Source: Candidatus Meridianibacter frigidus
GTDB lineage: Bacteria > Vulcanimicrobiota > Vulcanimicrobiia > Vulcanimicrobiales > Vulcanimicrobiaceae
DNA: 64,000 nt
Assembly: GCA_003243975.1 (NCBI GenBank)
Contig: QHBJ01000015.1
Location: 1 to 64,000 of the forward strand
Direction: 5' to 3'
Shown here: one piece after another, positions 1 through 64,000 of the stretch
Position numbering within the stretch: the stretch's first letter is position 1
How the letters are laid out: every line of letters starts with the position of its first letter
Translations under genes and position numbers: made by a program
The notes under the pieces: generated by a model
Seen by the model: the letters and a program-made list of their open reading frames with translations, nothing else
What the model was told of the DNA's origin: nothing
Databases searched by the model: none

Positions 1-73
1 CGACTAACCGAGGCCACCTCTTCTTATCTCGCAGTTTTCGCTTGCGCGCATTTCGACTCTTGGGCCGGACCAT

Positions 74-700
74 GTGGGGGGCCTGCCAGACTTACGTGAA
101 CTGCGCGATGATTTTCTAATCGGCTACCGCTGGCTGTTCGGAGACCGCACGATGCGCGCCATGTCGCTCTCCAGCTGGTTCATGAACTTCTTCGGGTTCG
201 GCACCTATGCAATCTTGGTGCCATACTTGAAGCGCTCGTTCGGCGCGACGCCGCAGAACATTGGCGTGTTCTTTGCAATCACCGCGGTGGGAAGCATCGC
301 GGGTTCGCTGCTGGCGGCGAAGATCAATGACCGCTGGCCGTTCGGGCGAATGATCATCGTTTCGTTTGCGCTGGATGCGCTTTTCTTCTTGCCCTTCCCG
401 TTCGTGCATTCGATCTGGGTAGCGGCCGTGATTTGGGGGTGTTCGAATGTGGGGGCCAGCTTTGAGCTATCGCAGATCATCGGATGGCGTATGCGCATCA
501 CGCCGCAAGAACTCATCGGTCGCGTCATCGGATGCGTTCGCCAGTTTGTGCTTAGCGGCCTAATCCCGGGTGTTTTGGCGATGGGTTGGATTGCAGATCA
601 TGTTTCCGGACGCGCCGCCATGATGAGCGGAGCATTCGGATTCTTAATTGTCGCGGCCATATTTGTGTGCCTGCCGACTATCCGCAGAGAAGCAAGATAA
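74..700 (+). CDS. MFS transporter, C-terminal half only
   Basis: The protein looks like the second six-helix half of a 12-helix major facilitator superfamily exporter of the MFS_3 (EntS-like) kind. Six hydrophobic segments are visible, around residues 30-55, 70-95, 105-125, 128-150, 165-185 and 188-205. The N-terminal half is missing. The reading frame stays open upstream to position 8, where a TAA at 5-7 interrupts it, and the residues between (for example LISQFSLARI) still look like transporter sequence. The GTG at 74 is therefore unlikely to be the native start. Either the front half lies in another frame before the window (a frameshifted gene) or this is a relic. The specific substrate cannot be told. 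Confidence 0.6.
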   Translation: MGGLPDLRELRDDFLIGYRWLFGDRTMRAMSLSSWFMNFFGFGTYAILVPYLKRSFGATPQNIGVFFAITAVGSIAGSLLAAKINDRWPFGRMIIVSFALDALFFLPFPFVHSIWVAAVIWGCSNVGASFELSQIIGWRMRITPQELIGRVIGCVRQFVLSGLIPGVLAMGWIADHVSGRAAMMSGAFGFLIVAAIFVCLPTIRREAR

Positions 701-785
701 TCGCTGCCCTCGACAATGCTTCGACAAGCTCAGCATGAGATGCGTGTCAGTTCGACCCTTCGATACGGTCAGGGTGACAGTATTG
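701..785. repeat. Short intergenic repeat between two 3' ends
   Basis: This is the gap between the convergent MFS and metK genes. It contains CTTCGACAAGCTCAGCATGA followed by GTGTCAGTTCGACCC and AGGGTGACAG. The GTCAGTTCGA core returns at 11493-11574, so this looks like a dispersed non-coding repeat family. No clear intrinsic terminator is visible. Confidence 0.4.
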
Positions 786-2021
786 TTAGCCGGCGAAGGT
801 TGGGACTTTGAAGTGCGATTCTTCGCCCTTCTTTAAACCGGACTCATCGCGCAAAGCGGCAACCTTGTCCAAACGTTCCCACGGCAGATCGAGTTCTGGG
901 CGTCCGAAATGTCCGTAGGACGCGGTTGGCAGATAAATCGGGCGGCGCAGGTCCAAATGATGGATGATTGCCGCCGGCCGCAGATCGAAGTGTCTCATGA
1001 CCAGCTGCGCAATTTTCTCCTCGGATATCTTGCAAGTGCCGAACGTTTCAACCAGCACGCTCATTGGATGCGCAACGCCGATTGCATAGGCTACTTGCAC
1101 CTCGCAGCGGTCCGCCAGGCCGGCGGCCACGATGTTCTTGGCAACGTGCCGTGCAGCGTAGGCTGCCGAGCGGTCAACCTTGGTTGGATCCTTGCCGGAG
1201 AAGGCACCCCCGCCGTGGCGCGCCATACCGCCGTAGGTGTCCGCGATGATCTTCCGGCCCGTTAAGCCGGCATCACCTTTCGGACCGCCGATGACAAAAC
1301 GCCCCGTTGGGTTGACGTAGATGTGCGTTTCTTCATCCATCATGCGGGTTGGAATGATGTGGCGGATCACTTTCTCGGTCACTTCGCGGCGGATCACTTC
1401 CAGCGCGACGTTCGGATCGTGCTGCGTCGAAATTACGACGGAATCCACGCGCACGGGCTTCTGCCCGTCGTATTCGACGGTTACCTGGGACTTGGCGTCG
1501 GGGCGCAGGTACGTGATGTCATTGTTCTTGCGGACCGCGGCAAGGTGGCGCGTGAGGTTGTGCGCGAGCGTTATCGGTAACGGCATGAGCTCTTCGGTTT
1601 CGCGGCAGGCGTAACCGAACATCATGCCTTGGTCGCCTGCGCCAGTGAGCTCGAACTCGTCGTGGCTGCCCGTTGACTTGACTTCCAGCGATTTGTCGAC
1701 GCCCATGGCAATGTCCGGCGACTGCTCGTCAATGGACACGCTTACGCCGCAGGTTTCCGCGTCGAAGCCGACGTCGGACTTTGTGTACCCGATGTCCGCG
1801 ATCGTTTGCCGGACGATCTTGGGAATGTCGATGTAGGTCTTGGTCGTCACCTCACCAGCGATGTGGATCTGGCCGGTAATCGCGAAGGTTTCAACCGCGA
1901 CGCGCCCATACGGATCGTCTTTGAGAATGGCATCCAGGACCGCATCGGAGATTTGATCCGCAACTTTATCGGGGTGGCCTTCGGATACCGACTCGCTGGT
2001 AAACAAACGGCGATACGACAT
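786..2021 (-). CDS. metK: S-adenosylmethionine synthetase
   Basis: MetK makes S-adenosylmethionine from methionine and ATP in the cytoplasm. At 411 residues it is close to the usual family length (380-420). The N-terminal ATP/methionine motif with GHPDK lies near residues 16-20, the [12 protein letters not shown] loop near 127-138, and the phosphate-binding [19 protein letters not shown] segment near 270-288, all intact. It starts with ATG 9 bases after ahcY ends, so the two are almost certainly co-transcribed and couple SAM synthesis to removal of S-adenosylhomocysteine. The 3' end faces the MFS fragment across a short repeat. Confidence 0.97.
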
Positions 2022-2030
2022 AATGCTGCT

Positions 2031-3329
<1,299 letters not shown>

Positions 3330-3379
3330 CTAAAGTAAGGTCGTGGGCGAGAGATGTTCTTCATCCATAGGGAAGGCTC

Positions 3380-4024
3380 TTGTCGAAACGCCCTCCAACG
3401 GTGGTGGCCGTGCAGAGCATCGACGATTATCTCACGCAACTCGCTTCATCCAGTGCTACGCCGGGGGGCGGAAGCGCTGCGATGTTCGTCGCAGCCAGCG
3501 GCGTCGCGCTGCTCGCGATGGTCGCCCGAATCAGCGCCGAAAAACTCCGGCTTACCGAAGAACGCGAGCTAGGCGAGGGAATTGCCCGCGCCGCCGACCA
3601 CCTACGGGAAAGGTTCTTGGAGTCCGCCGCAAAGGATGAGGCCGCATTTGAGGCGGTTATGAAGGCGCAGCGACGTCCGCGGGGAGACACCGAGCGTGCG
3701 GCTGCAGTAGAATCCGCGCTCGCGTACGCTGCAGACGTGCCGCTGCAGTCGGCACAGAGGATGCTCGACGCGCTGACACTGGTGCGCCAAACGGTGGACG
3801 TAACCGGTGAAAATCTCATGAGCGATCTCGGATCGGCGGCGGAGTTTTTGCGAGCCGCACTGCAGGCGTGCGCGTATACGGTTCGCGTGAATCTGCGCTA
3901 CATGAACGATTCGCGCACCATCCAGGTCAATCGCGCAACGCTCGAATCGATCGAAGCCCAGTCGCAGACGATTCTCAAAGCGGTTCAGGTCGCGACAGAA
4001 GACGCATTAAAAGGAACGGCATGA
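3380..4024 (+). CDS. Cyclodeaminase/cyclohydrolase family protein (FTCD_C)
   Basis: This 214-residue protein matches the stand-alone cyclodeaminase domain seen in formiminotransferase-cyclodeaminase and in FchA methenyl-tetrahydrofolate cyclohydrolases. The all-helical fold and the glycine-rich stretch SATPGGGSAAMFVAASGVAL at about 25-44 are characteristic. It probably acts on a one-carbon folate derivative in the cytoplasm, which fits the neighbouring methyl-cycle operon. The start is TTG with GGAAGG about 2-8 bases upstream. The stop overlaps the next start (ATGA). Which folate reaction it performs cannot be read from sequence. Confidence 0.85.
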   Translation: MSKRPPTVVAVQSIDDYLTQLASSSATPGGGSAAMFVAASGVALLAMVARISAEKLRLTEERELGEGIARAADHLRERFLESAAKDEAAFEAVMKAQRRPRGDTERAAAVESALAYAADVPLQSAQRMLDALTLVRQTVDVTGENLMSDLGSAAEFLRAALQACAYTVRVNLRYMNDSRTIQVNRATLESIEAQSQTILKAVQVATEDALKGTA

Positions 4025-4365
4025 AAACAGTACTCGCGATTCTCGGCTGCCTCTCGCTCACGGCGAGCGCCGTGCGCGCGGACGGGCCGGCCGACATCAA
4101 GCGCAACTTCTCCCTCTGCCGCGGGACGCTCGGCAGCGTCCAAGCGGTCGGGGGCCGCGCGCTCGTGCTCCCCTCTCGCGGCGTAAATCTAACGATTCGG
4201 CGCAGCCGCGTTACCGGCAATGAGCGCGTGGTATTCGTTCAGCAAAGCACCGCAAAGAAAGCCGCCTTTAGCATCAGCGCGGGCGGTCACATCATGCGCA
4301 TCAAGAACGTCGTCGTTCGCAACCTCCACGTTCGGCCGCCAGTCTTTTGCGTGTTGCCGGACTAG
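4021..4365 (+). CDS. Small secreted protein, unknown
   Basis: A 114-residue protein with a clear Sec signal peptide (MKTVLAILGCLSLTASAVRA), cleaved near residue 20. The mature part is basic, contains two cysteines and probably forms a small beta-rich domain. No family was recognised. It is translationally coupled to the cyclodeaminase-like gene through an ATGA overlap. Its stop shares the bases CTAG at 4362-4365 with the stop of the convergent PHP gene. Confidence 0.65.
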   Translation: MKTVLAILGCLSLTASAVRADGPADIKRNFSLCRGTLGSVQAVGGRALVLPSRGVNLTIRRSRVTGNERVVFVQQSTAKKAAFSISAGGHIMRIKNVVVRNLHVRPPVFCVLPD

Positions 4366-5162
4366 GCGACGGCGTCCAAGAACGGTTGGATGTCGGCGGC
4401 ATCCACTTCCATGCCCACGCCGCGTCTGTGGTAGCGCGCGTCGTGAAAATCCGAGCCGCCGGTCATCAAGAGGTTGAGCCGCTTGGCCATAGCGCGAAAG
4501 TAGTGCGTTGCGGATGCATCGTGGCGCGGATAGAAGACCTCCAGTCCCGCTAACCCTTCCTCGACCAGTTCCCCGACAATCGAATGGTCGCGCAAGCGTC
4601 CGGGATGTGCCAGCACCGCAATGCCGCCGGCCGCGCGAATCACCGCGATCGCTTCGTGCGGCCCCATGTGCGTTGAGGGCACATAACCGGGTCCCCCACG
4701 GAAAAGCACGTTGCGAAAAGCCGACTCGATGTCGGAAACGTGGCCATGGCGAATGAGCGCTCTGCCCACGTGCGGCCGTCCGAGAACCCCGCCGCGGCTC
4801 TCGGCTTCTACCTGCTCCATCGTGACTTCGTAACCTGCCGCTTGGATCTGGCGCACGATCTTCGCGACGCGCAGCCGGCGCGCTGCCCGGTTATTTTCCA
4901 GCGCTGCCTGCAGTGCGGCGTTCTTGCGGTCCAATCGGTAACCGAGGACGTGCACCTCGTTCTCGCGGTAAGTGGTGTTGACTTCGATTCCAACGAATGC
5001 AGGCCTTATCGGCGCGCTCTCAAGCACGTCGTACGCGGCCAACGTGTCATGGTCGGTGATGGAAAAGATGCCTACGCCGCGCTTACCCATTGCGGCGCAA
5101 AGCTCCGCCGGCGAAAGCGACCCGTCACTTTCGTAGGTATGGCAATGAAAATCGACCAGCAG
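4362..5162 (-). CDS. PHP-domain phosphoesterase (TrpH/YciV-type), probable non-AUG start
   Basis: PHP-domain proteins are metal-dependent phosphoesterases; the TrpH/YciV branch includes RNase AM, which trims RNA 5' ends. The first ATG (5090) would give 242 residues beginning MGKRGVGIFSITDHDT, but the essential N-terminal metal motif lies upstream in the same open frame and reads LLVDFHCHTYESDGSLSPAE. No ATG, GTG or TTG precedes it back to the spoVS stop at 5168; the best candidates are CTG codons at 5160-5162 or 5157-5159. Downstream motifs such as SITDHDT, the GIEVN region and HPGRLRDHS support the family. It follows spoVS immediately and is probably translated by coupling. Confidence 0.8.
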   Translation of the reverse strand: MLVDFHCHTYESDGSLSPAELCAAMGKRGVGIFSITDHDTLAAYDVLESAPIRPAFVGIEVNTTYRENEVHVLGYRLDRKNAALQAALENNRAARRLRVAKIVRQIQAAGYEVTMEQVEAESRGGVLGRPHVGRALIRHGHVSDIESAFRNVLFRGGPGYVPSTHMGPHEAIAVIRAAGGIAVLAHPGRLRDHSIVGELVEEGLAGLEVFYPRHDASATHYFRAMAKRLNLLMTGGSDFHDARYHRRGVGMEVDAADIQPFLDAVA

Positions 5163-5167
5163 GTGCT

Positions 5168-5467
5168 TTAGAGGGGGCGCCGGTGTACAGCCAGCGACAT
5201 TCCGGTGCGCTCGGTGCCGTTAATCTCGACTCCGATGAACGATGGAACGCAAGAAATCTCGAAACTGCTGCTTTTTAAATATGAGCGCGCGATGGCGATG
5301 GCTTTGACCGCCTGATTGATCGCGCCCGCGCCGACCGCTTGCAACTCGGCGCTTTCATGCTCCCGCAAGACCGCCGCCAATGCGCCGGCCACCGAGTTCG
5401 GATTGCTTTTGGCCGAAACTTTCAGAATGCCGGTTGTGACGTGCTCGCTTCGCAGATGGGTGATCAT
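5168..5467 (-). CDS. spoVS: Stage V sporulation protein S family
   Basis: SpoVS is a small, highly conserved Alba-like protein that affects sporulation in Bacillus and also occurs in many non-sporulating bacteria. The hallmark ILKVSAKSNPNSVAGALAAV is present near residues 14-33, followed by QAVGAGAINQAVKAIAIARS. The usual length is about 86 residues; this copy has a 12-residue N-terminal extension. The ATG overlaps the ymdB stop (ATGA). The order ymdB-spoVS is conserved in many phyla and usually accompanies the RNase gene rny, which is not seen here. Confidence 0.93.
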   Translation of the reverse strand: MITHLRSEHVTTGILKVSAKSNPNSVAGALAAVLREHESAELQAVGAGAINQAVKAIAIARSYLKSSSFEISCVPSFIGVEINGTERTGMSLAVHRRPL

Positions 5468-6264
5468 GGTATGCCTCGTTGGAAAATACGTTTGACGTCG
5501 GTCGCGCGACCGCTCTGCCGGTCAACGCGCACGACGGCTGCGCAAAATTGATTGGGACCGGTCTTTTGTACGCTAAAGCGCTCCGAAAGTCCACTCTGAA
5601 AGCGGTCCAAAACGGCCCTCGTCTCCATCCCGATGACACCGTCGGCCGGGCCCGTCATCCCAACATCCGTTAGATAGGCGGTGCCGCCTGCCAGAATCTG
5701 CTCGTCGGAGGTTTGCACGTGCGTATGGGTTCCGTAAACTGCCGAGACCTCACCGTCCAAGAAACGCCCTATGGCCACTTTCTCCGAGGTAGTCTCGGCA
5801 TGAATATCCACGATGATAACCGGCGTTTCGTGACGCATCCGGTCGACAAGCTCTCGGACGCAGCGAAACGGATCGTCCACCGGCGGCATAAAGGTGCGCC
5901 CCATAATGTTGATGACACCAATCGTTACGCCGTCGGCGCGGAATGTGCCGCTGCCCTTCCCCGGTACGCCCGGTGGATAATTCGCCGGGCGGATTACCCG
6001 ATCGGTGGTTTCCAGGTACGCCTTGAACTCGCGCTTGTCGAAAATATGGTTGCCACTAGTAATGAAATCCACGCCGCTGGCGAACATTTCTTCGGCGGTC
6101 TGCGCGGTTAGTCCAAATCCACCGGCGGCGTTCTCGCCGTTGGCAATGCACGCGTCCACTTTGTATTGCTCGCGTGTCACGCTCAAGCATCGCTTGAGCG
6201 TATCGCGCCCCGGCCCTCCGACCACGTCGCCGACCAGCAAGATGCAGAGCGCCTTGCGTTCCAG
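5464..6264 (-). CDS. ymdB: YmdB family metallophosphoesterase, start uncertain
   Basis: YmdB proteins are dimetal phosphodiesterases that hydrolyse 2',3'-cyclic nucleotides and, in Bacillus, influence biofilm and motility decisions. Signature motifs are LLVGDVVGGPGRDTL at the N-terminus, NGENAAGGFGLT, TSGNHIFDKRE and YGTHTHVQTSDE. The family starts with the strand leading into GDVVG, here KALCILLVGD. The only canonical start near it (TTG at 6240) would delete that strand. In-frame alternatives are CTG at 6264, used here, and ATA at 6282, which overlaps the previous stop as ATAA. It lies in a coupled run: unknown gene, ymdB, spoVS, PHP. Confidence 0.88.
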   Translation of the reverse strand: MERKALCILLVGDVVGGPGRDTLKRCLSVTREQYKVDACIANGENAAGGFGLTAQTAEEMFASGVDFITSGNHIFDKREFKAYLETTDRVIRPANYPPGVPGKGSGTFRADGVTIGVINIMGRTFMPPVDDPFRCVRELVDRMRHETPVIIVDIHAETTSEKVAIGRFLDGEVSAVYGTHTHVQTSDEQILAGGTAYLTDVGMTGPADGVIGMETRAVLDRFQSGLSERFSVQKTGPNQFCAAVVRVDRQSGRATDVKRIFQRGIP

Positions 6265-6278
6265 CTCGGGATGCGCGG

Positions 6279-6830
6279 TTATGAGCGGCCCGTTGCCTTT
6301 GCTTTTTTGCGGGACTTCAAAAAGTACACCAAGACCCGTTTCTCTTCGCGAAAGCCAACCAAGCTCTTGGACTGCCGTGGATCGCGCATGGAATCCAGCG
6401 CGCAGTCCACTAGCTCTTCTTGGGCAATCGGATCCTCTTCGAAATGATCTTCGGGCACGGGGTTGCGAACCATTAGCTCGCCGAAGCGCTCGGCGAAGAG
6501 ACTCACCAAGAGCATGAGCTCCTCTTTGGAGAACGTTTCCAGGTCGCGCGTGAGGTGGATGAAAGTCACGGCGCGGTCGGCTTCGCACTCCACGCGTACT
6601 ACCCGAGGACTCTCGTCGCGCAGGTGCAGGAACCCCTCGACGTGTTCGTTCACCGCGGCCACGGCGGCGCTCTGCGCGGCCCGGTCCAGACGCGCGCTGA
6701 CCACGACGGTGAATCGAACCGTGCCATCGTCGGGCATGGATCGAACTGATGCGATCTCTGGAAAACGAACCAGCAAAGCGCAGATTAGACTAACGGTATC
6801 GGCGTTTTCGTGGGGCAGCCGGGCGTTCAT
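6279..6830 (-). CDS. Conserved hypothetical, first gene of the ymdB-spoVS cluster
   Basis: A 183-residue soluble, acidic protein with no signal peptide or membrane segment and no family that I recognise. The middle part (VVRVECEADRAVTFIHLTRDLETFSKEEL) is amphipathic, and the C-terminus is strongly basic (KSRKKAKATGRS), which could contact nucleic acid. The stop lies at the beginning of ymdB, so the two are probably translationally coupled. Its position, where the RNase gene rny often sits in other genomes, makes an RNA-related role possible but unproven. Confidence 0.6.
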   Translation of the reverse strand: MNARLPHENADTVSLICALLVRFPEIASVRSMPDDGTVRFTVVVSARLDRAAQSAAVAAVNEHVEGFLHLRDESPRVVRVECEADRAVTFIHLTRDLETFSKEELMLLVSLFAERFGELMVRNPVPEDHFEEDPIAQEELVDCALDSMRDPRQSKSLVGFREEKRVLVYFLKSRKKAKATGRS

Positions 6831-6935
6831 GAGGAGGCCAACTTCTTTCTGTGCCGGGGACGACCTGAGGGTGGGCGCCTTACATTGGACGCCCGCTCAG
6901 CGCGACACCTTTTGGAGCCACCATATCGCCCCACT

Positions 6936-6953
6936 GTGCCAGCTGGGTGGCAC
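6936..6953. repeat. Inverted repeat ahead of the metal importer
   Basis: GTGCCA, a 6-base spacer, then TGGCAC form a perfect inverted repeat about 45 bp before the start of the binding-protein gene. It could be an operator for a metal-responsive repressor or a leader hairpin. It does not match a known Zur or DtxR consensus, so its role is only suggested by position. Confidence 0.3.
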
Positions 6954-6998
6954 TTGATCGGCGGAGGGATTCCTCGCCCGCTCGCCGAGACCGAGACC

Positions 6999-7871
6999 AT
7001 GGGCCTCCGGAGCATCATCTCACTTGCAGCCGCCCTCTTGGCAATGTCCGCCTGTGCAAACAAGGGTGGGCCCCCCGGGCCTCAACGCACCGTCGTTACC
7101 ACGATGTCGACCCTCGCCTCGCTGGTGCAAATGGTCAGCGGCGACCGCTGGCAAGTCGTCAATCTCGTCCCGGTTGGCGCTTCACCCGAGGACTATCAAC
7201 CCTCGCCGCGCGACATCGAGGCCCTCCGGCGTGCGCAGATTTTGGTCGAAAATGGAGCCGGCATCGAAGTGTGGCTCAACCATCTCCTGGACGCCGCACG
7301 GAACATCAACATGCAAGTGGTGGTCGCCACGCAAGGCGTGCAGCTCAAGGACGGCAACCCACATGTGTGGATGGACCCGGTCGCCGCGCAGGAGTACTTA
7401 AAGAAAATCGAGGCCGCGCTCGAACGCGCCGACCCCGAAGGCACTCCGTACTACCGGACTCGCCTGCAAACCGCAATCCAACAGCTGCAGGCACTCGACG
7501 CGGCCGTTCGCTCGCAGATCAAGACCATTCCCCCCGGCGCGCGCAACATGATCGTCTTTCACAATGCCTGGCAGTACTACGCTGATCGCTACAGCCTTCG
7601 CGTAGTGGGCGCCATCGAACTCTCACCGGGACAAGAGCCCTCACCGCAGTACCTCTCCAAGCTGGTCAAACTGGCTAAGAGTCATCACGTGCGCGTGATA
7701 TTTGCCGAGCCCGAGTACAACAAGAAGCTGGCGACCGTTTTGGGTGAAAGTGCCGGTATAAAGACGGTAAGCAATCTGTACGACGATTCGCTCGGGACCA
7801 GTCCCGAGGTCAAGGATTACATTTCGCTCATCACTTACGATACGAACGTCATTGTTAATGCCCTCAAGTAA
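6999..7871 (+). CDS. Zinc/manganese ABC importer, substrate-binding lipoprotein
   Basis: A cluster A-I metal-binding protein (ZnuA/MntC/TroA family) that captures Zn(II) or Mn(II) and delivers it to the permease. The start chosen is the ATG at 6999 because a lipoprotein signal follows at once (LLAMSAC, lipid anchor near residue 20). The upstream in-frame extension has no conserved features. Expected metal-ligand histidines are visible in NPHVWMDP and FHNAWQYY, with an acidic residue in the AEPEYNKK region. A long His-rich loop, common in strict ZnuA proteins, is absent, so manganese is also possible. It is followed by ATPase and permease genes with overlaps. Confidence 0.9.
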   Translation: MGLRSIISLAAALLAMSACANKGGPPGPQRTVVTTMSTLASLVQMVSGDRWQVVNLVPVGASPEDYQPSPRDIEALRRAQILVENGAGIEVWLNHLLDAARNINMQVVVATQGVQLKDGNPHVWMDPVAAQEYLKKIEAALERADPEGTPYYRTRLQTAIQQLQALDAAVRSQIKTIPPGARNMIVFHNAWQYYADRYSLRVVGAIELSPGQEPSPQYLSKLVKLAKSHHVRVIFAEPEYNKKLATVLGESAGIKTVSNLYDDSLGTSPEVKDYISLITYDTNVIVNALK

Positions 7872-8619
7872 TCGCGCGCGCCCGCGCGATGCCGTGTGGA
7901 TCGACGACCTGTGGGTGCGCTACGACGGGTCTTTCGCGCTCGAGCAAATCAATATCGTCGTGCACGCCGGCGAAGCGGTGGGCATCATCGGCCCGAACGG
8001 ATCGGGGAAATCGACGCTTCTGAAAACGATCGCCGGGCTGCTGGCCCCGGCGCGCGGTACGGTTGAGGTCTTCGGCAAGCCACCCCGCTCGCTGCCGCCG
8101 GGCAGCATCGCGTATGTTCCGCAAGTGGAAGTTGTGGACTGGAGCTTTCCGGCGACCGTTTGGGATGTCGTCGCAATGGCGCGCTTCGCGCACTTGCGAC
8201 CGTGGCAGCCCTTCTCGGCGGACGACCGCTCGCTGATCGCACGCGCATTGGAGGCCACTCGCATGGCGGATCTCGCGAGCCGGCCCATCGCCGATCTTTC
8301 CGGGGGGCAGCAGCAGCGCGCCTTTATGGCACGCGCTATAGCGCAGGAACCCAAACTGCTCTTGCTCGACGAACCGACCTCCGGCGTCGATGCATCCACC
8401 GAAGACGTGCTCGCCAAACTCATTCGCTCGCTGGCAGCCGACGGGCTCCCTGTGCTCATGGCCACGCACGACTTAGAGCGGGCCGAAGATTTCTTCGACT
8501 ATCTCGTGCTGCTCGACCGGCGTTGCATCACCTATGGACGACCCTCCGAAGTGCTGGCCTCAAAAGAGTTTCGGCGCGTACTCTCGCACGGGCACCATAT
8601 CGCGGGATCACACCGATGA
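7858..8619 (+). CDS. Zinc/manganese ABC importer, ATPase
   Basis: The nucleotide-binding subunit of the importer. Walker A is GPNGSGKST near residues 46-54, the Q-loop is VPQVEVVDWSFPATV, the ABC signature is LSGGQQQR, Walker B is LLLLDEPTSGVD, and the H-loop is MATHD. The VDWSFP segment after the Q-loop is typical of MntB/ZnuC-type ATPases. I chose ATG 7858 rather than TTG 7852; both lie inside the end of the binding-protein gene, showing tight coupling. The stop overlaps the permease start as ATGA. Confidence 0.93.
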   Translation: MPSSNRARPRDAVWIDDLWVRYDGSFALEQINIVVHAGEAVGIIGPNGSGKSTLLKTIAGLLAPARGTVEVFGKPPRSLPPGSIAYVPQVEVVDWSFPATVWDVVAMARFAHLRPWQPFSADDRSLIARALEATRMADLASRPIADLSGGQQQRAFMARAIAQEPKLLLLDEPTSGVDASTEDVLAKLIRSLAADGLPVLMATHDLERAEDFFDYLVLLDRRCITYGRPSEVLASKEFRRVLSHGHHIAGSHR

Positions 8620-9449
8620 ATTGGCTCCTGGCTCCGTTCGCCGATGATTTTATGGTGCGCGGTTTTATCGCCGCCGTCTTGGTCGGAGTCTTGTGCTCGG
8701 CCATTGGGACCTTCGTGATCTTGCGAAAGCTGGCATTCATCGGCGACGGGATCGCGCATGCGTCCTTCGCGGGCATCGTGATTGCATATCTCAGGGCGGC
8801 GAACTTCTACGTGGGCGCGGCCGTAGTGGCGGTCATCACGGCGCTCGCTATCGGGTTCGTTCACCGCCGCGGTCGCGTTTCCATGGACACGAGCATCGGC
8901 GTGCTCTTTACGGGCGCGTTTGCGCTCGGTGTCTTTCTGATGAGCCGGCAACGTACGTACAGCGTGGATCTGCAGGATTTCTTATTCGGAAATATTCTGG
9001 GTGTCACGCGCTCCGATGTTTGGTTTATCGTCGCGCTCGCGCTCTTGGTCGGCGCAGCCCTGGCGTGGCTCTATCGGCCGCTGGTCTACACCTCGTTCGA
9101 TCCGGTCGTGGCGCAAGCCAGCGGTATAAACGCGGAGCTCGTCGATTATGCGCTGTTGGTTCTGCTGGCACTAACGATCGTGGTGACACTCGAAGCGGTC
9201 GGAATCGTATTGGTGGCCGCGCTATTGGTCACGCCCGCAGCGACCGCGTTTCAGTTGACGCGCCGCTTCGCGCCGATGATGGGAATCGCAGCGCTGGTCG
9301 GTTGCCTCAGCTCGGTCGGAGGACTCTACCTGTCGTACTACCTTAATGCGGCAAGCGGCGCCACCATCGTACTGGTTGCGACGGCATGCTTCTTCGTTGC
9401 CATCGCGCTACGGCGGCTTCGAGTCTACGCCGTTTCTACGCGCCCGTGA
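8616..9449 (+). CDS. Zinc/manganese ABC importer, permease
   Basis: A 277-residue integral membrane protein of the ABC-3 family (ZnuB/MntA/TroC), with about eight to nine transmembrane helices. Family motifs include GTFVILRKLAFIGDGIAHASFAG near the N-terminus, the substrate-path region that follows TM2, and EAVGIVLVAALLVTPAATA near the C-terminus, the coupling helix region. The start is ATG 8616, overlapping the ATPase stop. The gene completes a three-gene importer. Its 3' end overlaps the convergent His-rich gene by 25 bp. Confidence 0.93.
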   Translation: MNWLLAPFADDFMVRGFIAAVLVGVLCSAIGTFVILRKLAFIGDGIAHASFAGIVIAYLRAANFYVGAAVVAVITALAIGFVHRRGRVSMDTSIGVLFTGAFALGVFLMSRQRTYSVDLQDFLFGNILGVTRSDVWFIVALALLVGAALAWLYRPLVYTSFDPVVAQASGINAELVDYALLVLLALTIVVTLEAVGIVLVAALLVTPAATAFQLTRRFAPMMGIAALVGCLSSVGGLYLSYYLNAASGATIVLVATACFFVAIALRRLRVYAVSTRP

Positions 9450-9637
9450 TTATCGCAATGACCTGAGTGGGCGTTATGCAAGTGCCCGCCCACAACGTAG
9501 TCCATGTGGTCACCGTGCGACACCGGGTCGTGGCCGCATTCCGAGCCATGGCTGTGCGCAAGCTCGTGCCCATTGCATGCGTGACCCTCGACACAGCGAT
9601 CGGGGTTGGCCGGAGTAATTTTCACCTGGTCGGTCAT
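9425..9637 (-). CDS. Small His/Cys-rich metal-binding protein
   Basis: About 70 residues with unusual composition: at least ten His and several Cys arranged as GHACNGHELAHSHGSECGHD, SHGDHMDYVVGGHLHNAHSGHCDNHG. Proteins with the same pattern (HGDHxDYxxxGHLH) often accompany zinc importers and exporters in Actinobacteria and others. It probably binds zinc or another soft metal in the cytoplasm as a buffer or chaperone; this is inference from composition and from the convergent ABC importer. The ATG at 9637 is preferred over a GC-rich extension with no conserved features. Confidence 0.8.
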   Translation of the reverse strand: MTDQVKITPANPDRCVEGHACNGHELAHSHGSECGHDPVSHGDHMDYVVGGHLHNAHSGHCDNHGRVETA

Positions 9638-9705
9638 CGCCCTATTATACCCCGCCCGGTACAAAATGGACGCACCTCGCGGGCGCAGAACGTGCGTTCT
9701 CATCC

Positions 9706-10716
9706 ATGACGGCTTTAACGCAGGGCCGCATTGCCGTTACCGGCGGCGCGGGCTTTATCGGAAGCGCCCTGATCTGGGCTCTAAACAACCGGGCAATCGA
9801 GGACATCCTGGTGGTGGACCGTCTGCACGCCGACGAGAAGTGGCGAAATCTCGTACCCCTTCGATTCTTCGATTTCATGGATGCGGACGACTTTGAAGAT
9901 CTTCTATTGCGCTCGCCCAAGAAGCTCCGCGAGGTCAAGACGATCTTTCACATGGGCGCGTGCTCGTCAACAACTGAAACCGACGCCGCCTTTTTGATGC
10001 GCAACAACTACGAGTACAGCAAGCATGTTGCGCAATTCGCGCTCGATCACAAGGTCCGGATGATCTATGCATCGTCAGCCGCCACCTACGGTGCCCTCGA
10101 AAGCGGCCTCTCCGAAGAGCGACCGCTGGAGACGCTCCGTCCGCTTAACATGTACGCCTACTCGAAGGCACTCTTCGATCTGCACGCGCAGCGGGAGGGA
10201 TGGCTTGCGCGAATTGCCGGCGTGAAGTACTTTAATGTCTTCGGCTCCAACGAGCAGCATAAAGGCGAGATGCGCAGCGTCGTCCACAAGGCGTTCGGTC
10301 AGATTCTAGCGCGCGGTTCCGTACAGCTATTCCGCAGTTACCGGCCCGACTTCGGCGACGGCCGGCAAGAGCGCGACTTCATCTACGTCAAAGATGCCGT
10401 CGAGATGACGCTGCACTTGGCCGAATGCGGCGCAACCGGCATCTTCAACATCGGATCGGGCGAAGCGAATACCTGGATCGATCTGGTGTCCCCGATCTTT
10501 GAAGCGCTCGGGGTTCCAAGCAACATTGAGTTCATCGACATGCCTGAAAGCTTGCGCCCGAAGTATCAGTACTCCACGCGTGCGCAGACCAAACGGCTGC
10601 GAGAAAGCGGATATTCCGCTCCAATTACGCCACTGCACGACGCGGTGCTTGACTACGTGGGCAACTACTTGACGAAAGGGTGCTACTTGGAACCCCGCCA
10701 AGCAGTCGCGCCATGA
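9706..10716 (+). CDS. hldD: ADP-L-glycero-D-manno-heptose 6-epimerase
   Basis: HldD converts ADP-D-glycero-manno-heptose to the L-glycero form used in lipopolysaccharide inner core. At 336 residues it has the normal family length. It is an extended short-chain dehydrogenase: NAD(P)-binding VTGGAGFIGSAL at about 12-23, the SSAATYG strand, and the catalytic YxxxK in MYAYSKALFD. RSYRPDFGDGRQERDFIYV is a strong family signature. It argues for a lipopolysaccharide-bearing outer membrane. The stop overlaps the next start (ATGA). Other heptose genes are not nearby. Confidence 0.93.
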   Translation: MTALTQGRIAVTGGAGFIGSALIWALNNRAIEDILVVDRLHADEKWRNLVPLRFFDFMDADDFEDLLLRSPKKLREVKTIFHMGACSSTTETDAAFLMRNNYEYSKHVAQFALDHKVRMIYASSAATYGALESGLSEERPLETLRPLNMYAYSKALFDLHAQREGWLARIAGVKYFNVFGSNEQHKGEMRSVVHKAFGQILARGSVQLFRSYRPDFGDGRQERDFIYVKDAVEMTLHLAECGATGIFNIGSGEANTWIDLVSPIFEALGVPSNIEFIDMPESLRPKYQYSTRAQTKRLRESGYSAPITPLHDAVLDYVGNYLTKGCYLEPRQAVAP

Positions 10717-11423
10717 GTTCACGAGCCGAACGTCGCCGCCAGGGACGCAATCTTCCCGGAGGTCAGCATCCGAAACCGCGCGATCCGATGCTCCCCGTCT
10801 ACCTTGGTTTTGCAGCGGCGATCGTCCTAATTTTTCTCATCTTTCTGGCGATGCGCCTCAAGGCGCAGCACGACGCCGGCGTAGCCGTTGCGACTCCGAC
10901 GCCCGGGCCAAACGCGACGCAAAGCCCGATACCGCTGCGCGATGGAGCGTCGCTGGGAAAGCCCTCACTCGCGCCCGGCAATGAGAAAGGCGGCGGGTTC
11001 GGCGCGGCGGTCGACAGCATTGAGTGTCAGACGATGGAGCAGGCACGTATGCACGTGCACGGCCATTTGGCGCTCTTCGTGGACGGAACGCAGATTGAGG
11101 TGCCGCGCTACATCGGCATCGTGCCCTCCGAAAGCGGCACCTGTCTATATTGGCTGCATACGCACGACGGCAGCGGAATTTTGCACGTTGAGTCGCCGGA
11201 GTTTCGTCAGTATACGCTTGGAAATTTGTTCGATATTTGGGGTGAGGACCTCAGCCGTTCCCACGTCGGGCCATTTGCCGGCCCCGTCACCGCGTTCGTC
11301 AATGGTGCCAAGTGGAGCGGCGACCTGGGTGCGATTCCGCTAAGCGCCCATCAGCAGATAACACTCGAAGTCGGCCGGCACATCGTACCGCCTCCCAACT
11401 ACGCCTTCCCCGCCGGCGACTAG
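10713..11423 (+). CDS. Membrane-anchored protein with His-rich C-terminal domain
   Basis: A 236-residue protein: basic cytoplasmic N-terminus, one transmembrane helix at about 27-47 (PVYLGFAAAIVLIFLIFLAM), a Pro/Thr linker, and a periplasmic domain of about 140 residues. That domain carries clustered His and Cys in ECQTMEQARMHVHGHLALFV and CLYWLHTHDGSGILHVESP. No named family was recognised. The His pattern suggests a metal site. It is coupled to hldD by an ATGA overlap but faces the multicopper oxidase-ZIP gene, which may be its functional neighbour. Confidence 0.7.
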   Translation: MSSRAERRRQGRNLPGGQHPKPRDPMLPVYLGFAAAIVLIFLIFLAMRLKAQHDAGVAVATPTPGPNATQSPIPLRDGASLGKPSLAPGNEKGGGFGAAVDSIECQTMEQARMHVHGHLALFVDGTQIEVPRYIGIVPSESGTCLYWLHTHDGSGILHVESPEFRQYTLGNLFDIWGEDLSRSHVGPFAGPVTAFVNGAKWSGDLGAIPLSAHQQITLEVGRHIVPPPNYAFPAGD

Positions 11424-11492
11424 CCACGCCCTAGCGTCTCAACTCCGCCTCGCTTCGCTCGAAGTGACAAGAGATTTGGACGCCCCAATCTG

Positions 11493-11574
11493 TGTCAGGT
11501 CGAGGCCCCATTTATGTCAGTTCGAGCCGCGCCATGTCAGTCCGAGCGCGACCCTGTCCGTTCGGGCGCAGTCG
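11493..11574. repeat. Degenerate 20-bp tandem repeat between convergent genes
   Basis: Four units begin at 11493, 11515, 11535 and 11555 (spacings 22, 20 and 20). Their cores are TGTCAGGTCGAG, TGTCAGTTCGAG, TGTCAGTCCGAG and TGTCCGTTCGGG. The same core appears at 701-785. It is non-coding and lies between two 3' ends. It may be a dispersed intergenic repeat or a degenerate terminator region; no T-tract was seen. Confidence 0.5.
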
Positions 11575-11579
11575 AGAAC

Positions 11580-13334
11580 TTACGCGCCAGCTGCGGCAAG
11601 AACCAGATCGGTGCCGTAGGCAACCAAAAAGCCCAAAGCCAAACCGATGACACCGACTTCCACGAATCCAACTTTGCGCGCCACGTGCAGCATCTCGCTA
11701 ATCACGAAGATGATTGCACCCGCGGCAAGGGTGAGAAACAGCACTGAAAGCGTGGGTGAAACCAACAGGTAGCCGACAACCGTCCCGATGAACGTCGGAG
11801 CGCCGCCGATAACGCCTGCCAGCAGCAAGAATCGCCACTTCACCGAAGGGGCTTGCATAAGGGGAGCCGCGATGCCGAATCCCTCCGTCGCATTATGCAG
11901 CCCGAACCCGATGATCAGCATGTAGGCAAGTTGAATCGCACCCGTGGCGGCCGATTGCCCGATCGCCAATCCCTCCGCGAAATTGTGCATTCCGATGCCG
12001 AGTGCGATGATGAGGGAGAGCGCGAGCGGACTATGGCCTGCGGCCTCTTTCGCCCCGCGGATGAAAGAACGCGTTCCATACACCAACCCGACCAGCCCGA
12101 CGCTCAGCCCCATTACGAATACCAGCAGCAGCGTTATAAACTCGTTCGGATCTCCGCCGCCGGACTGTGCGTTGCGCAGCGCGTCCTGGATCGGTTCGCT
12201 GGCCTGTTTGATGACATCGAACAGCAGGAAGAACAAAACGCCCACCGCCAGCGAATTGAGGAAGGCCATCACTTGCGGCGCGACGCGGCGAATCTTTGCT
12301 ACGGGCAAACCGAGGAAAATGGTGACGCCCGCGATGCACCCCAGCAGAATCGTGCTCCAAAAGGGAAGCTGCCCGCGAGAGCCATGTGACGTGCCACCCA
12401 TTGCGGTGTCCAAGGAGGCCATGGTATCCGGAGTGCCGCGGTAATGCAGAGCCGTGATTAAACCGCCGGGCATGACGTTGCCGTTCATCATGTGATCCAG
12501 CACATGACAATGGAGCAGCCATGTCCCGGGGTTCGCATCGGCTTTGACGATGGTGTCGATGGTTTGGCCCGGTCCGATGAGCAAGGTGTTTTCCACGTCG
12601 TTATACGTCACCGGATTTCCATCGCGGGCGATGATGCGCATCCGATGGCCGTGCAAGTGCATCGTGTGAAACTCGGTGCCGCTGATATTGATAAAGCGCA
12701 AGCGAATCGTTTCGCCGGCGCGCACCTCGAGCGGCACGGTTTCCGGATATGCCTTGCCGTTAAGCGAGAAAAAATTCTCGGCGTCGTTGCGAATGCGCCA
12801 ACTGGAGATGACCTCCAGGTAGTCGTGGTCTACCTTGGGCGGGTTCTTTTCGTCGACAATGACCGCGCCGTACAGCCCCCGGTCGAGTTGGTCGAAATCA
12901 TTGAAGTGCGTATGGTAGATATACGTGCCCGAGCGCAGCGCGACGAATTTGTAAAGGAAGGTCTGACCGGGGGCTATGGGCGACTGCGAAACGCCCGGGA
13001 CCCCGTCCATGTCGTTGGATACCGGTAATCCATGCAGATGCACGACCGTGGGCTCGGGTAGGTGGTTGGTGACCGCAATCTCGACTCGATCGCCCACGCG
13101 CACGCGCAAAACCGGGCCCGGCACGATACCGTTGTACGCCCAGGCGCGGACCACGGTGCCTTTGGTAACCTCCCAATCCACCACCTGGGCGGTCAGACCA
13201 AAATGCTTCGTACCATCAGGCAGGACGGCGGGCCGCAAATACTCCAGCCCCTCCCCGCCCCTGACGAGCTGCGCCGACGCGAACCCGGGTAGGATGACGA
13301 ACAAGCAGGCGGCGAGCCACGGAAACGAACGCAC
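11580..13334 (-). CDS. Two-domain multicopper oxidase fused to a ZIP metal transporter
   Basis: A 584-residue fusion. After a signal peptide (MRSFPWLAACLFVILPGFASA) come two cupredoxin domains carrying the copper motifs in the usual order: HLHG near 99-102, HTH near 141-143, HTMHLHGH near 223-230 and HCHVLDHM near 275-282. This is enough for a type 1 site and a trinuclear cluster. Residues from about 325 on form an eight-helix ZIP permease with the metal-path motifs HNFAEG in TM4 and HNATEG in TM5. ZIP proteins have both ends outside, so an N-terminal periplasmic oxidase is topologically sound. I chose GTG 13334 (GAGGA just upstream, perfect signal peptide) over ATG 13373, which sits inside a palindromic operator. 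The substrate is probably Fe(II), Mn(II) or Cu(I). Confidence 0.88.
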   Translation of the reverse strand: MRSFPWLAACLFVILPGFASAQLVRGGEGLEYLRPAVLPDGTKHFGLTAQVVDWEVTKGTVVRAWAYNGIVPGPVLRVRVGDRVEIAVTNHLPEPTVVHLHGLPVSNDMDGVPGVSQSPIAPGQTFLYKFVALRSGTYIYHTHFNDFDQLDRGLYGAVIVDEKNPPKVDHDYLEVISSWRIRNDAENFFSLNGKAYPETVPLEVRAGETIRLRFINISGTEFHTMHLHGHRMRIIARDGNPVTYNDVENTLLIGPGQTIDTIVKADANPGTWLLHCHVLDHMMNGNVMPGGLITALHYRGTPDTMASLDTAMGGTSHGSRGQLPFWSTILLGCIAGVTIFLGLPVAKIRRVAPQVMAFLNSLAVGVLFFLLFDVIKQASEPIQDALRNAQSGGGDPNEFITLLLVFVMGLSVGLVGLVYGTRSFIRGAKEAAGHSPLALSLIIALGIGMHNFAEGLAIGQSAATGAIQLAYMLIIGFGLHNATEGFGIAAPLMQAPSVKWRFLLLAGVIGGAPTFIGTVVGYLLVSPTLSVLFLTLAAGAIIFVISEMLHVARKVGFVEVGVIGLALGFLVAYGTDLVLAAAGA

Positions 13335-13363
13335 GAAGTCCTCGCAAATAGGGCCGGAGAGCA

Positions 13364-13381
13364 AATTAGGCATGCCTAATT
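13364..13381. promoter_or_regulatory. Perfect 18-bp DtxR/IdeR/MntR-type palindrome
   Basis: AATTAGGCATGCCTAATT is a perfect palindrome with TTAGG/CCTAA arms, the core of DtxR/IdeR boxes. It ends 30 bp upstream of the GTG start of the oxidase-ZIP gene, in the space shared with the divergent sigma-factor gene. An IdeR-class regulator is encoded at 39624-40289. The operator identity rests on consensus similarity, not on binding data. Confidence 0.75.
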
Positions 13382-13464
13382 CAGCGGGGCCTGTCCATTA
13401 CCTGGACCGCGGCGGATGACGGGAGCAAGGCCGGAGCCTTGAGGCGAGCAAACCCGTAGAAGCG

Positions 13465-14034
13465 ATGGGAGCCATACGCAAGCCGCTGGATCCGCCCTCG
13501 CGCGAACAGACCGCCTTTCTCGAACGGGCCATCGAGCAGTACGGTAAGGCGACCTATAATTTTGCGTACCGGCTCACCCGGAACGAGGCGGACGCGCGGG
13601 ATCTTACCCAAGACGCCTTCATCCGCGTTTATCGCGCCTGGAGAAGCTTTGTCCCCGGCACCTCGTTTCTTTCGTGGATCTACCGGATCGTAACAAACCT
13701 CTACCGGGATGAACTTCGGCGCAAGAAAGGACGTTTCCAGGAAGAGATACCCGAAGACAATGCCCCGCAAGAGTTCGGCGGTGAGCGGCCGCTGGCCGTA
13801 AATCCGATCGACGAATACGTCGAGGGACAGCTCAGCGAACCGCTCTCGCGGTCGCTGGGAATGCTCTCGCCGGACCAGCGCCAAGTTGTCATCCTGGCAG
13901 ACATCGAGGAGTATAGTTATCAGGAGATAGCGGAGATCATGGGATGTTCGATCGGCACGGTCCGATCGCGCCTCCACCGCGCGCGAGCGCTTCTGCGCCG
14001 TCTCGTCCAAAAGCAGCAATCTCAGGCACAATAA
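13465..14034 (+). CDS. ECF-family RNA polymerase sigma factor
   Basis: A 189-residue sigma-70 family factor with region 2 (YNFAYRLTRNEADARDLTQDAFIRVYRAW, which binds the -10) and region 4 (LSPDQRQVVILADIEEYSYQEIAEIMGCSIGTVRSRLHRARALL, the -35-binding helix-turn-helix). It resembles RpoE/SigW-type factors. A zinc-type anti-sigma gene follows after 9 bases, and an RseB-like gene overlaps that, giving a complete envelope-stress type module. The promoter side is shared with the oxidase-ZIP gene and its metal operator, so the two may be co-influenced. Confidence 0.93.
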   Translation: MGAIRKPLDPPSREQTAFLERAIEQYGKATYNFAYRLTRNEADARDLTQDAFIRVYRAWRSFVPGTSFLSWIYRIVTNLYRDELRRKKGRFQEEIPEDNAPQEFGGERPLAVNPIDEYVEGQLSEPLSRSLGMLSPDQRQVVILADIEEYSYQEIAEIMGCSIGTVRSRLHRARALLRRLVQKQQSQAQ

Positions 14035-14043
14035 GAAAAAAAT

Positions 14044-14565
14044 ATGCAGCATCCAACAACTGAACGACTGATCGACTACATCCACGCCGCGCTCGCACCG
14101 CAAGACGACGCGGCGGTGCACATGCATTTGGATGAATGCTCCGAGTGCCGGCAGGAGCACGCCGTGCAGATTCGCCTTTCCGAAATGCTGCGCGCCGATG
14201 CAGCAGCGCACGAACGCGAGCTTCCGCCCATGTTAAAGGCACAAATCTGGAACGCTGTTCGCAGTTTGGAGCCGACCGCGATGGATCGCGTGCGCGCTTG
14301 GTTGCGGCCCGCTTACTCCGTGCCCGTTGCCGCCGCTCTTATCGTGGCAGCCTTCGTTGCCCCGGGTTACCTGCACCATAACGCATCCGGCGCACCTAGC
14401 ATCGATGCCGCCTACTACCTGCAGGACCACGCCGCAATGAACGGAGCTACCCCCTTCGGCGACCACTCCGGCTCAGCGGCTGCGCAGTTCGAAGAAACGT
14501 CGAACGTCGATCAAACCGTCTTGCATGCCGTGCCGGTAGTCGGTATGGCGCGTGTTTCACGCTAG
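14044..14565 (+). CDS. Anti-sigma factor with zinc-finger (ZAS) domain
   Basis: A 173-residue single-pass membrane protein. The N-terminal ZAS domain has HLDECSEC, giving the HxxxCxxC metal motif at about 28-35. A transmembrane helix (VPVAAALIVAAFVAPGYL) lies near 97-114 and a short periplasmic tail follows. Such proteins hold their partner sigma factor inactive until stress or redox change releases it. The gene lies between the sigma factor and the RseB-like gene, with which it overlaps by 14 bp. Confidence 0.88.
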   Translation: MQHPTTERLIDYIHAALAPQDDAAVHMHLDECSECRQEHAVQIRLSEMLRADAAAHERELPPMLKAQIWNAVRSLEPTAMDRVRAWLRPAYSVPVAAALIVAAFVAPGYLHHNASGAPSIDAAYYLQDHAAMNGATPFGDHSGSAAAQFEETSNVDQTVLHAVPVVGMARVSR

Positions 14566-15586
14566 CAAGACTTTCGCGCTAGGGCTGGGTCTGCTCGTCC
14601 TCGGCGCGGCGCCGAGCGATCAGCCGCCGGGACCAGACGCCGACGGTCTTCTGCATTTGAGCATGCTTGCGCCTACGCGTCTCTCGTACGTGGGGCGTTT
14701 GGAAAGCGTGCAGTTCGGCGGATCGAAGAGCGAAGCTACAATCTACCGCATCGAACACCGCGCTCCCAACCTGACGCGTCGCTGGTATCTGGCGCCTCAG
14801 TCGCTTTTCGGCGACTGGAGTCTGACCCGGGGATCGACGGCCTACAATGTGGACGTCAAGCGGAAGCGCATCTACGTTTCTACGAACAAGGTTCTTGACG
14901 ATCAGGTAGCACTCGACGACAACTTCGGATTGCTCACTTCGAATTATCGCGTGCTGCCGGCCCCCCCGCAGACGGTCGCGGGCCGCGTTACAATCGCGCT
15001 GCTGCTCATCAACAAGTATACCGGGCAGATTGCCATGCGGCTGTGGATCGACAAAGAGACCAAGCTTGTGCTTCAAAAGGAATCGTACTCCAGTAACGGC
15101 GCCGTCACGCGGCAGCTGCGCTTCGATGAAATCCGTTACACCGCCGATCTTCCGGCGCCAGTTTTTCAGCCCCCAAACCTTCCCGGCTTTACGATGGGCA
15201 AAGGAGCGACGCATCACGCGCCCTCGAACGACCTGCTTTCGGTCGTGAAAGCAGCCGGTTTCTCAGCCGGCTTCCCCAAGTACTTGCCGGATGGGTTCTT
15301 GCCGGTCGCGGGGGACGTCAGCGACATCAAAAGCATTCGGAATCTGCACCTGCTCTACTCCGATGGCATTCGCACCCTCTCACTCTATGAGAACGCGCTG
15401 GGCGCGGCGGTCGACCTAAGCCGCTTCCGGACGCAGCAGGTGCACTTTCAAGATTATACCGGCGACTTCGTTCAAGACGGGTCGACGACGCTGCTTGCAT
15501 GGCACGATGAGGGGTTGCACTTTGCGCTGGTGGGCGAACTCTCCCGCGCCGAGCTGGTCAAGATCGCATCTTCAGTCGCCAAATAA
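14552..15586 (+). CDS. RseB/MucB-like periplasmic sigma regulatory protein
   Basis: A 344-residue protein with an N-terminal signal peptide (ALGLGLLVLGAAPS). It has an N-terminal domain resembling the LolA/LppX-like fold of RseB and MucB (YVGRLESVQFGGSKSEATIYRIEH) and a C-terminal small domain (PKYLPDGFLPVAGD...HLLYSDGIRTLSLYE). RseB proteins bind the periplasmic part of their anti-sigma factor and sense misplaced lipids or lipoproteins. The GTG start lies inside the anti-sigma gene. The 3' end overlaps the convergent deacetylase gene by 15 bp. Confidence 0.8.
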   Translation: MFHASKTFALGLGLLVLGAAPSDQPPGPDADGLLHLSMLAPTRLSYVGRLESVQFGGSKSEATIYRIEHRAPNLTRRWYLAPQSLFGDWSLTRGSTAYNVDVKRKRIYVSTNKVLDDQVALDDNFGLLTSNYRVLPAPPQTVAGRVTIALLLINKYTGQIAMRLWIDKETKLVLQKESYSSNGAVTRQLRFDEIRYTADLPAPVFQPPNLPGFTMGKGATHHAPSNDLLSVVKAAGFSAGFPKYLPDGFLPVAGDVSDIKSIRNLHLLYSDGIRTLSLYENALGAAVDLSRFRTQQVHFQDYTGDFVQDGSTTLLAWHDEGLHFALVGELSRAELVKIASSVAK

Positions 15587-16573
15587 GCGGCCAAGCATCG
15601 CCGTCTGTGGCGGCGGAATTGCGCGCTGATCGGCGACGCTCCCATCGGCTGGAAACGAAAGCGCATCAATAATATGCCCAACCGATTGCGCGAGCGCGTT
15701 CGTACCGTATCCGCCTTCGAGCAAGTAGATTGACGCGCCGTTGCAGTACTCGCGCGCTACCGACTCGATTGCGAGCGCCAATTCGCGCGCAGCAGGTACA
15801 TCCACCCCTAAGTCGCCGACGGGGTCCCCAGCTGCGTAATCAAAACCCGCGCTGACTACGATGAAGTTCGGCTTCACGCGAGCCGCCGCAAAAGGCAAGA
15901 GTTGCTGCCACGTTGCAACGAAGGGTTCCGTGCCATAAGCATGCGGCGGCAGCGGAATGTTCATCACGGCATCCCCCGCCCGCTCGTAGTTTTCCTCGAA
16001 AGCGCCCGTACCCGGGTAAGCCGGGAATCCGTGGGTCGATACGTACGAAAGCCCGGCGCCCGCTACCGCTTGCGTTCCGTTTCCGTGATGGTAATCGAAG
16101 TCAACGACTAAAACGCGGCCGCCGAAACGCCGCAGGTATTCGCGCGCTGCGATCGCGGCATTGTTGAAGATACAGAATCCCATGCCGCGTCCCGACTCGG
16201 CATGGTGCCCGGGAGGCCTAAGCAAGCCGAGAACCGGTCGCGATGCGTGGACGGCTTCCTCCATCGCCGTGATTGCGCCGCCCGCAGCGCGGCGGGCAAC
16301 GGTCAGCGAGCTCGAGTCAACCACGGTGTCCCCGGTGGATAGATAACCGGCATGTCCGTCTAGCGCGCCCACTTCGCGTTTGACGATCTCCAAATAAGCA
16401 CCGGAGTGCACGGCGGTGATCTGAGCGTCGCTGGCATCCGCGGCGGCCACGACGTCATTCCAGCGGTTGGTGCGGACTAAGAAATCGGCGACCGCCTGGA
16501 CGCGGTCGGGTGATTCCGGATGCGGAATCCCACGCAGGTGGTCGCCGAAAAGCGGATCGTGGACGATGCGCAC
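15572..16573 (-). CDS. Histone deacetylase family amidohydrolase (AcuC/HdaH-like)
   Basis: Members of this zinc amidohydrolase family remove acetyl groups from lysine, polyamines or small metabolites; AcuC deacetylates acetyl-CoA synthetase in Bacillus. Active-site segments are present: LRPPGHHAE (tandem His), DFDYHHGNGTQ, SAGFDYAAGDP and LLEGGYG, with the zinc ligands Asp/His/Asp. The length of 333 residues is typical. It starts with GTG, overlapping the TPR-gene stop as TAGTG, so it is the last gene of an etfB-etfA-TPR run. Since acetyl-CoA synthetase is encoded elsewhere in the window, AcuC-like control of it is possible. Confidence 0.88.
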   Translation of the reverse strand: MRIVHDPLFGDHLRGIPHPESPDRVQAVADFLVRTNRWNDVVAAADASDAQITAVHSGAYLEIVKREVGALDGHAGYLSTGDTVVDSSSLTVARRAAGGAITAMEEAVHASRPVLGLLRPPGHHAESGRGMGFCIFNNAAIAAREYLRRFGGRVLVVDFDYHHGNGTQAVAGAGLSYVSTHGFPAYPGTGAFEENYERAGDAVMNIPLPPHAYGTEPFVATWQQLLPFAAARVKPNFIVVSAGFDYAAGDPVGDLGVDVPAARELALAIESVAREYCNGASIYLLEGGYGTNALAQSVGHIIDALSFPADGSVADQRAIPPPQTAMLGRLFGD

Positions 16574-18105
16574 TAGGTTTTCTTGGAAGCGTTTCCTCTG
16601 GGGGATGCTTTGCTCAAACCGTCGATGGCGGCTTTCACTTGCTTGTAGCCGGGCGAGCTCGGTTTGAGGAGCGAGAGAAGGCGCTTGTACTCGTTGAGCG
16701 CCTTGGCCTTTTGATTGGTCCGCTCGTAACTCTTGCCGGCGATATACAGTAGCGTTCCGTTTCGCGACAAGTACGTCTTCACGCGCGCATCGAGCGCGTC
16801 GAAGATCGCCGCCGCCTCTTTATAGTTCTTCGTTCCGTAGTCGGCGCCGGCCATGCATCCGAGCGCGTCTACGTTCGGTTGCATCTGATAGGCGTCGCGA
16901 CATGCCTGATGAGCGTGGAGGTAATCATGCCGGTAGGTGAAGAGTTGGCCGAGCTGCATGAAAACGCTCAGGCTGGGATTCTGTTGCACGACCTTCTCGA
17001 GATACGAAATCGCCGCGTCCACATGGTTGGTTTTTAGGCTGTACGCTGCTAAGCGTTGGAGCGCCGGAACATAGTTTTTCTGCGGGCCGAGGGCCAGCGC
17101 CCATTCTGCCGATGCCTTCGACATCTGGTTCGTCGCACTCCAATAGTCGCCATAGGCAATGTGAGCGTCCAGCGAGTTTGGATATTTGCTGATGGCGCGC
17201 TGGAAGGTGGCCTCGGCGTCGGCATTCTTCTTCTCCGCCGCCAAGAAGCGCGCTTCGACATCGGTAATGGTAGCTCGCGCGTCATCATCGGGCGCAAAGG
17301 CAACGGCTTGCTCGTAGGCCGCGAGCGCATTGACGATGTCGTGCTGCCGCGCCAGGATGTCGCCCTTGAAAATGTAGGCCTGGGCATTTTTCGGATCGGC
17401 CGCAAGCGCTCGATTGACGCTTGCCAGCGCGTTGGGGAGCGCGTTCTGCGAAACGTAAGTTTGGCCGATTTGCAGCAACGGCGTTACGTCGGAGTTGTCC
17501 TTGGCGTAAGCGGTCTCAAATTGCGTGCGAGCGTCGTCGAATTTGCCTTCGGTCGCAAGAACCAATCCGTAGTTGATATACGCGCGCTTCTCCTCTTTGT
17601 TGAAGGTAACCGCGCGTTTGGCCACTCGCTCGCCGTCCGCCAATCGATTGGTCTTCAAATACACTTGCGTCAGGGCGCCCAGCACCGCAATGTTGGTTGG
17701 ATCTAAATTGCTGGCTTGCTCGTAGTCAGCAATCGCCGCCGGCACGCGCTGCAGTTGCTCGTTGGCAAAACCGTCGAAGTAGTACACTTCCGCGGTTTTC
17801 ATTCCCATGCCCAGCAGCTTGTTGGTCAGAGGTAGTGCCAAGTCGGGCCGGCTGATCCCCAAATACTGCTGCGCGAGAAGTTTGAGCGATTCCTTATCGT
17901 TGGGATCGGCTTTGAGCTTATCAATCAAGCGCGGAATGGCTTTGTCCGGGGGCTCCGGGGAAGCGGTCGGCAGCGCCGAGGGCGCAGCCGTAGGCGAGGC
18001 GGTTGCAGACGGCCGCGCGGGGCGTGCCTCGACTCGAGAATCAAAAACCGAGAGGGTTGCGCTCGCGGCGGCAAACGCCATAATGAGAAGAAAAAAACGC
18101 TTCAA
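16573..18105 (-). CDS. Exported tetratricopeptide-repeat protein
   Basis: About 510 residues: an N-terminal signal or membrane anchor (LKRFFLLIMAFAAASATLSVF), a Pro/Ala/Ser-rich linker, then roughly ten TPR units filling the rest. Such proteins are scaffolds for protein complexes in the periplasm or at the membrane. The TTG at 18105 is preferred because AAAGGAAAG lies nine bases upstream and the signal sequence follows directly; the longer reading from 18168 would bury the hydrophobic segment. It lies 60 bp after etfA and runs directly into the deacetylase gene. No specific partner can be assigned. Confidence 0.82.
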   Translation of the reverse strand: MKRFFLLIMAFAAASATLSVFDSRVEARPARPSATASPTAAPSALPTASPEPPDKAIPRLIDKLKADPNDKESLKLLAQQYLGISRPDLALPLTNKLLGMGMKTAEVYYFDGFANEQLQRVPAAIADYEQASNLDPTNIAVLGALTQVYLKTNRLADGERVAKRAVTFNKEEKRAYINYGLVLATEGKFDDARTQFETAYAKDNSDVTPLLQIGQTYVSQNALPNALASVNRALAADPKNAQAYIFKGDILARQHDIVNALAAYEQAVAFAPDDDARATITDVEARFLAAEKKNADAEATFQRAISKYPNSLDAHIAYGDYWSATNQMSKASAEWALALGPQKNYVPALQRLAAYSLKTNHVDAAISYLEKVVQQNPSLSVFMQLGQLFTYRHDYLHAHQACRDAYQMQPNVDALGCMAGADYGTKNYKEAAAIFDALDARVKTYLSRNGTLLYIAGKSYERTNQKAKALNEYKRLLSLLKPSSPGYKQVKAAIDGLSKASPRGNASKKT

Positions 18106-18164
18106 GACTTTCAACTTTCCTTTAGAGTACGGACGAGGTGGTAACGCCTGGGACAGGGCCTTTG

Positions 18165-19154
18165 TCACGCGTGCGCCGCCTTGCTCTCCTGAACTAGCTG
18201 GGTCAGCTCAGGGAGAATCTTAAACGCATCGCCCACCACGAGTAAGTCGGCAAACTCCCCAATCGGCACGCTGCCGTCCTTATTGATGGCGACAATGGTG
18301 CCGGCAGTCTGCATCCCGACCTTGTGCTGGATGGCCCCGGAAATGCCGGCACAAAGGTACAGCTGCGGGCTAACGACCTTCCCGGTCTGCCCGATCTGCA
18401 GACTGTAGGGGACCCATCCGGCATCCGCAGCGGCTCGCGAAGCTCCTACCGTGCCACCCAGAGCTTGCGCCAGCGGCTTCAGCAGAGTATCGAAGGGTTC
18501 GGGACCGCCGAGGCCCCGTCCGCCGGCAATAACCACGGGCGCCTCCTCCAGACCCATCTCGTCCGAGGCCTCTTCGACTTCGGCCTCAATGGTCAGCGCG
18601 TAGCTCTTGCCCGCCGGCTTCGCAATTTGGACGACCTGCGCGCCCGTCTCCAGCGATGCCGCCGCGAACGCGTTCGGGCGGATGGTGACCACCCCGTATG
18701 GAGCTTCCTTAAAAGCGCATGTCGTGATGGTATTGCCGCCCAGCTTCGGGGCGATGCACTCAACCCGGGCGCCTTCGACCCGGATGCCGGTGACGTCCGA
18801 CGTAAGCCCGGCCTGCAAGCGCGCGGCGATTCGGCCTGCAACATCGCGCCCCATCATCGTGTTGCCGACAAGGACGATCGACGGTCCGGCGGAGCGGGCG
18901 ACTGCCTCAAGATAGTCGACCGTGGGATCCAGTAGGAACCGGTCGACATCGGGGTCTTCGGAGATGTGGATCTCGTCCAGAGGATATTTGCCCAGCGCCT
19001 GCGCGACGGTGGAAGCGCCATTACCCAGCGCAACAGCGAGAGCTCGCCCGCCGATCTGGTCGGCCAACGCACGGGCCTCCGTGGCTAGCTCGAAGGTTAC
19101 CTTGCGCGTGTGGCCGGCTTTGTGCTCGACGAAAATGATAACGTTACGCGTCAC
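18165..19154 (-). CDS. etfA: Electron transfer flavoprotein, alpha subunit
   Basis: EtfA, with EtfB, forms a soluble FAD heterodimer that passes electrons from acyl-CoA and other dehydrogenases to the quinone pool. The C-terminal FAD domain is clear: VIAGGRGLGGPEPFDTL, GASRAAADAGWVP, QIGQTGKVVSPQLYL and GISGAIQHKVGM. The length of 329 residues is normal. It overlaps etfB by 4 bases. The partner ETF-quinone oxidoreductase and acyl-CoA dehydrogenases are not in this window. Confidence 0.96.
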   Translation of the reverse strand: MTRNVIIFVEHKAGHTRKVTFELATEARALADQIGGRALAVALGNGASTVAQALGKYPLDEIHISEDPDVDRFLLDPTVDYLEAVARSAGPSIVLVGNTMMGRDVAGRIAARLQAGLTSDVTGIRVEGARVECIAPKLGGNTITTCAFKEAPYGVVTIRPNAFAAASLETGAQVVQIAKPAGKSYALTIEAEVEEASDEMGLEEAPVVIAGGRGLGGPEPFDTLLKPLAQALGGTVGASRAAADAGWVPYSLQIGQTGKVVSPQLYLCAGISGAIQHKVGMQTAGTIVAINKDGSVPIGEFADLLVVGDAFKILPELTQLVQESKAAHA

Positions 19155-19939
19155 AGCAGTTTTCGCTCTTTCAGGAAGTCGAAGATGATTTTGGCCCCGG
19201 CTGGGCCATCGGCCGCCTCCTCAACCCGGGCTTTGCCACGCGCGGGGCGCGCAGCGATCTCTACTACTTCGGTCTTGGCGCCGCCGGTGCCGACTGCTTT
19301 CTCCAAGCCCAGCTCGGATAGGGCCATGACCGCTGTGGTCTTTCTCTTGGCTCCCATGATGCCTTTGAGCGAAGCATAGCGGGGTTCGCCTACGGCCATC
19401 GTCACGGTCATGAGCATCGGCAATGCGCCGGTCACGACTTGGTAGCCGGAATCCGTTTCGCGCTGCGCTTTGACTTTGGCGTCGCTGATTTCGATATGGC
19501 GCGCGTTGGTCAATGCCGGAACCCCCAAGTATTCCGAGAGCGCATTTGGAAGGCCGCCGGTATTACCGTCTTCAGCTAGCGCGCCGCAGATGATTAGGTC
19601 AAAACCGATCTTCTTCAGCGCTTGCGCCATGGCGTAGGCGGACGCCCACACATCGCTTCCTTCGAGCCCCGCATCGCTGAGCATGACAGCGTCGTCGGCA
19701 CCCATGGCCAGCGCCTTGCGCACGACTTCTTTCCCACTTTCCGCAGCCATTGTAAAAATGGTGACGGTGGTATCGCCGCCAAGTTTCTCTTTCAGAGCAA
19801 GTGCGGCTTCGATTGCATACTCATCAAACGGGTTGATGACAGTCTCGACGCCGGTGCGCACCAGCCGTTTGGTAGCGGGATCGATGCGTTTGACGGCATT
19901 GGTATCCGGTACCAGCTTGACCGTAACCACGATCTTCAC
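19151..19939 (-). CDS. etfB: Electron transfer flavoprotein, beta subunit
   Basis: EtfB binds AMP and pairs with EtfA. The N-terminus VKIVVTVKLVPDTNAVKRID, the INPFDEYAIEAAL segment and the recognition-loop region (GLPNALSEYLGVPALTN...) are family hallmarks. The GTG at 19939 is chosen: GGAGGG lies 9-10 bases upstream and the conserved VKIVV strand begins right there. Longer versions from ATG 19963 or 20035 add unconserved residues. It is the first gene of the etfB-etfA-TPR-deacetylase run and is divergent from a small unknown gene. Confidence 0.95.
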   Translation of the reverse strand: MKIVVTVKLVPDTNAVKRIDPATKRLVRTGVETVINPFDEYAIEAALALKEKLGGDTTVTIFTMAAESGKEVVRKALAMGADDAVMLSDAGLEGSDVWASAYAMAQALKKIGFDLIICGALAEDGNTGGLPNALSEYLGVPALTNARHIEISDAKVKAQRETDSGYQVVTGALPMLMTVTMAVGEPRYASLKGIMGAKRKTTAVMALSELGLEKAVGTGGAKTEVVEIAARPARGKARVEEAADGPAGAKIIFDFLKERKLL

Positions 19940-20064
19940 GCTGGAAAGGGCCCTCCAAGACATAAGGAAACCCGGCCTCTGCTCGGTCGAGTGCTGCCGG
20001 GGAGCCTCGTCCATTAGAGGCCGGGGTGCGCCCACCCTGCCTAGCTCTTGGGTACAAGCAGCCT

Positions 20065-20325
20065 ATGGCCTCTGATTCTCGTACTTACCGCGACGTCACA
20101 CGAAGCACGCTTGAAAAACTCCGCGCCGCCCTGGCGCAGGCCAATGTGCCTTTGCCGCCGGGCGAATCGGGCAACATATCCAGTCGCGGTTTCAGCGGGT
20201 CCTTTCAATTTGACGCGGGCGCGCAAACCCTGCAACTTACAATCGACCAATCGCCCCCGCTCGTACCCAAAGCGATGGTCTGGGGCGCGATCGACAAGGC
20301 CATCGGCGAAGCGCGCAAAGATTGA
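20065..20325 (+). CDS. Small conserved-looking hypothetical
   Basis: An 86-residue soluble protein (starts MASDSRTYRDVTRS) with a predicted N-terminal helix, a Gly/Ser-rich turn and a beta strand pair (GSFQFDAGAQTLQLTIDQSP). No family was recognised. It ends 14 bases before the next gene, whose Shine-Dalgarno sequence (AGGAGG) follows its stop, so they are probably co-transcribed. Confidence 0.55.
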   Translation: MASDSRTYRDVTRSTLEKLRAALAQANVPLPPGESGNISSRGFSGSFQFDAGAQTLQLTIDQSPPLVPKAMVWGAIDKAIGEARKD

Positions 20326-20339
20326 ACAGGAGGCGCGTA

Positions 20340-21173
20340 ATGACCGGAGCACTTGCGGCGATTCTGTTTGTGCTGTCTCTCTCGTGGACGATCGCTCGCG
20401 CGGACTCGAGCCCCGCGCCAACTCCCACACCAACCGAGCAACCCGATCCGTGCGGCGAAACGGACTTGCTGGCCACCTTAAACCGCCCGACGGTCGGATT
20501 TTCGGCATGTGCGGTAAAGCCCCACACACTGCTTGCAGAAGCGGGCTACGCCGTCGAAATAAACACCGGTAGCACACCGGCGATAAACACGACTTACCCG
20601 CAAACGTTCTCACGCTTCGGGTTTCGCAAGAATCTCGAACTGGACGTGCTGGGACCGGCGTTCGATCAGACCTCATCGGGCGGCACAACCACATCTGGTT
20701 CCAGCGACAGTGGGGTGGGAATCAAGTACGAGTTTTACCACGACGACAAAAACGTGGCCGCACTCGATGGGCTCGTTACATTTCCTACCGGCAGCGGCGC
20801 CTACACCGCCGGTGGCCCGGGAGAAACAATTAATCTCGATGCATCACATGCGATCACGGATCATCTCGGCGCCGGTGTCACAATCGGCTTTGCTTCGCTG
20901 GCTGGAACGACATTGGCCGGGGAACAGAGGCGATTTTGGACGGTCTTGCCCTCAGCAGTGCTTACCTATAACTGGGCATCGCGATACCAAACCTACTTCG
21001 AGTACTACGCCCAAACCCGCTTACGTCCCGATGGCGGTCAACGGCATGCCATCGATGGTGGATTGCAATTCTTGGCGACGCCTTCGCTGGAAATAGATTT
21101 CGAAGCCGGTCATACGCAGACAGATTTCGCGCAGAGTCACTATTATGGATTTGGACTCGGCGTAAAGTTTTAG
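20340..21173 (+). CDS. Predicted outer-membrane beta-barrel protein
   Basis: About 277 residues with a signal peptide (LAAILFVLSLSWTIARA), a short disordered Pro/Thr segment, and a C-terminal part of alternating strands ending in Phe (YYGFGLGVKF), the usual outer-membrane insertion signature. The pattern resembles MetA-pathway/transporter-like outer-membrane proteins, but no substrate can be assigned. The ATG at 20340 has a perfect AGGAGG six bases upstream. A strong hairpin terminator follows. Confidence 0.75.
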   Translation: MTGALAAILFVLSLSWTIARADSSPAPTPTPTEQPDPCGETDLLATLNRPTVGFSACAVKPHTLLAEAGYAVEINTGSTPAINTTYPQTFSRFGFRKNLELDVLGPAFDQTSSGGTTTSGSSDSGVGIKYEFYHDDKNVAALDGLVTFPTGSGAYTAGGPGETINLDASHAITDHLGAGVTIGFASLAGTTLAGEQRRFWTVLPSAVLTYNWASRYQTYFEYYAQTRLRPDGGQRHAIDGGLQFLATPSLEIDFEAGHTQTDFAQSHYYGFGLGVKF

Positions 21174-21178
21174 CGACG

Positions 21179-21223
21179 AAAAGGAAAAGCCGGACGCGCT
21201 TCGCACGTCCGGCTTTTCCTTTT
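21179..21223. terminator. Bidirectional intrinsic terminator
   Basis: A perfect 18-bp stem: AAAAGGAAAAGCCGGACG at 21179-21196 pairs with CGTCCGGCTTTTCCTTTT at 21206-21223 around a 9-base loop. Each strand supplies a U-rich tract. It separates the convergent outer-membrane protein and S53 peptidase genes. Confidence 0.93.
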
Positions 21224-21243
21224 GGCTATTCTCGAGCTAGGCC

Positions 21244-23451
21244 TTAAAAGCCGACCAAACGTAGCGCGTGGCAGCGCATGTGCCTGCGCGTAACCGCCGC
21301 CGCGCAAACACGAACCGCACGTCCGCTGCGCAAGTGCGATACGACATCGCGAATCGGGCCGTCCCCGCTGTCGACACGCGCGACGCTGCTGGCTTGCAGC
21401 ACGGTCGGCGAGAAAGCGGTCACACCATTTGGCGTCCCCATTCCCGTCGGGCCGTCATATCCCACGACCGCGCCGCAGAGATACACGGGCGAGCACGTCC
21501 CATCGCTGCCGTTAACGACGTCAAATAGCGATGCGGCGTGCGAGTAGGCCCACGACGCGTCTTTCGTCTTCGTGCTTCCACCGAGGGCGTACACGCCGGC
21601 GATGACCGGCGAAGCAACGCTCGTGCCACCGTATACGCCCCAGCCACCGCTCGGGTAACTATCGTATACCGCCACACCCGTGAACGGGTCTGCGATCGCG
21701 GAAACGTCTGCAATTGTTCGCATCGTGCATCCGGTGTCAAGTTGCCAGGTGGGCTTGGCTTCAACGGTACTGCAACCCGCGCCGGCGTTGTTCCATGCAT
21801 TTTCGAAGGCCCCGCGCGATCCAACCAGAGGATAGACGCTCGTGCCGCCGACCGCAGTTACCGTCGGCGCTCCGGCCGGGTATTGTGGGCCGAAAGCAAA
21901 AGCGTTGTCGCCTGAACTTGCGGTGATAGCAATGCCCGGATGATTGAAATGCGTGTTCAGAGCCAGGTCCCCCGGGTCCTCACCGCGGCCATAGCTGTTG
22001 CTAATCGCGGAGGGCTTGAACGTGCCCGTCATACCCGCCGCGGTGTCGACTGAAAGGAAGAGGTTGGCGTCGGAGTTGTCGTTCGCTTCGACCAGCAAGA
22101 TGTGGCACTTCGGGCAGATAGCCGAGGCCATATCCAAGTCAAGCGAGATTTCGGCCGCCCAACCCGCATCCGCAACCGGAAGCGGAGAGGCGGCGCCCGT
22201 TTGGTTGGTTTTCTTGAAGCAGCCATTCGCCGTCGTGCAGGCCGCGAGTCCGAACTTGGCGCGATAGACAGCCAGATCAGCTTCCGCGTTCGGATCGTCG
22301 AAGGCATCCACGATGGCCACGGTACGTCCCGCTCCGGCAGTCGCCGATGGCAGCTTATAGATCGCCTGAAGATCGCAGGGGTAGTATCCGCTCACACCTG
22401 CCAAGGTGGTGCATGTAGGCGTCTGCGCGCTGACACGGCGAACGCGCCAGAAATTGTTTGCGTGCGCTAAGAAGAAATTATTGCTCGCCGGTCCCGTGGA
22501 ATCGCTATTGAAACAATGAAGCGACCCCGGTCCTGTGATGCTCGATGTTGTGAAGGCCATCGTGGGCGCCACGCTCTCGTACGCCGCAGTGTTTGGATTG
22601 AAAAGTGCCAGGTTATCCAAAACGACGCTCGCCGTAGCACCGGAGCAAGGTCCCGGCTGATACGCCGTTTCCCAAACGCTGAAGCCGGCCGTCTGCCCGG
22701 TTGTTCCCGTGTCGCTGGCGACGGTGTTCCAGGTCGACGTGTTCGGATTCCAAATCAACAGATACCATTTTGAGCTCGCCGTAACCGGATGATTGGGCGT
22801 CCAGCTCAAGGTTTGATAAACTTGCCAACCATCGCTATTGGTGTAAGCATAGTTGTTCACGAAGGTGGCGTCGATTGGAAAGGCCGCGACCAGGTGCGCC
22901 GAACCGCAGAAGTCCCAAACGGCTAGAAACGAATAATTCTGGTGACCGGTATTGATCGCAACCGTGCTGCTTGCAAAGCATCCGCCGTTCGTAGGAAGCG
23001 TGAGCGGCGCATAGAGCGTTTGATTACCGGTTGCTCCCGGCGGATACGATAGGTTAAAATCGCTCGTTGTGTAGGCGGAGTGCTCGGCAATGGTTCCCGT
23101 GTAGGGACCGCCGCCGTTGATGATGGTTCCGACCATCTCAGAGCCGCCCGGTTCCACGCTCGAGTTGGGCCGTATGCCGCCATTGCGAGCCATCTGCGCA
23201 ACTTGTTGTTGCAGTGTTTTGGGCAACGTCAGATTCAAGCCGGCAGGCAGCGCCGGGGCACGGAGCTGCGGCAAGGTCTTGAGCATCGCCTCGCTCGGCG
23301 GTAAATGTTGTTGACTAACCGCGTGACTGGGGCCCGCTGGAAGCACCCCGCTTGAGGTCGGCAGGCTGCCGTTGCCCGAACAACCGGCAAGAAATGCCGT
23401 TGCGATGGCGGCCGGTAAAGCCATGCGCGGGAAATAGGAAAAGAGTTTCAT
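21244..23451 (-). CDS. S53 (sedolisin) peptidase lipoprotein
   Basis: Sedolisins are acid-acting serine-carboxyl peptidases with a subtilisin-like fold. This 735-residue protein has a lipobox (AFLAGC, Cys24), a region of about 300 residues of unassigned type, the catalytic domain (360-680) and a tail. The catalytic Glu434 and Asp438 lie in AEISLDLD, the oxyanion Asp515 in ASSGD, and the nucleophile Ser611 in GGTSVASP; the YDGPTGMGTPNG calcium-site region follows. All are intact. The N-terminal region does not look like the usual pro-kumamolisin activation domain. A related broken copy lies just upstream. Confidence 0.92.
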   Translation of the reverse strand: MKLFSYFPRMALPAAIATAFLAGCSGNGSLPTSSGVLPAGPSHAVSQQHLPPSEAMLKTLPQLRAPALPAGLNLTLPKTLQQQVAQMARNGGIRPNSSVEPGGSEMVGTIINGGGPYTGTIAEHSAYTTSDFNLSYPPGATGNQTLYAPLTLPTNGGCFASSTVAINTGHQNYSFLAVWDFCGSAHLVAAFPIDATFVNNYAYTNSDGWQVYQTLSWTPNHPVTASSKWYLLIWNPNTSTWNTVASDTGTTGQTAGFSVWETAYQPGPCSGATASVVLDNLALFNPNTAAYESVAPTMAFTTSSITGPGSLHCFNSDSTGPASNNFFLAHANNFWRVRRVSAQTPTCTTLAGVSGYYPCDLQAIYKLPSATAGAGRTVAIVDAFDDPNAEADLAVYRAKFGLAACTTANGCFKKTNQTGAASPLPVADAGWAAEISLDLDMASAICPKCHILLVEANDNSDANLFLSVDTAAGMTGTFKPSAISNSYGRGEDPGDLALNTHFNHPGIAITASSGDNAFAFGPQYPAGAPTVTAVGGTSVYPLVGSRGAFENAWNNAGAGCSTVEAKPTWQLDTGCTMRTIADVSAIADPFTGVAVYDSYPSGGWGVYGGTSVASPVIAGVYALGGSTKTKDASWAYSHAASLFDVVNGSDGTCSPVYLCGAVVGYDGPTGMGTPNGVTAFSPTVLQASSVARVDSGDGPIRDVVSHLRSGRAVRVCAAAVTRRHMRCHALRLVGF

Positions 23452-23585
23452 CGTTGAAAGCGTGCTCCCAAGGTGCGAGAAAATGCCACACAGCCAAAGC
23501 CGCGGTGCATATAGAGCTTGACTATACGCCCAATCTCCCCTCTGCGCAAGCTCCGCCCCGGGGCCAAAATCGTCCCCGGAAGAAA

Positions 23586-23622
23586 AAGAAGGGCGGGCGC
23601 CAAACCGGCGCCCGCCCTTCTT
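23586..23622 (-). terminator. Intrinsic terminator after the second S53 gene
   Basis: A perfect 16-bp GC-rich stem (AAGAAGGGCGGGCGCC at 23586-23601 with its complement at 23607-23622) with a 5-base loop. On the minus strand it is followed by a T-rich tract (TTTCTT), as expected for rho-independent termination of the S53 relic transcript. Confidence 0.9.
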
Positions 23623-23644
23623 GCTTGTCAGCCCGACTAAGCGG

Positions 23645-25626
23645 CTAGAGGATCAGGCGCTGTGCGTGACAGCGGGCAAATCCCTTCGCTGGATTGGCGC
23701 AAACGCGGACGGCGTGTCCGCCCTTGAGCGTGGAAGGCACGTCGCGAATCAACAAGGGCTTCGTGATGGCATTCGCCCCACTGGTCCGCACGAACGCAGG
23801 CGCGCCACCGAAGGCGAGGTCGCCATTCGGAGAGCCCAGTCCGGTGGGTCCATCGTAACCCGTCACTGCAGCGCAGAGATAGCGGGGAGATGGGCCCGCG
23901 TACGGCGCCCCCAGGTCCGGACAAGTTGAGTCGGTGCCGCTGGTATTGCTGCCGCCGACCACATCGAACAGATGTGGAGTATTTGCGTAGATGAATGCAG
24001 CGCTATTGAGGCTGCTATCACCTCTGCTGCCATTGAGACCGTAGACGCGCTCGCGATAATCGGCGATGACACGCTTGTGCCACCGAATACCGCCCAATGG
24101 ATGTTCGGGGTGGTGTCGTACACCGCTACGCCCGTGAGCGGGTCGGCGACTGCCGAAACGTCCGCGATGGTCCGCTTCGTGCACCCGGTGTCCGTCTGCC
24201 ACGCGGGTTTTGGCTCCACGATGCTGCAGCCGCTGCCGGCAGCATCCCACGCGTTTTCGTAGGCGTTATGCGGAACCGTATTAAGCGGATAGAGACTGGT
24301 GCCACCAACTGCAATCACAGTTGGAATCGCCGCCGGCCACTGAGGTCCGGAGTCGTAGGAGCCGTCTCCCGAACTAACCGTAATGGCGATGCCGGGATGC
24401 GCGTAGCTCGCGTTATGGCTCAGTTCGACTGGGTCGTTGAACTCCAGCGCTCCGTAGCTGTTGCTGATGGCGGTCGGGTTGAAGGGCGCGGGGAAGGCCG
24501 CCGCCGTGTCGACCGAGGCCGCGAGGTCAGTGAAGCTGTTCGAGTTACCTTCGACCAGCAAGATGTGGCAATTCGGGCAAACTGCCGAGGCCATATCGAG
24601 GTCGAGGGAGATCTCCTCCGCCCAGCCGGCATTCGGTGACGGTAAGGGACTGGGATTTCCGGCCTGGTTGACTTTCTTGAAGCAACCGTTTGCCGTCGTG
24701 CATGTCGGCAAGCCGAATTGCGCGCGATAGACGTGCAGGTCGGCTTCCGCAGTTGGATCGTCAAAGGCGTCTACGATGGCTACTACTTGCCCCACGCCAT
24801 TGGTATTCGAAGGCAGCTTGTACGCACGCTGGAGATCGCACGGATAGAAACCGGCGATACCGGGAACTGTCGTGCATCCGGTCAGTTGCGGATTCAGATT
24901 GCGAGCAACGCGCCAGTAATTGTTGGGTCGCGCCAGAATAAACTGGTCGCTGAACGGTCCAGTTGAATCGTTGGTGAAGCACTCGGACCCCGTTCCAACA
25001 ATTGACGTTGTCGTATGGGCCATGGTGGGCGCGAGAAGTTCTGAGCCGCTAGGATTTGTCGGATCGACCAGCGCCAAGTGATCGGCTACGATGCTGGCAG
25101 AGCCGCCCGAACACGGTCCGGGATTGAAGAACGTCATCCAGACGCTCAAGCCGCTATTGAAGTGGCTCGTGCCGGCTGCCGTCGTGACTAATTCCCAGGT
25201 GGACGTGTTAGGATTCCAAAGAAGAACGTCCCAGCCGGACGTCGGCGAAACGACGCTGTCAGGGGTATAGATCATCGTCTTATACACCAGACGGCCATCG
25301 CTGTTGTAGTATGCGTACCGGTTCTGGAAATTGGAATCGATAGGGATGATCGCTGAAAATCCTTGCGTTCCGCAAAGTTTGTAAACTGCGAAGAACATCA
25401 AGTTTTGTGTGCCGGTGTTCTCGGCTGCTGTCATATCACCAAAGCACGAACCGTTGGGCGGAAGACTCGCCGGGCCCAGCAGAATCTGCGGGTTCGTGCC
25501 GCCCGGAGGGTATGCCAGGGTGAATTGCTGGTTGTTGAAGGCCGAATGCTCTGCCACTATTCCCGTGTAGGGGCCACCAGGATTGATGAGGACTCCGACG
25601 GTTTCGTGACCGTTGGGCTCAACTTC
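23645..25626 (-). pseudogene. S53 (sedolisin) peptidase, truncated and frameshifted copy
   Basis: This is a paralogue of the gene at 21244-23451. Matching sequence begins abruptly at about 25626 (EVEPNGHETVGVLINPGGPY), with no signal peptide, lipobox or start codon upstream; a tRNA-Leu gene lies there instead. The catalytic Glu/Asp pair (EEISLDLD), SSGD and the Ser motif GGTSVSSP are present. Just after the Ser motif, near 24045-24055, the frame shifts, and the remaining domain (LFDVVGGSN...YDGPTGLGSPNG) plus tail continue in another frame. The slip lies in a GCG-rich stretch. Either mutation would disable it; a sequencing error could explain the frameshift but not the missing N-terminus. A strong terminator still follows. 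Confidence 0.85.
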
Positions 25627-25659
25627 CCGGTTTCTGTGATAAAAATGCGAGAAACCGGG
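25626..25659. repeat. 10-bp inverted repeat at the S53 relic breakpoint
   Basis: CCCGGTTTCT at 25626-25635 and AGAAACCGGG at 25650-25659 form a perfect stem with a 14-base AT-rich loop. S53 similarity begins exactly at its edge, and tRNA-Leu ends 56 bp beyond. It could be a weak terminator for the tRNA or a scar of recombination. Confidence 0.55.
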
Positions 25660-25714
25660 GCTATCAGTCCCCTGAATGAAGCGTAAACCCCTGGTACATA
25701 TGGGTTTTGAAGAT

Positions 25715-26004
25715 TGGGATGACCGGGACTCGAACCCGGATGCTCTCTCGAGCGACAGATTTTCGCACCACTATAGCTTTCGCTACCGCACAGCGTTTGT
25801 GGTCCGGACTGTGCCTTGACCATATGATCCGTCGATCACGTAGGTCGCGCCCGTCCAGTCTCTACACCTTCCCTTTAGGGCTTGGCTCGGCGTTGCCACG
25901 CTTCTGGCAGAGGGTTCGCCGAATTTGAGCGCATCCCAAGAGCTGTTTCCGCACTCTTGGCTCCAATAAAAGTCTGTTGTGTCTGCCGGTTCCACCATCA
26001 TCCC
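25715..26004 (-). tRNA. tRNA-Leu(UAA) interrupted by a group I intron
   Basis: The exons are 26004-25970 (35 nt) and 25763-25715 (49 nt). The acceptor GGGATGA pairs with TCATCCC; the anticodon stem ACAGA pairs with TCTGT; the joined loop CTTAAAA gives anticodon UAA; the T arm is CCGGGTTCGAGTCCCGG; and a long variable arm (class II) is present. The discriminator is A and CCA is not encoded. The intron sits between U34 and A35, the same place as in cyanobacterial and plastid tRNA-Leu(UAA). It lies 15 bp after ppx on the same strand. Confidence 0.93.
25764..25969 (-). other. 206-nt group I intron in tRNA-Leu(UAA)
   Basis: Group I hallmarks are visible in order: the exon CTT pairs with the internal guide GAG across a 6-base loop, giving a U-G pair at the 5' splice site (P1). 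A P2 hairpin CCAAGAG...CTCTTGG follows. The P/Q/R/S core includes GTGTAGAGACTGGACGGG (R, P7) and AAGGCACAGTCC (S, P7'). P8 is GACC..GATC gacg GATC..GGTC, and P9 is GTAGCGAAAGCTAT. The final base is G. At 206 nt it is compact, with no room for an endonuclease. Confidence 0.9.
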
Positions 26005-26018
26005 GTGGCTGCGGGTTC

Positions 26019-26996
26019 CTATCCCGCGGCGCGCTCTTCGTGAAACCTGGCGCCGAGCTCTCTTTCATGCTGCAGCAAGAGATAGCCGAACAGCAGATCC
26101 GTAGGGCTGACAGTCGCCCGTGCGTGCCCCAACATCTCCAGCGCCGTCAGGATAATGAGCATACCGGCGGGCAGAATGTCGGCCCGTTGCGGATTCATTC
26201 CCGGCACCGTTCGTCGCTTTTCAACCGGCAGTTCGCACAGCAGATTGAAAGCGCCGGTAAGCGAATCGCGCGTCAACTCCATCTCGCCGACCGAGCCGCG
26301 ATGCCCTTTGCTTACCGCCAGCGCAGTGGTCGCGCTGCCTCCGACGAGCGCAAGTGCTTGCACCGAATCGAATTGCTTGAGCGGTTGCAAGATTTCGCCG
26401 GCACGGTTACGTGCCGCCTCGATAACTCCGTTTTGCACTAATCCGTCCCGGCCACTCAAAGCGGGAAACCAATCCGTTAAGCGCACCGCGCCAACCTCGC
26501 AAGAGGCGGTGCGGTCCGCGTGCTCGTGCATCCCAGTCGCGTACTCCGTGCTTCCCCCTCCCACGTCCAGGACGCCGGCACGCACGTCGTCCACGTCATC
26601 CAGGCAGACCACCGCACCGCGAAAGGACGCTCCGGCTTCTTCATCACCGTCAAGGATGCGCAGCTCGCTGCCGGTGAGGTCGCGAATGCTCTCGGCAAAA
26701 ATCTGCGCGTTATCCGCGCGGCGTAGAGCGCTGGTGGCTATCACGTCGGGACGCGGGGTTCGAGGGCCGATTGAGGCGCCATACTCCTGCACTACGTCCA
26801 GGGTGCGGCGCATCGCATCCTCGTTCAAATGGCGCGATTCATCTAAGCCCTCGCCGATGCGAGTTCCTACGGATCGCGCTTTCATGACTCGTGTCAGCGA
26901 ATCGCCAAAGATGCCAAAACGCTTCGCGCCAAAGTCGACGACCAGCAGGCGCGTTGAATTGGTCCCAACCGAGATAACGGCCCTGGTTTGATTCAC
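26019..26996 (-). CDS. Exopolyphosphatase / guanosine pentaphosphatase family
   Basis: Ppx/GppA proteins degrade polyphosphate or pppGpp and have an actin-like ASKHA fold. The first phosphate loop (VISVGTNSTRLLV), the catalytic-Glu region (DEEAGASFRGAV) and the second glycine loop (GVLDVGGGSTEY) are present. At 325 residues it is the short form without the C-terminal HD extension. The start is GTG, 3 bases after the S1-domain gene stops, so it ends the long hrcA-ppx run. A short hairpin over its stop separates it from tRNA-Leu. Confidence 0.9.
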   Translation of the reverse strand: MNQTRAVISVGTNSTRLLVVDFGAKRFGIFGDSLTRVMKARSVGTRIGEGLDESRHLNEDAMRRTLDVVQEYGASIGPRTPRPDVIATSALRRADNAQIFAESIRDLTGSELRILDGDEEAGASFRGAVVCLDDVDDVRAGVLDVGGGSTEYATGMHEHADRTASCEVGAVRLTDWFPALSGRDGLVQNGVIEAARNRAGEILQPLKQFDSVQALALVGGSATTALAVSKGHRGSVGEMELTRDSLTGAFNLLCELPVEKRRTVPGMNPQRADILPAGMLIILTALEMLGHARATVSPTDLLFGYLLLQHERELGARFHEERAAG

Positions 26997-26999
26997 GAA

Positions 27000-27440
27000 T
27001 CAGCGTTCTTTGCTATGACGCGACTCGAAAAATGCGGCGCGCCGTTTTTTCTTTAAAAAGTGCCGTTCGTGCGCCGGCGGGAGATCGGCCCGTTCCCACT
27101 CCTGCGTCTCTTTCAGATAGAGCGCGATCTGCTGCTCGAAATGCTCCTCGCCCGGCTCCGGGTGAGGATCGGAGGGCTGCGCGGAATTCGCGTTCGGCTC
27201 ATCGATTCGGGTCTTTGCCAGCATCAGCAAGACCGGCGCCTTCTTGCCGCCCAGCGTAGAACTTGAAACGGCATGCGCATCGAATGGAAGATTTGCGCGC
27301 TCTAAGAACGCGCGTGAATATGCCCCGCGGTTGGCATTCACATCGGCGATGGGAACGGAAGCCACCTCTCCGTTCTCAAGGCGAACCGTGGCGCCAAAGG
27401 CGTGCACGTTTATCACCGTTCCGCGAACCCGCTGCGTCAC
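27000..27440 (-). CDS. S1-domain RNA-binding protein
   Basis: A 146-residue protein. Residues 1-70 resemble an S1/OB fold (RVRGTVINVHAFGATVRLENGEVASVPIAD), and the remainder is charged and basic, ending KKKRRAAFFESRH. S1 domains bind single-stranded RNA. It overlaps the FtsB-like gene by four bases (GTGA). In Firmicutes an S1 protein (YabR) also follows a DivIC gene, so this pairing is a conserved context. The precise target is unknown. Confidence 0.75.
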   Translation of the reverse strand: MTQRVRGTVINVHAFGATVRLENGEVASVPIADVNANRGAYSRAFLERANLPFDAHAVSSSTLGGKKAPVLLMLAKTRIDEPNANSAQPSDPHPEPGEEHFEQQIALYLKETQEWERADLPPAHERHFLKKKRRAAFFESRHSKER

Positions 27441-27757
27441 GGTGCGGGTGACTTGCTTCCTTTCAAGTAGATGATCGTTTCGTGGGGACCAACCAGGTGC
27501 AAGCGGTCGTGAATCTCCGGAACGGCACCGCCGGGGTTCCGCAGTCGCAGCAGCACACGTTTCTGGGCGCGTTTGCGGGCGCGCAGGGCTTGGACGTCCG
27601 CTTGCGCGTCGCGCAACGAGCGTGCCATGGCCATGTTCCGTTTGACGATGTGCGCGAATTGAATTCCAACCAACGCAAAAACGATTACGGCAATGGTGGC
27701 GAATGCGGCGCGGCTATAGGCACGGTACCGGGAACGCGCAATCGCCCGGGGTTTCAT
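27437..27757 (-). CDS. Septum formation initiator family protein (FtsB/DivIC-like)
   Basis: A 106-residue bitopic membrane protein: basic N-terminus, one transmembrane helix (FATIAVIVFALVGIQFAHIV) at about 19-38, then a coiled coil of about 35 residues (AMARSLRDAQADVQALRAR) and a short tail containing PGGAVPEIHDRLHLVGPHE. Size and layout match FtsB/DivIC, which join FtsL and FtsQ in the divisome. Primary sequence is poorly conserved in this family, so the call rests on architecture and on the neighbouring S1 gene. ATGA overlap with accA. Confidence 0.75.
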   Translation of the reverse strand: MKPRAIARSRYRAYSRAAFATIAVIVFALVGIQFAHIVKRNMAMARSLRDAQADVQALRARKRAQKRVLLRLRNPGGAVPEIHDRLHLVGPHETIIYLKGSKSPAP

Positions 27758-28734
27758 CGAACGGCGCTCAGCGTTTCCCGGTTGCGCCCTTGCCAGGCGC
27801 CGATGCGGCGATACTTGCGATAACGCTCCTCAAGAAGGCGGCTTGAAGTCAGGGCGCGCAATCCGTCCAAGGCTACGGCAACGCGCTGCAATGTTGCAGC
27901 AATGAGTCCGGCTGCATCGCGATGCGCTCCCCCCAATGGCTCGGGCACAATCTCATCAATGATGCCGAATGCGTGCAGATCTTCGCTCGTCAACTTCAAC
28001 CGCGATGCTGCTTCTTCCGCCTTGCCGGCATCGCCCCACAAGATTGCGGCGCACCCTTCGGGTGAAGCCACCGAGTACACGCTGTGCTCGAGCATGATCA
28101 CGCGGTCCGCAATTGCGAGCGCAAGTGCGCCGCCGCTGCCGCCCTCGCCCACGATGGTCGCAACGATCGGTACGCGCGCAGAGCAGAATGCGTACAAGCA
28201 TGACGCGATCGCTTCGGATTGCGCGCGCTCCTCGGAACCGATGCCGGGGTCGGCGCCTTTGGTGTCGACGAAGGTTACGACCGGAAGTCCCAGGCGTACC
28301 GCCAGCAGCACCAGCCGCTTCACTTTGCGATAGCCCTCCGGCGTAACCATGCCGAAGTTGCGGCGCAGGTTTTCCTTCGTGTCGCGCCCGCGCTGCTGGC
28401 CCACCGCCATGATTCGTCGACCGTCCAGTTTCGCAAAACCTCCGATAACGGCTGGATCGTCGCGATAATGCCGGTCGCCGTGCAGTTCGTCGAAGCGATC
28501 GAGCGCCGCCAAGTAGTCGCCAGCGACAGGCCGGCTGGGATGACGCGCCATGTTGACTCGTTGCCACGGCGACATCGCACCGAAAACCTCGCGCTGAATC
28601 TGCGCATACTTTCCCTGCAATGCCGCGATTTCGGCGGAGAGGTCGACGGGCTGATTGGCATTGAGTGTGCGCAACTCGGCGATGCGTTTCTCTAGTTCGA
28701 GCAAGCCCTTCTCGCGCTCGACAATCACGTTCAT
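27754..28734 (-). CDS. accA: Acetyl-CoA carboxylase carboxyltransferase, alpha subunit
   Basis: AccA with AccD transfers the carboxyl group from carboxybiotin to acetyl-CoA to form malonyl-CoA for fatty-acid synthesis. Key segments: LDRFDELHGDRHYRDDPAVIGG, PEGYRKVKRLVLLA, FVDTKGADPGIGSEERAQSEAIA and GEGGSGGALALA (oxyanion glycine loop). The length of 326 residues is normal. It overlaps accD by four bases. The biotin carboxylase and carrier genes are not in the window. Confidence 0.96.
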   Translation of the reverse strand: MNVIVEREKGLLELEKRIAELRTLNANQPVDLSAEIAALQGKYAQIQREVFGAMSPWQRVNMARHPSRPVAGDYLAALDRFDELHGDRHYRDDPAVIGGFAKLDGRRIMAVGQQRGRDTKENLRRNFGMVTPEGYRKVKRLVLLAVRLGLPVVTFVDTKGADPGIGSEERAQSEAIASCLYAFCSARVPIVATIVGEGGSGGALALAIADRVIMLEHSVYSVASPEGCAAILWGDAGKAEEAASRLKLTSEDLHAFGIIDEIVPEPLGGAHRDAAGLIAATLQRVAVALDGLRALTSSRLLEERYRKYRRIGAWQGRNRETLSAVR

Positions 28735-29582
28735 GAGGCGACCTCGTGGCCGCCGAGGGAATAATCCAAAATGCGCGCGAGAGCCGGTTTCATCTCCGCT
28801 CGCTCGACAACCATGTCGACGTGTCCCTTTTCAAGTAGGAACTCCGCCGTTTGGAAATTCTCGGGAAGCTTCTGGCGGATCGTTTGTTCGATCACCCGGC
28901 GGCCGGCGAAGCCGATCATGGCTTTGGCTTCGGCGACGACGACATCGGATTGAAACGCGAATGAAGCCGACACACCACCGGTGGTCGGATCCGTCAGCAC
29001 CGTAACGAACAGATTTCCGTCTTCCATGAATCGCGTCACCGCAGAGGTGATCTTTGCCATCTGCATTAGCGCCAGCATGCCTTCTTCCATTCGCGCGCCG
29101 CCGCTTGCGGTAAAGATGATGCACGGCAGGCGACGCTCTCGCGCCGACTCAAGCAAGATCGTAATGCGTTCACCGACCACCGTGCCCATGGTACCGCCGC
29201 GGAAATTAAAATCCATTACTCCGAGGGCTATCGGAAATCCAGCGAGGGTCCCAAAGCCGCAGATCACGCCTTCGGTTAGCTGTGACTTTTCGCGATCGGC
29301 TGCCAACTTTTGCGGATAGCTCTTCTTGTCAATCCATTCTAGCGGATCGCCCGGAAGAATATCACCACCTACTTCCGCAAAATCGTTGTCCACAATGAGC
29401 GATATACGGTCGAACGCATGCATACGGAAGTGATAGTGACAACGTGGACAAACCGAGAGATTCTCCACGAGGTCCTTGCGATAGATGACTTCTTGGCATT
29501 TCGGGCACTTCGTCCACGTGCCGGCCTCTTCGCCATTCTCGTGCTTGCTGCGCCGGCGGCGCAGCCATTCCGGCATCGCCAT
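28731..29582 (-). CDS. accD: Acetyl-CoA carboxylase carboxyltransferase, beta subunit
   Basis: AccD carries the acetyl-CoA-binding half of the carboxyltransferase and a Cys4 zinc ribbon that binds nucleic acid. The ribbon is CPKC...CPRC near residues 25-47. The crotonase-fold part includes GVMDFNFRGGTMGTVVGERI, FTASGGARMEEGMLALMQMAKI and LTDPTTGGVSASFAF. At 283 residues it is a normal length. It precedes accA with an ATGA overlap and follows the glycosyltransferase with a 2-base gap. Confidence 0.96.
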   Translation of the reverse strand: MAMPEWLRRRRSKHENGEEAGTWTKCPKCQEVIYRKDLVENLSVCPRCHYHFRMHAFDRISLIVDNDFAEVGGDILPGDPLEWIDKKSYPQKLAADREKSQLTEGVICGFGTLAGFPIALGVMDFNFRGGTMGTVVGERITILLESARERRLPCIIFTASGGARMEEGMLALMQMAKITSAVTRFMEDGNLFVTVLTDPTTGGVSASFAFQSDVVVAEAKAMIGFAGRRVIEQTIRQKLPENFQTAEFLLEKGHVDMVVERAEMKPALARILDYSLGGHEVAS

Positions 29583-29584
29583 TG

Positions 29585-30292
29585 CTAGGAACGGCCCGGC
29601 ATTAGCTTGGACGAGTAAATCTTTCCCAGTTGTTTAAGGTAGTTCAGAATCTCTTTTTGGTTGAGCTTTGATTCGCCGGCAACGCGGTCGGTGAAAACGT
29701 ACGGCACTTCGATGGCCTTGCCATAATGGGCTTTCGCGATGACTTCAAGGCCGATCTTGAAACCAATCGGATCAAGGGCCACGCCTTCAAGGGCCGTGCG
29801 CTTTACCAAAAAATAGCCACTGGTAATATCTTTGACCTTCGTCAACGGCTTCGCCAAATAAATCGCCACGAGTGAGGTAACGCGCCGGCGCACCGGCCAG
29901 TTCTCGATTCCGCCGCCGGGTACGTAGCGGCTTCCAACTGCCAGCCCATACTGTCCCGATTCCAACGCCCGCACCATCTGCGGGATGATGTTGATGTCGT
30001 GGCTGAAATCTGCGTCCATGGCGCCGAGCGCTTCGGACTGCTCGCGGGCAAACTTCCAACCGTCGATCACGCCGCTCGAGAGTCCCATCTTGCCGGGACG
30101 GTGCAGGCAGCGTACCGGAAAGGTTTCCCCGAGCCGGTCGACGATCGCCCCCGTGCCGTCCGGCGAGTTGTCGTCTACCACGATAATCTCTCCGTCCAGG
30201 CCGTTGGATCGAAAGGCTTCATCCAGCGCAACGATCAGCCGCTCGATGCCGCCGGCTTCATTATACGTAGGGACGACGATGCTGAACTTCAT
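29585..30292 (-). CDS. Family 2 glycosyltransferase, polyprenol-phosphate mannosyltransferase-like
   Basis: A GT-A fold enzyme like dolichol/polyprenol-phosphate mannose synthase: IVVPTYNEAGGIERLI at the N-terminus, the metal motif VVDDNSPDGTGAIVD, GAMDADFSHD (DxD), and GSRYVPGGGIENWPVRRRVTS. It transfers a hexose from a nucleotide sugar to a polyprenyl phosphate at the membrane. At 235 residues it lacks the C-terminal membrane anchor of longer forms. It overlaps the preceding small gene (ATGA). Confidence 0.88.
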   Translation of the reverse strand: MKFSIVVPTYNEAGGIERLIVALDEAFRSNGLDGEIIVVDDNSPDGTGAIVDRLGETFPVRCLHRPGKMGLSSGVIDGWKFAREQSEALGAMDADFSHDINIIPQMVRALESGQYGLAVGSRYVPGGGIENWPVRRRVTSLVAIYLAKPLTKVKDITSGYFLVKRTALEGVALDPIGFKIGLEVIAKAHYGKAIEVPYVFTDRVAGESKLNQKEILNYLKQLGKIYSSKLMPGRS

Positions 30293-30573
30293 GCAGGGTC
30301 GAGTCTTTTGATGCCTGGAAACGACTGCGAATCGAACTCGTTGAGCTCGTCGTAGGATTGGAACGGCCCGCGCAAGGCGACACCGCGGTCGTCGATCTCA
30401 AGAACCTCCTCGGTGGGAACCAGAACCTCCGCGCTGCGAGCGTTCCAGAAAACGTTGATATATTCGGCCAGCATCGATCCGCCGACCGCGTAAACGCCGC
30501 GCACGTCCCCGACATTTCGCTCGCCGACGAAGACCGCCGTTCCGGGGCGCAGTGCTTCCAGACGCTTGCTCAT
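30289..30573 (-). CDS. Conserved-looking hypothetical, 94 residues
   Basis: A small soluble protein made mostly of beta strands, starting MSKRLEALRPGTAVFVGERN. Its repeated turn pattern (GVYAVGGSMLAEYINVFW, TEEVLEIDDRGVALRGP) recalls PRC-barrel domains, but I cannot assign it with confidence. The ATG at 30573 is preferred over a longer upstream reading that lacks conserved sequence and overlaps rsmE. It is coupled to the glycosyltransferase gene. Confidence 0.6.
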   Translation of the reverse strand: MSKRLEALRPGTAVFVGERNVGDVRGVYAVGGSMLAEYINVFWNARSAEVLVPTEEVLEIDDRGVALRGPFQSYDELNEFDSQSFPGIKRLDPA

Positions 30574-30616
30574 CAAGAGGAAAACTATACGACGTGGATA
30601 TAGATTTCTCCACCGT

Positions 30617-31345
30617 TCAGCGGATATATCGAAGAATCGAAGCGAGCACGAGCGCTGCGGTTTCCGTTCGCAGAATGCGGGTTCCAAGCGAGATGGCAGT
30701 AGCTCCATGCGCCAGGAACTCATCGCCCTCGTCCGCCGAAAAGCCACCTTCCGGGCCGATGATAGCCAGCACGGATTGCGCCGATTTCAACAAATCGGGC
30801 AACACGTCGCGCAACGCCACCGGATCTGCCAACTCCCATGCGAGCAGGACGCGGTCGTATCGCGAAAATGTTTGCGCCAACTCGTGCGTCGTGATCGCAT
30901 CCGCAACCACCGGTACGCTCAGACCACCGGATTGCTGCGCGGCCACGCGCGCCAAGCGCCGCCAACGAGCGATTTTGGCACCCTCCGCGCGGGCGATGAC
31001 GCGCTGCGATAGCAGTGGGACGATCTGCGACACGCCGAGTTCCGTCAGTTTCTCCACCACAAAGTCCATTTTTGTGCCCTTCGGAACGCTCTGCGCAACG
31101 GTGATCACCAGACCCTCGCCCGCATCCGCGCGCGTCGCAAGCACTTCAACCAGTTCAGCTTCGACACGGCGAGCATGCAGCATCAAAGTGGCACGAAAGC
31201 AGCGGCCGCCGGAATCGACGATCTCCACTCGATCGCCGGTCCGTTTTCGCAGGACGGTTCGAATTTTTCGCGCGTCGGCACCTCCGACGTGCACGCGGTC
31301 CCCGCACTCGTGCACGCCGGCAACAAAGAAACGGTCGGCCGGCAT
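30617..31345 (-). CDS. rsmE: 16S rRNA (uracil-1498-N3)-methyltransferase
   Basis: RsmE methylates U1498 in the 30S decoding region using SAM. It is a SPOUT (trefoil-knot) enzyme with an N-terminal PUA-like domain. Motifs: VPKGTKMDFVVEKLTELGV, the knot segments LAIIGPEGGFSADEGDEF and ISLGTRILRTETAALVLAS. The length of 242 residues is typical. It follows dnaJ after 7 bases, a gene order common in many bacteria (hrcA/dnaJ/prmA/rsmE), although prmA is missing here. Confidence 0.94.
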   Translation of the reverse strand: MPADRFFVAGVHECGDRVHVGGADARKIRTVLRKRTGDRVEIVDSGGRCFRATLMLHARRVEAELVEVLATRADAGEGLVITVAQSVPKGTKMDFVVEKLTELGVSQIVPLLSQRVIARAEGAKIARWRRLARVAAQQSGGLSVPVVADAITTHELAQTFSRYDRVLLAWELADPVALRDVLPDLLKSAQSVLAIIGPEGGFSADEGDEFLAHGATAISLGTRILRTETAALVLASILRYIR

Positions 31346-31352
31346 GCGCCGG

Positions 31353-32486
31353 CTATTCGGGCTTAAACGCGTCTTTTACGCGTTCGAAGAACGACTTATC
31401 TTCCTCTACGCTATCGCCACCGGCACGCGCATACTCTTCCAACAGATCGCGTTGGCGCCGGTTTAGCTTAGCCGGTACCGCAACGTGGACGGTCACCACG
31501 TGATCGCCCCGGTGCGAACCGCGAACATCGGGCATGCCGTGCCCGCGCATGCGGTATAGTGTTCCGCTTTGCGTCCCCGGTTGGAGCGAGAGCGGCAACT
31601 CGCCGTCGAGGGAAGGAACGCGAACCTCTCCGCCGAGGGCTGCATGCGGAAAGCTCACGACAAGATCGTAGGCACTGTTCATTCCGTCGCGCCGGAATTG
31701 CGGGTGCGGCAGCACGCCGAGATAGACGTAGAGATCACCAGGGGGGCCCCCACGTACTCCAGCTTCGCCGCTGCCCGCGATCCGAATGCGGCTGCCGTCG
31801 TCGACCCCCGCAGGCACGCGTACCGTAAGCTTGCGCTCGACTTCTTTGCGACCGCCGCCGCAGTGGCTGCATGGTGTTTGCACCACTTGTCCCTCGCCGC
31901 CACACTTGTTGCACGCGGCTTGCGTGACGAATTGACCGAGCGGCGTTTGCCGAACTTGACGCATGACGCCGCCTCCGCCGCAGCGGTCGCAGGGTACGAC
32001 CAGCGAACCCGGTTCGGCACCGCTGCCCGTGCAGCGCTCGCACGCGGCCAGATGCGCGAAGGTTATCTGTTTGCTGGCCCCCGCAAACGCTTCTTCGAGC
32101 GTAATCTGCAGATCGTAGCGCAAGTCGGACCCGCGCGCTGGGCCGCTGCGGCGCTGCGCTTGGCCGCCGCGCGTTTCGTTGAAAAACATATCGAAGATGT
32201 CGCCGAAACCCGATCCTGCGAAGCCGCTGGTGAATCCGCCGAAGTCGGATCCGCCTTGGCCCGCGCCATTGACCGAGCCATAACGGTCGTACATTTCGCG
32301 TTTGCGCGGGTCGGATAGCACTTCGTAGGCCTCATTGATTTCCTTGAAGCGGTGTTCCGCATCTGCCTTGTTTTGAGAAACATCCGGATGATGCCGGCGC
32401 GCCAGCGCGCGATACGCCCTCTTTATGTCGTCTCCGGATGCATCTTTTCCAACACCCAGAATTTGGTAGAGATCGGTGGCAGGCAT
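31353..32486 (-). CDS. dnaJ: Chaperone DnaJ
   Basis: DnaJ delivers unfolded protein to DnaK and stimulates its ATPase. It has the J domain with HPD ([11 protein letters not shown]) near residue 33, a Gly/Phe-rich linker, four CxxCxGxG-type zinc motifs ([32 protein letters not shown]), and C-terminal beta-sandwich substrate domains. The length of 377 is normal. It follows hrcA after 5 bases and is presumably under the CIRCE operator upstream of hrcA. dnaK and grpE are not adjacent, unlike the common hrcA-grpE-dnaK-dnaJ order. Confidence 0.96.
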
Positions 32487-32491
32487 GGATC

Positions 32492-33541
32492 CTATTTTAG
32501 TTCAACGTCGGAAAAGCGGTCGCCCAGACTCTGCGCGGTCCCGTTCGCCAGCGCGATAAGACGCCCGTAGGGCATGCGACGCGGGCCCAAAATCGCGAGC
32601 ATACCGTGCGCATGCTCCCCGAACCGGTAGGGAACCGTAACGATGCTGCATTCATTTATATCTTCGGACCCCAGTTCGTGGCCGATCTTCACGCGCGCTT
32701 GCTCGCCCACCATGGAGTCCGCGACCAAGTCATAAAGGGTCTTCTGTTCTTCCACCATTTGCAGAATCGAACGCAATTTGCTCAAGTCTTGAAATTCGGG
32801 CTGGTCCAAGAGATTCTGAGCGCCCGACGCGCTGATGGTTGGCGACTCCGACGCACGCGCGACTTTGAGGGCTCCAAGAACCGCCGCACGTACGTCTTCG
32901 CCCAAACCAACTTCTTTGCTCGCGGAGCTAATTTCTTCGTCCGTGATTTCACGCAGCAGCTTTCCGCTCACCCGAGCGTTGAGCACGCTTGAAAAGCGCG
33001 AGAGGTCGTCGGGTGTTATCTCCGTTTTCAGTTCGAAGAAACTCTGCGATGCTGCGCCCATCGAAGTCATCACCACGGCGACCCCCGTCAATGATGTGAG
33101 CCAAATCAATTGGATGTGACGGAAGCTCTGAGATTCGGCAGCAGGGGCCACCGCAAAAGCCAAGTTGTTCGAAAGCCGCCCCAGCAATCGCGCGGTGCTC
33201 TCGATCAGCTCGCCCAACTCGTCGCTGGCCGCCTTGAGCTCGTCGCGGATTTTGTTGCGCTCCGGTGCGGCCAGCTGCTCGGGCTGCATCAGTTGGTCCA
33301 CGTACATGCGATATCCCGAATCGGACGGGATGCGGCCCGCCGAAGTGTGCGGCTGGACCAAATAACCGCCGGCCTCCAGCTCGGCCATGTCGTTCCGAAT
33401 CGTAGCAGAACTGACCCCGAGGTTGTATTTGTGCGTCAGCGTGTTCGAGCCGACGGGCTCGGCCGTCGCGATGTATTCGTACACGATGGTAGCCAAGATG
33501 TAGGCCTTGCGGCCATCGAGCTCTCCGGATGCCGGCTTCAT
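32492..33541 (-). CDS. hrcA: Heat-inducible transcription repressor HrcA
   Basis: HrcA binds CIRCE operators and represses chaperone genes; GroEL assists its folding, so heat relieves repression. The N-terminal winged helix ([36 protein letters not shown]) and the following [22 protein letters not shown] are family signatures; a GAF-like domain follows. The length of 349 is typical. It leads the hrcA-dnaJ-rsmE run. A CIRCE-like repeat ends 9 bp upstream of its ATG, consistent with self-regulation. AGGAG lies unusually close to the ATG. Confidence 0.95.
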
Positions 33542-33550
33542 ACTCCTATT

Positions 33551-33577
33551 TTAGCAGTCACGGTCTCGGAGTGCCAG
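33551..33577 (-). promoter_or_regulatory. CIRCE-like HrcA operator
   Basis: TTAGCAGTC, a 9-base spacer, then GAGTGCCAG compares with the CIRCE consensus TTAGCACTC-N9-GAGTGCTAA: 8 of 9 and 7 of 9 matches with the exact spacer length. It lies just upstream of hrcA and overlaps the last codons of the TlpA-like gene. Confidence 0.85.
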
Positions 33578-34091
33578 AAGGAGTAGCCAAAGCGCGCTGC
33601 ACAGCTGCCTCTAGCTCGGGCCAACTCAAACCGCCTAGCGAAACGTACGAAACCTTGCCCCCGGCGTCGACCACCACCGTCACCGGGACCGGCGAGACCG
33701 AGTATGCCCCGAAGATAACGTTATGTGGGTCTTCGAGGAGCGGCAAGAAAATGTCGTGGGTTCGCAGGAAGCTGCGCGCGATCCCAACCGGTTCGTTGGA
33801 AAGCGTGATCAGCGCGACGCGGTTGCCGAACGCATCGCGCAAGCGCGAGAAGTAGGGCATCTCGTCAACGCACGGATGACACCACGAAGCCCAGAAATTG
33901 ATTACGACCGCTTGGCCGGCGAGCTGCGACACGCGTACGTACCGTTCACCAAGTGGAAAGATAAAATCGGGCGGCGGCTGGTTGAAATGGACCCGAGGCA
34001 ACCCGGTTGAGGGCTGCCGCATACCGCGCGCGTCGGCACGAGAAACGAGAAGACAGCAGAGCGATGCGAGCAGTGCCGCCAGAATACGCAT
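33558..34091 (-). CDS. TlpA/ResA-like thiol-disulfide protein, exported
   Basis: A 177-residue protein with a signal peptide (MRILAALLASLCCLLVSRADA) and a thioredoxin fold. The active site is WASWCHPCVDEMP (CxxC) near residue 70, and a cis-Pro loop VSPVPVTVVVD follows. Such periplasmic proteins reduce disulfides, for example during cytochrome c maturation. The start at ATG 34091 is supported by GAAGG eight bases upstream and by the signal peptide. Its 3' end contains the CIRCE-like operator of hrcA, so terminator and promoter space are shared. Confidence 0.88.
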   Translation of the reverse strand: MRILAALLASLCCLLVSRADARGMRQPSTGLPRVHFNQPPPDFIFPLGERYVRVSQLAGQAVVINFWASWCHPCVDEMPYFSRLRDAFGNRVALITLSNEPVGIARSFLRTHDIFLPLLEDPHNVIFGAYSVSPVPVTVVVDAGGKVSYVSLGGLSWPELEAAVQRALATPSGTPRP

Positions 34092-34141
34092 GGACTCAAC
34101 CTTCGGCAGGCATGCGCGTCGGGTCCCGGTAAATCGCGGCC

Positions 34142-36100
34142 ATGAAAAGCTCTGCCACGATCGAGGCGCTCTCCGAAGAGACTCGCCGTTTTCCGCCGCC
34201 CCCCGAGCTCGCCTCCGGCGCAAACGCCCGGCCCGGTATTTACGAAGAAGCAGAGCGAGACTATGAAGCGTTTTGGGCCTCATGGGCGCGCAAGCTTGAA
34301 TGGTCCAAGCCCTTTACAAAAACCTTGGAGTGGAATGAGCCGTTCGCCAAATGGTTCGGTGACGGCGAACTCAACGCATCCGTCAATGCCCTCGACCGCC
34401 ACGTGCGCGCGGGCCAAGGCGCGCGCGTCGCCTACTATTACGAAGGGGAGCCGGGAGATCGCCGCAGCATCAGCTACGCGCAACTGCTCGCTGAAGTCTG
34501 CCGCTTCGGAAACGCCCTGCGCAAGCTTGGCATCAAGAAGGGCGACCGCGTAGCGATCTACATGCCGATGATTCCCGAATTGCCGATCGCCATGCTGGCA
34601 TGCGCGCGCATCGGTGCAGCCCATTCCGTCATCTTCGGCGGCTTCTCTCCCGATTCGATCGTCGACCGCGTCAACGATTCGCAGTGCGTTGCGCTGGTGA
34701 CGGCCGATCAGGGCTGGCGGCGCGGCAAGAAAGTTTTGCTCAAGAATAACTGCGATGCTGCTATGAAAGCGACGCCGTCGGTTCGGACGTGCATCGTAGC
34801 ACGGCGCGTGGGCGACCCCGTACAGATGCAAGCGGGGCGCGACGTGTGGTGGCACGATATCGTGGCGGACTCGCCCATACAATGCGAGCCGGATCCGATG
34901 AATGCTGAAGATCTGCTATACTTACTCTATACGAGCGGCACCACCGCCAAACCAAAGGGCATCCAGCACACCACCGGTGGCTACCTTACCGGCGTGACGA
35001 TGACGCACAAGCTGGTGTTCGACCTCAAAGAGGATGACGTCTATTGGTGTGCCGCCGATATCGGCTGGGTCACCGGCCATTCATACATCGTTTATGGACC
35101 GTTGTGCAATGGCGCGACATCAATCATATACGAAGGCACGCCGGATTTTCCCGACAAGGACCGCCTGTGGGAGATCGTCGAGCGCTACAAGGTGAGCATT
35201 CTCTACACCGCACCCACGGCGATTCGCACATTCATGAAATGGGGCGCGCAGTATCCAGCCAAGCACGACCTTTCCTCGCTGCGTTTATTGGGATCGGTTG
35301 GCGAACCGATTAACCCCGAAGCGTGGATGTGGTACCGCGAGCACATCGGGCGCGGCCGATGTCCGGTTGTTGATACGTGGTGGCAGACCGAAACCGGCGC
35401 GATTATGATTGCTCCGCTGCCCGGGATCACGACTACGCTGCCGGGAAGCGCGACGCTTCCACTGCCGGGGATCGCCGCGGACGTGGTCAACGAGCAAGGC
35501 GAAAGCGTGCCGCCGGGGGGAGGCGGCTACGCCGTTCTCACGCGTCCTTGGCCCTCGATGTTGCGCGGCATCTGGGGCGATGAAGAACGCTACCGGCAAA
35601 CCTATTGGTCGAAGTTTGCGCACAAATATCTGGCGGGCGACGGCTGCCGGCGCGATGCCGAAGGCAACTACTGGTTCATGGGGCGCATCGACGACGTGAT
35701 GAACGTAAGCGGTCACCGCATCTCCACGACCGAAGTGGAGAGCGCGCTGATCGAGCATCCGAAAGTCGCCGAAGCCGCGGTCTGCGGCAAGCTGGACGGG
35801 ATGACGGGCCAAGCGATCTATGCGTTCGTCTCATTGCGCGGCGCCGAATCGGGAACCCCGGGGCTCGCCGATGAGTTGCGCGCCCACGTTGGGGAAAAAC
35901 TCGGCAAGTTTACGCAACCCAAATTCGTCACCTTCACGCAAGAACTGCCGAAAACGCGAAGCGGAAAAATCATGCGGCGCCTGCTACGCGATATCGCCGA
36001 AGGCCGAACGTTGGGAGACACGACGACGCTCGCCGACAGCACCGTGGTGAAAGAACTGCAAGAGCGCGCCGCGTCGGAAAGCGCACGCGACGAGGCTTAG
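34142..36100 (+). CDS. acsA: Acetyl-CoA synthetase (AMP-forming)
   Basis: Acs activates acetate to acetyl-CoA through acetyl-AMP. Motifs of the ANL superfamily are intact: YTSGTTAKPKGIQH (P-loop), VDTWWQTETGAIM (A5), GDGCRRDAEGNYWFMGRIDD (hinge) and the C-terminal TRSGKIMRRLLRD with the catalytic and regulatory Lys, which is acetylated in many bacteria. The length of 652 is standard. It is transcribed alone, with its stop overlapping the stop of the convergent nuclease gene. The AcuC-like deacetylase elsewhere in the window might act on it. Confidence 0.97.
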   Translation: MKSSATIEALSEETRRFPPPPELASGANARPGIYEEAERDYEAFWASWARKLEWSKPFTKTLEWNEPFAKWFGDGELNASVNALDRHVRAGQGARVAYYYEGEPGDRRSISYAQLLAEVCRFGNALRKLGIKKGDRVAIYMPMIPELPIAMLACARIGAAHSVIFGGFSPDSIVDRVNDSQCVALVTADQGWRRGKKVLLKNNCDAAMKATPSVRTCIVARRVGDPVQMQAGRDVWWHDIVADSPIQCEPDPMNAEDLLYLLYTSGTTAKPKGIQHTTGGYLTGVTMTHKLVFDLKEDDVYWCAADIGWVTGHSYIVYGPLCNGATSIIYEGTPDFPDKDRLWEIVERYKVSILYTAPTAIRTFMKWGAQYPAKHDLSSLRLLGSVGEPINPEAWMWYREHIGRGRCPVVDTWWQTETGAIMIAPLPGITTTLPGSATLPLPGIAADVVNEQGESVPPGGGGYAVLTRPWPSMLRGIWGDEERYRQTYWSKFAHKYLAGDGCRRDAEGNYWFMGRIDDVMNVSGHRISTTEVESALIEHPKVAEAAVCGKLDGMTGQAIYAFVSLRGAESGTPGLADELRAHVGEKLGKFTQPKFVTFTQELPKTRSGKIMRRLLRDIAEGRTLGDTTTLADSTVVKELQERAASESARDEA

Positions 36101-37107
36101 TCCCCGCCGAAGGCCTCCCGACTGGGAAGAATTCTCCCCTGCAGGATGTCCGCGACGTTGATCTCCGGGTACCCCACAGCGGCATTGGCACTCGAGGTCC
36201 AGGCCGCCACTACCAGGTCGCGCAATTCGCTCGCCCCGCGCGCGAGCTGTTGCTGCATGAAGTTCACGGCTTGCGGTGTGGCAAAACGGAACCCGCCGCT
36301 CTTCTCTAACTCGTACAGTGGCTCGGTCTGCGCGGAAGTCACGCGAAGATATGCTTGAATTTGCGCAATCACGCCGTGCGGAGAGCCGGGAGGCGCAGCG
36401 TTGCGCGAAACCAGATGCAGAACTGCGCTAAGCCGGGCGTGATCGCGCGTGAAGGCACCTTCGAACAGGCTGTGTAGACCACGCCTGCCGGTGTAGTGGC
36501 GCGGATTAGGGTAGCGCCCCCAACCATTATAGTGGACCGTAACGTGCAACGGCTGGCTGCCATCCCCCACGTAGTGGCCCCAAACTCCAACGTCGCGCAA
36601 CGTCAACATTTCCCTCAACGCCCGGTCTCGAGCGAACCACGCTCGATCCCGGGCTCCAGCATGCACGGATAAGTAATTATCTGCGCGCCAGTACGCCAGA
36701 TCTTTGCGCACTTGCTGCCACCCATCGATGATGGAGTACGGGAGGAACCCTTGACGGTACTCGTCGGTTCCGGCACTATCGAGCGCCGCGTCGTACGCTT
36801 CCCGGCTCCCAGGTAGGGCGCCCAGAGGAATAGCGCCCGCAATCGTGCCGCCATCGTCGACGTCGACGTAGTGCCCTGGATCGCTGTCGGGGTCGTGCGG
36901 ACGTCCCGAACCTTTGCTGCGGTCCAGTTCCGGACCGAGAGCGCTTACTTCATCGATCGCGACCTGCGCGCGTAGAAAACTCGGCACGGATGCAGGCAAC
37001 GCGAGCATTGCCGCCCGATTGATAATGAGGTGGCCCGTCGTTCCCCATGCGAACGCCGGAGCGCCCTGCAACGCGAACAGCAATGCGAACGCAGCAATCT
37101 TACGCAA
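36097..37107 (-). CDS. S1/P1 nuclease family protein, secreted
   Basis: S1/P1 enzymes are trinuclear-zinc phosphodiesterases, either nucleases or phospholipase C-like. A signal peptide (RKIAAFALLFALQGAPAFA) precedes the mature N-terminal Trp in WGTTGHLIINRAA; this Trp and the next His are zinc ligands in the family. Further ligands are visible in DPDSDPGHYVDVDD and WGHYVGDGSQPLHVTVHYN. The start is a TTG at 37107 or 37110, overlapping the end of the helicase gene. Length is about 335 residues. It ends the add-dtxR-rhomboid-helicase run. Confidence 0.82.
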   Translation of the reverse strand: MRKIAAFALLFALQGAPAFAWGTTGHLIINRAAMLALPASVPSFLRAQVAIDEVSALGPELDRSKGSGRPHDPDSDPGHYVDVDDGGTIAGAIPLGALPGSREAYDAALDSAGTDEYRQGFLPYSIIDGWQQVRKDLAYWRADNYLSVHAGARDRAWFARDRALREMLTLRDVGVWGHYVGDGSQPLHVTVHYNGWGRYPNPRHYTGRRGLHSLFEGAFTRDHARLSAVLHLVSRNAAPPGSPHGVIAQIQAYLRVTSAQTEPLYELEKSGGFRFATPQAVNFMQQQLARGASELRDLVVAAWTSSANAAVGYPEINVADILQGRILPSREAFGGD

Positions 37108-38995
37108 CAAAAAAATCGCCGAGCTCGTCGAGATCGTCGATCGAACGCGCGGGTGGCAGCGCATCCAAAATAACCTGGCCGTATCGCGAAGAGGCGGCCC
37201 GTCCGTCCAAGATCGCCACCAGTCCATGGTCGGACTTGGAGCGGATCAATCGCCCGAACCCCTGTTTAAGACGGACGATGGCGCTGGGGATCATGTAGCT
37301 TTCAAATGCGTTCTGCCCGCGCGATTCGATCGCTTGCATCTTAGCAGCAACTAGCGGATCGCCCGGAGACGGAAATGGCAAGCGGTCGATGATGACGCAC
37401 GAAAGCTGCTCGCCGACCACGTCGATGCCTTCCCAAAACGTGCCCGTGCCGAAGAGCACGGCGTTTTTCGTCTTGCGAAACCATTCGAGCAACTGTTTAC
37501 GTGGCATCTCGCCTTGCAGTTTGGCTGGAAAGGCAATCCGCTCACGTAAGAGCGCGTAGACTTCGCGCAGCCGCGCGTGCGAAGTGAACAGCACGAAAGC
37601 GCGTCCTCGCGTGCGGTCCAAACACTCCTCGATAAGCGGGGCGGCGAGCTTCGCGAAATTCGGCAGCTTCGGATTCATGTGTGCGGGCGCAACGAATAGC
37701 CGCGCCTGGACGGGATATTCAAAGGGTGAAGAAGCCAGCAGTTCTTGCGCCTCCCCCACGCCTAGCGAACGTCGCAAAAATTCGAAGGAGTCGCCGTTGG
37801 CAATGGTCGCGCTCGTAAGCACGACGCTCTGCACGCGGTCGAACAGCGTCGCGCGCAGGAAATCGGAAACCTCGAATGGTGCGCTGTTGATCTCGTAGCG
37901 CGCGTCGGCTTCCGACCGCTCGACCCAAGCGATACTTTGATCTTGCGGCGAGCGGGCCCGTTCGATAGCGGAAATGTGCGCCAGAACTGCACGCATGGCC
38001 AAGTCGCGCCGGCGCTCGGCTTCTGCCTCGTTCTCCGGCACGTGGCGCAACGCCGAGTGCCAGTTAGCGTACAGCCAATTCTCCAAGCGATAGAACGTGT
38101 CGCGCATGGCCTCCAGCGCAAGCGGCGCTGCTTCATTGGCGGCCAGCGGGTAACGTTCGCCGGGTACGCGCGCGAGCGCCGATTCCAGCTCCCGCAAACG
38201 CTCGTCGAGTTCCAATTCGAAGTGAGCGGGAACGCTGTACGTGCGGTTCAGCTTGCGCATCATACGCCCGACGGTCGCTTTCGAGAGAGTCGCCGTGAGC
38301 GCAGCCGTCGCCCAGCGCTCAGCTTGGTGCGCTTCATCCAACACAACCAAGTCATACGGCGGTAGCAGTCCGCCGCCCATCGCCAAATCCAGAAAGAGCA
38401 ACGCGTGATTGACAACGATCAGGTCGGCGTACTTGGCCTCGTCCCGCTTGCGAAAGAAGAAACAATCGCGAAAGTGTTCGCAGAACTCGCCGACGCAATC
38501 GTCCGCATCCGCGTCCAGCGCCTCCCACTCGTTGGCGGGCGAGTTAAAAGGGAGCTCGCTGCGGTCGCCGCTTTCGGTACGAACCCCCCAATCCCAGATG
38601 CGCTGCATCGTAACGCTTGAGGCCAGCAAACGGTCGGCGCGCTGACGTTCAAATTTTTGCTTGCAAAGATAGTGATTGCGTCCTTTGACCAAACAAACGC
38701 GCGCGCGGAGGTCGAGCGCGCGCAGCACGAGGGGAATGTCCTTGTGGTACAGTTGCTCCTGCAGCGCGATCGTTCCGGTGGAGATGACGACCTTCTTGCC
38801 GCTGCGCATCGCCGGAACCAGGTATGCGAGCGACTTACCGACGCCCGTACCCGCCTCGACGATCGTGTGCATGCCTTCCAAGAAACCGCGCTCGATCAGT
38901 TGTGCCATCTGCACTTGACCTGGCCGCGCCTCGAAGCCGGCAAGGGCGGCCGCAATGGGGCCGCCGCCGCCAAAGACCTCATCGATGGCAGTCAT
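37100..38995 (-). CDS. DinG/XPD-family ATP-dependent DNA helicase
   Basis: A superfamily 2 helicase with Walker A AGTGVGKS near residue 50, the DEAH box in LVVLDEAHQAE, and helicase motifs V/VI in GTGTFWEGIDV and QGFGRLIRS. Four cysteines between motifs I and II (CLVKGRNHYLC and CVGEFCEHFRDC) would hold the 4Fe-4S cluster typical of DinG/XPD proteins. It probably unwinds DNA 5' to 3', acting on R-loops or damaged DNA. Length is 631 residues. It overlaps the rhomboid gene by four bases. Confidence 0.93.
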   Translation of the reverse strand: MTAIDEVFGGGGPIAAALAGFEARPGQVQMAQLIERGFLEGMHTIVEAGTGVGKSLAYLVPAMRSGKKVVISTGTIALQEQLYHKDIPLVLRALDLRARVCLVKGRNHYLCKQKFERQRADRLLASSVTMQRIWDWGVRTESGDRSELPFNSPANEWEALDADADDCVGEFCEHFRDCFFFRKRDEAKYADLIVVNHALLFLDLAMGGGLLPPYDLVVLDEAHQAERWATAALTATLSKATVGRMMRKLNRTYSVPAHFELELDERLRELESALARVPGERYPLAANEAAPLALEAMRDTFYRLENWLYANWHSALRHVPENEAEAERRRDLAMRAVLAHISAIERARSPQDQSIAWVERSEADARYEINSAPFEVSDFLRATLFDRVQSVVLTSATIANGDSFEFLRRSLGVGEAQELLASSPFEYPVQARLFVAPAHMNPKLPNFAKLAAPLIEECLDRTRGRAFVLFTSHARLREVYALLRERIAFPAKLQGEMPRKQLLEWFRKTKNAVLFGTGTFWEGIDVVGEQLSCVIIDRLPFPSPGDPLVAAKMQAIESRGQNAFESYMIPSAIVRLKQGFGRLIRSKSDHGLVAILDGRAASSRYGQVILDALPPARSIDDLDELGDFFVA

Positions 38996-39627
38996 CGCGT
39001 TTCGATATGAGATTCGAGTTGCTCTCCCGTGTTTGCGTCGACGACGTACGCCCGGACTGGGCGGGGCGGGAAGAACGTCGCGTATGTGAAGATGAAGCCG
39101 ACGATCAATCCTGCAATATGGGCTTCCTTGGAGATAAACGAAAGCGTGAAAGTGATGATCAAGTTCAGCACGAGGATGCCGATGTTGGCCTTGATCAGCT
39201 TCATGCCGGCCGGCCCGTATTTGAATCCGATGGCAAAGAGTGCGCCGAAAAGACCGAAGATAGCTCCGCTGGCACCTAACGTTGGCACCAGCGGTTGAGA
39301 AAAAAAGACGACGCCGAAACTGGCGCCGATGAGAGAAATAAAGTAAATCAGAAACATGCGCGTCGAGCCGACAGTCCGTTCGATGAAACGGCCCAGCGCC
39401 GCCAGCGAAATCATATTGACCGCGACGTGGATCAGACTGCCGTGCATGAAACCGCAGGTGATCATCCGGTAGTATTCATGGTTCACCTTGACGTCAACCG
39501 GAGCAAGAATATAATTTACGATCGGCGAGGAAGAGGAAATCTGCCCGCTGAGCGCGCCGCCTCCCGTTACTGCGAGTTCCCAAAGAAATGCAAGGACGTT
39601 GAGCAGAATGAGAAGGTTGGTTATCAT
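38992..39627 (-). CDS. Rhomboid intramembrane serine protease
   Basis: A 211-residue membrane protein with six helices. The catalytic Ser sits in LGASGAIFGLFG (GxSG) and the catalytic His in EAHIAGLIVGF; the HVAVNMISLAALG segment in TM2 is also typical. Rhomboids cleave transmembrane segments of other proteins within the bilayer. The start overlaps the dtxR stop (ATGA) and the gene continues into the helicase. The substrate is unknown. Confidence 0.93.
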   Translation of the reverse strand: MITNLLILLNVLAFLWELAVTGGGALSGQISSSSPIVNYILAPVDVKVNHEYYRMITCGFMHGSLIHVAVNMISLAALGRFIERTVGSTRMFLIYFISLIGASFGVVFFSQPLVPTLGASGAIFGLFGALFAIGFKYGPAGMKLIKANIGILVLNLIITFTLSFISKEAHIAGLIVGFIFTYATFFPPRPVRAYVVDANTGEQLESHIETR

Positions 39628-40289
39628 TCGATAACGATTACCATTCGCGCAAGTTCCAACGAGATCGCATGCTCTTGGCCCTCGATTTCAATGGAAACCG
39701 GGCCTCCGAGCGGCGCCTTCGGGCCAACGCGAACCCTTGCACCGGGACGCAATCCTATCTCATCTAAGTAACGCAAGATTTCGGGAACCTCTTCGGTAAC
39801 GCCGTGCACGACCGCACAGCTATCGCTCTCCAGCTGCGCCAGCGGAACTCCCGGACGATGCGGCTCGGAAAGATCCAAAGGTGGAATAGGGTGACCGTGG
39901 GGACACGTCTTGGGGTCATTGAGGACGCGCACCAACTGCTCTTCGACGCGCGCGGAGATCGCATGCTCGAGCATGCATGCCTCGGAGTGCACTTGGTCCC
40001 ACGGCATGCCCAAAACGTCGGTGAGCAAGCGCTCGGCCAAGCGATGGCGGCGAATGACGCGCACGGCGACTTCCAAACCAGTGCGGGTAAGCTTGGCTTC
40101 GCCGCGGGCTTTGTGTTCGACGTAACCATCGTTGGCGAGCTTCTTGATCATCGCGGACGCCGACGCAGGCGATACGCCGAGCTCGGAAGCAAGCCCGGAT
40201 GTCGTTACGCCCGGGCCTTCGCGCTCCAGACGATAAACCGCCTCGAGATACTCTTCGATGGATTCCGCGAAGTGCGTGTGGCCCGGCAT
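39624..40289 (-). CDS. DtxR/IdeR-family metal-dependent transcriptional regulator
   Basis: A 221-residue repressor: N-terminal winged helix-turn-helix (EEYLEAVYRLE...VSPASASAMIKKLANDGYV), dimerization and metal-binding domain, and a C-terminal SH3/FeoA-like domain. The site EACMLEH matches the Cys/Glu/His ligand set of iron-sensing DtxR and IdeR rather than the Glu variant of MntR, so iron is the likely co-repressor. The start is ATG 40289. It is embedded in an operon after add. Its likely target in the window is the TTAGG/CCTAA palindrome at 13364-13381. Confidence 0.92.
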   Translation of the reverse strand: MPGHTHFAESIEEYLEAVYRLEREGPGVTTSGLASELGVSPASASAMIKKLANDGYVEHKARGEAKLTRTGLEVAVRVIRRHRLAERLLTDVLGMPWDQVHSEACMLEHAISARVEEQLVRVLNDPKTCPHGHPIPPLDLSEPHRPGVPLAQLESDSCAVVHGVTEEVPEILRYLDEIGLRPGARVRVGPKAPLGGPVSIEIEGQEHAISLELARMVIVIE

Positions 40290-40296
40290 CGAGCCA

Positions 40297-41340
40297 TTAG
40301 GTTCGACGTTCGGCGAGCAGTTCCGCGCATGCTGCGTCAAAGCGCCGGTACAAGCCGGCTTTGAGTCCGTCGGATGCAAAGCTGGCATCAATCGCGCTGC
40401 GCGCAATTTGCAACGCCGCCTCCAGCCCGAGCTGGTTTTCGGCAAAGAGGTATTCTTGCGTTATGTCGGTGCCGAAGATCGCCGGATCGTCGCTGTCGAC
40501 GCAGACCACCACGCCGGCCTCATACAATTTGCGCAGCGGCTGCTCGCCATCGCGCGCGACCACTCCGGTGCGCAGGTTTGAGGTCGGGCAGACTTCCAGC
40601 GGGACTTTTCGGGCTGCCAACTCCGCCACGAGTTGAGCGTCCTCGATGGCTCGCACGCCATGCCCAATCCGTTCCGCATGCAGATGATTGAGTGCATCGC
40701 GCACGCTTTGTGCACCCGCGGCTTCACCGGCATGGGCGACGCAGCGCAGACCGGCGTCCCTCGCGTACGCGAAGGCATCAACGAAGAGTTGGGCTGGAAA
40801 ATTCGCTTCGTCCCCTCCCAGCCCGATTCCGATGACTCCATGCTCTTGCAGGCCCGCGGCCAGCTGCGCAGTTTCCATGGCGCGGACAGACCCAAAGTTG
40901 CGCGTGAGGTCGCAGATGAACCGCATGCGAAGGCCACTATGCCCTTCGATTGCTTCTGCGCGATCGTAGAGCCGCGCTATCGTCGCCCGTATATCGAGAT
41001 CCCGGTGAAAAAAGCTCCAAACCGACGGAGAGAGGAAAAGTTCGGCATACATAACGTTGTGCGCGATCGCGTCTTGCGCATACTCCTCAAGAATGCGAAC
41101 GTAATCGGCGGTGTCGCGAAGCGATCGCGAGAGGGCGGCAAACTTGAAGAGAAACTCGCCCATATTCGCAAAGCGGTATACGTCGGCGGGCGCAACGTCA
41201 CGAAATCCAGTTTCTTGGTAGTCGGTCGATACGCCGGAGCGCCGCGCCAATTCGACGAAGGTCGAAGCGGGAGTGGTGCCCTCCAGGTGGCAGTGCAGTT
41301 GGACTTTGGGCAGCCGGCGCAGGAGTTCAGGCGTGGTCAT
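40297..41340 (-). CDS. add: Adenosine deaminase family protein
   Basis: Adenosine deaminases hydrolyse adenosine (or adenine, futalosine and related purines) with a zinc in a TIM barrel. Motifs: LPKVQLHCHLEGT (HxH), the Glu region GIGLGGDEANFP, HAGEAAGAQSV, ERIGHGVRAI, CPTSNLRTGV and the zinc Asp pair in VCVDSDDPAIFGT. The length of 347 is typical. It might use adenosine released by AhcY. It is the first gene of a five-gene minus-strand run and is divergent from tRNA-fMet. Substrate choice between adenosine and aminodeoxyfutalosine cannot be read directly. Confidence 0.9.
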   Translation of the reverse strand: MTTPELLRRLPKVQLHCHLEGTTPASTFVELARRSGVSTDYQETGFRDVAPADVYRFANMGEFLFKFAALSRSLRDTADYVRILEEYAQDAIAHNVMYAELFLSPSVWSFFHRDLDIRATIARLYDRAEAIEGHSGLRMRFICDLTRNFGSVRAMETAQLAAGLQEHGVIGIGLGGDEANFPAQLFVDAFAYARDAGLRCVAHAGEAAGAQSVRDALNHLHAERIGHGVRAIEDAQLVAELAARKVPLEVCPTSNLRTGVVARDGEQPLRKLYEAGVVVCVDSDDPAIFGTDITQEYLFAENQLGLEAALQIARSAIDASFASDGLKAGLYRRFDAACAELLAERRT

Positions 41341-41361
41341 CGCGTATAGAGAGGGTCGCAT

Positions 41362-41438
<77 letters not shown>

Positions 41439-41442
41439 AATA

Positions 41443-41483
41443 CAGGTCCAAGAACTCGAAAGTTTCTGGGCCTGTTTCTTTTT
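41443..41483 (+). terminator. Intrinsic terminator of tRNA-fMet
   Basis: CAGG.CCA.GAACT pairs imperfectly with AGTTTC.TGG.CCTG around a CGAA loop, followed by TTTCTTTTT. It lies directly after the tRNA CCA end. Confidence 0.85.
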
Positions 41484-41559
41484 CAGACCCACACAGCAGC
41501 CGCGGCGCCGGCACAAGACGGACGGCAGATTCGGTGACGGTGTCGAATAATAGCTGAAC

Positions 41560-41862
41560 GTGCAAATCGACAAGGACGCGCTTCTTAAGGCGCTAGCGAA
41601 AAAGTATATCTGGTGGAAGTCCCCGGATGAGTCGGTTTTGGATGAGCGCCGGCTTGTGGCGCAAATCATGAACATCGGCAACTTTGAGGACGTCCGCACG
41701 ATAGCACAAGCATTCGGCGAGAAGCTATTTGCCGACGCACTCAAATCCGCCGAAGCCGGGTGGTTCTCGCCGCGTTCGTGGACGTACTGGCATTATCGCT
41801 GCGGCCTCACTCCACCAGCTTCACCGCCCCCGCCGATGCCGGCACGCAATTTCACTCGATGA
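41560..41862 (+). CDS. Antitoxin-like partner of AbiEii nucleotidyltransferase
   Basis: A 100-residue protein starting with GTG (MQIDKDALLKALAKKYIWW). This family (KKYIWWKSPDE...VAQIMNIGNFEDV...WSYWHYRLGL-like) is regularly found directly upstream of AbiEii/AbiGii-type nucleotidyltransferases, where it presumably acts as the antitoxin or regulator. The ATGA overlap with the next gene supports that pairing. No DNA-binding motif is obvious. Confidence 0.75.
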   Translation: MQIDKDALLKALAKKYIWWKSPDESVLDERRLVAQIMNIGNFEDVRTIAQAFGEKLFADALKSAEAGWFSPRSWTYWHYRCGLTPPASPPPPMPARNFTR

Positions 41863-42518
41863 CGTTTAAGCCAAGATTCGATCAACTTCCCGCTTCGCAG
41901 CGAGATTTGTGGCCGGAGCTCGCGGCCACAGTTAGAAGCGGCTTCGTGCTCTATGGCGGGACGGCGCTAACGCTGCGCCTCGGTCACCGAGCTTCCATCG
42001 ACTTCGACTTCTTCACCGAAGAGGCGCTCGACAAGCGAGCACTGCTGACTGATATTCCCATTCTGAGTACGAGCCAAGTCATTCAGGATACCCCCGATTC
42101 GTTCGCCGCGCTTGCGCCATCCGGTGATCAAACGGTCAAACTTTCGTTCTTCGGGTCCATCGGTTTCGGTCGGGTCGGCGAGCCCGAACTTACCGAGGAT
42201 GGGGTTTGCATGGTAGCTTCGCTTCTGGACCTTTACGCAACTAAGTTGAAAGTTCTACTGCAACGAGCCGAATCGAAAGACTACCGCGACATGATTGCGT
42301 TGCTGCAAAGTGGTGTCTCGCTAGAACAAGGGCTCGCAGCCGCCCAGGCCCTTTATGGCAAACAATTTCAACCTGCAGAATCACTCAAGGCAATGACGTT
42401 CTTTGGGGACGGAGACCTTGGAACTCTCTCCGACAAGGAAAGACGACGCCTTATCGAAGCCGCGATGACAATCAAGTCGATCGGGCACATGGACACGATT
42501 TCTCAACGGCTATCGTGA
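41859..42518 (+). CDS. AbiEii/AbiGii-type nucleotidyltransferase toxin
   Basis: A 219-residue MNT-fold protein: VLYGGTALTLRLGHRASIDFDFF contains the GG(T/S) signature and the acidic DFDFF pair expected to bind metal and nucleotide. AbiEii toxins transfer nucleotides onto tRNA or other targets and are neutralised by a partner gene (type IV toxin-antitoxin, phage defence). The C-terminal part (DLYATKLKVLLQRAESKDYRDMIALL) is typical of the family. It overlaps its upstream partner by four bases and runs into the tail of a truncated arsC on the other strand. Confidence 0.85.
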   Translation: MTFKPRFDQLPASQRDLWPELAATVRSGFVLYGGTALTLRLGHRASIDFDFFTEEALDKRALLTDIPILSTSQVIQDTPDSFAALAPSGDQTVKLSFFGSIGFGRVGEPELTEDGVCMVASLLDLYATKLKVLLQRAESKDYRDMIALLQSGVSLEQGLAAAQALYGKQFQPAESLKAMTFFGDGDLGTLSDKERRRLIEAAMTIKSIGHMDTISQRLS

Positions 42519-42698
42519 GCGCGGCCATCTAAAGACTTGGAATCGGCTCCCCCCGACCAAATCGGAGTAGTCAACTGCGACGCTTCCTGCCGAAGCAACC
42601 TCTATTGCATCTCCCGCAAACTGCCTCAGGTATGCCTCGGCCATCTGGCTGCGCCCCGTGTTGTGCTTGCAGACGAAAAGAATGAGGGGCTTGGGCAT
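42510..42698 (-). pseudogene. arsC: Arsenate reductase (LMW-phosphatase type), truncated
   Basis: The first ~37 residues match thioredoxin-coupled ArsC: LILFVCKHNTGRSQMAEAYL contains the CX5R P-loop. After EVASAG the similarity stops and about 25 unrelated residues lead to a stop, whereas the family needs about 130-140. The catalytic second and third cysteines are therefore missing. The break faces the AbiEii module, suggesting that a deletion or insertion removed the rest. It starts by TAATG overlap with the aquaporin gene. Confidence 0.82.
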
Positions 42699-43389
42699 TA
42701 GGGATCTGCGCGCGGCAGGAGCATTCGCATCGCCTGGGTTCGCATGTTGGGTACGAGCCACGCAAATAGTGCGGTTGCGCAGAGTGCGCCCAGAATCTGT
42801 GCCACTGTAAACGGAGCCACATCGAGCGGGCGGATTCCGGAGAAAGTATCGGTGAGCGAACGGGCGATCGTTACGGCGGGGTTCGCAAAGGATGTGGAAG
42901 CGGTAAACCAGTACGCGGCCACGATATAAGCCGCTACCGTGAACGGCACGAGCGAGGAACGGTAACGAATCGTTCCCCAAATGACCGCGAGCAGGCCGAA
43001 GGTGGCGACGAACTCCGCGAACCACTGGGCTGCACCGCTGCGAACGTGATGCGATACAAAAACCAGCGGAAGTCCGAACATGGCATGGGCCGCGAAAACT
43101 CCGGCGAGCGCACCACTGATTTGGACGAAGACGTATGCTACCGCAAGCGGCCAGGAGAGACCGCCTTCAATAGCATCGCAAATACTCACCACCGGATTAA
43201 AATGGCCCCCTGAAATCGGGCCGAAAATCACGATATACAGAGCAACATTCCGCCGGTTGCTAGCGAGTTGGCCAGCAACGCTACGCCCAAATTTCCACCG
43301 CTCAAGCGCTGCGCCATAATGCCGGAACCCACGATGGCCGCCAACAGGAACGCGGTTCCGAGAAACTCGGCGGCGACTTTCTTTAGCAA
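42698..43389 (-). pseudogene. MIP-family aquaporin (AqpS-like), frameshifted
   Basis: Aquaglyceroporins in ars operons let arsenite cross the membrane. Both NPA-type boxes are present (GGHFNPVVSI and SFANPAVTI) in one frame. The N-terminal helix (VAAEFLGTAFLLAAIVGSGIM, from a TTG at 43389 overlapping the arsI stop) is in another frame. The two halves are joined by a one-base slip near 43235-43245 (GMLL / LYIVIFGPISGG). As written the protein cannot be made whole. This may be real decay, given the truncated arsC next door, or an assembly error. Confidence 0.78.
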
Positions 43390-43787
43390 CCGCAGTTGCA
43401 ACAGCCGGCTTCTTCGCGGTCGGCGGTTTCCTCAAGCACGGTGTAGATCTCCCAGCGCCGCCCATCCGGATCGTTCGCCCACGCTTTGGTCTGCTTGGCA
43501 TAGCAACAAGTTTCTTCGCGTTCGATTTCGAGTTGAAAGCCGTCAGCTTGCAAACGTTCGATCTCGTCGTCCACGCTTCGCGCATCTTGCACGACCAGGC
43601 CATAGTGCGCCGATCCGGTCCGTACCGGCCGATCGTCGGCGTCCAGCGCAAGCTCAATGCTGGGATCCTCGGCGATAAAGAGGGCGTAATCGCCGAATTG
43701 CTTCTCGGGTTCGCGCCTCAACAGGGTGCGATAGAAAGCAACGCTTTGCTGCAAATTGTTGGTACGCAGATTCAAATGGGTCTTCAT
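43383..43787 (-). CDS. arsI: ArsI-type C-As lyase (VOC/glyoxalase family)
   Basis: ArsI cleaves the carbon-arsenic bond of trivalent methylarsenicals using Fe(II) and O2. This 134-residue protein has the two beta-alpha-beta-beta-beta units of the VOC fold. Expected features are His near residue 5 (KTHLNLRT), His near 82 (AHYGLVV), the Cys pair ETCCYAKQTKAW that binds the arsenical, and a C-terminal Glu (WEIYTVLEE). It ends with a Cys-rich tail (GCCNCGC). It overlaps arsR by four bases. CadI is the same family. Confidence 0.87.
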   Translation of the reverse strand: MKTHLNLRTNNLQQSVAFYRTLLRREPEKQFGDYALFIAEDPSIELALDADDRPVRTGSAHYGLVVQDARSVDDEIERLQADGFQLEIEREETCCYAKQTKAWANDPDGRRWEIYTVLEETADREEAGCCNCGC

Positions 43788-44116
43788 GTGGTCACCTTGA
43801 GCGGAAGGGCAAACTCAATTGCGGCATCCAGGCACCGCCGCGCACCGGATGCAAGACGGTAGTACACCCATGTGCCGCGCCGCACGCATTCAACCAGACC
43901 GGCATCTTTGAGAATCCGCAAATGATGGGAAACCGTCGGCTGGTTCAGCGGCATCGCGTCGGTGAAATCACAAACGCATACAGCTTCTTTAGCTCGAGCG
44001 AGCGTCCCGAGGATCGTCAGGCGATAGGGATCGGCAACCGCCTTGAGGATTGCCGCCGCGTCGCTGGTGTCGCACTTAAAGATACGCGCGGGCGGGCAGC
44101 ATCGCTGTATCGACAT
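43784..44116 (-). CDS. arsR: ArsR/SmtB-family arsenic-responsive repressor
   Basis: A 110-residue winged-helix repressor with the recognition helix PLNQPTVSHHLRILKDAGLV and the metal motif AVCVCDF (CxC in helix 3, the ArsR arsenite site). Extra Cys pairs occur at the N-terminus (QRCCPPARIFKC). It leads the arsR-arsI-aquaporin-arsC operon. Its promoter has near-consensus elements and a perfect palindrome covering the start codon; the mRNA is probably leaderless. Confidence 0.92.
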   Translation of the reverse strand: MSIQRCCPPARIFKCDTSDAAAILKAVADPYRLTILGTLARAKEAVCVCDFTDAMPLNQPTVSHHLRILKDAGLVECVRRGTWVYYRLASGARRCLDAAIEFALPLKVTT

Positions 44117-44125
44117 ATGTCGATA
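44108..44125. promoter_or_regulatory. Perfect 18-bp palindrome, probable ArsR operator
   Basis: TATCGACATATGTCGATA overlaps the arsR start codon (44114-44116) and runs into the -10 element. Palindromes covering the core promoter are usual for ArsR/SmtB repressors. Confidence 0.75.
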
Positions 44126-44151
44126 CTAGAGGTTGAATCGAAAAATGTCAA
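44123..44151 (-). promoter_or_regulatory. Sigma-70-type promoter of the arsR operon
   Basis: On the minus strand TTGACA (44151-44146), a 17-base spacer and TAGTAT (44128-44123) form a near-consensus promoter. The expected start of transcription falls at or next to the A of the arsR ATG, which implies a leaderless mRNA. Confidence 0.8.
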
Positions 44152-44161
44152 TATAGGTGCT

Positions 44162-45364
44162 TTAGCTTGCGCGGTCTAAAACGCCGATCTCCCGGCCCAC
44201 TTCGTCGAAGGCAGCAAGTGCGCGGTCCATCTCGGCCTTGGTCAGTTTTGCGCTGATCTGCACGCGGATGCGTGCGGTACCCTCGGGAACCACCGGAAAA
44301 CCGAAGCCGGTAACAAATAAGCCGCGCTTCAGAAGCTGCTCGCTCATTGCAATTGCGAACGAAGGTTCGCCCACGATGATCGGGAGAATTGCACTCTCGC
44401 CCTCCAGCGGGTTGAACCCCAGTTTCTTCAGGCCCTGGCGAAAGTACGTCGTGTTCTCACGTAGTTTCTCGACAAGTTCGGGATGGGATTCCAAATACTC
44501 GATGGCCGCAAGCGAACTAGCTGCTACCGTCGGCGGCAGCGCATTTGAAAATAGCTGTGGCCGCGAGCGCTGAATGAGCGTTTCGATGAGCGCGTGGCTG
44601 CCGGCCACAAAGCCGCCGGCTGCGCCGCCCAGCGCTTTGCCCAACGTACCGGTAATAATGTCGATCTGGCCTTCCAGGCCAAAGTGCTCGATCGTTCCGC
44701 GTCCGCTCTTCCCCATCACGCCGGTGCCGTGGCTGTCGTCGACAACGGTCACGGCGTTATATTTCTTGGCCAGTTGCACGATGGCGGGCAAGTTTGCAAG
44801 CGAGCCTTCCATCGAAAAAACACCGTCGGTAACGATTAGAATAGGGCCTCGCGGATCGGCGGCCCTCAGCTTCCCTTCGAGTTCGCTCATGTCGCTGTGT
44901 TTGTAGCGTTCGCGTTTAGATTTTGTCGCGAGCCGGCATCCGTCGATAATCGATGCGTGGTTCAGCTCGTCGGAGATGATCGTCGAGCCCTCTTCTGCAA
45001 TCGTTGGGAAGAGGCCGGTATTTGCGTTCCAGCACGACACGTACGTAAGCGCGGACTGCATCGATAGAAACTCGGCGATCCGGTCTTCCAGGGTGCGGTG
45101 TATAGCGAACGTTCCGCAGATGAACCGGACCGATGCCGTGCCCGCGCCGTACTTCTGCAATCCCGCTACGCCCGCTTCTATCACGTCTGCCTGATCCGAC
45201 AACCCCAAGTAGTTGTTGCTGGAGAGCACGATCACATGGCCGGCTTCCTCCATGTCTACCTCGGGCGCCATCGGTGAGGTTAAGTGCCGCAGGTATTTGT
45301 AGGTGCCCGCCGCCTTCAAGGCATCGAGCTCGCCTTGCAGACGCTGCGAAAATCGCGTGTTCAC
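44162..45364 (-). CDS. kbl: 2-amino-3-ketobutyrate CoA ligase (glycine C-acetyltransferase)
   Basis: Kbl cleaves 2-amino-3-ketobutyrate with CoA to give glycine and acetyl-CoA, the second step of threonine catabolism. It is an alpha-oxoamine synthase with PLP: SSNNYLGLS at the N-terminus, DELNHASIIDGCR, VVDDSHGTGVMG and the PLP lysine in TGTLGKALGGAAGGF. The length of 400 is typical. The GTG start overlaps the tdh stop by GTGA, confirming a tdh-kbl operon. The related BioF would also fit the fold, but the tdh partner decides. Confidence 0.93.
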   Translation of the reverse strand: MNTRFSQRLQGELDALKAAGTYKYLRHLTSPMAPEVDMEEAGHVIVLSSNNYLGLSDQADVIEAGVAGLQKYGAGTASVRFICGTFAIHRTLEDRIAEFLSMQSALTYVSCWNANTGLFPTIAEEGSTIISDELNHASIIDGCRLATKSKRERYKHSDMSELEGKLRAADPRGPILIVTDGVFSMEGSLANLPAIVQLAKKYNAVTVVDDSHGTGVMGKSGRGTIEHFGLEGQIDIITGTLGKALGGAAGGFVAGSHALIETLIQRSRPQLFSNALPPTVAASSLAAIEYLESHPELVEKLRENTTYFRQGLKKLGFNPLEGESAILPIIVGEPSFAIAMSEQLLKRGLFVTGFGFPVVPEGTARIRVQISAKLTKAEMDRALAAFDEVGREIGVLDRAS

Positions 45365-46407
45365 TCTGCCAAATCGCCCTTTACGTCGAGCACGACTTTC
45401 GCCGCTGCACCGGAGCTCATCAACTCGAAGGCACGATCGTACTGATCGAACGGCAGAATATGGGTAATGATCGGACGCAGGTCAACGCGCCCGCTTTTTA
45501 CCAGGGCCTGCGCCTGATACCACGTCCCGTACATCTTGCGCCCGTTAATGCCCAGCACGGTCAGACCTTTGAATATGATCCGCTCGGCCAAGTTAATGTT
45601 GATAGTGTCGCTGGGAATCCCCAATAATGCCGCGCGCCCGCCATTGCGCACCATAGCCAATCCGCGATCGATCGCCGAACCGCTGCCGGACATTTCCAGT
45701 AGCACGTCAACGCCGTCGCCGTTGGTCCGTTTGAGGATCTCGTCAACCAGATTGGGGTCGGATCCGAGGAACACTTCATCGGCGCCGACGCGCGACGCCA
45801 GTTCTAGTTTTGCGGGTTTGACGTCGATTGCGTAAACCGAGGCCGCTCCCGCTGCACGCGCAACCGGAATGGCCATCAATCCTATGGATCCGACTCCCGT
45901 AATAGCGACGCTCTTGGCGCTAACGCCCGCCGCCATCACGGTATGCACGGCATTGCCCAGCGGATCGAAAACGGCGGCGAATTCGTCCGGCACGGCGGGA
46001 TCAAGCTTCCAAACGTTGACCTCGGGCATAACAATACAGTGTGCGAAGCATCCGTCCCGATCGACACCGATGATCTTTACGTGCTCGCAAATGTGCGCTT
46101 CGCCCGTCCGGCACAAGAAACAAATTCCACACGCAATGTGCCCCTCGCCCGAAACGCGGTCCCCCACGGAGAGCGAGCGAACCGTCGCCCCGCAGGCCGC
46201 TACCCGCCCCATAAACTCATGCCCGATCGTCAAAGGCGGCTTAATGCGTTTTTGCGCCCATTTGTCCCAGTCGTAGATGTGCGCATCGGTCCCGCACACG
46301 CCGGCCTTCTCCACACGAATCAGCACTTCGGAGGGGCCGAAGTTTGGCACTGCGATCTCTCTTCGCTCGAAACCCCTCTGCGGCGCAACCTTGCGCAGCG
46401 CGAGCAT
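45361..46407 (-). CDS. tdh: L-threonine 3-dehydrogenase
   Basis: Tdh oxidises threonine to 2-amino-3-ketobutyrate with NAD. It is a zinc-dependent medium-chain dehydrogenase: AGVCGTDAHIYDWDKWA, IGHEFMGRV, the structural-zinc cysteines C..C..C..C in CGICFLCRTGEAHIC, and the Rossmann motif AITGVGSIGLMA. The ATG at 46407 matches the usual start (MLALRKVAP compares with MKAL in the family). A GTG at 46485 with AGGG upstream would add 26 unconserved residues and remains possible. It leads the tdh-kbl operon. Confidence 0.93.
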   Translation of the reverse strand: MLALRKVAPQRGFERREIAVPNFGPSEVLIRVEKAGVCGTDAHIYDWDKWAQKRIKPPLTIGHEFMGRVAACGATVRSLSVGDRVSGEGHIACGICFLCRTGEAHICEHVKIIGVDRDGCFAHCIVMPEVNVWKLDPAVPDEFAAVFDPLGNAVHTVMAAGVSAKSVAITGVGSIGLMAIPVARAAGAASVYAIDVKPAKLELASRVGADEVFLGSDPNLVDEILKRTNGDGVDVLLEMSGSGSAIDRGLAMVRNGGRAALLGIPSDTININLAERIIFKGLTVLGINGRKMYGTWYQAQALVKSGRVDLRPIITHILPFDQYDRAFELMSSGAAAKVVLDVKGDLAE

Positions 46408-46515
46408 CGAGTCCCGAAGATGGGGAGATGCGGAGGCGCGCTGTGCTTTGGAGGCGATCACGGCAGCGTTATTCGCCTCGGGCACGGCGCGCCCTACGCG
46501 CGGTATTATGGGTCC

Positions 46516-47337
46516 CTAGCGGTTATTTTCTCGGATCTTCATCTCTGAAATTACAATGTAACCGAGCTTCTGAATCGTGCCTTTGTTCTGCGTGACGTAG
46601 CGAATGAAGTCTTCGGCTGCCGGCGGACTGCCAGCATGCGTGAACATGTGCTCGTACGACCAAATCGGATAGCGACCACTTTCGATGTTCTGCTCCGTAG
46701 GGGCGGTGCCGTCAACCTTGAGCACGTTGACCGCTTTGCCTTTGGTATATGCAAACGCAACGTAGGAGATGGACCCCGGCAGCGATGCGATCGTAGTGAC
46801 GACTTGACCCGAAGAATCTTCCACCTGGCCACCTTCGGCAATCTTTGAAGTGCCCATCACCGTGGCATTAAAAACCGCGCGCGTTCCGGATGAGCGCGGC
46901 CGGTTGATAACGATAACCGCACCATCCCGACCGCCAACGTCCTTCCAGTTCTTTACCCGTCCGGCGAAGATGTCTCGAATTTGCTTTCTTGAGAGACCTG
47001 TAACGCCCGTGCCCGGATTTGCGATCACGCCGAATCCAACGACACAAACCTTGTGGTCTTTTAGGCCGCTGTTACCCGGCGCAATAACGTCGGAATCGCC
47101 GATGTCAACCGAACGTGACATGGCCTGCGAGATGCCCACGTACGAGCCACCTCCAGAAACCGCAATCCTGACTTCCGGATGCTTCTCTTGATAAGCCTGC
47201 GCGGACTCTTTGACCAACGGCAACAGCGCACTGGAGCCAACGGCCGTGACGTTCGTGTCGGCCGTCGCAACCAGCGGAAGCAACATTGTCCCGATGGCCG
47301 CACCGAAAGTAAGACATTTTAACATTGTAATCCTCAT
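46516..47337 (-). CDS. pstS: Phosphate ABC transporter, substrate-binding protein
   Basis: PstS binds phosphate in the periplasm for PstCAB. The 273-residue protein has a signal peptide (ending LLPLVATA) and family motifs: VGSSALLPLVKESAQAYQ, SGGGSYVGISQAMSRSVDIGDSDV and NRPRSSGTRAVFNATVM. It lies 6 bases after the porin gene and is presumably transcribed with it from the Pho-box promoter at about 48900, apart from pstCAB. Separate placement of pstS downstream of a porin is unusual but fits one regulon. Confidence 0.94.
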   Translation of the reverse strand: MRITMLKCLTFGAAIGTMLLPLVATADTNVTAVGSSALLPLVKESAQAYQEKHPEVRIAVSGGGSYVGISQAMSRSVDIGDSDVIAPGNSGLKDHKVCVVGFGVIANPGTGVTGLSRKQIRDIFAGRVKNWKDVGGRDGAVIVINRPRSSGTRAVFNATVMGTSKIAEGGQVEDSSGQVVTTIASLPGSISYVAFAYTKGKAVNVLKVDGTAPTEQNIESGRYPIWSYEHMFTHAGSPPAAEDFIRYVTQNKGTIQKLGYIVISEMKIRENNR

Positions 47338-47343
47338 CTAGCG

Positions 47344-48879
47344 TTAGAACGAAAACTCGAGTTGAGTGCGGTTGTATTTGAAGTCGAAGGGGGAACCCGT
47401 TTGAGTGCGATCGGCGTACCGATGGCGGATGGAGAGTCCGTGATAGGTTTTCTTCGGATCTACCGGATTGAAAAAGTATTGAACGTCGACGTTTAACTCT
47501 TGCCGTGCGTCGGTGCCGCCCGAAACCGGCAAGCTATACCCGTACCATGCTTTGGCAACAATGGCTTTGAATCGGTGGTTGCTGGTTTGGAACGTTCCGG
47601 AAATCTTTTGTGCATCGCCCGGTTTATGCACGTCGGCCAGCCCTTGCGAAATGGTTGTGGTGTACAACGGATCGGTCGCATAGCTGTCGGAGTACGGTGA
47701 CGCGACGCTTCCGCCGTAGCAATAGATCGTGCCGGCCGGCGCGCCGGCCACGGCGCCGCCTTTGATGCCGCCAAAGACGCCACCGGGCCCCAGCCCGCAT
47801 TTGGTGGTGACGTAGAGCTCGTGCGGCATCGCGTTGAGACTGAATGCGAGATCCACATTCTTCCCAAAACTCGCGCTAATCTGCATTCCAAACGTATGAT
47901 TGTGAACCGTACCAAGGTACGCCGCTCCGGTGTCGTTCTCAGCGATGTACTGCGCGGCCACGAATGGGTTCATGGGCGATTTCGGAGCGTAGTTATATTT
48001 GATGTCGGCGTGCGTGAGATTTATCAGGTCGTAAATGTTGTAGTTATAAAGGTTCAAGGTAGCATTTGCCCCCAGTTTCTGGCTGCCCCAAAATAACAGG
48101 AATCCTTTGGTGGTGCGCTGCGGATTGCACGGGTCTCCCGGCACGGGGATATTTCCGGCTACGGGGGGCGCCGGAAACGGCGGACCAACGACGCCCGGCA
48201 CCTTGCCCGTGGGATTCACGGTGGCGCAGCTCGTCAGGAGCGTATTGGAGTCGAACGTCGAGGTGACGCGATGGCGAAAGCGCGCCATGTACATTGCCCC
48301 CAGCGTCAGATTTCGCGTAACGCTGCCTTGTAGCAGGGTGCCTTGGTAGACCGTCGGCACGATTCGCGAGTCCGAGGGGCCCGCCCAGGGAGTATTGATG
48401 AGTTCCTTGCCCGTTTGGGCGTTCACGTACTTGTTCTTGTACTGCAGGTAGTACTCTCCCAGAAGGGAGAGCGCATACCCCGGCAACGTGTTGTCTACGC
48501 GCGGATTGAATCCGGGATTGTTCCCGTTGGCACCAAACGGTTCCGCTGCGAAGTAGGTTGCGCCGATGATCCAAGGCGAGGTGCCGAACTGATACTCGGC
48601 CTGCAGTTTTCCGCCCACGTTGAATGCGGCCGCGTTGCACTGCGGAATGCTGCCCGCGCCCACGCCGGCGCTGTCGCAGTTAAACTTGTTGGTTCGGGTA
48701 AAGTAGAAAGCGCGGGCGTTGCCGCTAATCTTGATGACGTCGGCCGTGGGAGCCGGTTTTGGCGAAGGCGTGCTCGTTGTATCCGCCTTGGCCGCCCCAA
48801 CACCGCACAGCGCGAATAGCGCTCCCAGTAACAGGTGCGCCACGAAATTTCGCACGTTAAGATATCCCTTTTTCAGCAT
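47344..48879 (-). CDS. Predicted outer-membrane porin of the Pho regulon
   Basis: A 511-residue protein with a signal peptide (FVAHLLLGALFALCGVGAAKA), a Thr/Ser/Pro linker, then many amphipathic strands rich in Tyr, Asn and Gly, ending in Phe (FKYNRTQLEFSF), as in outer-membrane beta-barrels. It precedes pstS and has a Pho box upstream, so it is probably a channel induced by phosphate starvation, functionally like PhoE or OprP though not homologous by eye. ATG 48879 is chosen for the signal peptide; a longer reading to 48912 adds nothing conserved. Confidence 0.8.
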   Translation of the reverse strand: MLKKGYLNVRNFVAHLLLGALFALCGVGAAKADTTSTPSPKPAPTADVIKISGNARAFYFTRTNKFNCDSAGVGAGSIPQCNAAAFNVGGKLQAEYQFGTSPWIIGATYFAAEPFGANGNNPGFNPRVDNTLPGYALSLLGEYYLQYKNKYVNAQTGKELINTPWAGPSDSRIVPTVYQGTLLQGSVTRNLTLGAMYMARFRHRVTSTFDSNTLLTSCATVNPTGKVPGVVGPPFPAPPVAGNIPVPGDPCNPQRTTKGFLLFWGSQKLGANATLNLYNYNIYDLINLTHADIKYNYAPKSPMNPFVAAQYIAENDTGAAYLGTVHNHTFGMQISASFGKNVDLAFSLNAMPHELYVTTKCGLGPGGVFGGIKGGAVAGAPAGTIYCYGGSVASPYSDSYATDPLYTTTISQGLADVHKPGDAQKISGTFQTSNHRFKAIVAKAWYGYSLPVSGGTDARQELNVDVQYFFNPVDPKKTYHGLSIRHRYADRTQTGSPFDFKYNRTQLEFSF

Positions 48880-48897
48880 GCGAGTGGTAACGGCCAC

Positions 48898-48951
48898 AGT
48901 GTAGCGGCCCAAGATTAACCCTGCGTTAGACGGCGCTTAAGACACGTTAAG
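48898..48951 (-). promoter_or_regulatory. Pho box and promoter of the porin-pstS operon
   Basis: On the plus strand, TTAAC, TTAGA, TTAAG and TTAAG begin at 48915, 48926, 48937 and 48947 (spacing 11, 11, 10). The minus-strand reading gives CTTAA-type direct repeats followed by a TACACT -10 candidate at 48903-48898. The same geometry occurs upstream of pstC. This is the layout of PhoP/PhoB sites in Firmicutes and Cyanobacteria. Confidence 0.8.
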
Positions 48952-48988
48952 GCCACTCGTGCTTTAAGGAGGCACTTTGGAGTCGAAA

Positions 48989-49777
48989 TTAGCCGTAACG
49001 GCCGGTGATGTAGTCTTCAGTGCGCTTATCTTTCGGCTTCGTGAAGACTTCTGAGGTCGTCCCGATCTCGATCAAATCACCCAGCAAGAAGAATGAGGTA
49101 AAATCCGATATCCGGGCAGCCTGCTGCATCGAGTGCGTGACGATGACGACGGTGTAATCACGCTTCAACTCACCGATGAGATCCTCGATCTTGGAGGTCG
49201 CAATCGGATCCAGGGCGCTGGCCGGCTCGTCCATCAAGATGACTTCGGGTTCCACCGCGAGTACGCGGGCGATGCATAACCGTTGCTGCTGACCACCGGA
49301 GAGGTCCAAGGCGGATTCGTTCAGGCGGTCCTTCACCTCGTCCCACAATGCCGCACGGCGCAGGCCGCGCTCGCAAACCTCGGCCAGCTTGCGCCGGTCG
49401 CTCAAGCCGTGGATTTTGGGACCGTATACCACATTCTCATAAATCGTTTTCGGAAACGGATTCGGCCGCTGAAATACCATGCCGATGCGGTGCCGAATGG
49501 TTACGGGATCGACGTCTTTGCCGTAAATGTCCTGGCCGTCCAGTCGCACGTGACCCTTCACCGTCACCCCGGGGGAGAGATCGTGCATGCGGTTCAGCGC
49601 TCGAATGAAGGTTGACTTTCCACATCCCGACGGGCCGATCAGCGCGGTAACACGGTTCTCGGGAACGTCCATCGATGCGTCTTTAATCGCCTGAAATTCG
49701 CCGTAGAATACGTTGAGATCTTTAACTTCTAGTTTCGTCGCGCGCACCGGCGTGGTTACGGGCTCGGTTGAAAGCAT
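48989..49777 (-). CDS. pstB: Phosphate ABC transporter, ATPase
   Basis: The ATP-hydrolysing subunit of the high-affinity phosphate importer. Walker A is GPSGCGKST, the Q-loop is [17 protein letters not shown] (diagnostic of PstB), the signature is [13 protein letters not shown], Walker B is [13 protein letters not shown] and the H-loop is VTHSMQQA. Length is 262 residues. It follows pstA after two bases and is the last gene before the porin promoter. A phoU gene, common at this position, is absent here. Confidence 0.97.
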
Positions 49778-49779
49778 GG

Positions 49780-50694
49780 CTACTTTCCTGTAAAATGCCG
49801 GCTGAGGCCGCGCCCCAAAATGCGCGCGCTAATGTTAAATACCAAGACGATCAACAACAGAACGAGCGCCGAACCATTCCCAATATCGACGGCATCAGGA
49901 ACAAGACCTTCGGAGTGGGTGTACCACAAATGCACCGAGAGCGTTTCCGCCGGATGGAAAGGATTCCAGTTGAACGCGCTCCTTCCCGGCGAGACACTGA
50001 CTCCCGCTGTGTAAATCAACACCGCAGTTTCGCCGATGATCCGCCCGGCGATGAGAATAATGCCCGTGGTTAGCGGGGCAATGGAACCGGGGAGGACGAC
50101 GCGCCGGATCGTTTGCCACTTGGTAGCGCCCAGTGCCATCGAGCCCTCGCGCAAGGCTTGAGGCACGCTGGCTAGTCCTTCTTGCGTGACGCGCATCAGG
50201 GCCGGCAGATTCAAAAGCGTCAGCGCCAGCGCTCCGCCCAGCGCGGTAAAATGCCAATGCAAAACTTGAACGAAGACGATTAACCCGAAGAGGCCCATGA
50301 CGATTGATGGAATCGTTGCCAGCGATTCGGCGCAGAACTGAACCGTGGAGTTGAATAGACCCGGCCTCGCATACTCCTGCAGATAGATGCCCGCAGCGGT
50401 AGCCACCGGTACCGTGAAGATGAGCGTTAGCACCAGAATATAGAATGAATTGAAGATCTCGGGACCGATGCCGCCTCCGGCGCTTATTTCACTGGGGGGC
50501 GCCGTCAGGAAATGCCACGATATGACGTGCGCGCCCAAGTAGAGCAGATAGCCGATAAACACCGCAAGCAGCAGTACGATACCAAGCGCTGCGGTCCACA
50601 AAAGCCCCGTCGCAACCGCGTCGGCCAACCGTCGCTGCGAAGCGTTATCTTTTCGAACGAACGGGGTGGCCGTTGACGGAGTCGTCGCGGTCAT
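49780..50694 (-). CDS. pstA: Phosphate ABC transporter, permease PstA
   Basis: A membrane subunit of the phosphate importer with about six helices and the inner-membrane permease motif around [27 protein letters not shown] 50694 overlaps the pstC stop (ATGA) and is preferred to the in-frame start at 50718. Length is 304 residues. It forms the translocation path with PstC. Confidence 0.95.
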
Positions 50695-51590
50695 AGCGCG
50701 CTTCGCTTGAGAGCCCATCGCACCAGCGTGATCAGCGCCATCGCAATGAGCAACAGTAAGAAGGCCATCGAGAAAAGCGAGTGCTGCAGAACAGAGCCTT
50801 GCTGGGCGCTTCCCATGTCGGTAACGATCTCGGTCGTGAGCGTTGCCGCTGGATTGAGTAGTCCCTGCGGGATGACCGCGCTGTTGCCGATGACCATCTG
50901 AACCGCTAGAGCCTCGCCGATGGCACGCGCGATGCCTAAGATGAGCGCGACGGTCAGACCGCTGCGCGCCGCGGGCAGCAAAACGTGGAAGATCGTCTGC
51001 CAGCGCGTCGCCCCTAACGCCATCGACGCTTCCTTGATCGTAACCGGCACCGACTTGAGCGCATCTTCGGAGAGCGAGATGACCGTAGGTAGAATCATGA
51101 TCGAAAGCACGATGCCGGCCGTCAACAGACCGAATCCCGTTTGGCTACCGAGGTGCAGACGGATCAGCGGCGCCAGCAGCGTGAGGCCCAACCAGCCATA
51201 GACCACCGACGGAATCCCAACTAGAATTTCGATAGCCGGCTTCATGATGGATCCCAAACGCGGTGGAGCAAGTTGCGAAAGGAAAATCCCGACCGCGATT
51301 CCCAACGGGCCGCCCATCACGATGGCAAAGAATGTCACCGCCAGCGATCCCACGATGAAAGCGAGGGCTCCCGGAGAGCGGCTGTCCGGCTCAAAGGCGG
51401 CGGAACCTAAGAACGCGAGCGGTGAGATGTGGTCGACAAAAAATAGCCGCAATCCCTCGCTGGCCAGGTAAACAACGATCGCGGCCATCGCCAGGATGAC
51501 AAAGGCGCTGGCCGCTAAGAGAACGCCCCGCGCAATACTCTCTTGAACGTGGGCACGGCTCGAATGAGTCGCAATCACAGGTCCAACCAT
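50691..51590 (-). CDS. pstC: Phosphate ABC transporter, permease PstC
   Basis: The partner permease, 299 residues, about six helices, with the coupling motif EDALKSVPVTIKEASMALGATRWQT and FAIVMGGPLGIAVGIFLSQLAP. It is the first gene of pstC-pstA-pstB. A four-unit Pho box ends 17 bp upstream of its ATG. Confidence 0.95.
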   Translation of the reverse strand: MVGPVIATHSSRAHVQESIARGVLLAASAFVILAMAAIVVYLASEGLRLFFVDHISPLAFLGSAAFEPDSRSPGALAFIVGSLAVTFFAIVMGGPLGIAVGIFLSQLAPPRLGSIMKPAIEILVGIPSVVYGWLGLTLLAPLIRLHLGSQTGFGLLTAGIVLSIMILPTVISLSEDALKSVPVTIKEASMALGATRWQTIFHVLLPAARSGLTVALILGIARAIGEALAVQMVIGNSAVIPQGLLNPAATLTTEIVTDMGSAQQGSVLQHSLFSMAFLLLLIAMALITLVRWALKRSAL

Positions 51591-51606
51591 CGTAAGGAGA
51601 GCTTTT

Positions 51607-51643
51607 CTAAGCCCACCTTAAGCGCAGATTAAGGAAGATTAAG
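51607..51643 (-). promoter_or_regulatory. Pho box upstream of pstC
   Basis: On the plus strand, CTAAG, TTAAG, TTAAG and TTAAG begin at 51607, 51618, 51629 and 51639 (spacing 11, 11, 10), exactly as in the box before the porin gene. The minus-strand units read CTTAATCTTC, CTTAATCTGC, CTTAAGGTGG and CTTAGAAAAG. The last unit overlaps the stop of a small upstream gene. Confidence 0.85.
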
Positions 51644-51800
51644 AAGCGGTACTTTGTTGCTCGTCCGAATCAAACGCCGCGGTAAAGAGGTCACGCGCGT
51701 GCTGCCACGTGAGTTCGTTGCGACAGTCGTTTATCAAAGCCAGGAGCCACGCGCGAACTTGCAGGTCTCCGATCGCCGGAATAGTCGACATCTGCTGCAT
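51639..51800 (-). CDS. Possible small protein between phoR and pstC
   Basis: A 53-codon reading frame (starts MQQMSTIPAIGDLQVRAW) with one predicted amphipathic helix and a third-codon-position bias to G and C like its neighbours. It fills the gap between the phoB-phoR and pst genes on the same strand, and its stop lies in the Pho box. No Shine-Dalgarno sequence is evident and no family was recognised, so it may be spurious. Confidence 0.4.
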   Translation of the reverse strand: MQQMSTIPAIGDLQVRAWLLALINDCRNELTWQHARDLFTAAFDSDEQQSTAS

Positions 51801-51845
51801 GCGTAAATCTTTGCATGTGGAGATAAAGCCCAGTTTATGACGAGC

Positions 51846-52979
51846 TTAAGCTTTGCGAACGCCCGCCTGGGTCAGCGGAATGCGGCACACAAAGCGCGCC
51901 CCACTGCCGAGAAGCGAGCGGGCGGTGATCGTGCCCCCATGGCCTTCGGCGATTTGCTTAACAATGGAGAGCCCCAGGCCGGCACCGCTCGACGCGCGTG
52001 TGCGCGAAGGATCCACCACGTAAAATCGCTCGAAGATATGTGGCAGATCTTTGAAGGGGATTCCGATTCCCGTATCCGCCACGACGATGCGCGCGTCTTG
52101 GTCTTTGCGGGCGAGCTCTATTTTCACCGCGCCGCCCGAACTCGTGAACCGCAGTGCGTTATCGACCAGGTTGACAACCACTTGCCCGATACGATCGCCG
52201 TCGATGTCCGCGAAAACCTCTTCGCCGAGCTTCACTACAAGCTTCACACCAGCGGCGGCAGCTTGCGGTTCGAAGCTCTGCACGATCGGGCGGATCACTT
52301 CGTCGAGTCGCGTGCGTTTGAATTCCAGGCGCAGGTCACCGGATTCGGCGCGCGCTTGCTCTAAAAAGCGGTTCACCAGCGTCACGAGCCGGTCAACCTG
52401 TCCCAGCGCCTGAGGCAAGAACAAGTCGGCAGTGGCATCGTCGGGCGACGCGCTCACCGTTTCTAGCATCAGCTTAATCGAAGAAAGCGGCGTGCGAAGC
52501 TCGTGGGAAACGCTGGAAAGAAACTCCTGGCGCGCACGTTCAATGGCCAGCAGCTCGGTTTGGTCTTCAGCTAGGATGAGGGCGCCGCCGATGTTTTCAC
52601 CCTCATCGGCCATCGGATAGGCCGACACGGCGTACTTACGGCTGCCTACCTTTCCCGGCACGATGAGCGGTCCCATCGAGGCTTCGCCGGCCAAGGCCTC
52701 ATTCGCGCGACGCTCCAACTGGATGGATGCCGTCACCTCAATCACATGCAGCCCCTCGGCGCGTTCCGGGTCGAAACCAAAAATCATACCCGCAGAACGG
52801 TTCGCGAATATAATTCGCCCGTGTATGTCAAGCATCAAGACGCCGAGCGGAAGAGCGCGCACCAAGCGGTCGAATCGCTGGTCGATCTGGGGCACCAAGC
52901 TCGGTTCCGGCGTAATCGGACGACGGATCAACTGACTGCGGCGCGCGATCAGAAAACCCGCGAACGCGCCCAGGACCAC
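51846..52979 (-). CDS. phoR: PhoR-type sensor histidine kinase
   Basis: A membrane-linked histidine kinase with PAS domain (GVLMLDIHGRIIFANRSAG), HisKA with the phospho-acceptor His in FLSSVSHELRTPLSSIK, and HATPase motifs NLVDNALRF, DTGIGIPFKDLPHIFERFY and GAGLGLSIVKQI. It follows phoB by about 40 bases and so is its cognate partner. The start is uncertain: the single transmembrane helix (LWLAVAAVVLGAFAGFLIA) begins about seven residues before the GTG at 52979, but no ATG, GTG or TTG exists upstream before the phoB stop. Confidence 0.92.
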   Translation of the reverse strand: MVLGAFAGFLIARRSQLIRRPITPEPSLVPQIDQRFDRLVRALPLGVLMLDIHGRIIFANRSAGMIFGFDPERAEGLHVIEVTASIQLERRANEALAGEASMGPLIVPGKVGSRKYAVSAYPMADEGENIGGALILAEDQTELLAIERARQEFLSSVSHELRTPLSSIKLMLETVSASPDDATADLFLPQALGQVDRLVTLVNRFLEQARAESGDLRLEFKRTRLDEVIRPIVQSFEPQAAAAGVKLVVKLGEEVFADIDGDRIGQVVVNLVDNALRFTSSGGAVKIELARKDQDARIVVADTGIGIPFKDLPHIFERFYVVDPSRTRASSGAGLGLSIVKQIAEGHGGTITARSLLGSGARFVCRIPLTQAGVRKA

Positions 52980-53019
52980 CGCCGCAACGGCCAGCCACAG
53001 TGCGGAAGAAAGCGTGCAG

Positions 53020-53742
53020 CTACTCCTTGAACATGTAGCCGCGGCTACGAACGGTTACGATGTGGCGCGGATTGCGCGAATCGACTTCTATTTTTTCGCG
53101 CAGCCAGCGAATATGTACGCTCACCGTTTGATGCTCGCCCTCAAAATCATATCCCCACACTTTATCCAGCAGCGTTTGCCGCGTTACGACGCGCCCACTG
53201 TTTTCCATCAGCAGCTGTAGGAGCGCAAATTCCTTCGGAGCCAGCGGAACCTCGCGATCTCGCACCATGAGGCGCTGGCGCGAAGGATCCAACACGATCC
53301 CTCCCGCCGAAATCACATCTTCCCTTTCCTGCGGTTGGCCGCGGCGCAGACGGGCTTTGACGCGAGCCAAGAACTCGTGCAAGGAAAATGGCTTGGTGAC
53401 GTAGTCATCGGCGCCCAATTCGAGAGCCAGCACCTTGTCGATCTCCTGGTCCTTGGCCGTAAGCATGATGATCGGCACCGAACTGCTCTTGCGAATCGCC
53501 TTGCATGCCTCGATGCCATCCAGTACGGGAAGCATAATGTCCAGCACAATCAGGTCGGGGTCTTCGCGAGCCGCCATCCCAATGGCGGCGCGGCCGTCGC
53601 CCGCAGTGCACACGGTGTATCCGCTGCGCTCGAGGTTGTAGCGCAGTGTTTGTAAGATGGCGGACTCATCGTCGACCACGAGAATCTTCTTGCCGCTCTC
53701 CGGATTCTTGCGCGCGGCGGTTTGTTTATCCGTTGCGTTCAT
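53020..53742 (-). CDS. phoB: PhoB/PhoP-type response regulator
   Basis: An OmpR-family regulator of 240 residues. The receiver domain has the acidic pair VVDDES, phospho-acceptor Asp in LIVLDIMLPVLDG, Thr in MLTAKD and Lys in YVTKPFS. The C-terminal winged helix has APKEFALLQLL and HIRWLREKI. The paired phoR and the nearby pst genes point to phosphate-starvation control, presumably through the Pho boxes at 48915 and 51607. The start overlaps the end of the upstream dehydrogenase gene by 17 bp. Confidence 0.94.
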   Translation of the reverse strand: MNATDKQTAARKNPESGKKILVVDDESAILQTLRYNLERSGYTVCTAGDGRAAIGMAAREDPDLIVLDIMLPVLDGIEACKAIRKSSSVPIIMLTAKDQEIDKVLALELGADDYVTKPFSLHEFLARVKARLRRGQPQEREDVISAGGIVLDPSRQRLMVRDREVPLAPKEFALLQLLMENSGRVVTRQTLLDKVWGYDFEGEHQTVSVHIRWLREKIEVDSRNPRHIVTVRSRGYMFKE

Positions 53743-54610
53743 AGAATTTCACCACGGCGCTATAGTCCAGTGCGCCATCGCCTTTTTCGGATTGAGCGGT
53801 AAATATTTGATAGGCCAGATCGGAAGCCGGCATCGGCATCTCGGCTTCTCTAGCAGCATCCAGAGCCGCCCTCAAATCTTTGCGCAGCAGATCCATCGCA
53901 AAACCGCCGTCGAAGCGACCAGCGAACCACGTCTTCGGAAGCCAATTTTCCAGCAAGTAGTTGGCGCCCGTCGCCGTCGCGATAACCTTTCGAACCTCCG
54001 AGACATCCGCTCCCGCGCGCTGGGCGAATGTAAGCCCTTCTGCATTGGCAAGCATGATGATCGAAATCATCACTTGGTTGACGAGCTTGACCGTCTCGCC
54101 CATTCCCACCGGTCCCAAATGCGTGCAGGAGCCGAGCGCTTGCAAAAGCGGCTTCGCACGTGCGAAATCTTCCGCCGACCCGCCCACCATGATGGTTAGC
54201 GTGCCGTCTTTCGCGCGCTGCGGGCCGCCACTTACGGGCGCGTCGATGAAGCGATGGCCGGCATCGCGAACGCGCTGCGCGATCGCGCGTGTGGCGACGG
54301 GTGAAATCGTCGACATGTCGATAAACAATGTATCCGGCGCAGCGCCCCGCAGCAAGCCGCCCGCGCTGAAAAACACTCCTTCGACTTGCGGGGCATCCGG
54401 CACGCAGATGATCACCACGTTGGACGCCGCGGCTACCGCCGCAGCGTCGCCACTCTCCCGCAATCCATCCGGCAGCAAACGCTCCAATCGCTCGCGACGG
54501 CGATGCACCGCGGCCGTAACTGCGTAACCATTGCGCAGGAGTGTGCGCGCCATCGGCTCGCCCATGGCACCGATGCCGATAAAGCCGACTTTTGTATCGG
54601 GTGGCAACAT
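53726..54610 (-). CDS. 3-hydroxyisobutyrate dehydrogenase family oxidoreductase
   Basis: A beta-hydroxyacid dehydrogenase of 294 residues: NAD(P) motif VGFIGIGAMGEPMA, substrate motif FIDAPVSGGPQRAKDGTL, catalytic Lys in GETVKLVNQVM, and cofactor region DLLRKDLRAA. Members act on 3-hydroxyisobutyrate, tartronate semialdehyde, glyoxylate or succinic semialdehyde; the sequence does not decide between them. ATG 54610 is chosen because the Rossmann strand begins there. It overlaps phoB and may share its transcript, though a metabolic link to phosphate is not obvious. Confidence 0.9.
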   Translation of the reverse strand: MLPPDTKVGFIGIGAMGEPMARTLLRNGYAVTAAVHRRRERLERLLPDGLRESGDAAAVAAASNVVIICVPDAPQVEGVFFSAGGLLRGAAPDTLFIDMSTISPVATRAIAQRVRDAGHRFIDAPVSGGPQRAKDGTLTIMVGGSAEDFARAKPLLQALGSCTHLGPVGMGETVKLVNQVMISIIMLANAEGLTFAQRAGADVSEVRKVIATATGANYLLENWLPKTWFAGRFDGGFAMDLLRKDLRAALDAAREAEMPMPASDLAYQIFTAQSEKGDGALDYSAVVKFYERNG

Positions 54611-54639
54611 GGCCGGAGCACTTGCGTGGCGCGGACCAT

Positions 54640-54666
54640 GGCCCCTGCGCGCGAACCATAGGGGCC
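54640..54666. repeat. 7-bp inverted repeat in a divergent promoter region
   Basis: GGCCCCT and AGGGGCC, 13 bases apart, lie between the divergent dehydrogenase and aldolase genes. This could be a regulator site; nothing else supports it. Confidence 0.25.
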
Positions 54667-54720
54667 GGCTGCGCGTCCGGGGAACGCGACGGAACCGCCC
54701 TCTTGAAGTAGGAGTTCCCG

Positions 54721-55629
54721 ATGCTGACCAGCTTGCGCCGTCCGACATTCGATGACATGAACCTCTCAACCGGCAAGCGCGTGCGCTTGCAACGTCTGAT
54801 GTACGAACACGGACCAGCGAACGGCACTCTGATGTTATTGCCGATCGATCAAGGTCTCGAACATGGTCCGATTGACTTCTTTGCCAATCCCGACTCGATC
54901 GATACGGATTGGATCTTCCGGCTGGCCGTTGAAGGGAACTTCTCAGGCATCGCGCTGCACATCGGCCTCGCCGAGAAATACTTCAAAGCGTACGCGGGCC
55001 GGGTCCCGCTCGTTCTCAAGATCAATGGGAAAACCAACGTTCCGAGCGATGACGACGCCTTCAGCTCCCTCACCTCTTCGGTTGAAGATGCCGTGCGACT
55101 TGGTGCGGACGCGGTCGGCTACACGCTGTACGTCGGTAGCCCCGCTCAAGATGTCGACATTTCTCAATGCAACGAAGTGCGCCGCGAATGCGAACGCTAC
55201 GGCATGCCGCTCGTCATCTGGGCGTATCCGCGCGGTTCCGCAATCAAAGCGAAAGGCGGAATCGATTCACTCTACGCCATCGACTATGCGGCGCGAGTCT
55301 CATGCGAAATCGGGGCTGACGTCATCAAACTAAACCTTCCCAAGTGGGACGCGGCCACGGCCGCACAGATGCCGAAACCATACAACACCTTGGAGCTGTC
55401 AGAAAGGAAAGGCCTGGAGAAGGTCGTCAAATCGGCGGGACGCAGCTTGGTCTTGGTTTCGGGCGGTAGCAAGATGGGCGACGAGGACACCATTAACAAA
55501 GCGCAAGTGGCCATGGAAGCCGGCTGCGTGGGACTCATCTTCGGGCGCAACATGTGGCAGCGCGATTGGGACGACGCGCTCAAAGTCGCCGGTCGCATGC
55601 ACGAACTTATGAAACGCTACGGAGCATAG
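54721..55629 (+). CDS. Class I fructose-bisphosphate aldolase (DhnA/archaeal type)
   Basis: A 302-residue TIM-barrel aldolase of the DeoC/LacD superfamily that cleaves or forms fructose 1,6-bisphosphate through a Schiff base. Conserved parts: LLPIDQGLEHGPIDFF, YTLYVGSPAQD, WAYPRGSAIK, the Schiff-base lysine probably in DVIKLNLPKWD, and the phosphate-binding VSGGSKMGDED and IFGRNMWQR. ATG 54721 has AGGAG six bases upstream. It is followed closely by the Nfu-type gene. Confidence 0.9.
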   Translation: MLTSLRRPTFDDMNLSTGKRVRLQRLMYEHGPANGTLMLLPIDQGLEHGPIDFFANPDSIDTDWIFRLAVEGNFSGIALHIGLAEKYFKAYAGRVPLVLKINGKTNVPSDDDAFSSLTSSVEDAVRLGADAVGYTLYVGSPAQDVDISQCNEVRRECERYGMPLVIWAYPRGSAIKAKGGIDSLYAIDYAARVSCEIGADVIKLNLPKWDAATAAQMPKPYNTLELSERKGLEKVVKSAGRSLVLVSGGSKMGDEDTINKAQVAMEAGCVGLIFGRNMWQRDWDDALKVAGRMHELMKRYGA

Positions 55630-55654
55630 AACGCAGACGACGATTGAAGAACGG

Positions 55655-55861
55655 GTGAACGCGGCGCTGGACAAGGTCCGGCCTGGTATTCACATGGACG
55701 GCGGTGAGGTTTGGCTCATCAAAGTCGAGGACCACATTGCTTGGGTTCAGATGCTAGGGGCGTGCGGTGGATGTTCCATGGCCAACGCCACCCTCAAGTT
55801 CGCTATCGAAGACATCGTGAAAAAGGATGTTCCCGAAATCACAGCGGTCGAACAAATCTAA
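55655..55861 (+). CDS. NifU-like (Nfu) Fe-S scaffold domain protein
   Basis: A stand-alone Nfu C-terminal domain (about 70 residues) that carries Fe-S clusters to target proteins. The signature is HMDGGEVWLIKV and the cluster motif GACGGCSMA (CxxC). With the GTG at 55655 the first helix is shortened. The frame is open upstream through TIEERV, the usual family N-terminus, with ACG or ATT codons at 55631-55645 and GGAG at 55621-55624, so a non-canonical start is possible. The aldolase stop is at 55627-55629. Confidence 0.88.
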   Translation: MNAALDKVRPGIHMDGGEVWLIKVEDHIAWVQMLGACGGCSMANATLKFAIEDIVKKDVPEITAVEQI

Positions 55862-55865
55862 AGCA

Positions 55866-56093
55866 CTACAAGCGGGCGACGCATCGATGACAGTACCACA
55901 ACACCGAACCCTCGCGCGCAACCGGAACCATGTGGTCGCGCTTATCGCGGTGGCCGCAGGCGTTACATGCAAACGTCTGACCAATCGGTATTTTGGCGAT
56001 CTGCCCCCGCGTTGAAAAATAAACCACAAGCACGATTAGCGCAAAGACGACGATCGGCGCGTACGCGAAAAATAGGTTGATTCGGTCTGCCAT
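55866..56093 (-). CDS. Small membrane protein with zinc-ribbon
   Basis: 75 residues: one N-terminal transmembrane helix (YAPIVVFALIVLVVYFS), a short linker, and a ribbon with ACNACGHRDKRD and YCHRC, giving CxxC...CxxC. No named family. It converges on the Nfu gene and its start diverges from the histidine kinase, with about 50 bp between the two starts. Confidence 0.72.
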   Translation of the reverse strand: MADRINLFFAYAPIVVFALIVLVVYFSTRGQIAKIPIGQTFACNACGHRDKRDHMVPVAREGSVLWYCHRCVARL

Positions 56094-56146
56094 AGCGGTG
56101 GCTTCGCTTCGCGGGAATGCCGTTGCGGCCCCGCTAAGACAGCGCC

Positions 56147-57262
56147 GTGGCTCTCTCCGCGCGCGACCTACGGCTGCTCTACGACGTTGCGGAAGCGCTC
56201 AACCGCGCCCCCGATGTCGAACGCGCGCTCGACGAAACGCTGCGTATTGCAATCGAGCTTCTCGGCTTTCAGAGCGGTTGGGTGTGGCTGCGCTCGGACG
56301 AAGAAACCAGCTTCTATCTTGCGGCCTCCCGGAATCTGCCGCCGTATTTGCAAGAACCCGTTCGCATGACCGGCACTCCCTGTTGGTGCATCGAGTCGGT
56401 TCTGGACGGCGATTTTGCAACCAAGAACGTTGACGCGATTGAATGCAGCCGGTTGCGCCCGGCGGTCAAGAAACGCCAAACCGCCCTCACGCGGGGTATG
56501 GCCTATCACGCCAGCGTTGCTTTGAAGTTCGGCGACCGCGAATTGGGCATCATGAATCTAACGGCACCCAGATTTCGAAAAGTGTCCAGCAGCCGGCTGC
56601 GTTTGCTTACGACAATTGCCTACCAAACGGGAATTGCCATCGAGCGTGCCCGGTTGGCGGAACGAAATGCCGATCTGGCCCGTACCCAAGAACGGGCGAA
56701 CCTGGCGCGCGACCTGCACGACACCTTTACCCAAGATCTTACGGCGCTCAGTCTGCAACTCGAGGCCGCGTTGCAGTCATTGCAGCGCCCCGAAAATGCC
56801 GGCAGGCGGGTGAAGCAAGCACTGGAGCTCGCGCGTGCGGGAGTCGCGCAGGCCCGCGAGTCCGTTGAGCGTTTGAGCGGCGGGGCATTGCGCGGACGTT
56901 CATTCGAGCGCGCCGTGTCAGAGTTGGTTCGCACGTTTACGTCGCAAACGGGCATTCAGGTGCAAGTTACCCTTCAAGCGCATCCGCGCATCGAGCACGA
57001 AGAGCAGCTTTATGCGGTTCTCACCGAAGCCCTGACCAACGTGCGCAAGCACGCCGCCGCCAAACATGTGGATATTTCGATGACCGGCCGGAATGGCATA
57101 CGCTTGCGCGTCGACGACGACGGTGCCGGCTATCTCCCGCGAAGCGCGCGCAAGGGCTTCGGCGTGGCCGGAATGCGCGAGCGCGCCGAGCTCATTGGCG
57201 GGGGGTTTTCCATCCGGAAACGGAGGCCCAGAGGAACGCGTGTAGAGGTAGGCGTGCAATGA
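56147..57262 (+). CDS. GAF-domain sensor histidine kinase (NarL/LiaS class)
   Basis: A soluble kinase: GAF domain at about 10-170, then HisKA_3 with the phospho-His in NLARDLHDTFTQDL, and HATPase with EALTNVRKHAAA, DDGAGY and GVAGMRERAELIGG. The GAF domain has PCWCIESVL and IECSRL, a conserved Cys pattern that could form a redox or ligand site. GTG start. It is translationally coupled to the LuxR-type regulator (ATGA), a clear two-component pair. The signal is unknown. Confidence 0.92.
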   Translation: MALSARDLRLLYDVAEALNRAPDVERALDETLRIAIELLGFQSGWVWLRSDEETSFYLAASRNLPPYLQEPVRMTGTPCWCIESVLDGDFATKNVDAIECSRLRPAVKKRQTALTRGMAYHASVALKFGDRELGIMNLTAPRFRKVSSSRLRLLTTIAYQTGIAIERARLAERNADLARTQERANLARDLHDTFTQDLTALSLQLEAALQSLQRPENAGRRVKQALELARAGVAQARESVERLSGGALRGRSFERAVSELVRTFTSQTGIQVQVTLQAHPRIEHEEQLYAVLTEALTNVRKHAAAKHVDISMTGRNGIRLRVDDDGAGYLPRSARKGFGVAGMRERAELIGGGFSIRKRRPRGTRVEVGVQ

Positions 57263-57858
57263 TCGGCGTTAGCATCATCGACGACCATCCCGTGGTACGA
57301 GACGGTCTGCGCGCGGTATTGGAAATGCAGCACGGGCTAACTATTGCAAATGTCGTAGCCGTTCCATCATCGTTGAAAGTTATCCCGAAGAGCACGCACG
57401 TCGTGCTTCTGGATTGGGAGCTCGAGGATGCGCAGGGAGGCGTCGGTGCAATTCAAGCTTTGCGCAAACGGCTGCCGGACGTTCGAATCGTGGTGTTTAG
57501 TGCATACGCCGGCACCGACCGGGTAACGAGCGCGTTTGAAAGCGGGGCTTGCGGCTACGTGCTCAAAGGCGCGCCGGCGGATGAGATTATCGCGGCGGTG
57601 CGGAGCGCCGCTAACGGAAGCACCTACCTGGGCCGGGGCGTCTCGCTCCCGCTGCAAACCAGTGGCCAGCGCCTGACGGGGCGCGAGACCCAAGTACTCA
57701 ACCTGATTGCGCGCGGGCTTTCCACGGGCGAGATCGCGCGGGCGCTGCACCTCTCGGAGCGCACCGTGAAGTTCCATGTCACCTCGATCCTGGGCCGCCT
57801 GGGCGCGACCCGCCGCGCACAAGCGGTTTCGATCGCAAAAGAACGCGGCCTGATCTAG
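57259..57858 (+). CDS. NarL/LuxR-family response regulator
   Basis: 199 residues: receiver with IIDDHPVVRDGL, phospho-Asp in VVLLDWELED, Ser in VFSAY and Lys in YVLKGAP, followed by a LuxR helix-turn-helix (LTGRETQVLNLIARGLSTGEIARALHLSERTVKFHV). It is the cognate partner of the upstream GAF kinase. Its targets are not visible in the window. Confidence 0.94.
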   Translation: MIGVSIIDDHPVVRDGLRAVLEMQHGLTIANVVAVPSSLKVIPKSTHVVLLDWELEDAQGGVGAIQALRKRLPDVRIVVFSAYAGTDRVTSAFESGACGYVLKGAPADEIIAAVRSAANGSTYLGRGVSLPLQTSGQRLTGRETQVLNLIARGLSTGEIARALHLSERTVKFHVTSILGRLGATRRAQAVSIAKERGLI

Positions 57859-57883
57859 CAACCTGTCCCAACGGACAGGTTGC
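57858..57883 (+). terminator. Hairpin after the two-component operon
   Basis: GCAACCTGTCC, loop CAAC, GGACAGGTTGC: a perfect 11-bp stem beginning at the last base of the response-regulator stop. No T-run follows, so it may pause transcription or stabilise the 3' end rather than terminate by itself. Confidence 0.5.
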
Positions 57884-57936
57884 CGACTGTCCCGCAGCTC
57901 GAAGCGGCAAAACGCACGTGGCGCTATGCTCGAGCC

Positions 57937-58647
57937 ATGACACGGCAGAACGTCTTGATTTCGGGCGCCTCGCAGGGGCTCGGAGCGGAGCTGGCGCGAC
58001 TGTTCGCCGCGCGCGGTTACGGCTTGGCCCTCAGTGGACGCGACAAGGATCGGCTCGATAGCATCGCAGCGGAGCTGCGCAAGCACACCGACGTGCTCGC
58101 GATCACAGCCGACCTCAGGGAACGCGCACAAGGTTACCATTTGGTCGAATCGGCGCTCGCGCACTTCGGACACCTCGATATGTTGATCAACAACGCATCG
58201 ACGCTAGGCGGAAGCCCGATGCCACAACTATTGAGTCTTGATGACCAGGTATTCCGCCAGGTGCTTGAAGTCAATCTGGTGGCCCCGCTGGCGCTTATCA
58301 AAGGAATTGTTCCCTCGATGCAGCGCAGGGGAAGCGGCACGGTCGTCAATATCACGAGCGACGCTGCCGTGCAAGCATATGCGGGATGGGGAGCCTACGG
58401 AAGCAGTAAGGCAGCGCTAGAGCATCTTTCGCGAATTCTAAGCGAAGAGCTGGCGGATACCGGAGTGCGCGTGCGCCTTGTTGACCCCGGCAACATGAAT
58501 ACCCAGATGCACGCCGACGCGGAGCCGGGCGTCGACTTGAGCACGTTACCGCATCCGCGCTCAGTCGCACCCAAGATCATTGGATTCCTTGAGCGGTCAT
58601 CTGAGCCGTTCGCGCGGTACGAGGTCAATCTTGGCGCTGCAGTTTGA
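57937..58647 (+). CDS. Short-chain dehydrogenase/reductase
   Basis: A classical SDR of 236 residues: cofactor motif LISGASQGLGAELA, structural NNAS, Ser in NITSDAA and the catalytic YGSSK. It is probably NADP-dependent, because Arg follows the second strand (LSGRDKDRL). The substrate is unknown. ATG 57937 is chosen because the Rossmann strand begins there. It overlaps queA by 17 bp, although no functional link is evident. Confidence 0.88.
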   Translation: MTRQNVLISGASQGLGAELARLFAARGYGLALSGRDKDRLDSIAAELRKHTDVLAITADLRERAQGYHLVESALAHFGHLDMLINNASTLGGSPMPQLLSLDDQVFRQVLEVNLVAPLALIKGIVPSMQRRGSGTVVNITSDAAVQAYAGWGAYGSSKAALEHLSRILSEELADTGVRVRLVDPGNMNTQMHADAEPGVDLSTLPHPRSVAPKIIGFLERSSEPFARYEVNLGAAV

Positions 58648-59632
58648 GCTGCGCTCCGAACTAGAAGCAACGGTGCCTCCGGAAGCACGTGGAGTGCCGC
58701 GCGACGGCGTAGCGATGCTCGTAAGCGATCGCGCAACTAACGTGCATCGTAGCGTTCTCTTTTCGGATCTCCCTGAGCTCTTGCGGGCCGGAGATCTGCT
58801 CGTGGTGAACGACTCCCAAACACTCCCCGCCGCCCTACCAGCTCGCTTCGGAGGAGTGAGCTTTAGCTTGCACCTCTCGGCACACATCGCCGGCCATCTT
58901 TGGACCGTCGAGCCGCGTACCGATTCGGCTCTCCAGCCCGCCACCGTCACGCTGCCGGGCGAAGGCCGCGCGGAGTTATTGGCACAAACGGATGAAAAAC
59001 ACCGCCGCCTCTGGTACGCGCGCATGGACCTTCCTGTCTCTGCGTTCGAGTATCTGCAGCGTTACGGAAAACCGATCCGGTATTCATACGTGCGCGCAGA
59101 TTGGCCGCTGGAAATGTACCAAACAATCTTCGCGCGCAAGCCCGGTTCCGCCGAGATGCCCTCGGCTGCACGACCATTTACACTGCGAACATTGAACCGC
59201 TTAGCGCGGCGCAACATCTCAATTGTGCCGATTACGCTGCATTGCGGCGTCGCCAGCGCGGAACGGCACGAACCGCCCGCAGCGGAGTGGATGGATATTT
59301 CTCCAGCGACAGCAGCGCGTATCAACGCCGCGGCCGACGGCGGAAACCGCACCATCGCCGTTGGCACAAGCGTCGTTCGCGCGCTCGAGAGTGCCGCGGA
59401 CCGTCATGAGAGAGTCACCGCATTTACCGGATGGACCGAGCACATCGTCGACGGCAACTATCGGCCGCTTGCAGCGGACGGCCTCCTCACTGGTTTCCAC
59501 GAACCGTGCGCCTCTCATCTGGCACTGCTGGAAGCATTCTGCCGTCCAACCTTCTTGCGCGTCGCCTACTCGGCGGCAATTGGCGCACGAATGCTTTGGC
59601 ATGAGTTCGGTGACGTTCATCTGATTTTGTAA
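58631..59632 (+). CDS. queA: QueA-like S-adenosylmethionine:tRNA ribosyltransferase-isomerase
   Basis: QueA converts preQ1-34 tRNA to epoxyqueuosine-34 using the ribosyl part of SAM. Recognisable parts: FSDLPELLRAGDLLVVNDSQTLPA, the mid region GKPIRYSYV near 145-153, ITLHCGVAS and VGTSVVRALESA. At 333 residues it is slightly shorter and more divergent than typical QueA (340-355). The TTG start has GAGG six bases upstream inside the SDR gene. Other queuosine genes are not in the window, so a paralogous function is conceivable. Confidence 0.82.
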   Translation: MALQFELRSELEATVPPEARGVPRDGVAMLVSDRATNVHRSVLFSDLPELLRAGDLLVVNDSQTLPAALPARFGGVSFSLHLSAHIAGHLWTVEPRTDSALQPATVTLPGEGRAELLAQTDEKHRRLWYARMDLPVSAFEYLQRYGKPIRYSYVRADWPLEMYQTIFARKPGSAEMPSAARPFTLRTLNRLARRNISIVPITLHCGVASAERHEPPAAEWMDISPATAARINAAADGGNRTIAVGTSVVRALESAADRHERVTAFTGWTEHIVDGNYRPLAADGLLTGFHEPCASHLALLEAFCRPTFLRVAYSAAIGARMLWHEFGDVHLIL

Positions 59633-59664
59633 ACTTTCGCGCATCGCCTGGCGAAGCAACGCGC

Positions 59665-60870
59665 GTGGAGAATTCGTTTCGGCTGCGGCAGCGCTTAGCG
59701 GAGAGTTTACGCTTGCAAGGTGCGATTATGAGCCCCGCCGTTGAGGACGCTTTTCGCACCGTTCCAAGGCACGCATTCGTGCCGAACACGCCCATGGAAT
59801 CGGCCTACGCCGATCAAGTCGTTCGGCTGAAGGAAGATGAAGGCGTTCTCATCAGTTCCATGTCGCAACCGGGCATGATCGCGCAGATGTTGGAGCAACT
59901 GCGGCTGCAACCCGCGCAGCGCGTGCTGGAGATCGGAACCGGGAGCGGATATACTGCCGCCTTGCTGGCGGCAATCGTAGGGCCTCAAGGCTTCGTCACC
60001 ACGGTGGACTTGGAGGCCGATCTCACGCAACACGCGCAGTCGCGTTTCGACGAGCTCCACTATCGAAACGTGCAAGCCATCGCCGGCGATGGGACGTTCG
60101 GTTACTCGGCCAACGCGCCGTACGACCGCATCTTGCTGACCGTTTGCGCCGCCGACATTGAGGCCGCCTGGTGGAACCAACTCAATTCGCAAGGCATCAT
60201 CGTGTTGCCGCTCTCACTCAAAGGTGCGCAAAAAAGCATTGCTTTTCAACGCACCGGCGACACCTTGCAGAGCGCTTCGATGGTTGATTGCGGCTTCGTC
60301 ACCGCGCGCGGACACGCAAAACGCGAAGAGGCCCGCCGAATCGCAATGAGCCCAGAAGTGTATCTCTTCTTCGAAAGCGGTTTGGAGGTTGACTTGCCGG
60401 CGATCGCGCGGCGGCTCCTCGACGAACCCCTGAAAACCCTTCATCCAGGGCGCCGTCCTGCAGCCGGCACAATCGACGCTGCCGCGCTCTTGTGGATCGG
60501 AACACACGACCAGCGCTTCTGCCGCATTGATGCCCGCGGCGAGGGCGCCAGCCGCCTGCCTTCGCTCTTCGCGCAATGGTACACGCGCTCCAGCGCGGGA
60601 CTGGTCCTGAACGATTCAATCGCCCTGCTCGACACGCATGTGGCGGCCTTGGGCAATACCTATGTCGTGATCAACCAATATGGGCCCGATTTGAGCTTGG
60701 GCGAGCGCATGCTGGAGCTTTTCGATGAATGGGAGAACCGCGGGCGCCCGGGCAGACATGGGATGACCATCCATGCCGTTCGCAACCGACTCGGAACGAA
60801 ACCAGTAGTGCAGAAGACTCAGCTCGTAATGGATGCGGGCGAGACGACGTTCCTCATAGACTTGCTCTAG
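59665..60870 (+). CDS. pcm: Protein-L-isoaspartate O-methyltransferase with C-terminal extension
   Basis: PCMT repairs isoaspartyl damage by methylation from SAM. Residues 1-220 hold the family domain: MSPAVEDAFRTVPRHAFVP, SSMSQPGMIAQMLEQL (substrate region), VLEIGTGSGYTAALLA (SAM loop) and VDLEADL. A further ~180 residues (from about 225) have no family that I recognise; similar long forms occur in Actinobacteria peptide-tailoring enzymes and elsewhere. GTG start. The stop overlaps that of the convergent small gene in CTAG. Confidence 0.87.
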   Translation: MENSFRLRQRLAESLRLQGAIMSPAVEDAFRTVPRHAFVPNTPMESAYADQVVRLKEDEGVLISSMSQPGMIAQMLEQLRLQPAQRVLEIGTGSGYTAALLAAIVGPQGFVTTVDLEADLTQHAQSRFDELHYRNVQAIAGDGTFGYSANAPYDRILLTVCAADIEAAWWNQLNSQGIIVLPLSLKGAQKSIAFQRTGDTLQSASMVDCGFVTARGHAKREEARRIAMSPEVYLFFESGLEVDLPAIARRLLDEPLKTLHPGRRPAAGTIDAAALLWIGTHDQRFCRIDARGEGASRLPSLFAQWYTRSSAGLVLNDSIALLDTHVAALGNTYVVINQYGPDLSLGERMLELFDEWENRGRPGRHGMTIHAVRNRLGTKPVVQKTQLVMDAGETTFLIDLL

Positions 60871-61160
60871 GCCGCCTCCAGCGTCTGGGCCGTTTCGCTC
60901 ACGGCCGCCTGAAAAGCGCTGGCCAGACTCTTGCAGTCGTGCAAACACTTCCCATCATCAAAAAGCGCTACGTAGATTTCTCTTGTTTCACGGCCGTTGC
61001 TCGCCGCAATCACAAACTCCGAGCAGTAGCGCGCAAATCGAAGCGAACGCGCGCGATCGTAAATGCGGCCGCTCCACGACAAGCTCCGCGAATCCGGCAG
61101 CTCGCGCAGGGTCCTCAGAAAGATCCGGACCGCATTCGCCTGGCACTCGTGCACGTGCAT
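60867..61160 (-). CDS. Small hypothetical next to the ketosynthase gene
   Basis: About 97 residues starting MHVHECQANAVRIF; soluble, alpha/beta, with three spaced Cys residues and no recognised domain. It lies 41 bp downstream of the ketosynthase on the same strand and could belong to that cluster. The region LSWSGRIYDRARSLRFARYCSEFVIA is the most structured part. Confidence 0.5.
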   Translation of the reverse strand: MHVHECQANAVRIFLRTLRELPDSRSLSWSGRIYDRARSLRFARYCSEFVIAASNGRETREIYVALFDDGKCLHDCKSLASAFQAAVSETAQTLEAA

Positions 61161-61201
61161 GGTGGAATGTTTCCCGGGCTTCGCACGTGCGAAACTTGCG
61201 G

Positions 61202-62446
61202 CTAATCGGTCGCTTGCAAGACCAGCGCGGCGTTCAGACCTCCAAAGCCCGAGGAGTTCGACAACACAATGCGCGAGCTGCAAGAAACTTCCGCGGCTTG
61301 CGGTGCAATTGCGCAGTCCGTGTCGGTCGCTTCCAAGTTTACAGCGCCGGGAATAACCTCGTCGCGCATGCCCATAAGCGCGATCCCCATTTCCCAGGCA
61401 CCGGTGGCGCCGAGCGCGTGACCGTGCTGACCTTTGGTGGCGCTCACTGGAATGCGCTTGGAGCGCTCACCAAAGAGATGCGAATACGCGAGGGCTTCGA
61501 CCTTATCGCCCAAGAGCGTGGAGGATCCATGCGCGTTGATCGCTTCAACCTCGTCCGGCCCAACGCGCGCATCTTGCAGTGCACGTTCCATCGCGCGCGC
61601 AACTTGAACGCCGTCCGGGCGCGGCGCAGACATGTGGTACGCATCGCTAGACAAGCCGAATCCGCGCACCTCCGCATACATTTTCGCGCCGCGCGAAACC
61701 GCGTCTTCATAGCGCTCCAATAAAACGATGCCAGCGCCCTCGGCCATCACAAAACCGTCTCGCGCGCGGTCGAACGGGCGGCTAGCAGTCTGCGGATCGT
61801 CGTTTCTTCGCGACATCGCTCGTATCACCGTAAACGCACCATAGATTAGCGGTGAGAGCGGAGCTTCGACACCACCCGCTAGCGCAACGCGAGCATCGCC
61901 ATTCGCAATCGCCTGATACGCTTGCCCGATGCCTACCAGCCCCGACGCGCACGAGTTGGCATTCGAGATGGTCGGACCCGTCAATCCAAACTCCATGGAG
62001 ATATTCGATACCGCCGCGCCCCCGAAAACAGAAACTGCCAGCAATGGACGGATGGCATCTAGCCCTCGCCCACCGAAAACTTGCAATTGCTCTTCGGCGT
62101 AGCCAAGGCCGCCCAGGGCGGAGCCGACGAAGACGCCTGCATCCCGCGCCAAACCGTTGAAGTGAAGGTCCGCATCTTGCAGCGCGAGCTTGGCGGCTGC
62201 GATGGCAAACTGTGAGAAACGGTCCGTCCATCGCACGCGTTTGGGTTCCAAATAATCCGCGGGATCGAAATCATCGATTTGTGCGGCGACCCGCGAAGGG
62301 TATGCGGAAACGTCGAAACGTGAAATCTCGCGGGTGGCGATCGTGCCGGCGCGCAGGTTCTTCCAAAACGCATCTCCGGACCCCAGAGGTGTAACCAATC
62401 CGATTCCGGTTATCACGACCCGGTGCCGCGCGTTCTTGCTATCCAC
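61202..62446 (-). CDS. Beta-ketoacyl-ACP synthase (KAS II / type II ketosynthase-like)
   Basis: A 414-residue condensing enzyme of the FabF fold: GIGLVTPLGSGDAFWKNL, the catalytic Cys in SNANSCASGLVGIG, and two catalytic His in NAHGSSTLLGD and SATKGQHGHALGATGAWE. The active site is complete, but the surrounding sequence departs from housekeeping FabF (TACAT, KSMTGH), which suggests a specialised condensation. The start overlaps the SRPBCC gene by 8 bp. With that and the FAD oxidoreductase it forms a three-gene set. No acyl carrier protein is visible before the window ends. Confidence 0.88.
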   Translation of the reverse strand: MDSKNARHRVVITGIGLVTPLGSGDAFWKNLRAGTIATREISRFDVSAYPSRVAAQIDDFDPADYLEPKRVRWTDRFSQFAIAAAKLALQDADLHFNGLARDAGVFVGSALGGLGYAEEQLQVFGGRGLDAIRPLLAVSVFGGAAVSNISMEFGLTGPTISNANSCASGLVGIGQAYQAIANGDARVALAGGVEAPLSPLIYGAFTVIRAMSRRNDDPQTASRPFDRARDGFVMAEGAGIVLLERYEDAVSRGAKMYAEVRGFGLSSDAYHMSAPRPDGVQVARAMERALQDARVGPDEVEAINAHGSSTLLGDKVEALAYSHLFGERSKRIPVSATKGQHGHALGATGAWEMGIALMGMRDEVIPGAVNLEATDTDCAIAPQAAEVSCSSRIVLSNSSGFGGLNAALVLQATD

Positions 62447-62879
62447 GTTCGCTCAATTCTTTAATCCGGCGCAACGTTTTCTCAGCAATATTCTCAACAA
62501 AGAACCGTCCCACGACCGCGCGCCCCAAAAGCTTCGCAGCAACCGGGAACTTGAAATCCAGCTCATGCACGATGCGCACGAGCGTGCCGCCGCCCTGGGG
62601 CTCGAACTGCCACCGGACCTGCATACCTTGCGTCCATCCGCCAACGTGACGAAAGTCAATGGCGGGTGTGCACTCGTCGTTGCGCTGTTCGGCGATCCAT
62701 GCAACCGGAATCATATCGCGCCAAGCCCCCATCGCGACGGTGCGAATTTCGCCCTCCTCGCGAAGAACGCGGACGTAGCGGTAATGCGGAAGAATCTCCG
62801 GCCAGCGCTCCGTGTCACCGGCAAGAGCGAATATTCGCTGCGCAGGCGCTTGCATGAAGAGCTCGTTGGTCGTCTTCAC
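62439..62879 (-). CDS. SRPBCC-fold cyclase/dehydrase-like protein
   Basis: 146 residues of the START/Bet v1-like superfamily, in the branch annotated polyketide cyclase/dehydrase or RatA-like: APAQRIFALAGDTERWPEILPHYRYV at the N-terminus, AWRDMIPVAWIAEQ, and a long C-terminal helix FVENIAEKTLRRIKEL. Such proteins bind or cyclise hydrophobic acyl or polyketide chains. Coupling with the ketosynthase and FAD oxidoreductase genes supports a biosynthetic role. RatA-type toxins and CoQ-binding COQ10 proteins share the fold. Confidence 0.8.
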   Translation of the reverse strand: MKTTNELFMQAPAQRIFALAGDTERWPEILPHYRYVRVLREEGEIRTVAMGAWRDMIPVAWIAEQRNDECTPAIDFRHVGGWTQGMQVRWQFEPQGGGTLVRIVHELDFKFPVAAKLLGRAVVGRFFVENIAEKTLRRIKELSERG

Positions 62880-62886
62880 GCCGGCC

Positions 62887-63981
62887 CTAAATCCCCGACA
62901 CCTTGCGAATCAGGAACGTCCGCAGGCGCTCGTCCGTTTGCAGCCACCGGGCCGCGAGCCGCGCCAGAAACGGCGACTTTACGAGCAATCCCACGAAGGC
63001 TCCCACGCGTTTGCGCTCCGTAAAGAGCGCGCGATGCACAGCGCGATATCGCGCCTCCGCGCGCGGTTGCGAGAGGGCTGCTGCGGCCGCGCGGCCGGTT
63101 TGCATCGCAAGCGCGACGCCCTGCCCCGTGAACGGGTCCACGAAGCCGGCTGCGTCGCCCACCAAGAAGGCGCCGCGGTCGGCCACCGTTTTCGTGCGCT
63201 GGCGCAACGGACCCACTGCAACCCGCTTCCCCAGCAGCTCGACAGAATCGATGGGGCGGGTATTTGCCGTGAGTGTTCGCGTCTCTCTGGCCATGTGTGC
63301 CTGCAAATCGTCGCTCCAAGCGCGCATCACCTCGCGATCCATCACCAGCATCACGTTCGCCTCACCTTCCTGCGGCAGCGGGTTGATAGCGAAGTATTTC
63401 TTCCTGCCGATGTACATCTCGATGCGACCGTCCAGCCGTTCGAATCCGCGGAAATGCCCACCGATGGCAAAGCGCCCGCCCTGCGAGCTGCGCGCATGGC
63501 CGAGCTTGCGCGCGACCACCGATCCGATGCCGTCGGCACCGATTAGGAACTCGCTTTCCAGTATGCGCTCCAAACCTGAATCATCTCTGAAGGCTATCAA
63601 AAAGCCGGCCTCGCTTCGCCTAACGTCGTGGACCTGTCCGCGCTGCATTTTGGCGCCCGTGCCCAGTGCGTGCTCGAGCAGGAGTGCATCGAAGCGGCTG
63701 CGCGGCAGCGACCATGCCGGCGAGGCGAAATCGAAGATCATCTTCATTCCATGCGCGCTCAGCGCGATGCCGCGAATTGGTTGCGCCAGGTGCCCAACCG
63801 CATCGGCGAGCCCACCGCGATCCAGCTCACGCTGCGCGGCCGCGTTGAGATACTCCCCGCAGACCTTCGTGCGCGGAAAAGCGGCTCGTTCCACCAAGAG
63901 AACCTCCCGGCCCGCCCGTGCCAGCTCCGCCGCGCAGGTGGAACCGGCCGGCCCCGCGCCTACGATAACGATCTCAGGCAT
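62887..63981 (-). CDS. FAD-dependent oxidoreductase, geranylgeranyl reductase family
   Basis: A 364-residue flavoprotein of the PHBH/GR2 type: VIVGAGPAGSTCAAELARAG at the N-terminus, ligand region FPRTKVCGEYLN, LIGADGIGSVVARKLG and the FAD-phosphate motif LVGDAAGFVDPFTGQGVALAM. Members reduce isoprenoid double bonds or hydroxylate aromatic/polyketide substrates. It is first in the minus-strand cluster with the SRPBCC and ketosynthase genes, whose product may be its substrate. More cluster genes may lie beyond the window. Confidence 0.88.
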   Translation of the reverse strand: MPEIVIVGAGPAGSTCAAELARAGREVLLVERAAFPRTKVCGEYLNAAAQRELDRGGLADAVGHLAQPIRGIALSAHGMKMIFDFASPAWSLPRSRFDALLLEHALGTGAKMQRGQVHDVRRSEAGFLIAFRDDSGLERILESEFLIGADGIGSVVARKLGHARSSQGGRFAIGGHFRGFERLDGRIEMYIGRKKYFAINPLPQEGEANVMLVMDREVMRAWSDDLQAHMARETRTLTANTRPIDSVELLGKRVAVGPLRQRTKTVADRGAFLVGDAAGFVDPFTGQGVALAMQTGRAAAAALSQPRAEARYRAVHRALFTERKRVGAFVGLLVKSPFLARLAARWLQTDERLRTFLIRKVSGI

Positions 63982-64000
63982 CGCAGAGCAGCATGCGAAA

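Follow-up and report, generated by a model that had tools for sequence, protein, structure and literature searches.

In the Fet3-Ftr1 system of yeast, an exported multicopper oxidase (MCO) and a membrane permease are made when iron is scarce, and iron uptake by an oxidase coupled to a permease has been described chiefly in yeast and algae, where the permease is Ftr1. ZIP proteins, whose N- and C-termini both lie outside, are known for the transport of divalent metal ions and are normally thought to act with reductases or alone. A combination of the two families has been described in ammonia-oxidising archaea, in which a ZIP gene immediately adjoins the gene of the two-domain oxidase MCO1 (PMC5767755; PMC7785015). 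Judged from that published description, the gene reported here, mcoZIP, shares with the archaeal pair a two-domain MCO and a ZIP-family permease, but the archaeal proteins are encoded by separate genes and have been proposed to act on copper or hydroxylamine. A literature search confined to open-access papers found no description of an MCO-ZIP fusion, in agreement with the initial annotation, which knew of none. The single-chain form and its IdeR-type control appear to be new, while the parts and the idea of coupling them are already known.

mcoZIP lies on the minus strand of the window, the 64,000-nucleotide stretch of DNA analysed here, at positions 11580-13334, and encodes 584 amino acids from a GTG start. 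The frame is open, with zero internal stops, back to a first ATG at 13373 (11580-13373, 597 amino acids), and residues of the product are numbered here from that ATG, not from the GTG. The GTG at 13334, which was also the start chosen at the outset, is preferred because GAGG lies about 6 nt upstream of it, a good, clean signal peptide follows, and the operator described below then sits upstream of the gene; the ATG at 13373 falls within the operator palindrome itself. The predicted signal peptide (residues 14-34, positions 13272-13334, minus strand) was read by eye as VRSFPWLAACLFVILPGFASA, cut after ASA and before Q, and homologues have similar hydrophobic leaders.

Domain matches, invariant motifs and a structure model all bear out the earlier proposal of a complete two-cupredoxin MCO and an eight-helix ZIP in one polypeptide. 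Cupredoxin domain 1 (residues 64-177, 12843-13184, minus strand; Pfam PF07732, Cu-oxidase_3, 4e-40) carries the motifs HLHG (H112, H114) and HTH (H154, H156) and no type-1 Cys, and domain 2 (residues 198-301, 12471-12782, minus strand; PF07731, Cu-oxidase_2, 8e-28) carries HLH (H239, H241) and HCH (H288, H290) together with the type-1 copper ligands H236, C289 and H294. All copper motifs are therefore present, and eight trinuclear-cluster His with the type-1 Cys and His confined to domain 2 make this a two-domain MCO. The trinuclear-cluster His and the type-1 Cys and His are invariant over 34 aligned rows (about 30 distinct genomes); by eye, the axial ligand of the type-1 site is probably the invariant Leu305, which follows a loop insertion. 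A Foldseek search with the first part of the model returned the two-domain laccases and MCOs 2zwn, 3g5w and 3gdc as the nearest solved structures. They have the fold and copper motifs of the oxidase half in common, but are soluble and without a permease, whereas the mcoZIP oxidase is joined to a ZIP. Oxidases of this two-domain class form homotrimers with copper clusters between the subunits, and ZIPs are often dimers; the model is of a monomer.

The ZIP half spans residues 338-594 (11592-12362, minus strand) and contains HNFAEG (463-468), HNATEG (493-498) and E560. Against Pfam Zip it scores 30.2 bits (3.5e-7), short of the 35.1-bit cut-off, and its match to NCBIfam ZupT (residues 339-585, 1.5e-14) likewise stays below the cut-off of that model. 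Weak in Pfam, the ZIP identity is nevertheless clear from the ZupT match, from the solved BbZIP (5e-7) and from both HNxxEG motifs. With eight helices, HNxxEG on TM4, a matching motif on TM5 and similarity to known ZIPs, it can be placed in the family, and the H, N, E and G of both motifs are invariant over the same 34 rows. In the AlphaFold model, two beta domains precede eight long helices (residues 338-594); built from nine sequences only (mean pLDDT 67, pTM 0.45), the model is too weak for reading the junction, the copper geometry or ferroxidase residues. The HNxxEG on TM4, the Glu on TM5 and the TM7 Glu of BbZIP (5tsa) and ZupT align with mcoZIP, but TM5 of mcoZIP carries HN where those proteins have QD, and the TM6 Glu of BbZIP falls, as read from the alignment, on a non-acidic residue, so that the second metal site of mcoZIP looks weaker. 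BbZIP and ZupT also have no oxidase, unlike mcoZIP. Since a signal peptide precedes the oxidase and both termini of ZIP proteins are external, the oxidase should lie outside, and the exported N-terminal oxidase initially envisaged is supported on both counts.

Relatives of the fusion were found (E<=1e-90) in 73/149 genomes of the Eremiobacterota, a phylum of soil bacteria about which little is known, in 33/70 genera belonging to three families (f1-f3) of one class. They are 47-82% identical, and 65 of the 73 run end to end in one frame, most of the others stopping at contig ends. One single-contig genome is different: its fusion match (G007:C1:1899014-1899988) ends at residue 363 in a 442-codon frame, a copy that is truncated or frameshifted. 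Among close relatives, dN/dS is approximately 0.08-0.18 for the MCO half and 0.09-0.14 for the ZIP half, with the linker looser. An origin by frameshift or chimera was rejected, as the same frame is open in 73 genomes with differing neighbour genes. The initial annotation had raised a frameshift or stop between the domains, or two separate proteins in close relatives, as grounds against the fusion; the same open frame recurs in the relatives, and the close relatives are all fused. In an exact-peptide scan of genome contigs, whose sensitivity is low, fused relatives appeared only in Eremiobacterota (the records of two of these name another phylum or none); the ZIPs of the mcoZIP subfamily found in Actinomycetota stood alone. 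About half of the genomes of the phylum are without the fusion, which counts against the function that we favour below.

The sequence AATTAGGCATGCCTAATT, a perfect palindrome of 18 bp at positions 13364-13381, contains TTAGG-N4-CCTAA at 13366-13379, 31 bp upstream of the mcoZIP start. Its core is identical to TTAGGNNNNCCTAA, the 14-bp consensus that a 2021 study (Nucleic Acids Res., PMC8464063) proposed for the site bound by one dimer of iron-dependent IdeR/DtxR, and we regard it as an operator of this type. The 1.95-Mb genome holds a single perfect copy of TTAGG-N4-CCTAA, the one at mcoZIP, along with six sites with one mismatch; a reversed-pattern control gave more matches overall (42 vs 7). 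The box adjoins the start of the fusion gene in 18/18 f1 and f2 homologues tested, 14 without mismatch and four with one, against 0.05 expected from shuffles of the same upstream regions, and its four central bases vary between homologues, as expected of an operator. Chance was rejected as its origin, given the sole perfect site in the genome and the excess over expectation, and so was an operator belonging to a conserved neighbour, at least in f1 and f2, where the neighbours are not conserved. In the locus considered here, the operator occupies an intergenic region shared with a divergent gene set (13465-15586, plus strand) for an ECF sigma factor, a zf-HC2 anti-sigma factor and a MucB/RseB-like protein, and this sigma/anti-sigma neighbour is likewise not conserved in relatives. 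Upstream of one fusion (L134, genome G008), the perfect box is accompanied, at a distance of about 22 bp, by another that is partial, AGGCATGCCTA, which suggests tandem repressor sites.

The probable reader of this operator is a DtxR-family repressor composed of HTH, metal-binding and FeoA domains and encoded within the window at 39624-40289 on the minus strand (the ORF runs to 40445; MPGHTHF at 40289 is the likely start); no second PF01325 protein was found in this genome. In the sister family f3, a PF01325 gene stands directly upstream of mcoZIP on the same strand in 10/10 genomes listed in both scans; on close inspection of individual loci, the two genes share 4 bp in several cases, or else dtxR ends 8 bp before mcoZIP begins, and an IdeR-type box precedes dtxR. 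The box at the fusion start in f1 and f2 and the two-gene dtxR-mcoZIP operon in f3 both point to the same family of regulators.

Which metal such a regulator senses may be read in part from its ligands, with Met10 and Cys102 marking the iron type of DtxR and Asp/Asn with Glu the manganese type (PMC10317159). The f3 DtxR beside the fusion has M10/C102, the iron type, and together with the IdeR-type box this is a sign in the sequence that would fit expression in iron starvation. Against iron, the f3 regulator is without two His of the ancillary site, and the DtxR of the present genome, like most f1 regulators, has E10/C102, between the iron and manganese types, so that for this genome iron is favoured but not proven. 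Alternatively, the ZIP could import Mn(II) while the MCO removes competitors, Fe(II) or Cu(I), by oxidising them on the outside, for selectivity or protection. The best NCBIfam match of the present DtxR is the manganese regulator MntR (147 bits, below the cut-off), the DtxR genes beside separate MCO-ZIP gene pairs of Arthrobacter and Sinorhizobium look manganese-type (Asp/Glu, by eye from translations), and an NRAMP gene has the same box in relatives, all of which would suit such a manganese importer with a guarding oxidase. The operator is, however, of IdeR type, and in f3 the two kinds of regulator are divided between the two transporters, the mcoZIP-linked DtxR being iron-type and a separate DtxR beside NRAMP, in three genomes, being manganese-type (D10/E102). 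We judge the manganese importer a serious rival, if on balance an unlikely one.

Other genes that follow the box in relatives form a metal-acquisition set. In five relatives (G002, G004, G005, G009 and G017; loci L112, L115, L118, L119 and L125), genes of NRAMP-family transporters whose TM1 motif is ADTEAGS instead of DPGN begin 8-60 bp downstream of a box. An exported protein of 360-380 residues with one CxxCH near its N-terminus is encoded just after an IdeR-type box in nine relatives (L106, L107, L108, L109, L111, L113, L120, L121 and L122). Two of these proteins were compared with both Pfam and NCBIfam and a third with Pfam, with no match, and their size and layout recall outer-membrane cytochrome-porins of the Cyc2 type. 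Two boxes also lie between a divergent gene for a second MCO, of three-domain type, and a gene for a TonB-dependent receptor (L123:944-3999). Near the fusion in the window, a ZnuA-type binding protein, an ABC ATPase and an ABC-3 permease (6810-9449, plus strand) make up a Zn/Mn ABC importer that is without an IdeR-type box; next to it, a small ORF with an exceptionally high content of His, Cys and Asp (9425-9703, minus strand; CVEGHACNGHELAHSHGSECGHDPVSHGDH...) possibly encodes a metal-binding protein.

FeoB was found in 0/55 of the searched genomes of f1-f3 and in 4/5 from other families of the phylum; FTR1 (PF03239) was found in 0/60 relatives searched. DtxR-family proteins occur in f1-f3 genomes where tested. 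NRAMP proteins are present in 59/60 relatives, so the fusion is not the sole divalent importer, a further point against the favoured function, and the idea that NRAMP replaces the fusion where it is missing finds no support in this distribution. That mcoZIP is an oxidase-coupled ZIP iron importer, controlled by an IdeR/DtxR box, and stands in for FeoB across this bacterial class is a possible but somewhat doubtful extension.

Searches of plasmids revealed MCO and ZIP as separate genes, in that order, in Rhodococcus, Arthrobacter, Rubrobacter, Deinococcus QL22, Sinorhizobium and cyanobacteria. In these pairs the MCO gene comes directly before the ZIP gene, often with a 4 bp overlap, whereas mcoZIP is one chain; a DtxR-family gene lies near the pair in Arthrobacter, Rubrobacter, QL22 and Sinorhizobium and is divergent in several pairs. 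Both proteins form separate branches distant from the halves of mcoZIP, the ZIP bears an extra N-terminal domain that the ZIP of mcoZIP does not have, and the type-1 Cys is in domain 1 instead of domain 2. The distance and the position of this Cys indicate parallel pairings and not an unfused parent of mcoZIP. In three lineages a Rieske (2Fe-2S) gene follows the unfused pair (L049:6779-9518, L131:3269-7192 and L133:3752-6420), and its product is a possible electron-transfer partner. As adjacent but separate genes are limited to lineages that are remote for both proteins, they speak for functional coupling and not for an artefact.

A second single-chain form is encoded on a plasmid of Deinococcus sp. 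KNUC1210 (WP_239052023.1, annotated as a multicopper oxidase; L047:7944-9755). It joins ZIP and MCO as mcoZIP does, but in the opposite order, and it has QCH in place of HCH, so that one type-3 copper ligand seems lost. With both ZIP termini outside, either order places the oxidase outside. Pairs in several phyla and two fusions in opposite order imply that MCO and ZIP work together, and this recurrent pairing, the best evidence on the point, is strong evidence that the halves of mcoZIP do so. The Deinococcus fusion is carried by a metal-resistance plasmid, and both this fusion and the pair of Rhodococcus are found in heavy-metal islands that also encode CDF and P-type ATPase proteins. Such surroundings would suit a resistance function, with the oxidase rendering Fe(II), Mn(II) or Cu(I) harmless and the ZIP anchoring the oxidase or moving metal for storage. 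For mcoZIP this seems improbable, as its loci in Eremiobacterota are outside metal islands and a gene with a DtxR box at its start site should be repressed by metal.

Copper uptake, slightly less probable again, is the role suggested by the archaea. The MCO1-ZIP gene pair occurs in most ammonia-oxidisers (PMC5767755), and in Nitrososphaera viennensis MCO1 and the adjacent permease are modestly upregulated under copper limitation, for which a route was proposed in which the MCO oxidises Cu(I) to Cu(II) and the ZIP imports Cu(II) (PMC7785015). The regulation of mcoZIP is of DtxR/IdeR type and not that of a copper sensor, however, and copper genes were seen next to it in none of 15 neighbourhoods. 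Least probable is a laccase-like oxidase that acts on organic substrates, such as iron-holding ligands, with the ZIP importing the freed metal, which recommends itself through the structural likeness to two-domain laccases such as 2zwn and 3gdc but has no direct support, the substrate not being readable from sequence.

It is likely, then, that mcoZIP is a metal importer with a coupled oxidase under iron or manganese regulation. An exported oxidase and a ZIP behind an iron-sensing DNA switch make it the probable single-protein equivalent of what yeast builds from two proteins for iron uptake. By analogy with its protein families, an Fe(II)-loaded DtxR-family repressor would shut mcoZIP off when iron is plentiful, and repression by a metal-loaded DtxR would mean that the protein is made in shortage of iron (or manganese). 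The oxidase would then sit at the mouth of the ZIP pore, outside the cytoplasmic membrane, and the ZIP would move metal inwards. Least certain are the steps between: the oxidase may take electrons from Fe(II) at the type-1 copper, reduce O2 to water at the trinuclear cluster and, on the most likely reading, pass the iron on to the permease fused to it, in the manner of Fet3 and Ftr1. Because known ZIPs carry divalent ions, the hand-off may instead consist in the release of iron from ligands or in control over which metal enters.

Several points weigh against a ferroxidase in this position. We know of no ZIP that passes Fe(III); an oxidase beside a divalent importer would deplete the importer's substrate unless the hand-off were direct; and the nearest solved oxidases are laccases, not ferroxidases. 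The full version, an importer induced by iron starvation that works like Fet3-Ftr1 with an unrelated permease, is accordingly held tentatively, at a little short of an even chance. Like Fet3-Ftr1, mcoZIP would be an exported MCO coupled to a permease and made when iron is scarce, but the yeast system consists of two proteins, a three-domain oxidase and an Ftr1 of REGLE type, whereas mcoZIP is one chain with a two-domain oxidase and a ZIP. With a permease from another family (FTR1 was searched for and is absent), it falls outside the Fet3-Ftr1 system proper. The analogy to Fet3-Ftr1 in the initial annotation stands in part: that the permease is unrelated to Ftr1 is confirmed, and the parallel has gained an operator, a dtxR-mcoZIP operon with iron-type ligands and a class without FeoB or FTR1; ferroxidase coupling itself stays at the strength just given.

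If the ferroxidase-coupled reading is true, mcoZIP would be the first ZIP working with a ferroxidase and a convergent solution to the problem that Fet3-Ftr1 solves in yeast. Found in bacteria that have no FeoB, this single chain of MCO and ZIP with its iron-type operator also offers a compact protein for direct tests of hand-off from oxidase to pore. Beyond the Eremiobacterota, mcoZIP suggests that the unexplained MCO1-ZIP pair of ammonia-oxidising archaea may be a metal-uptake module.
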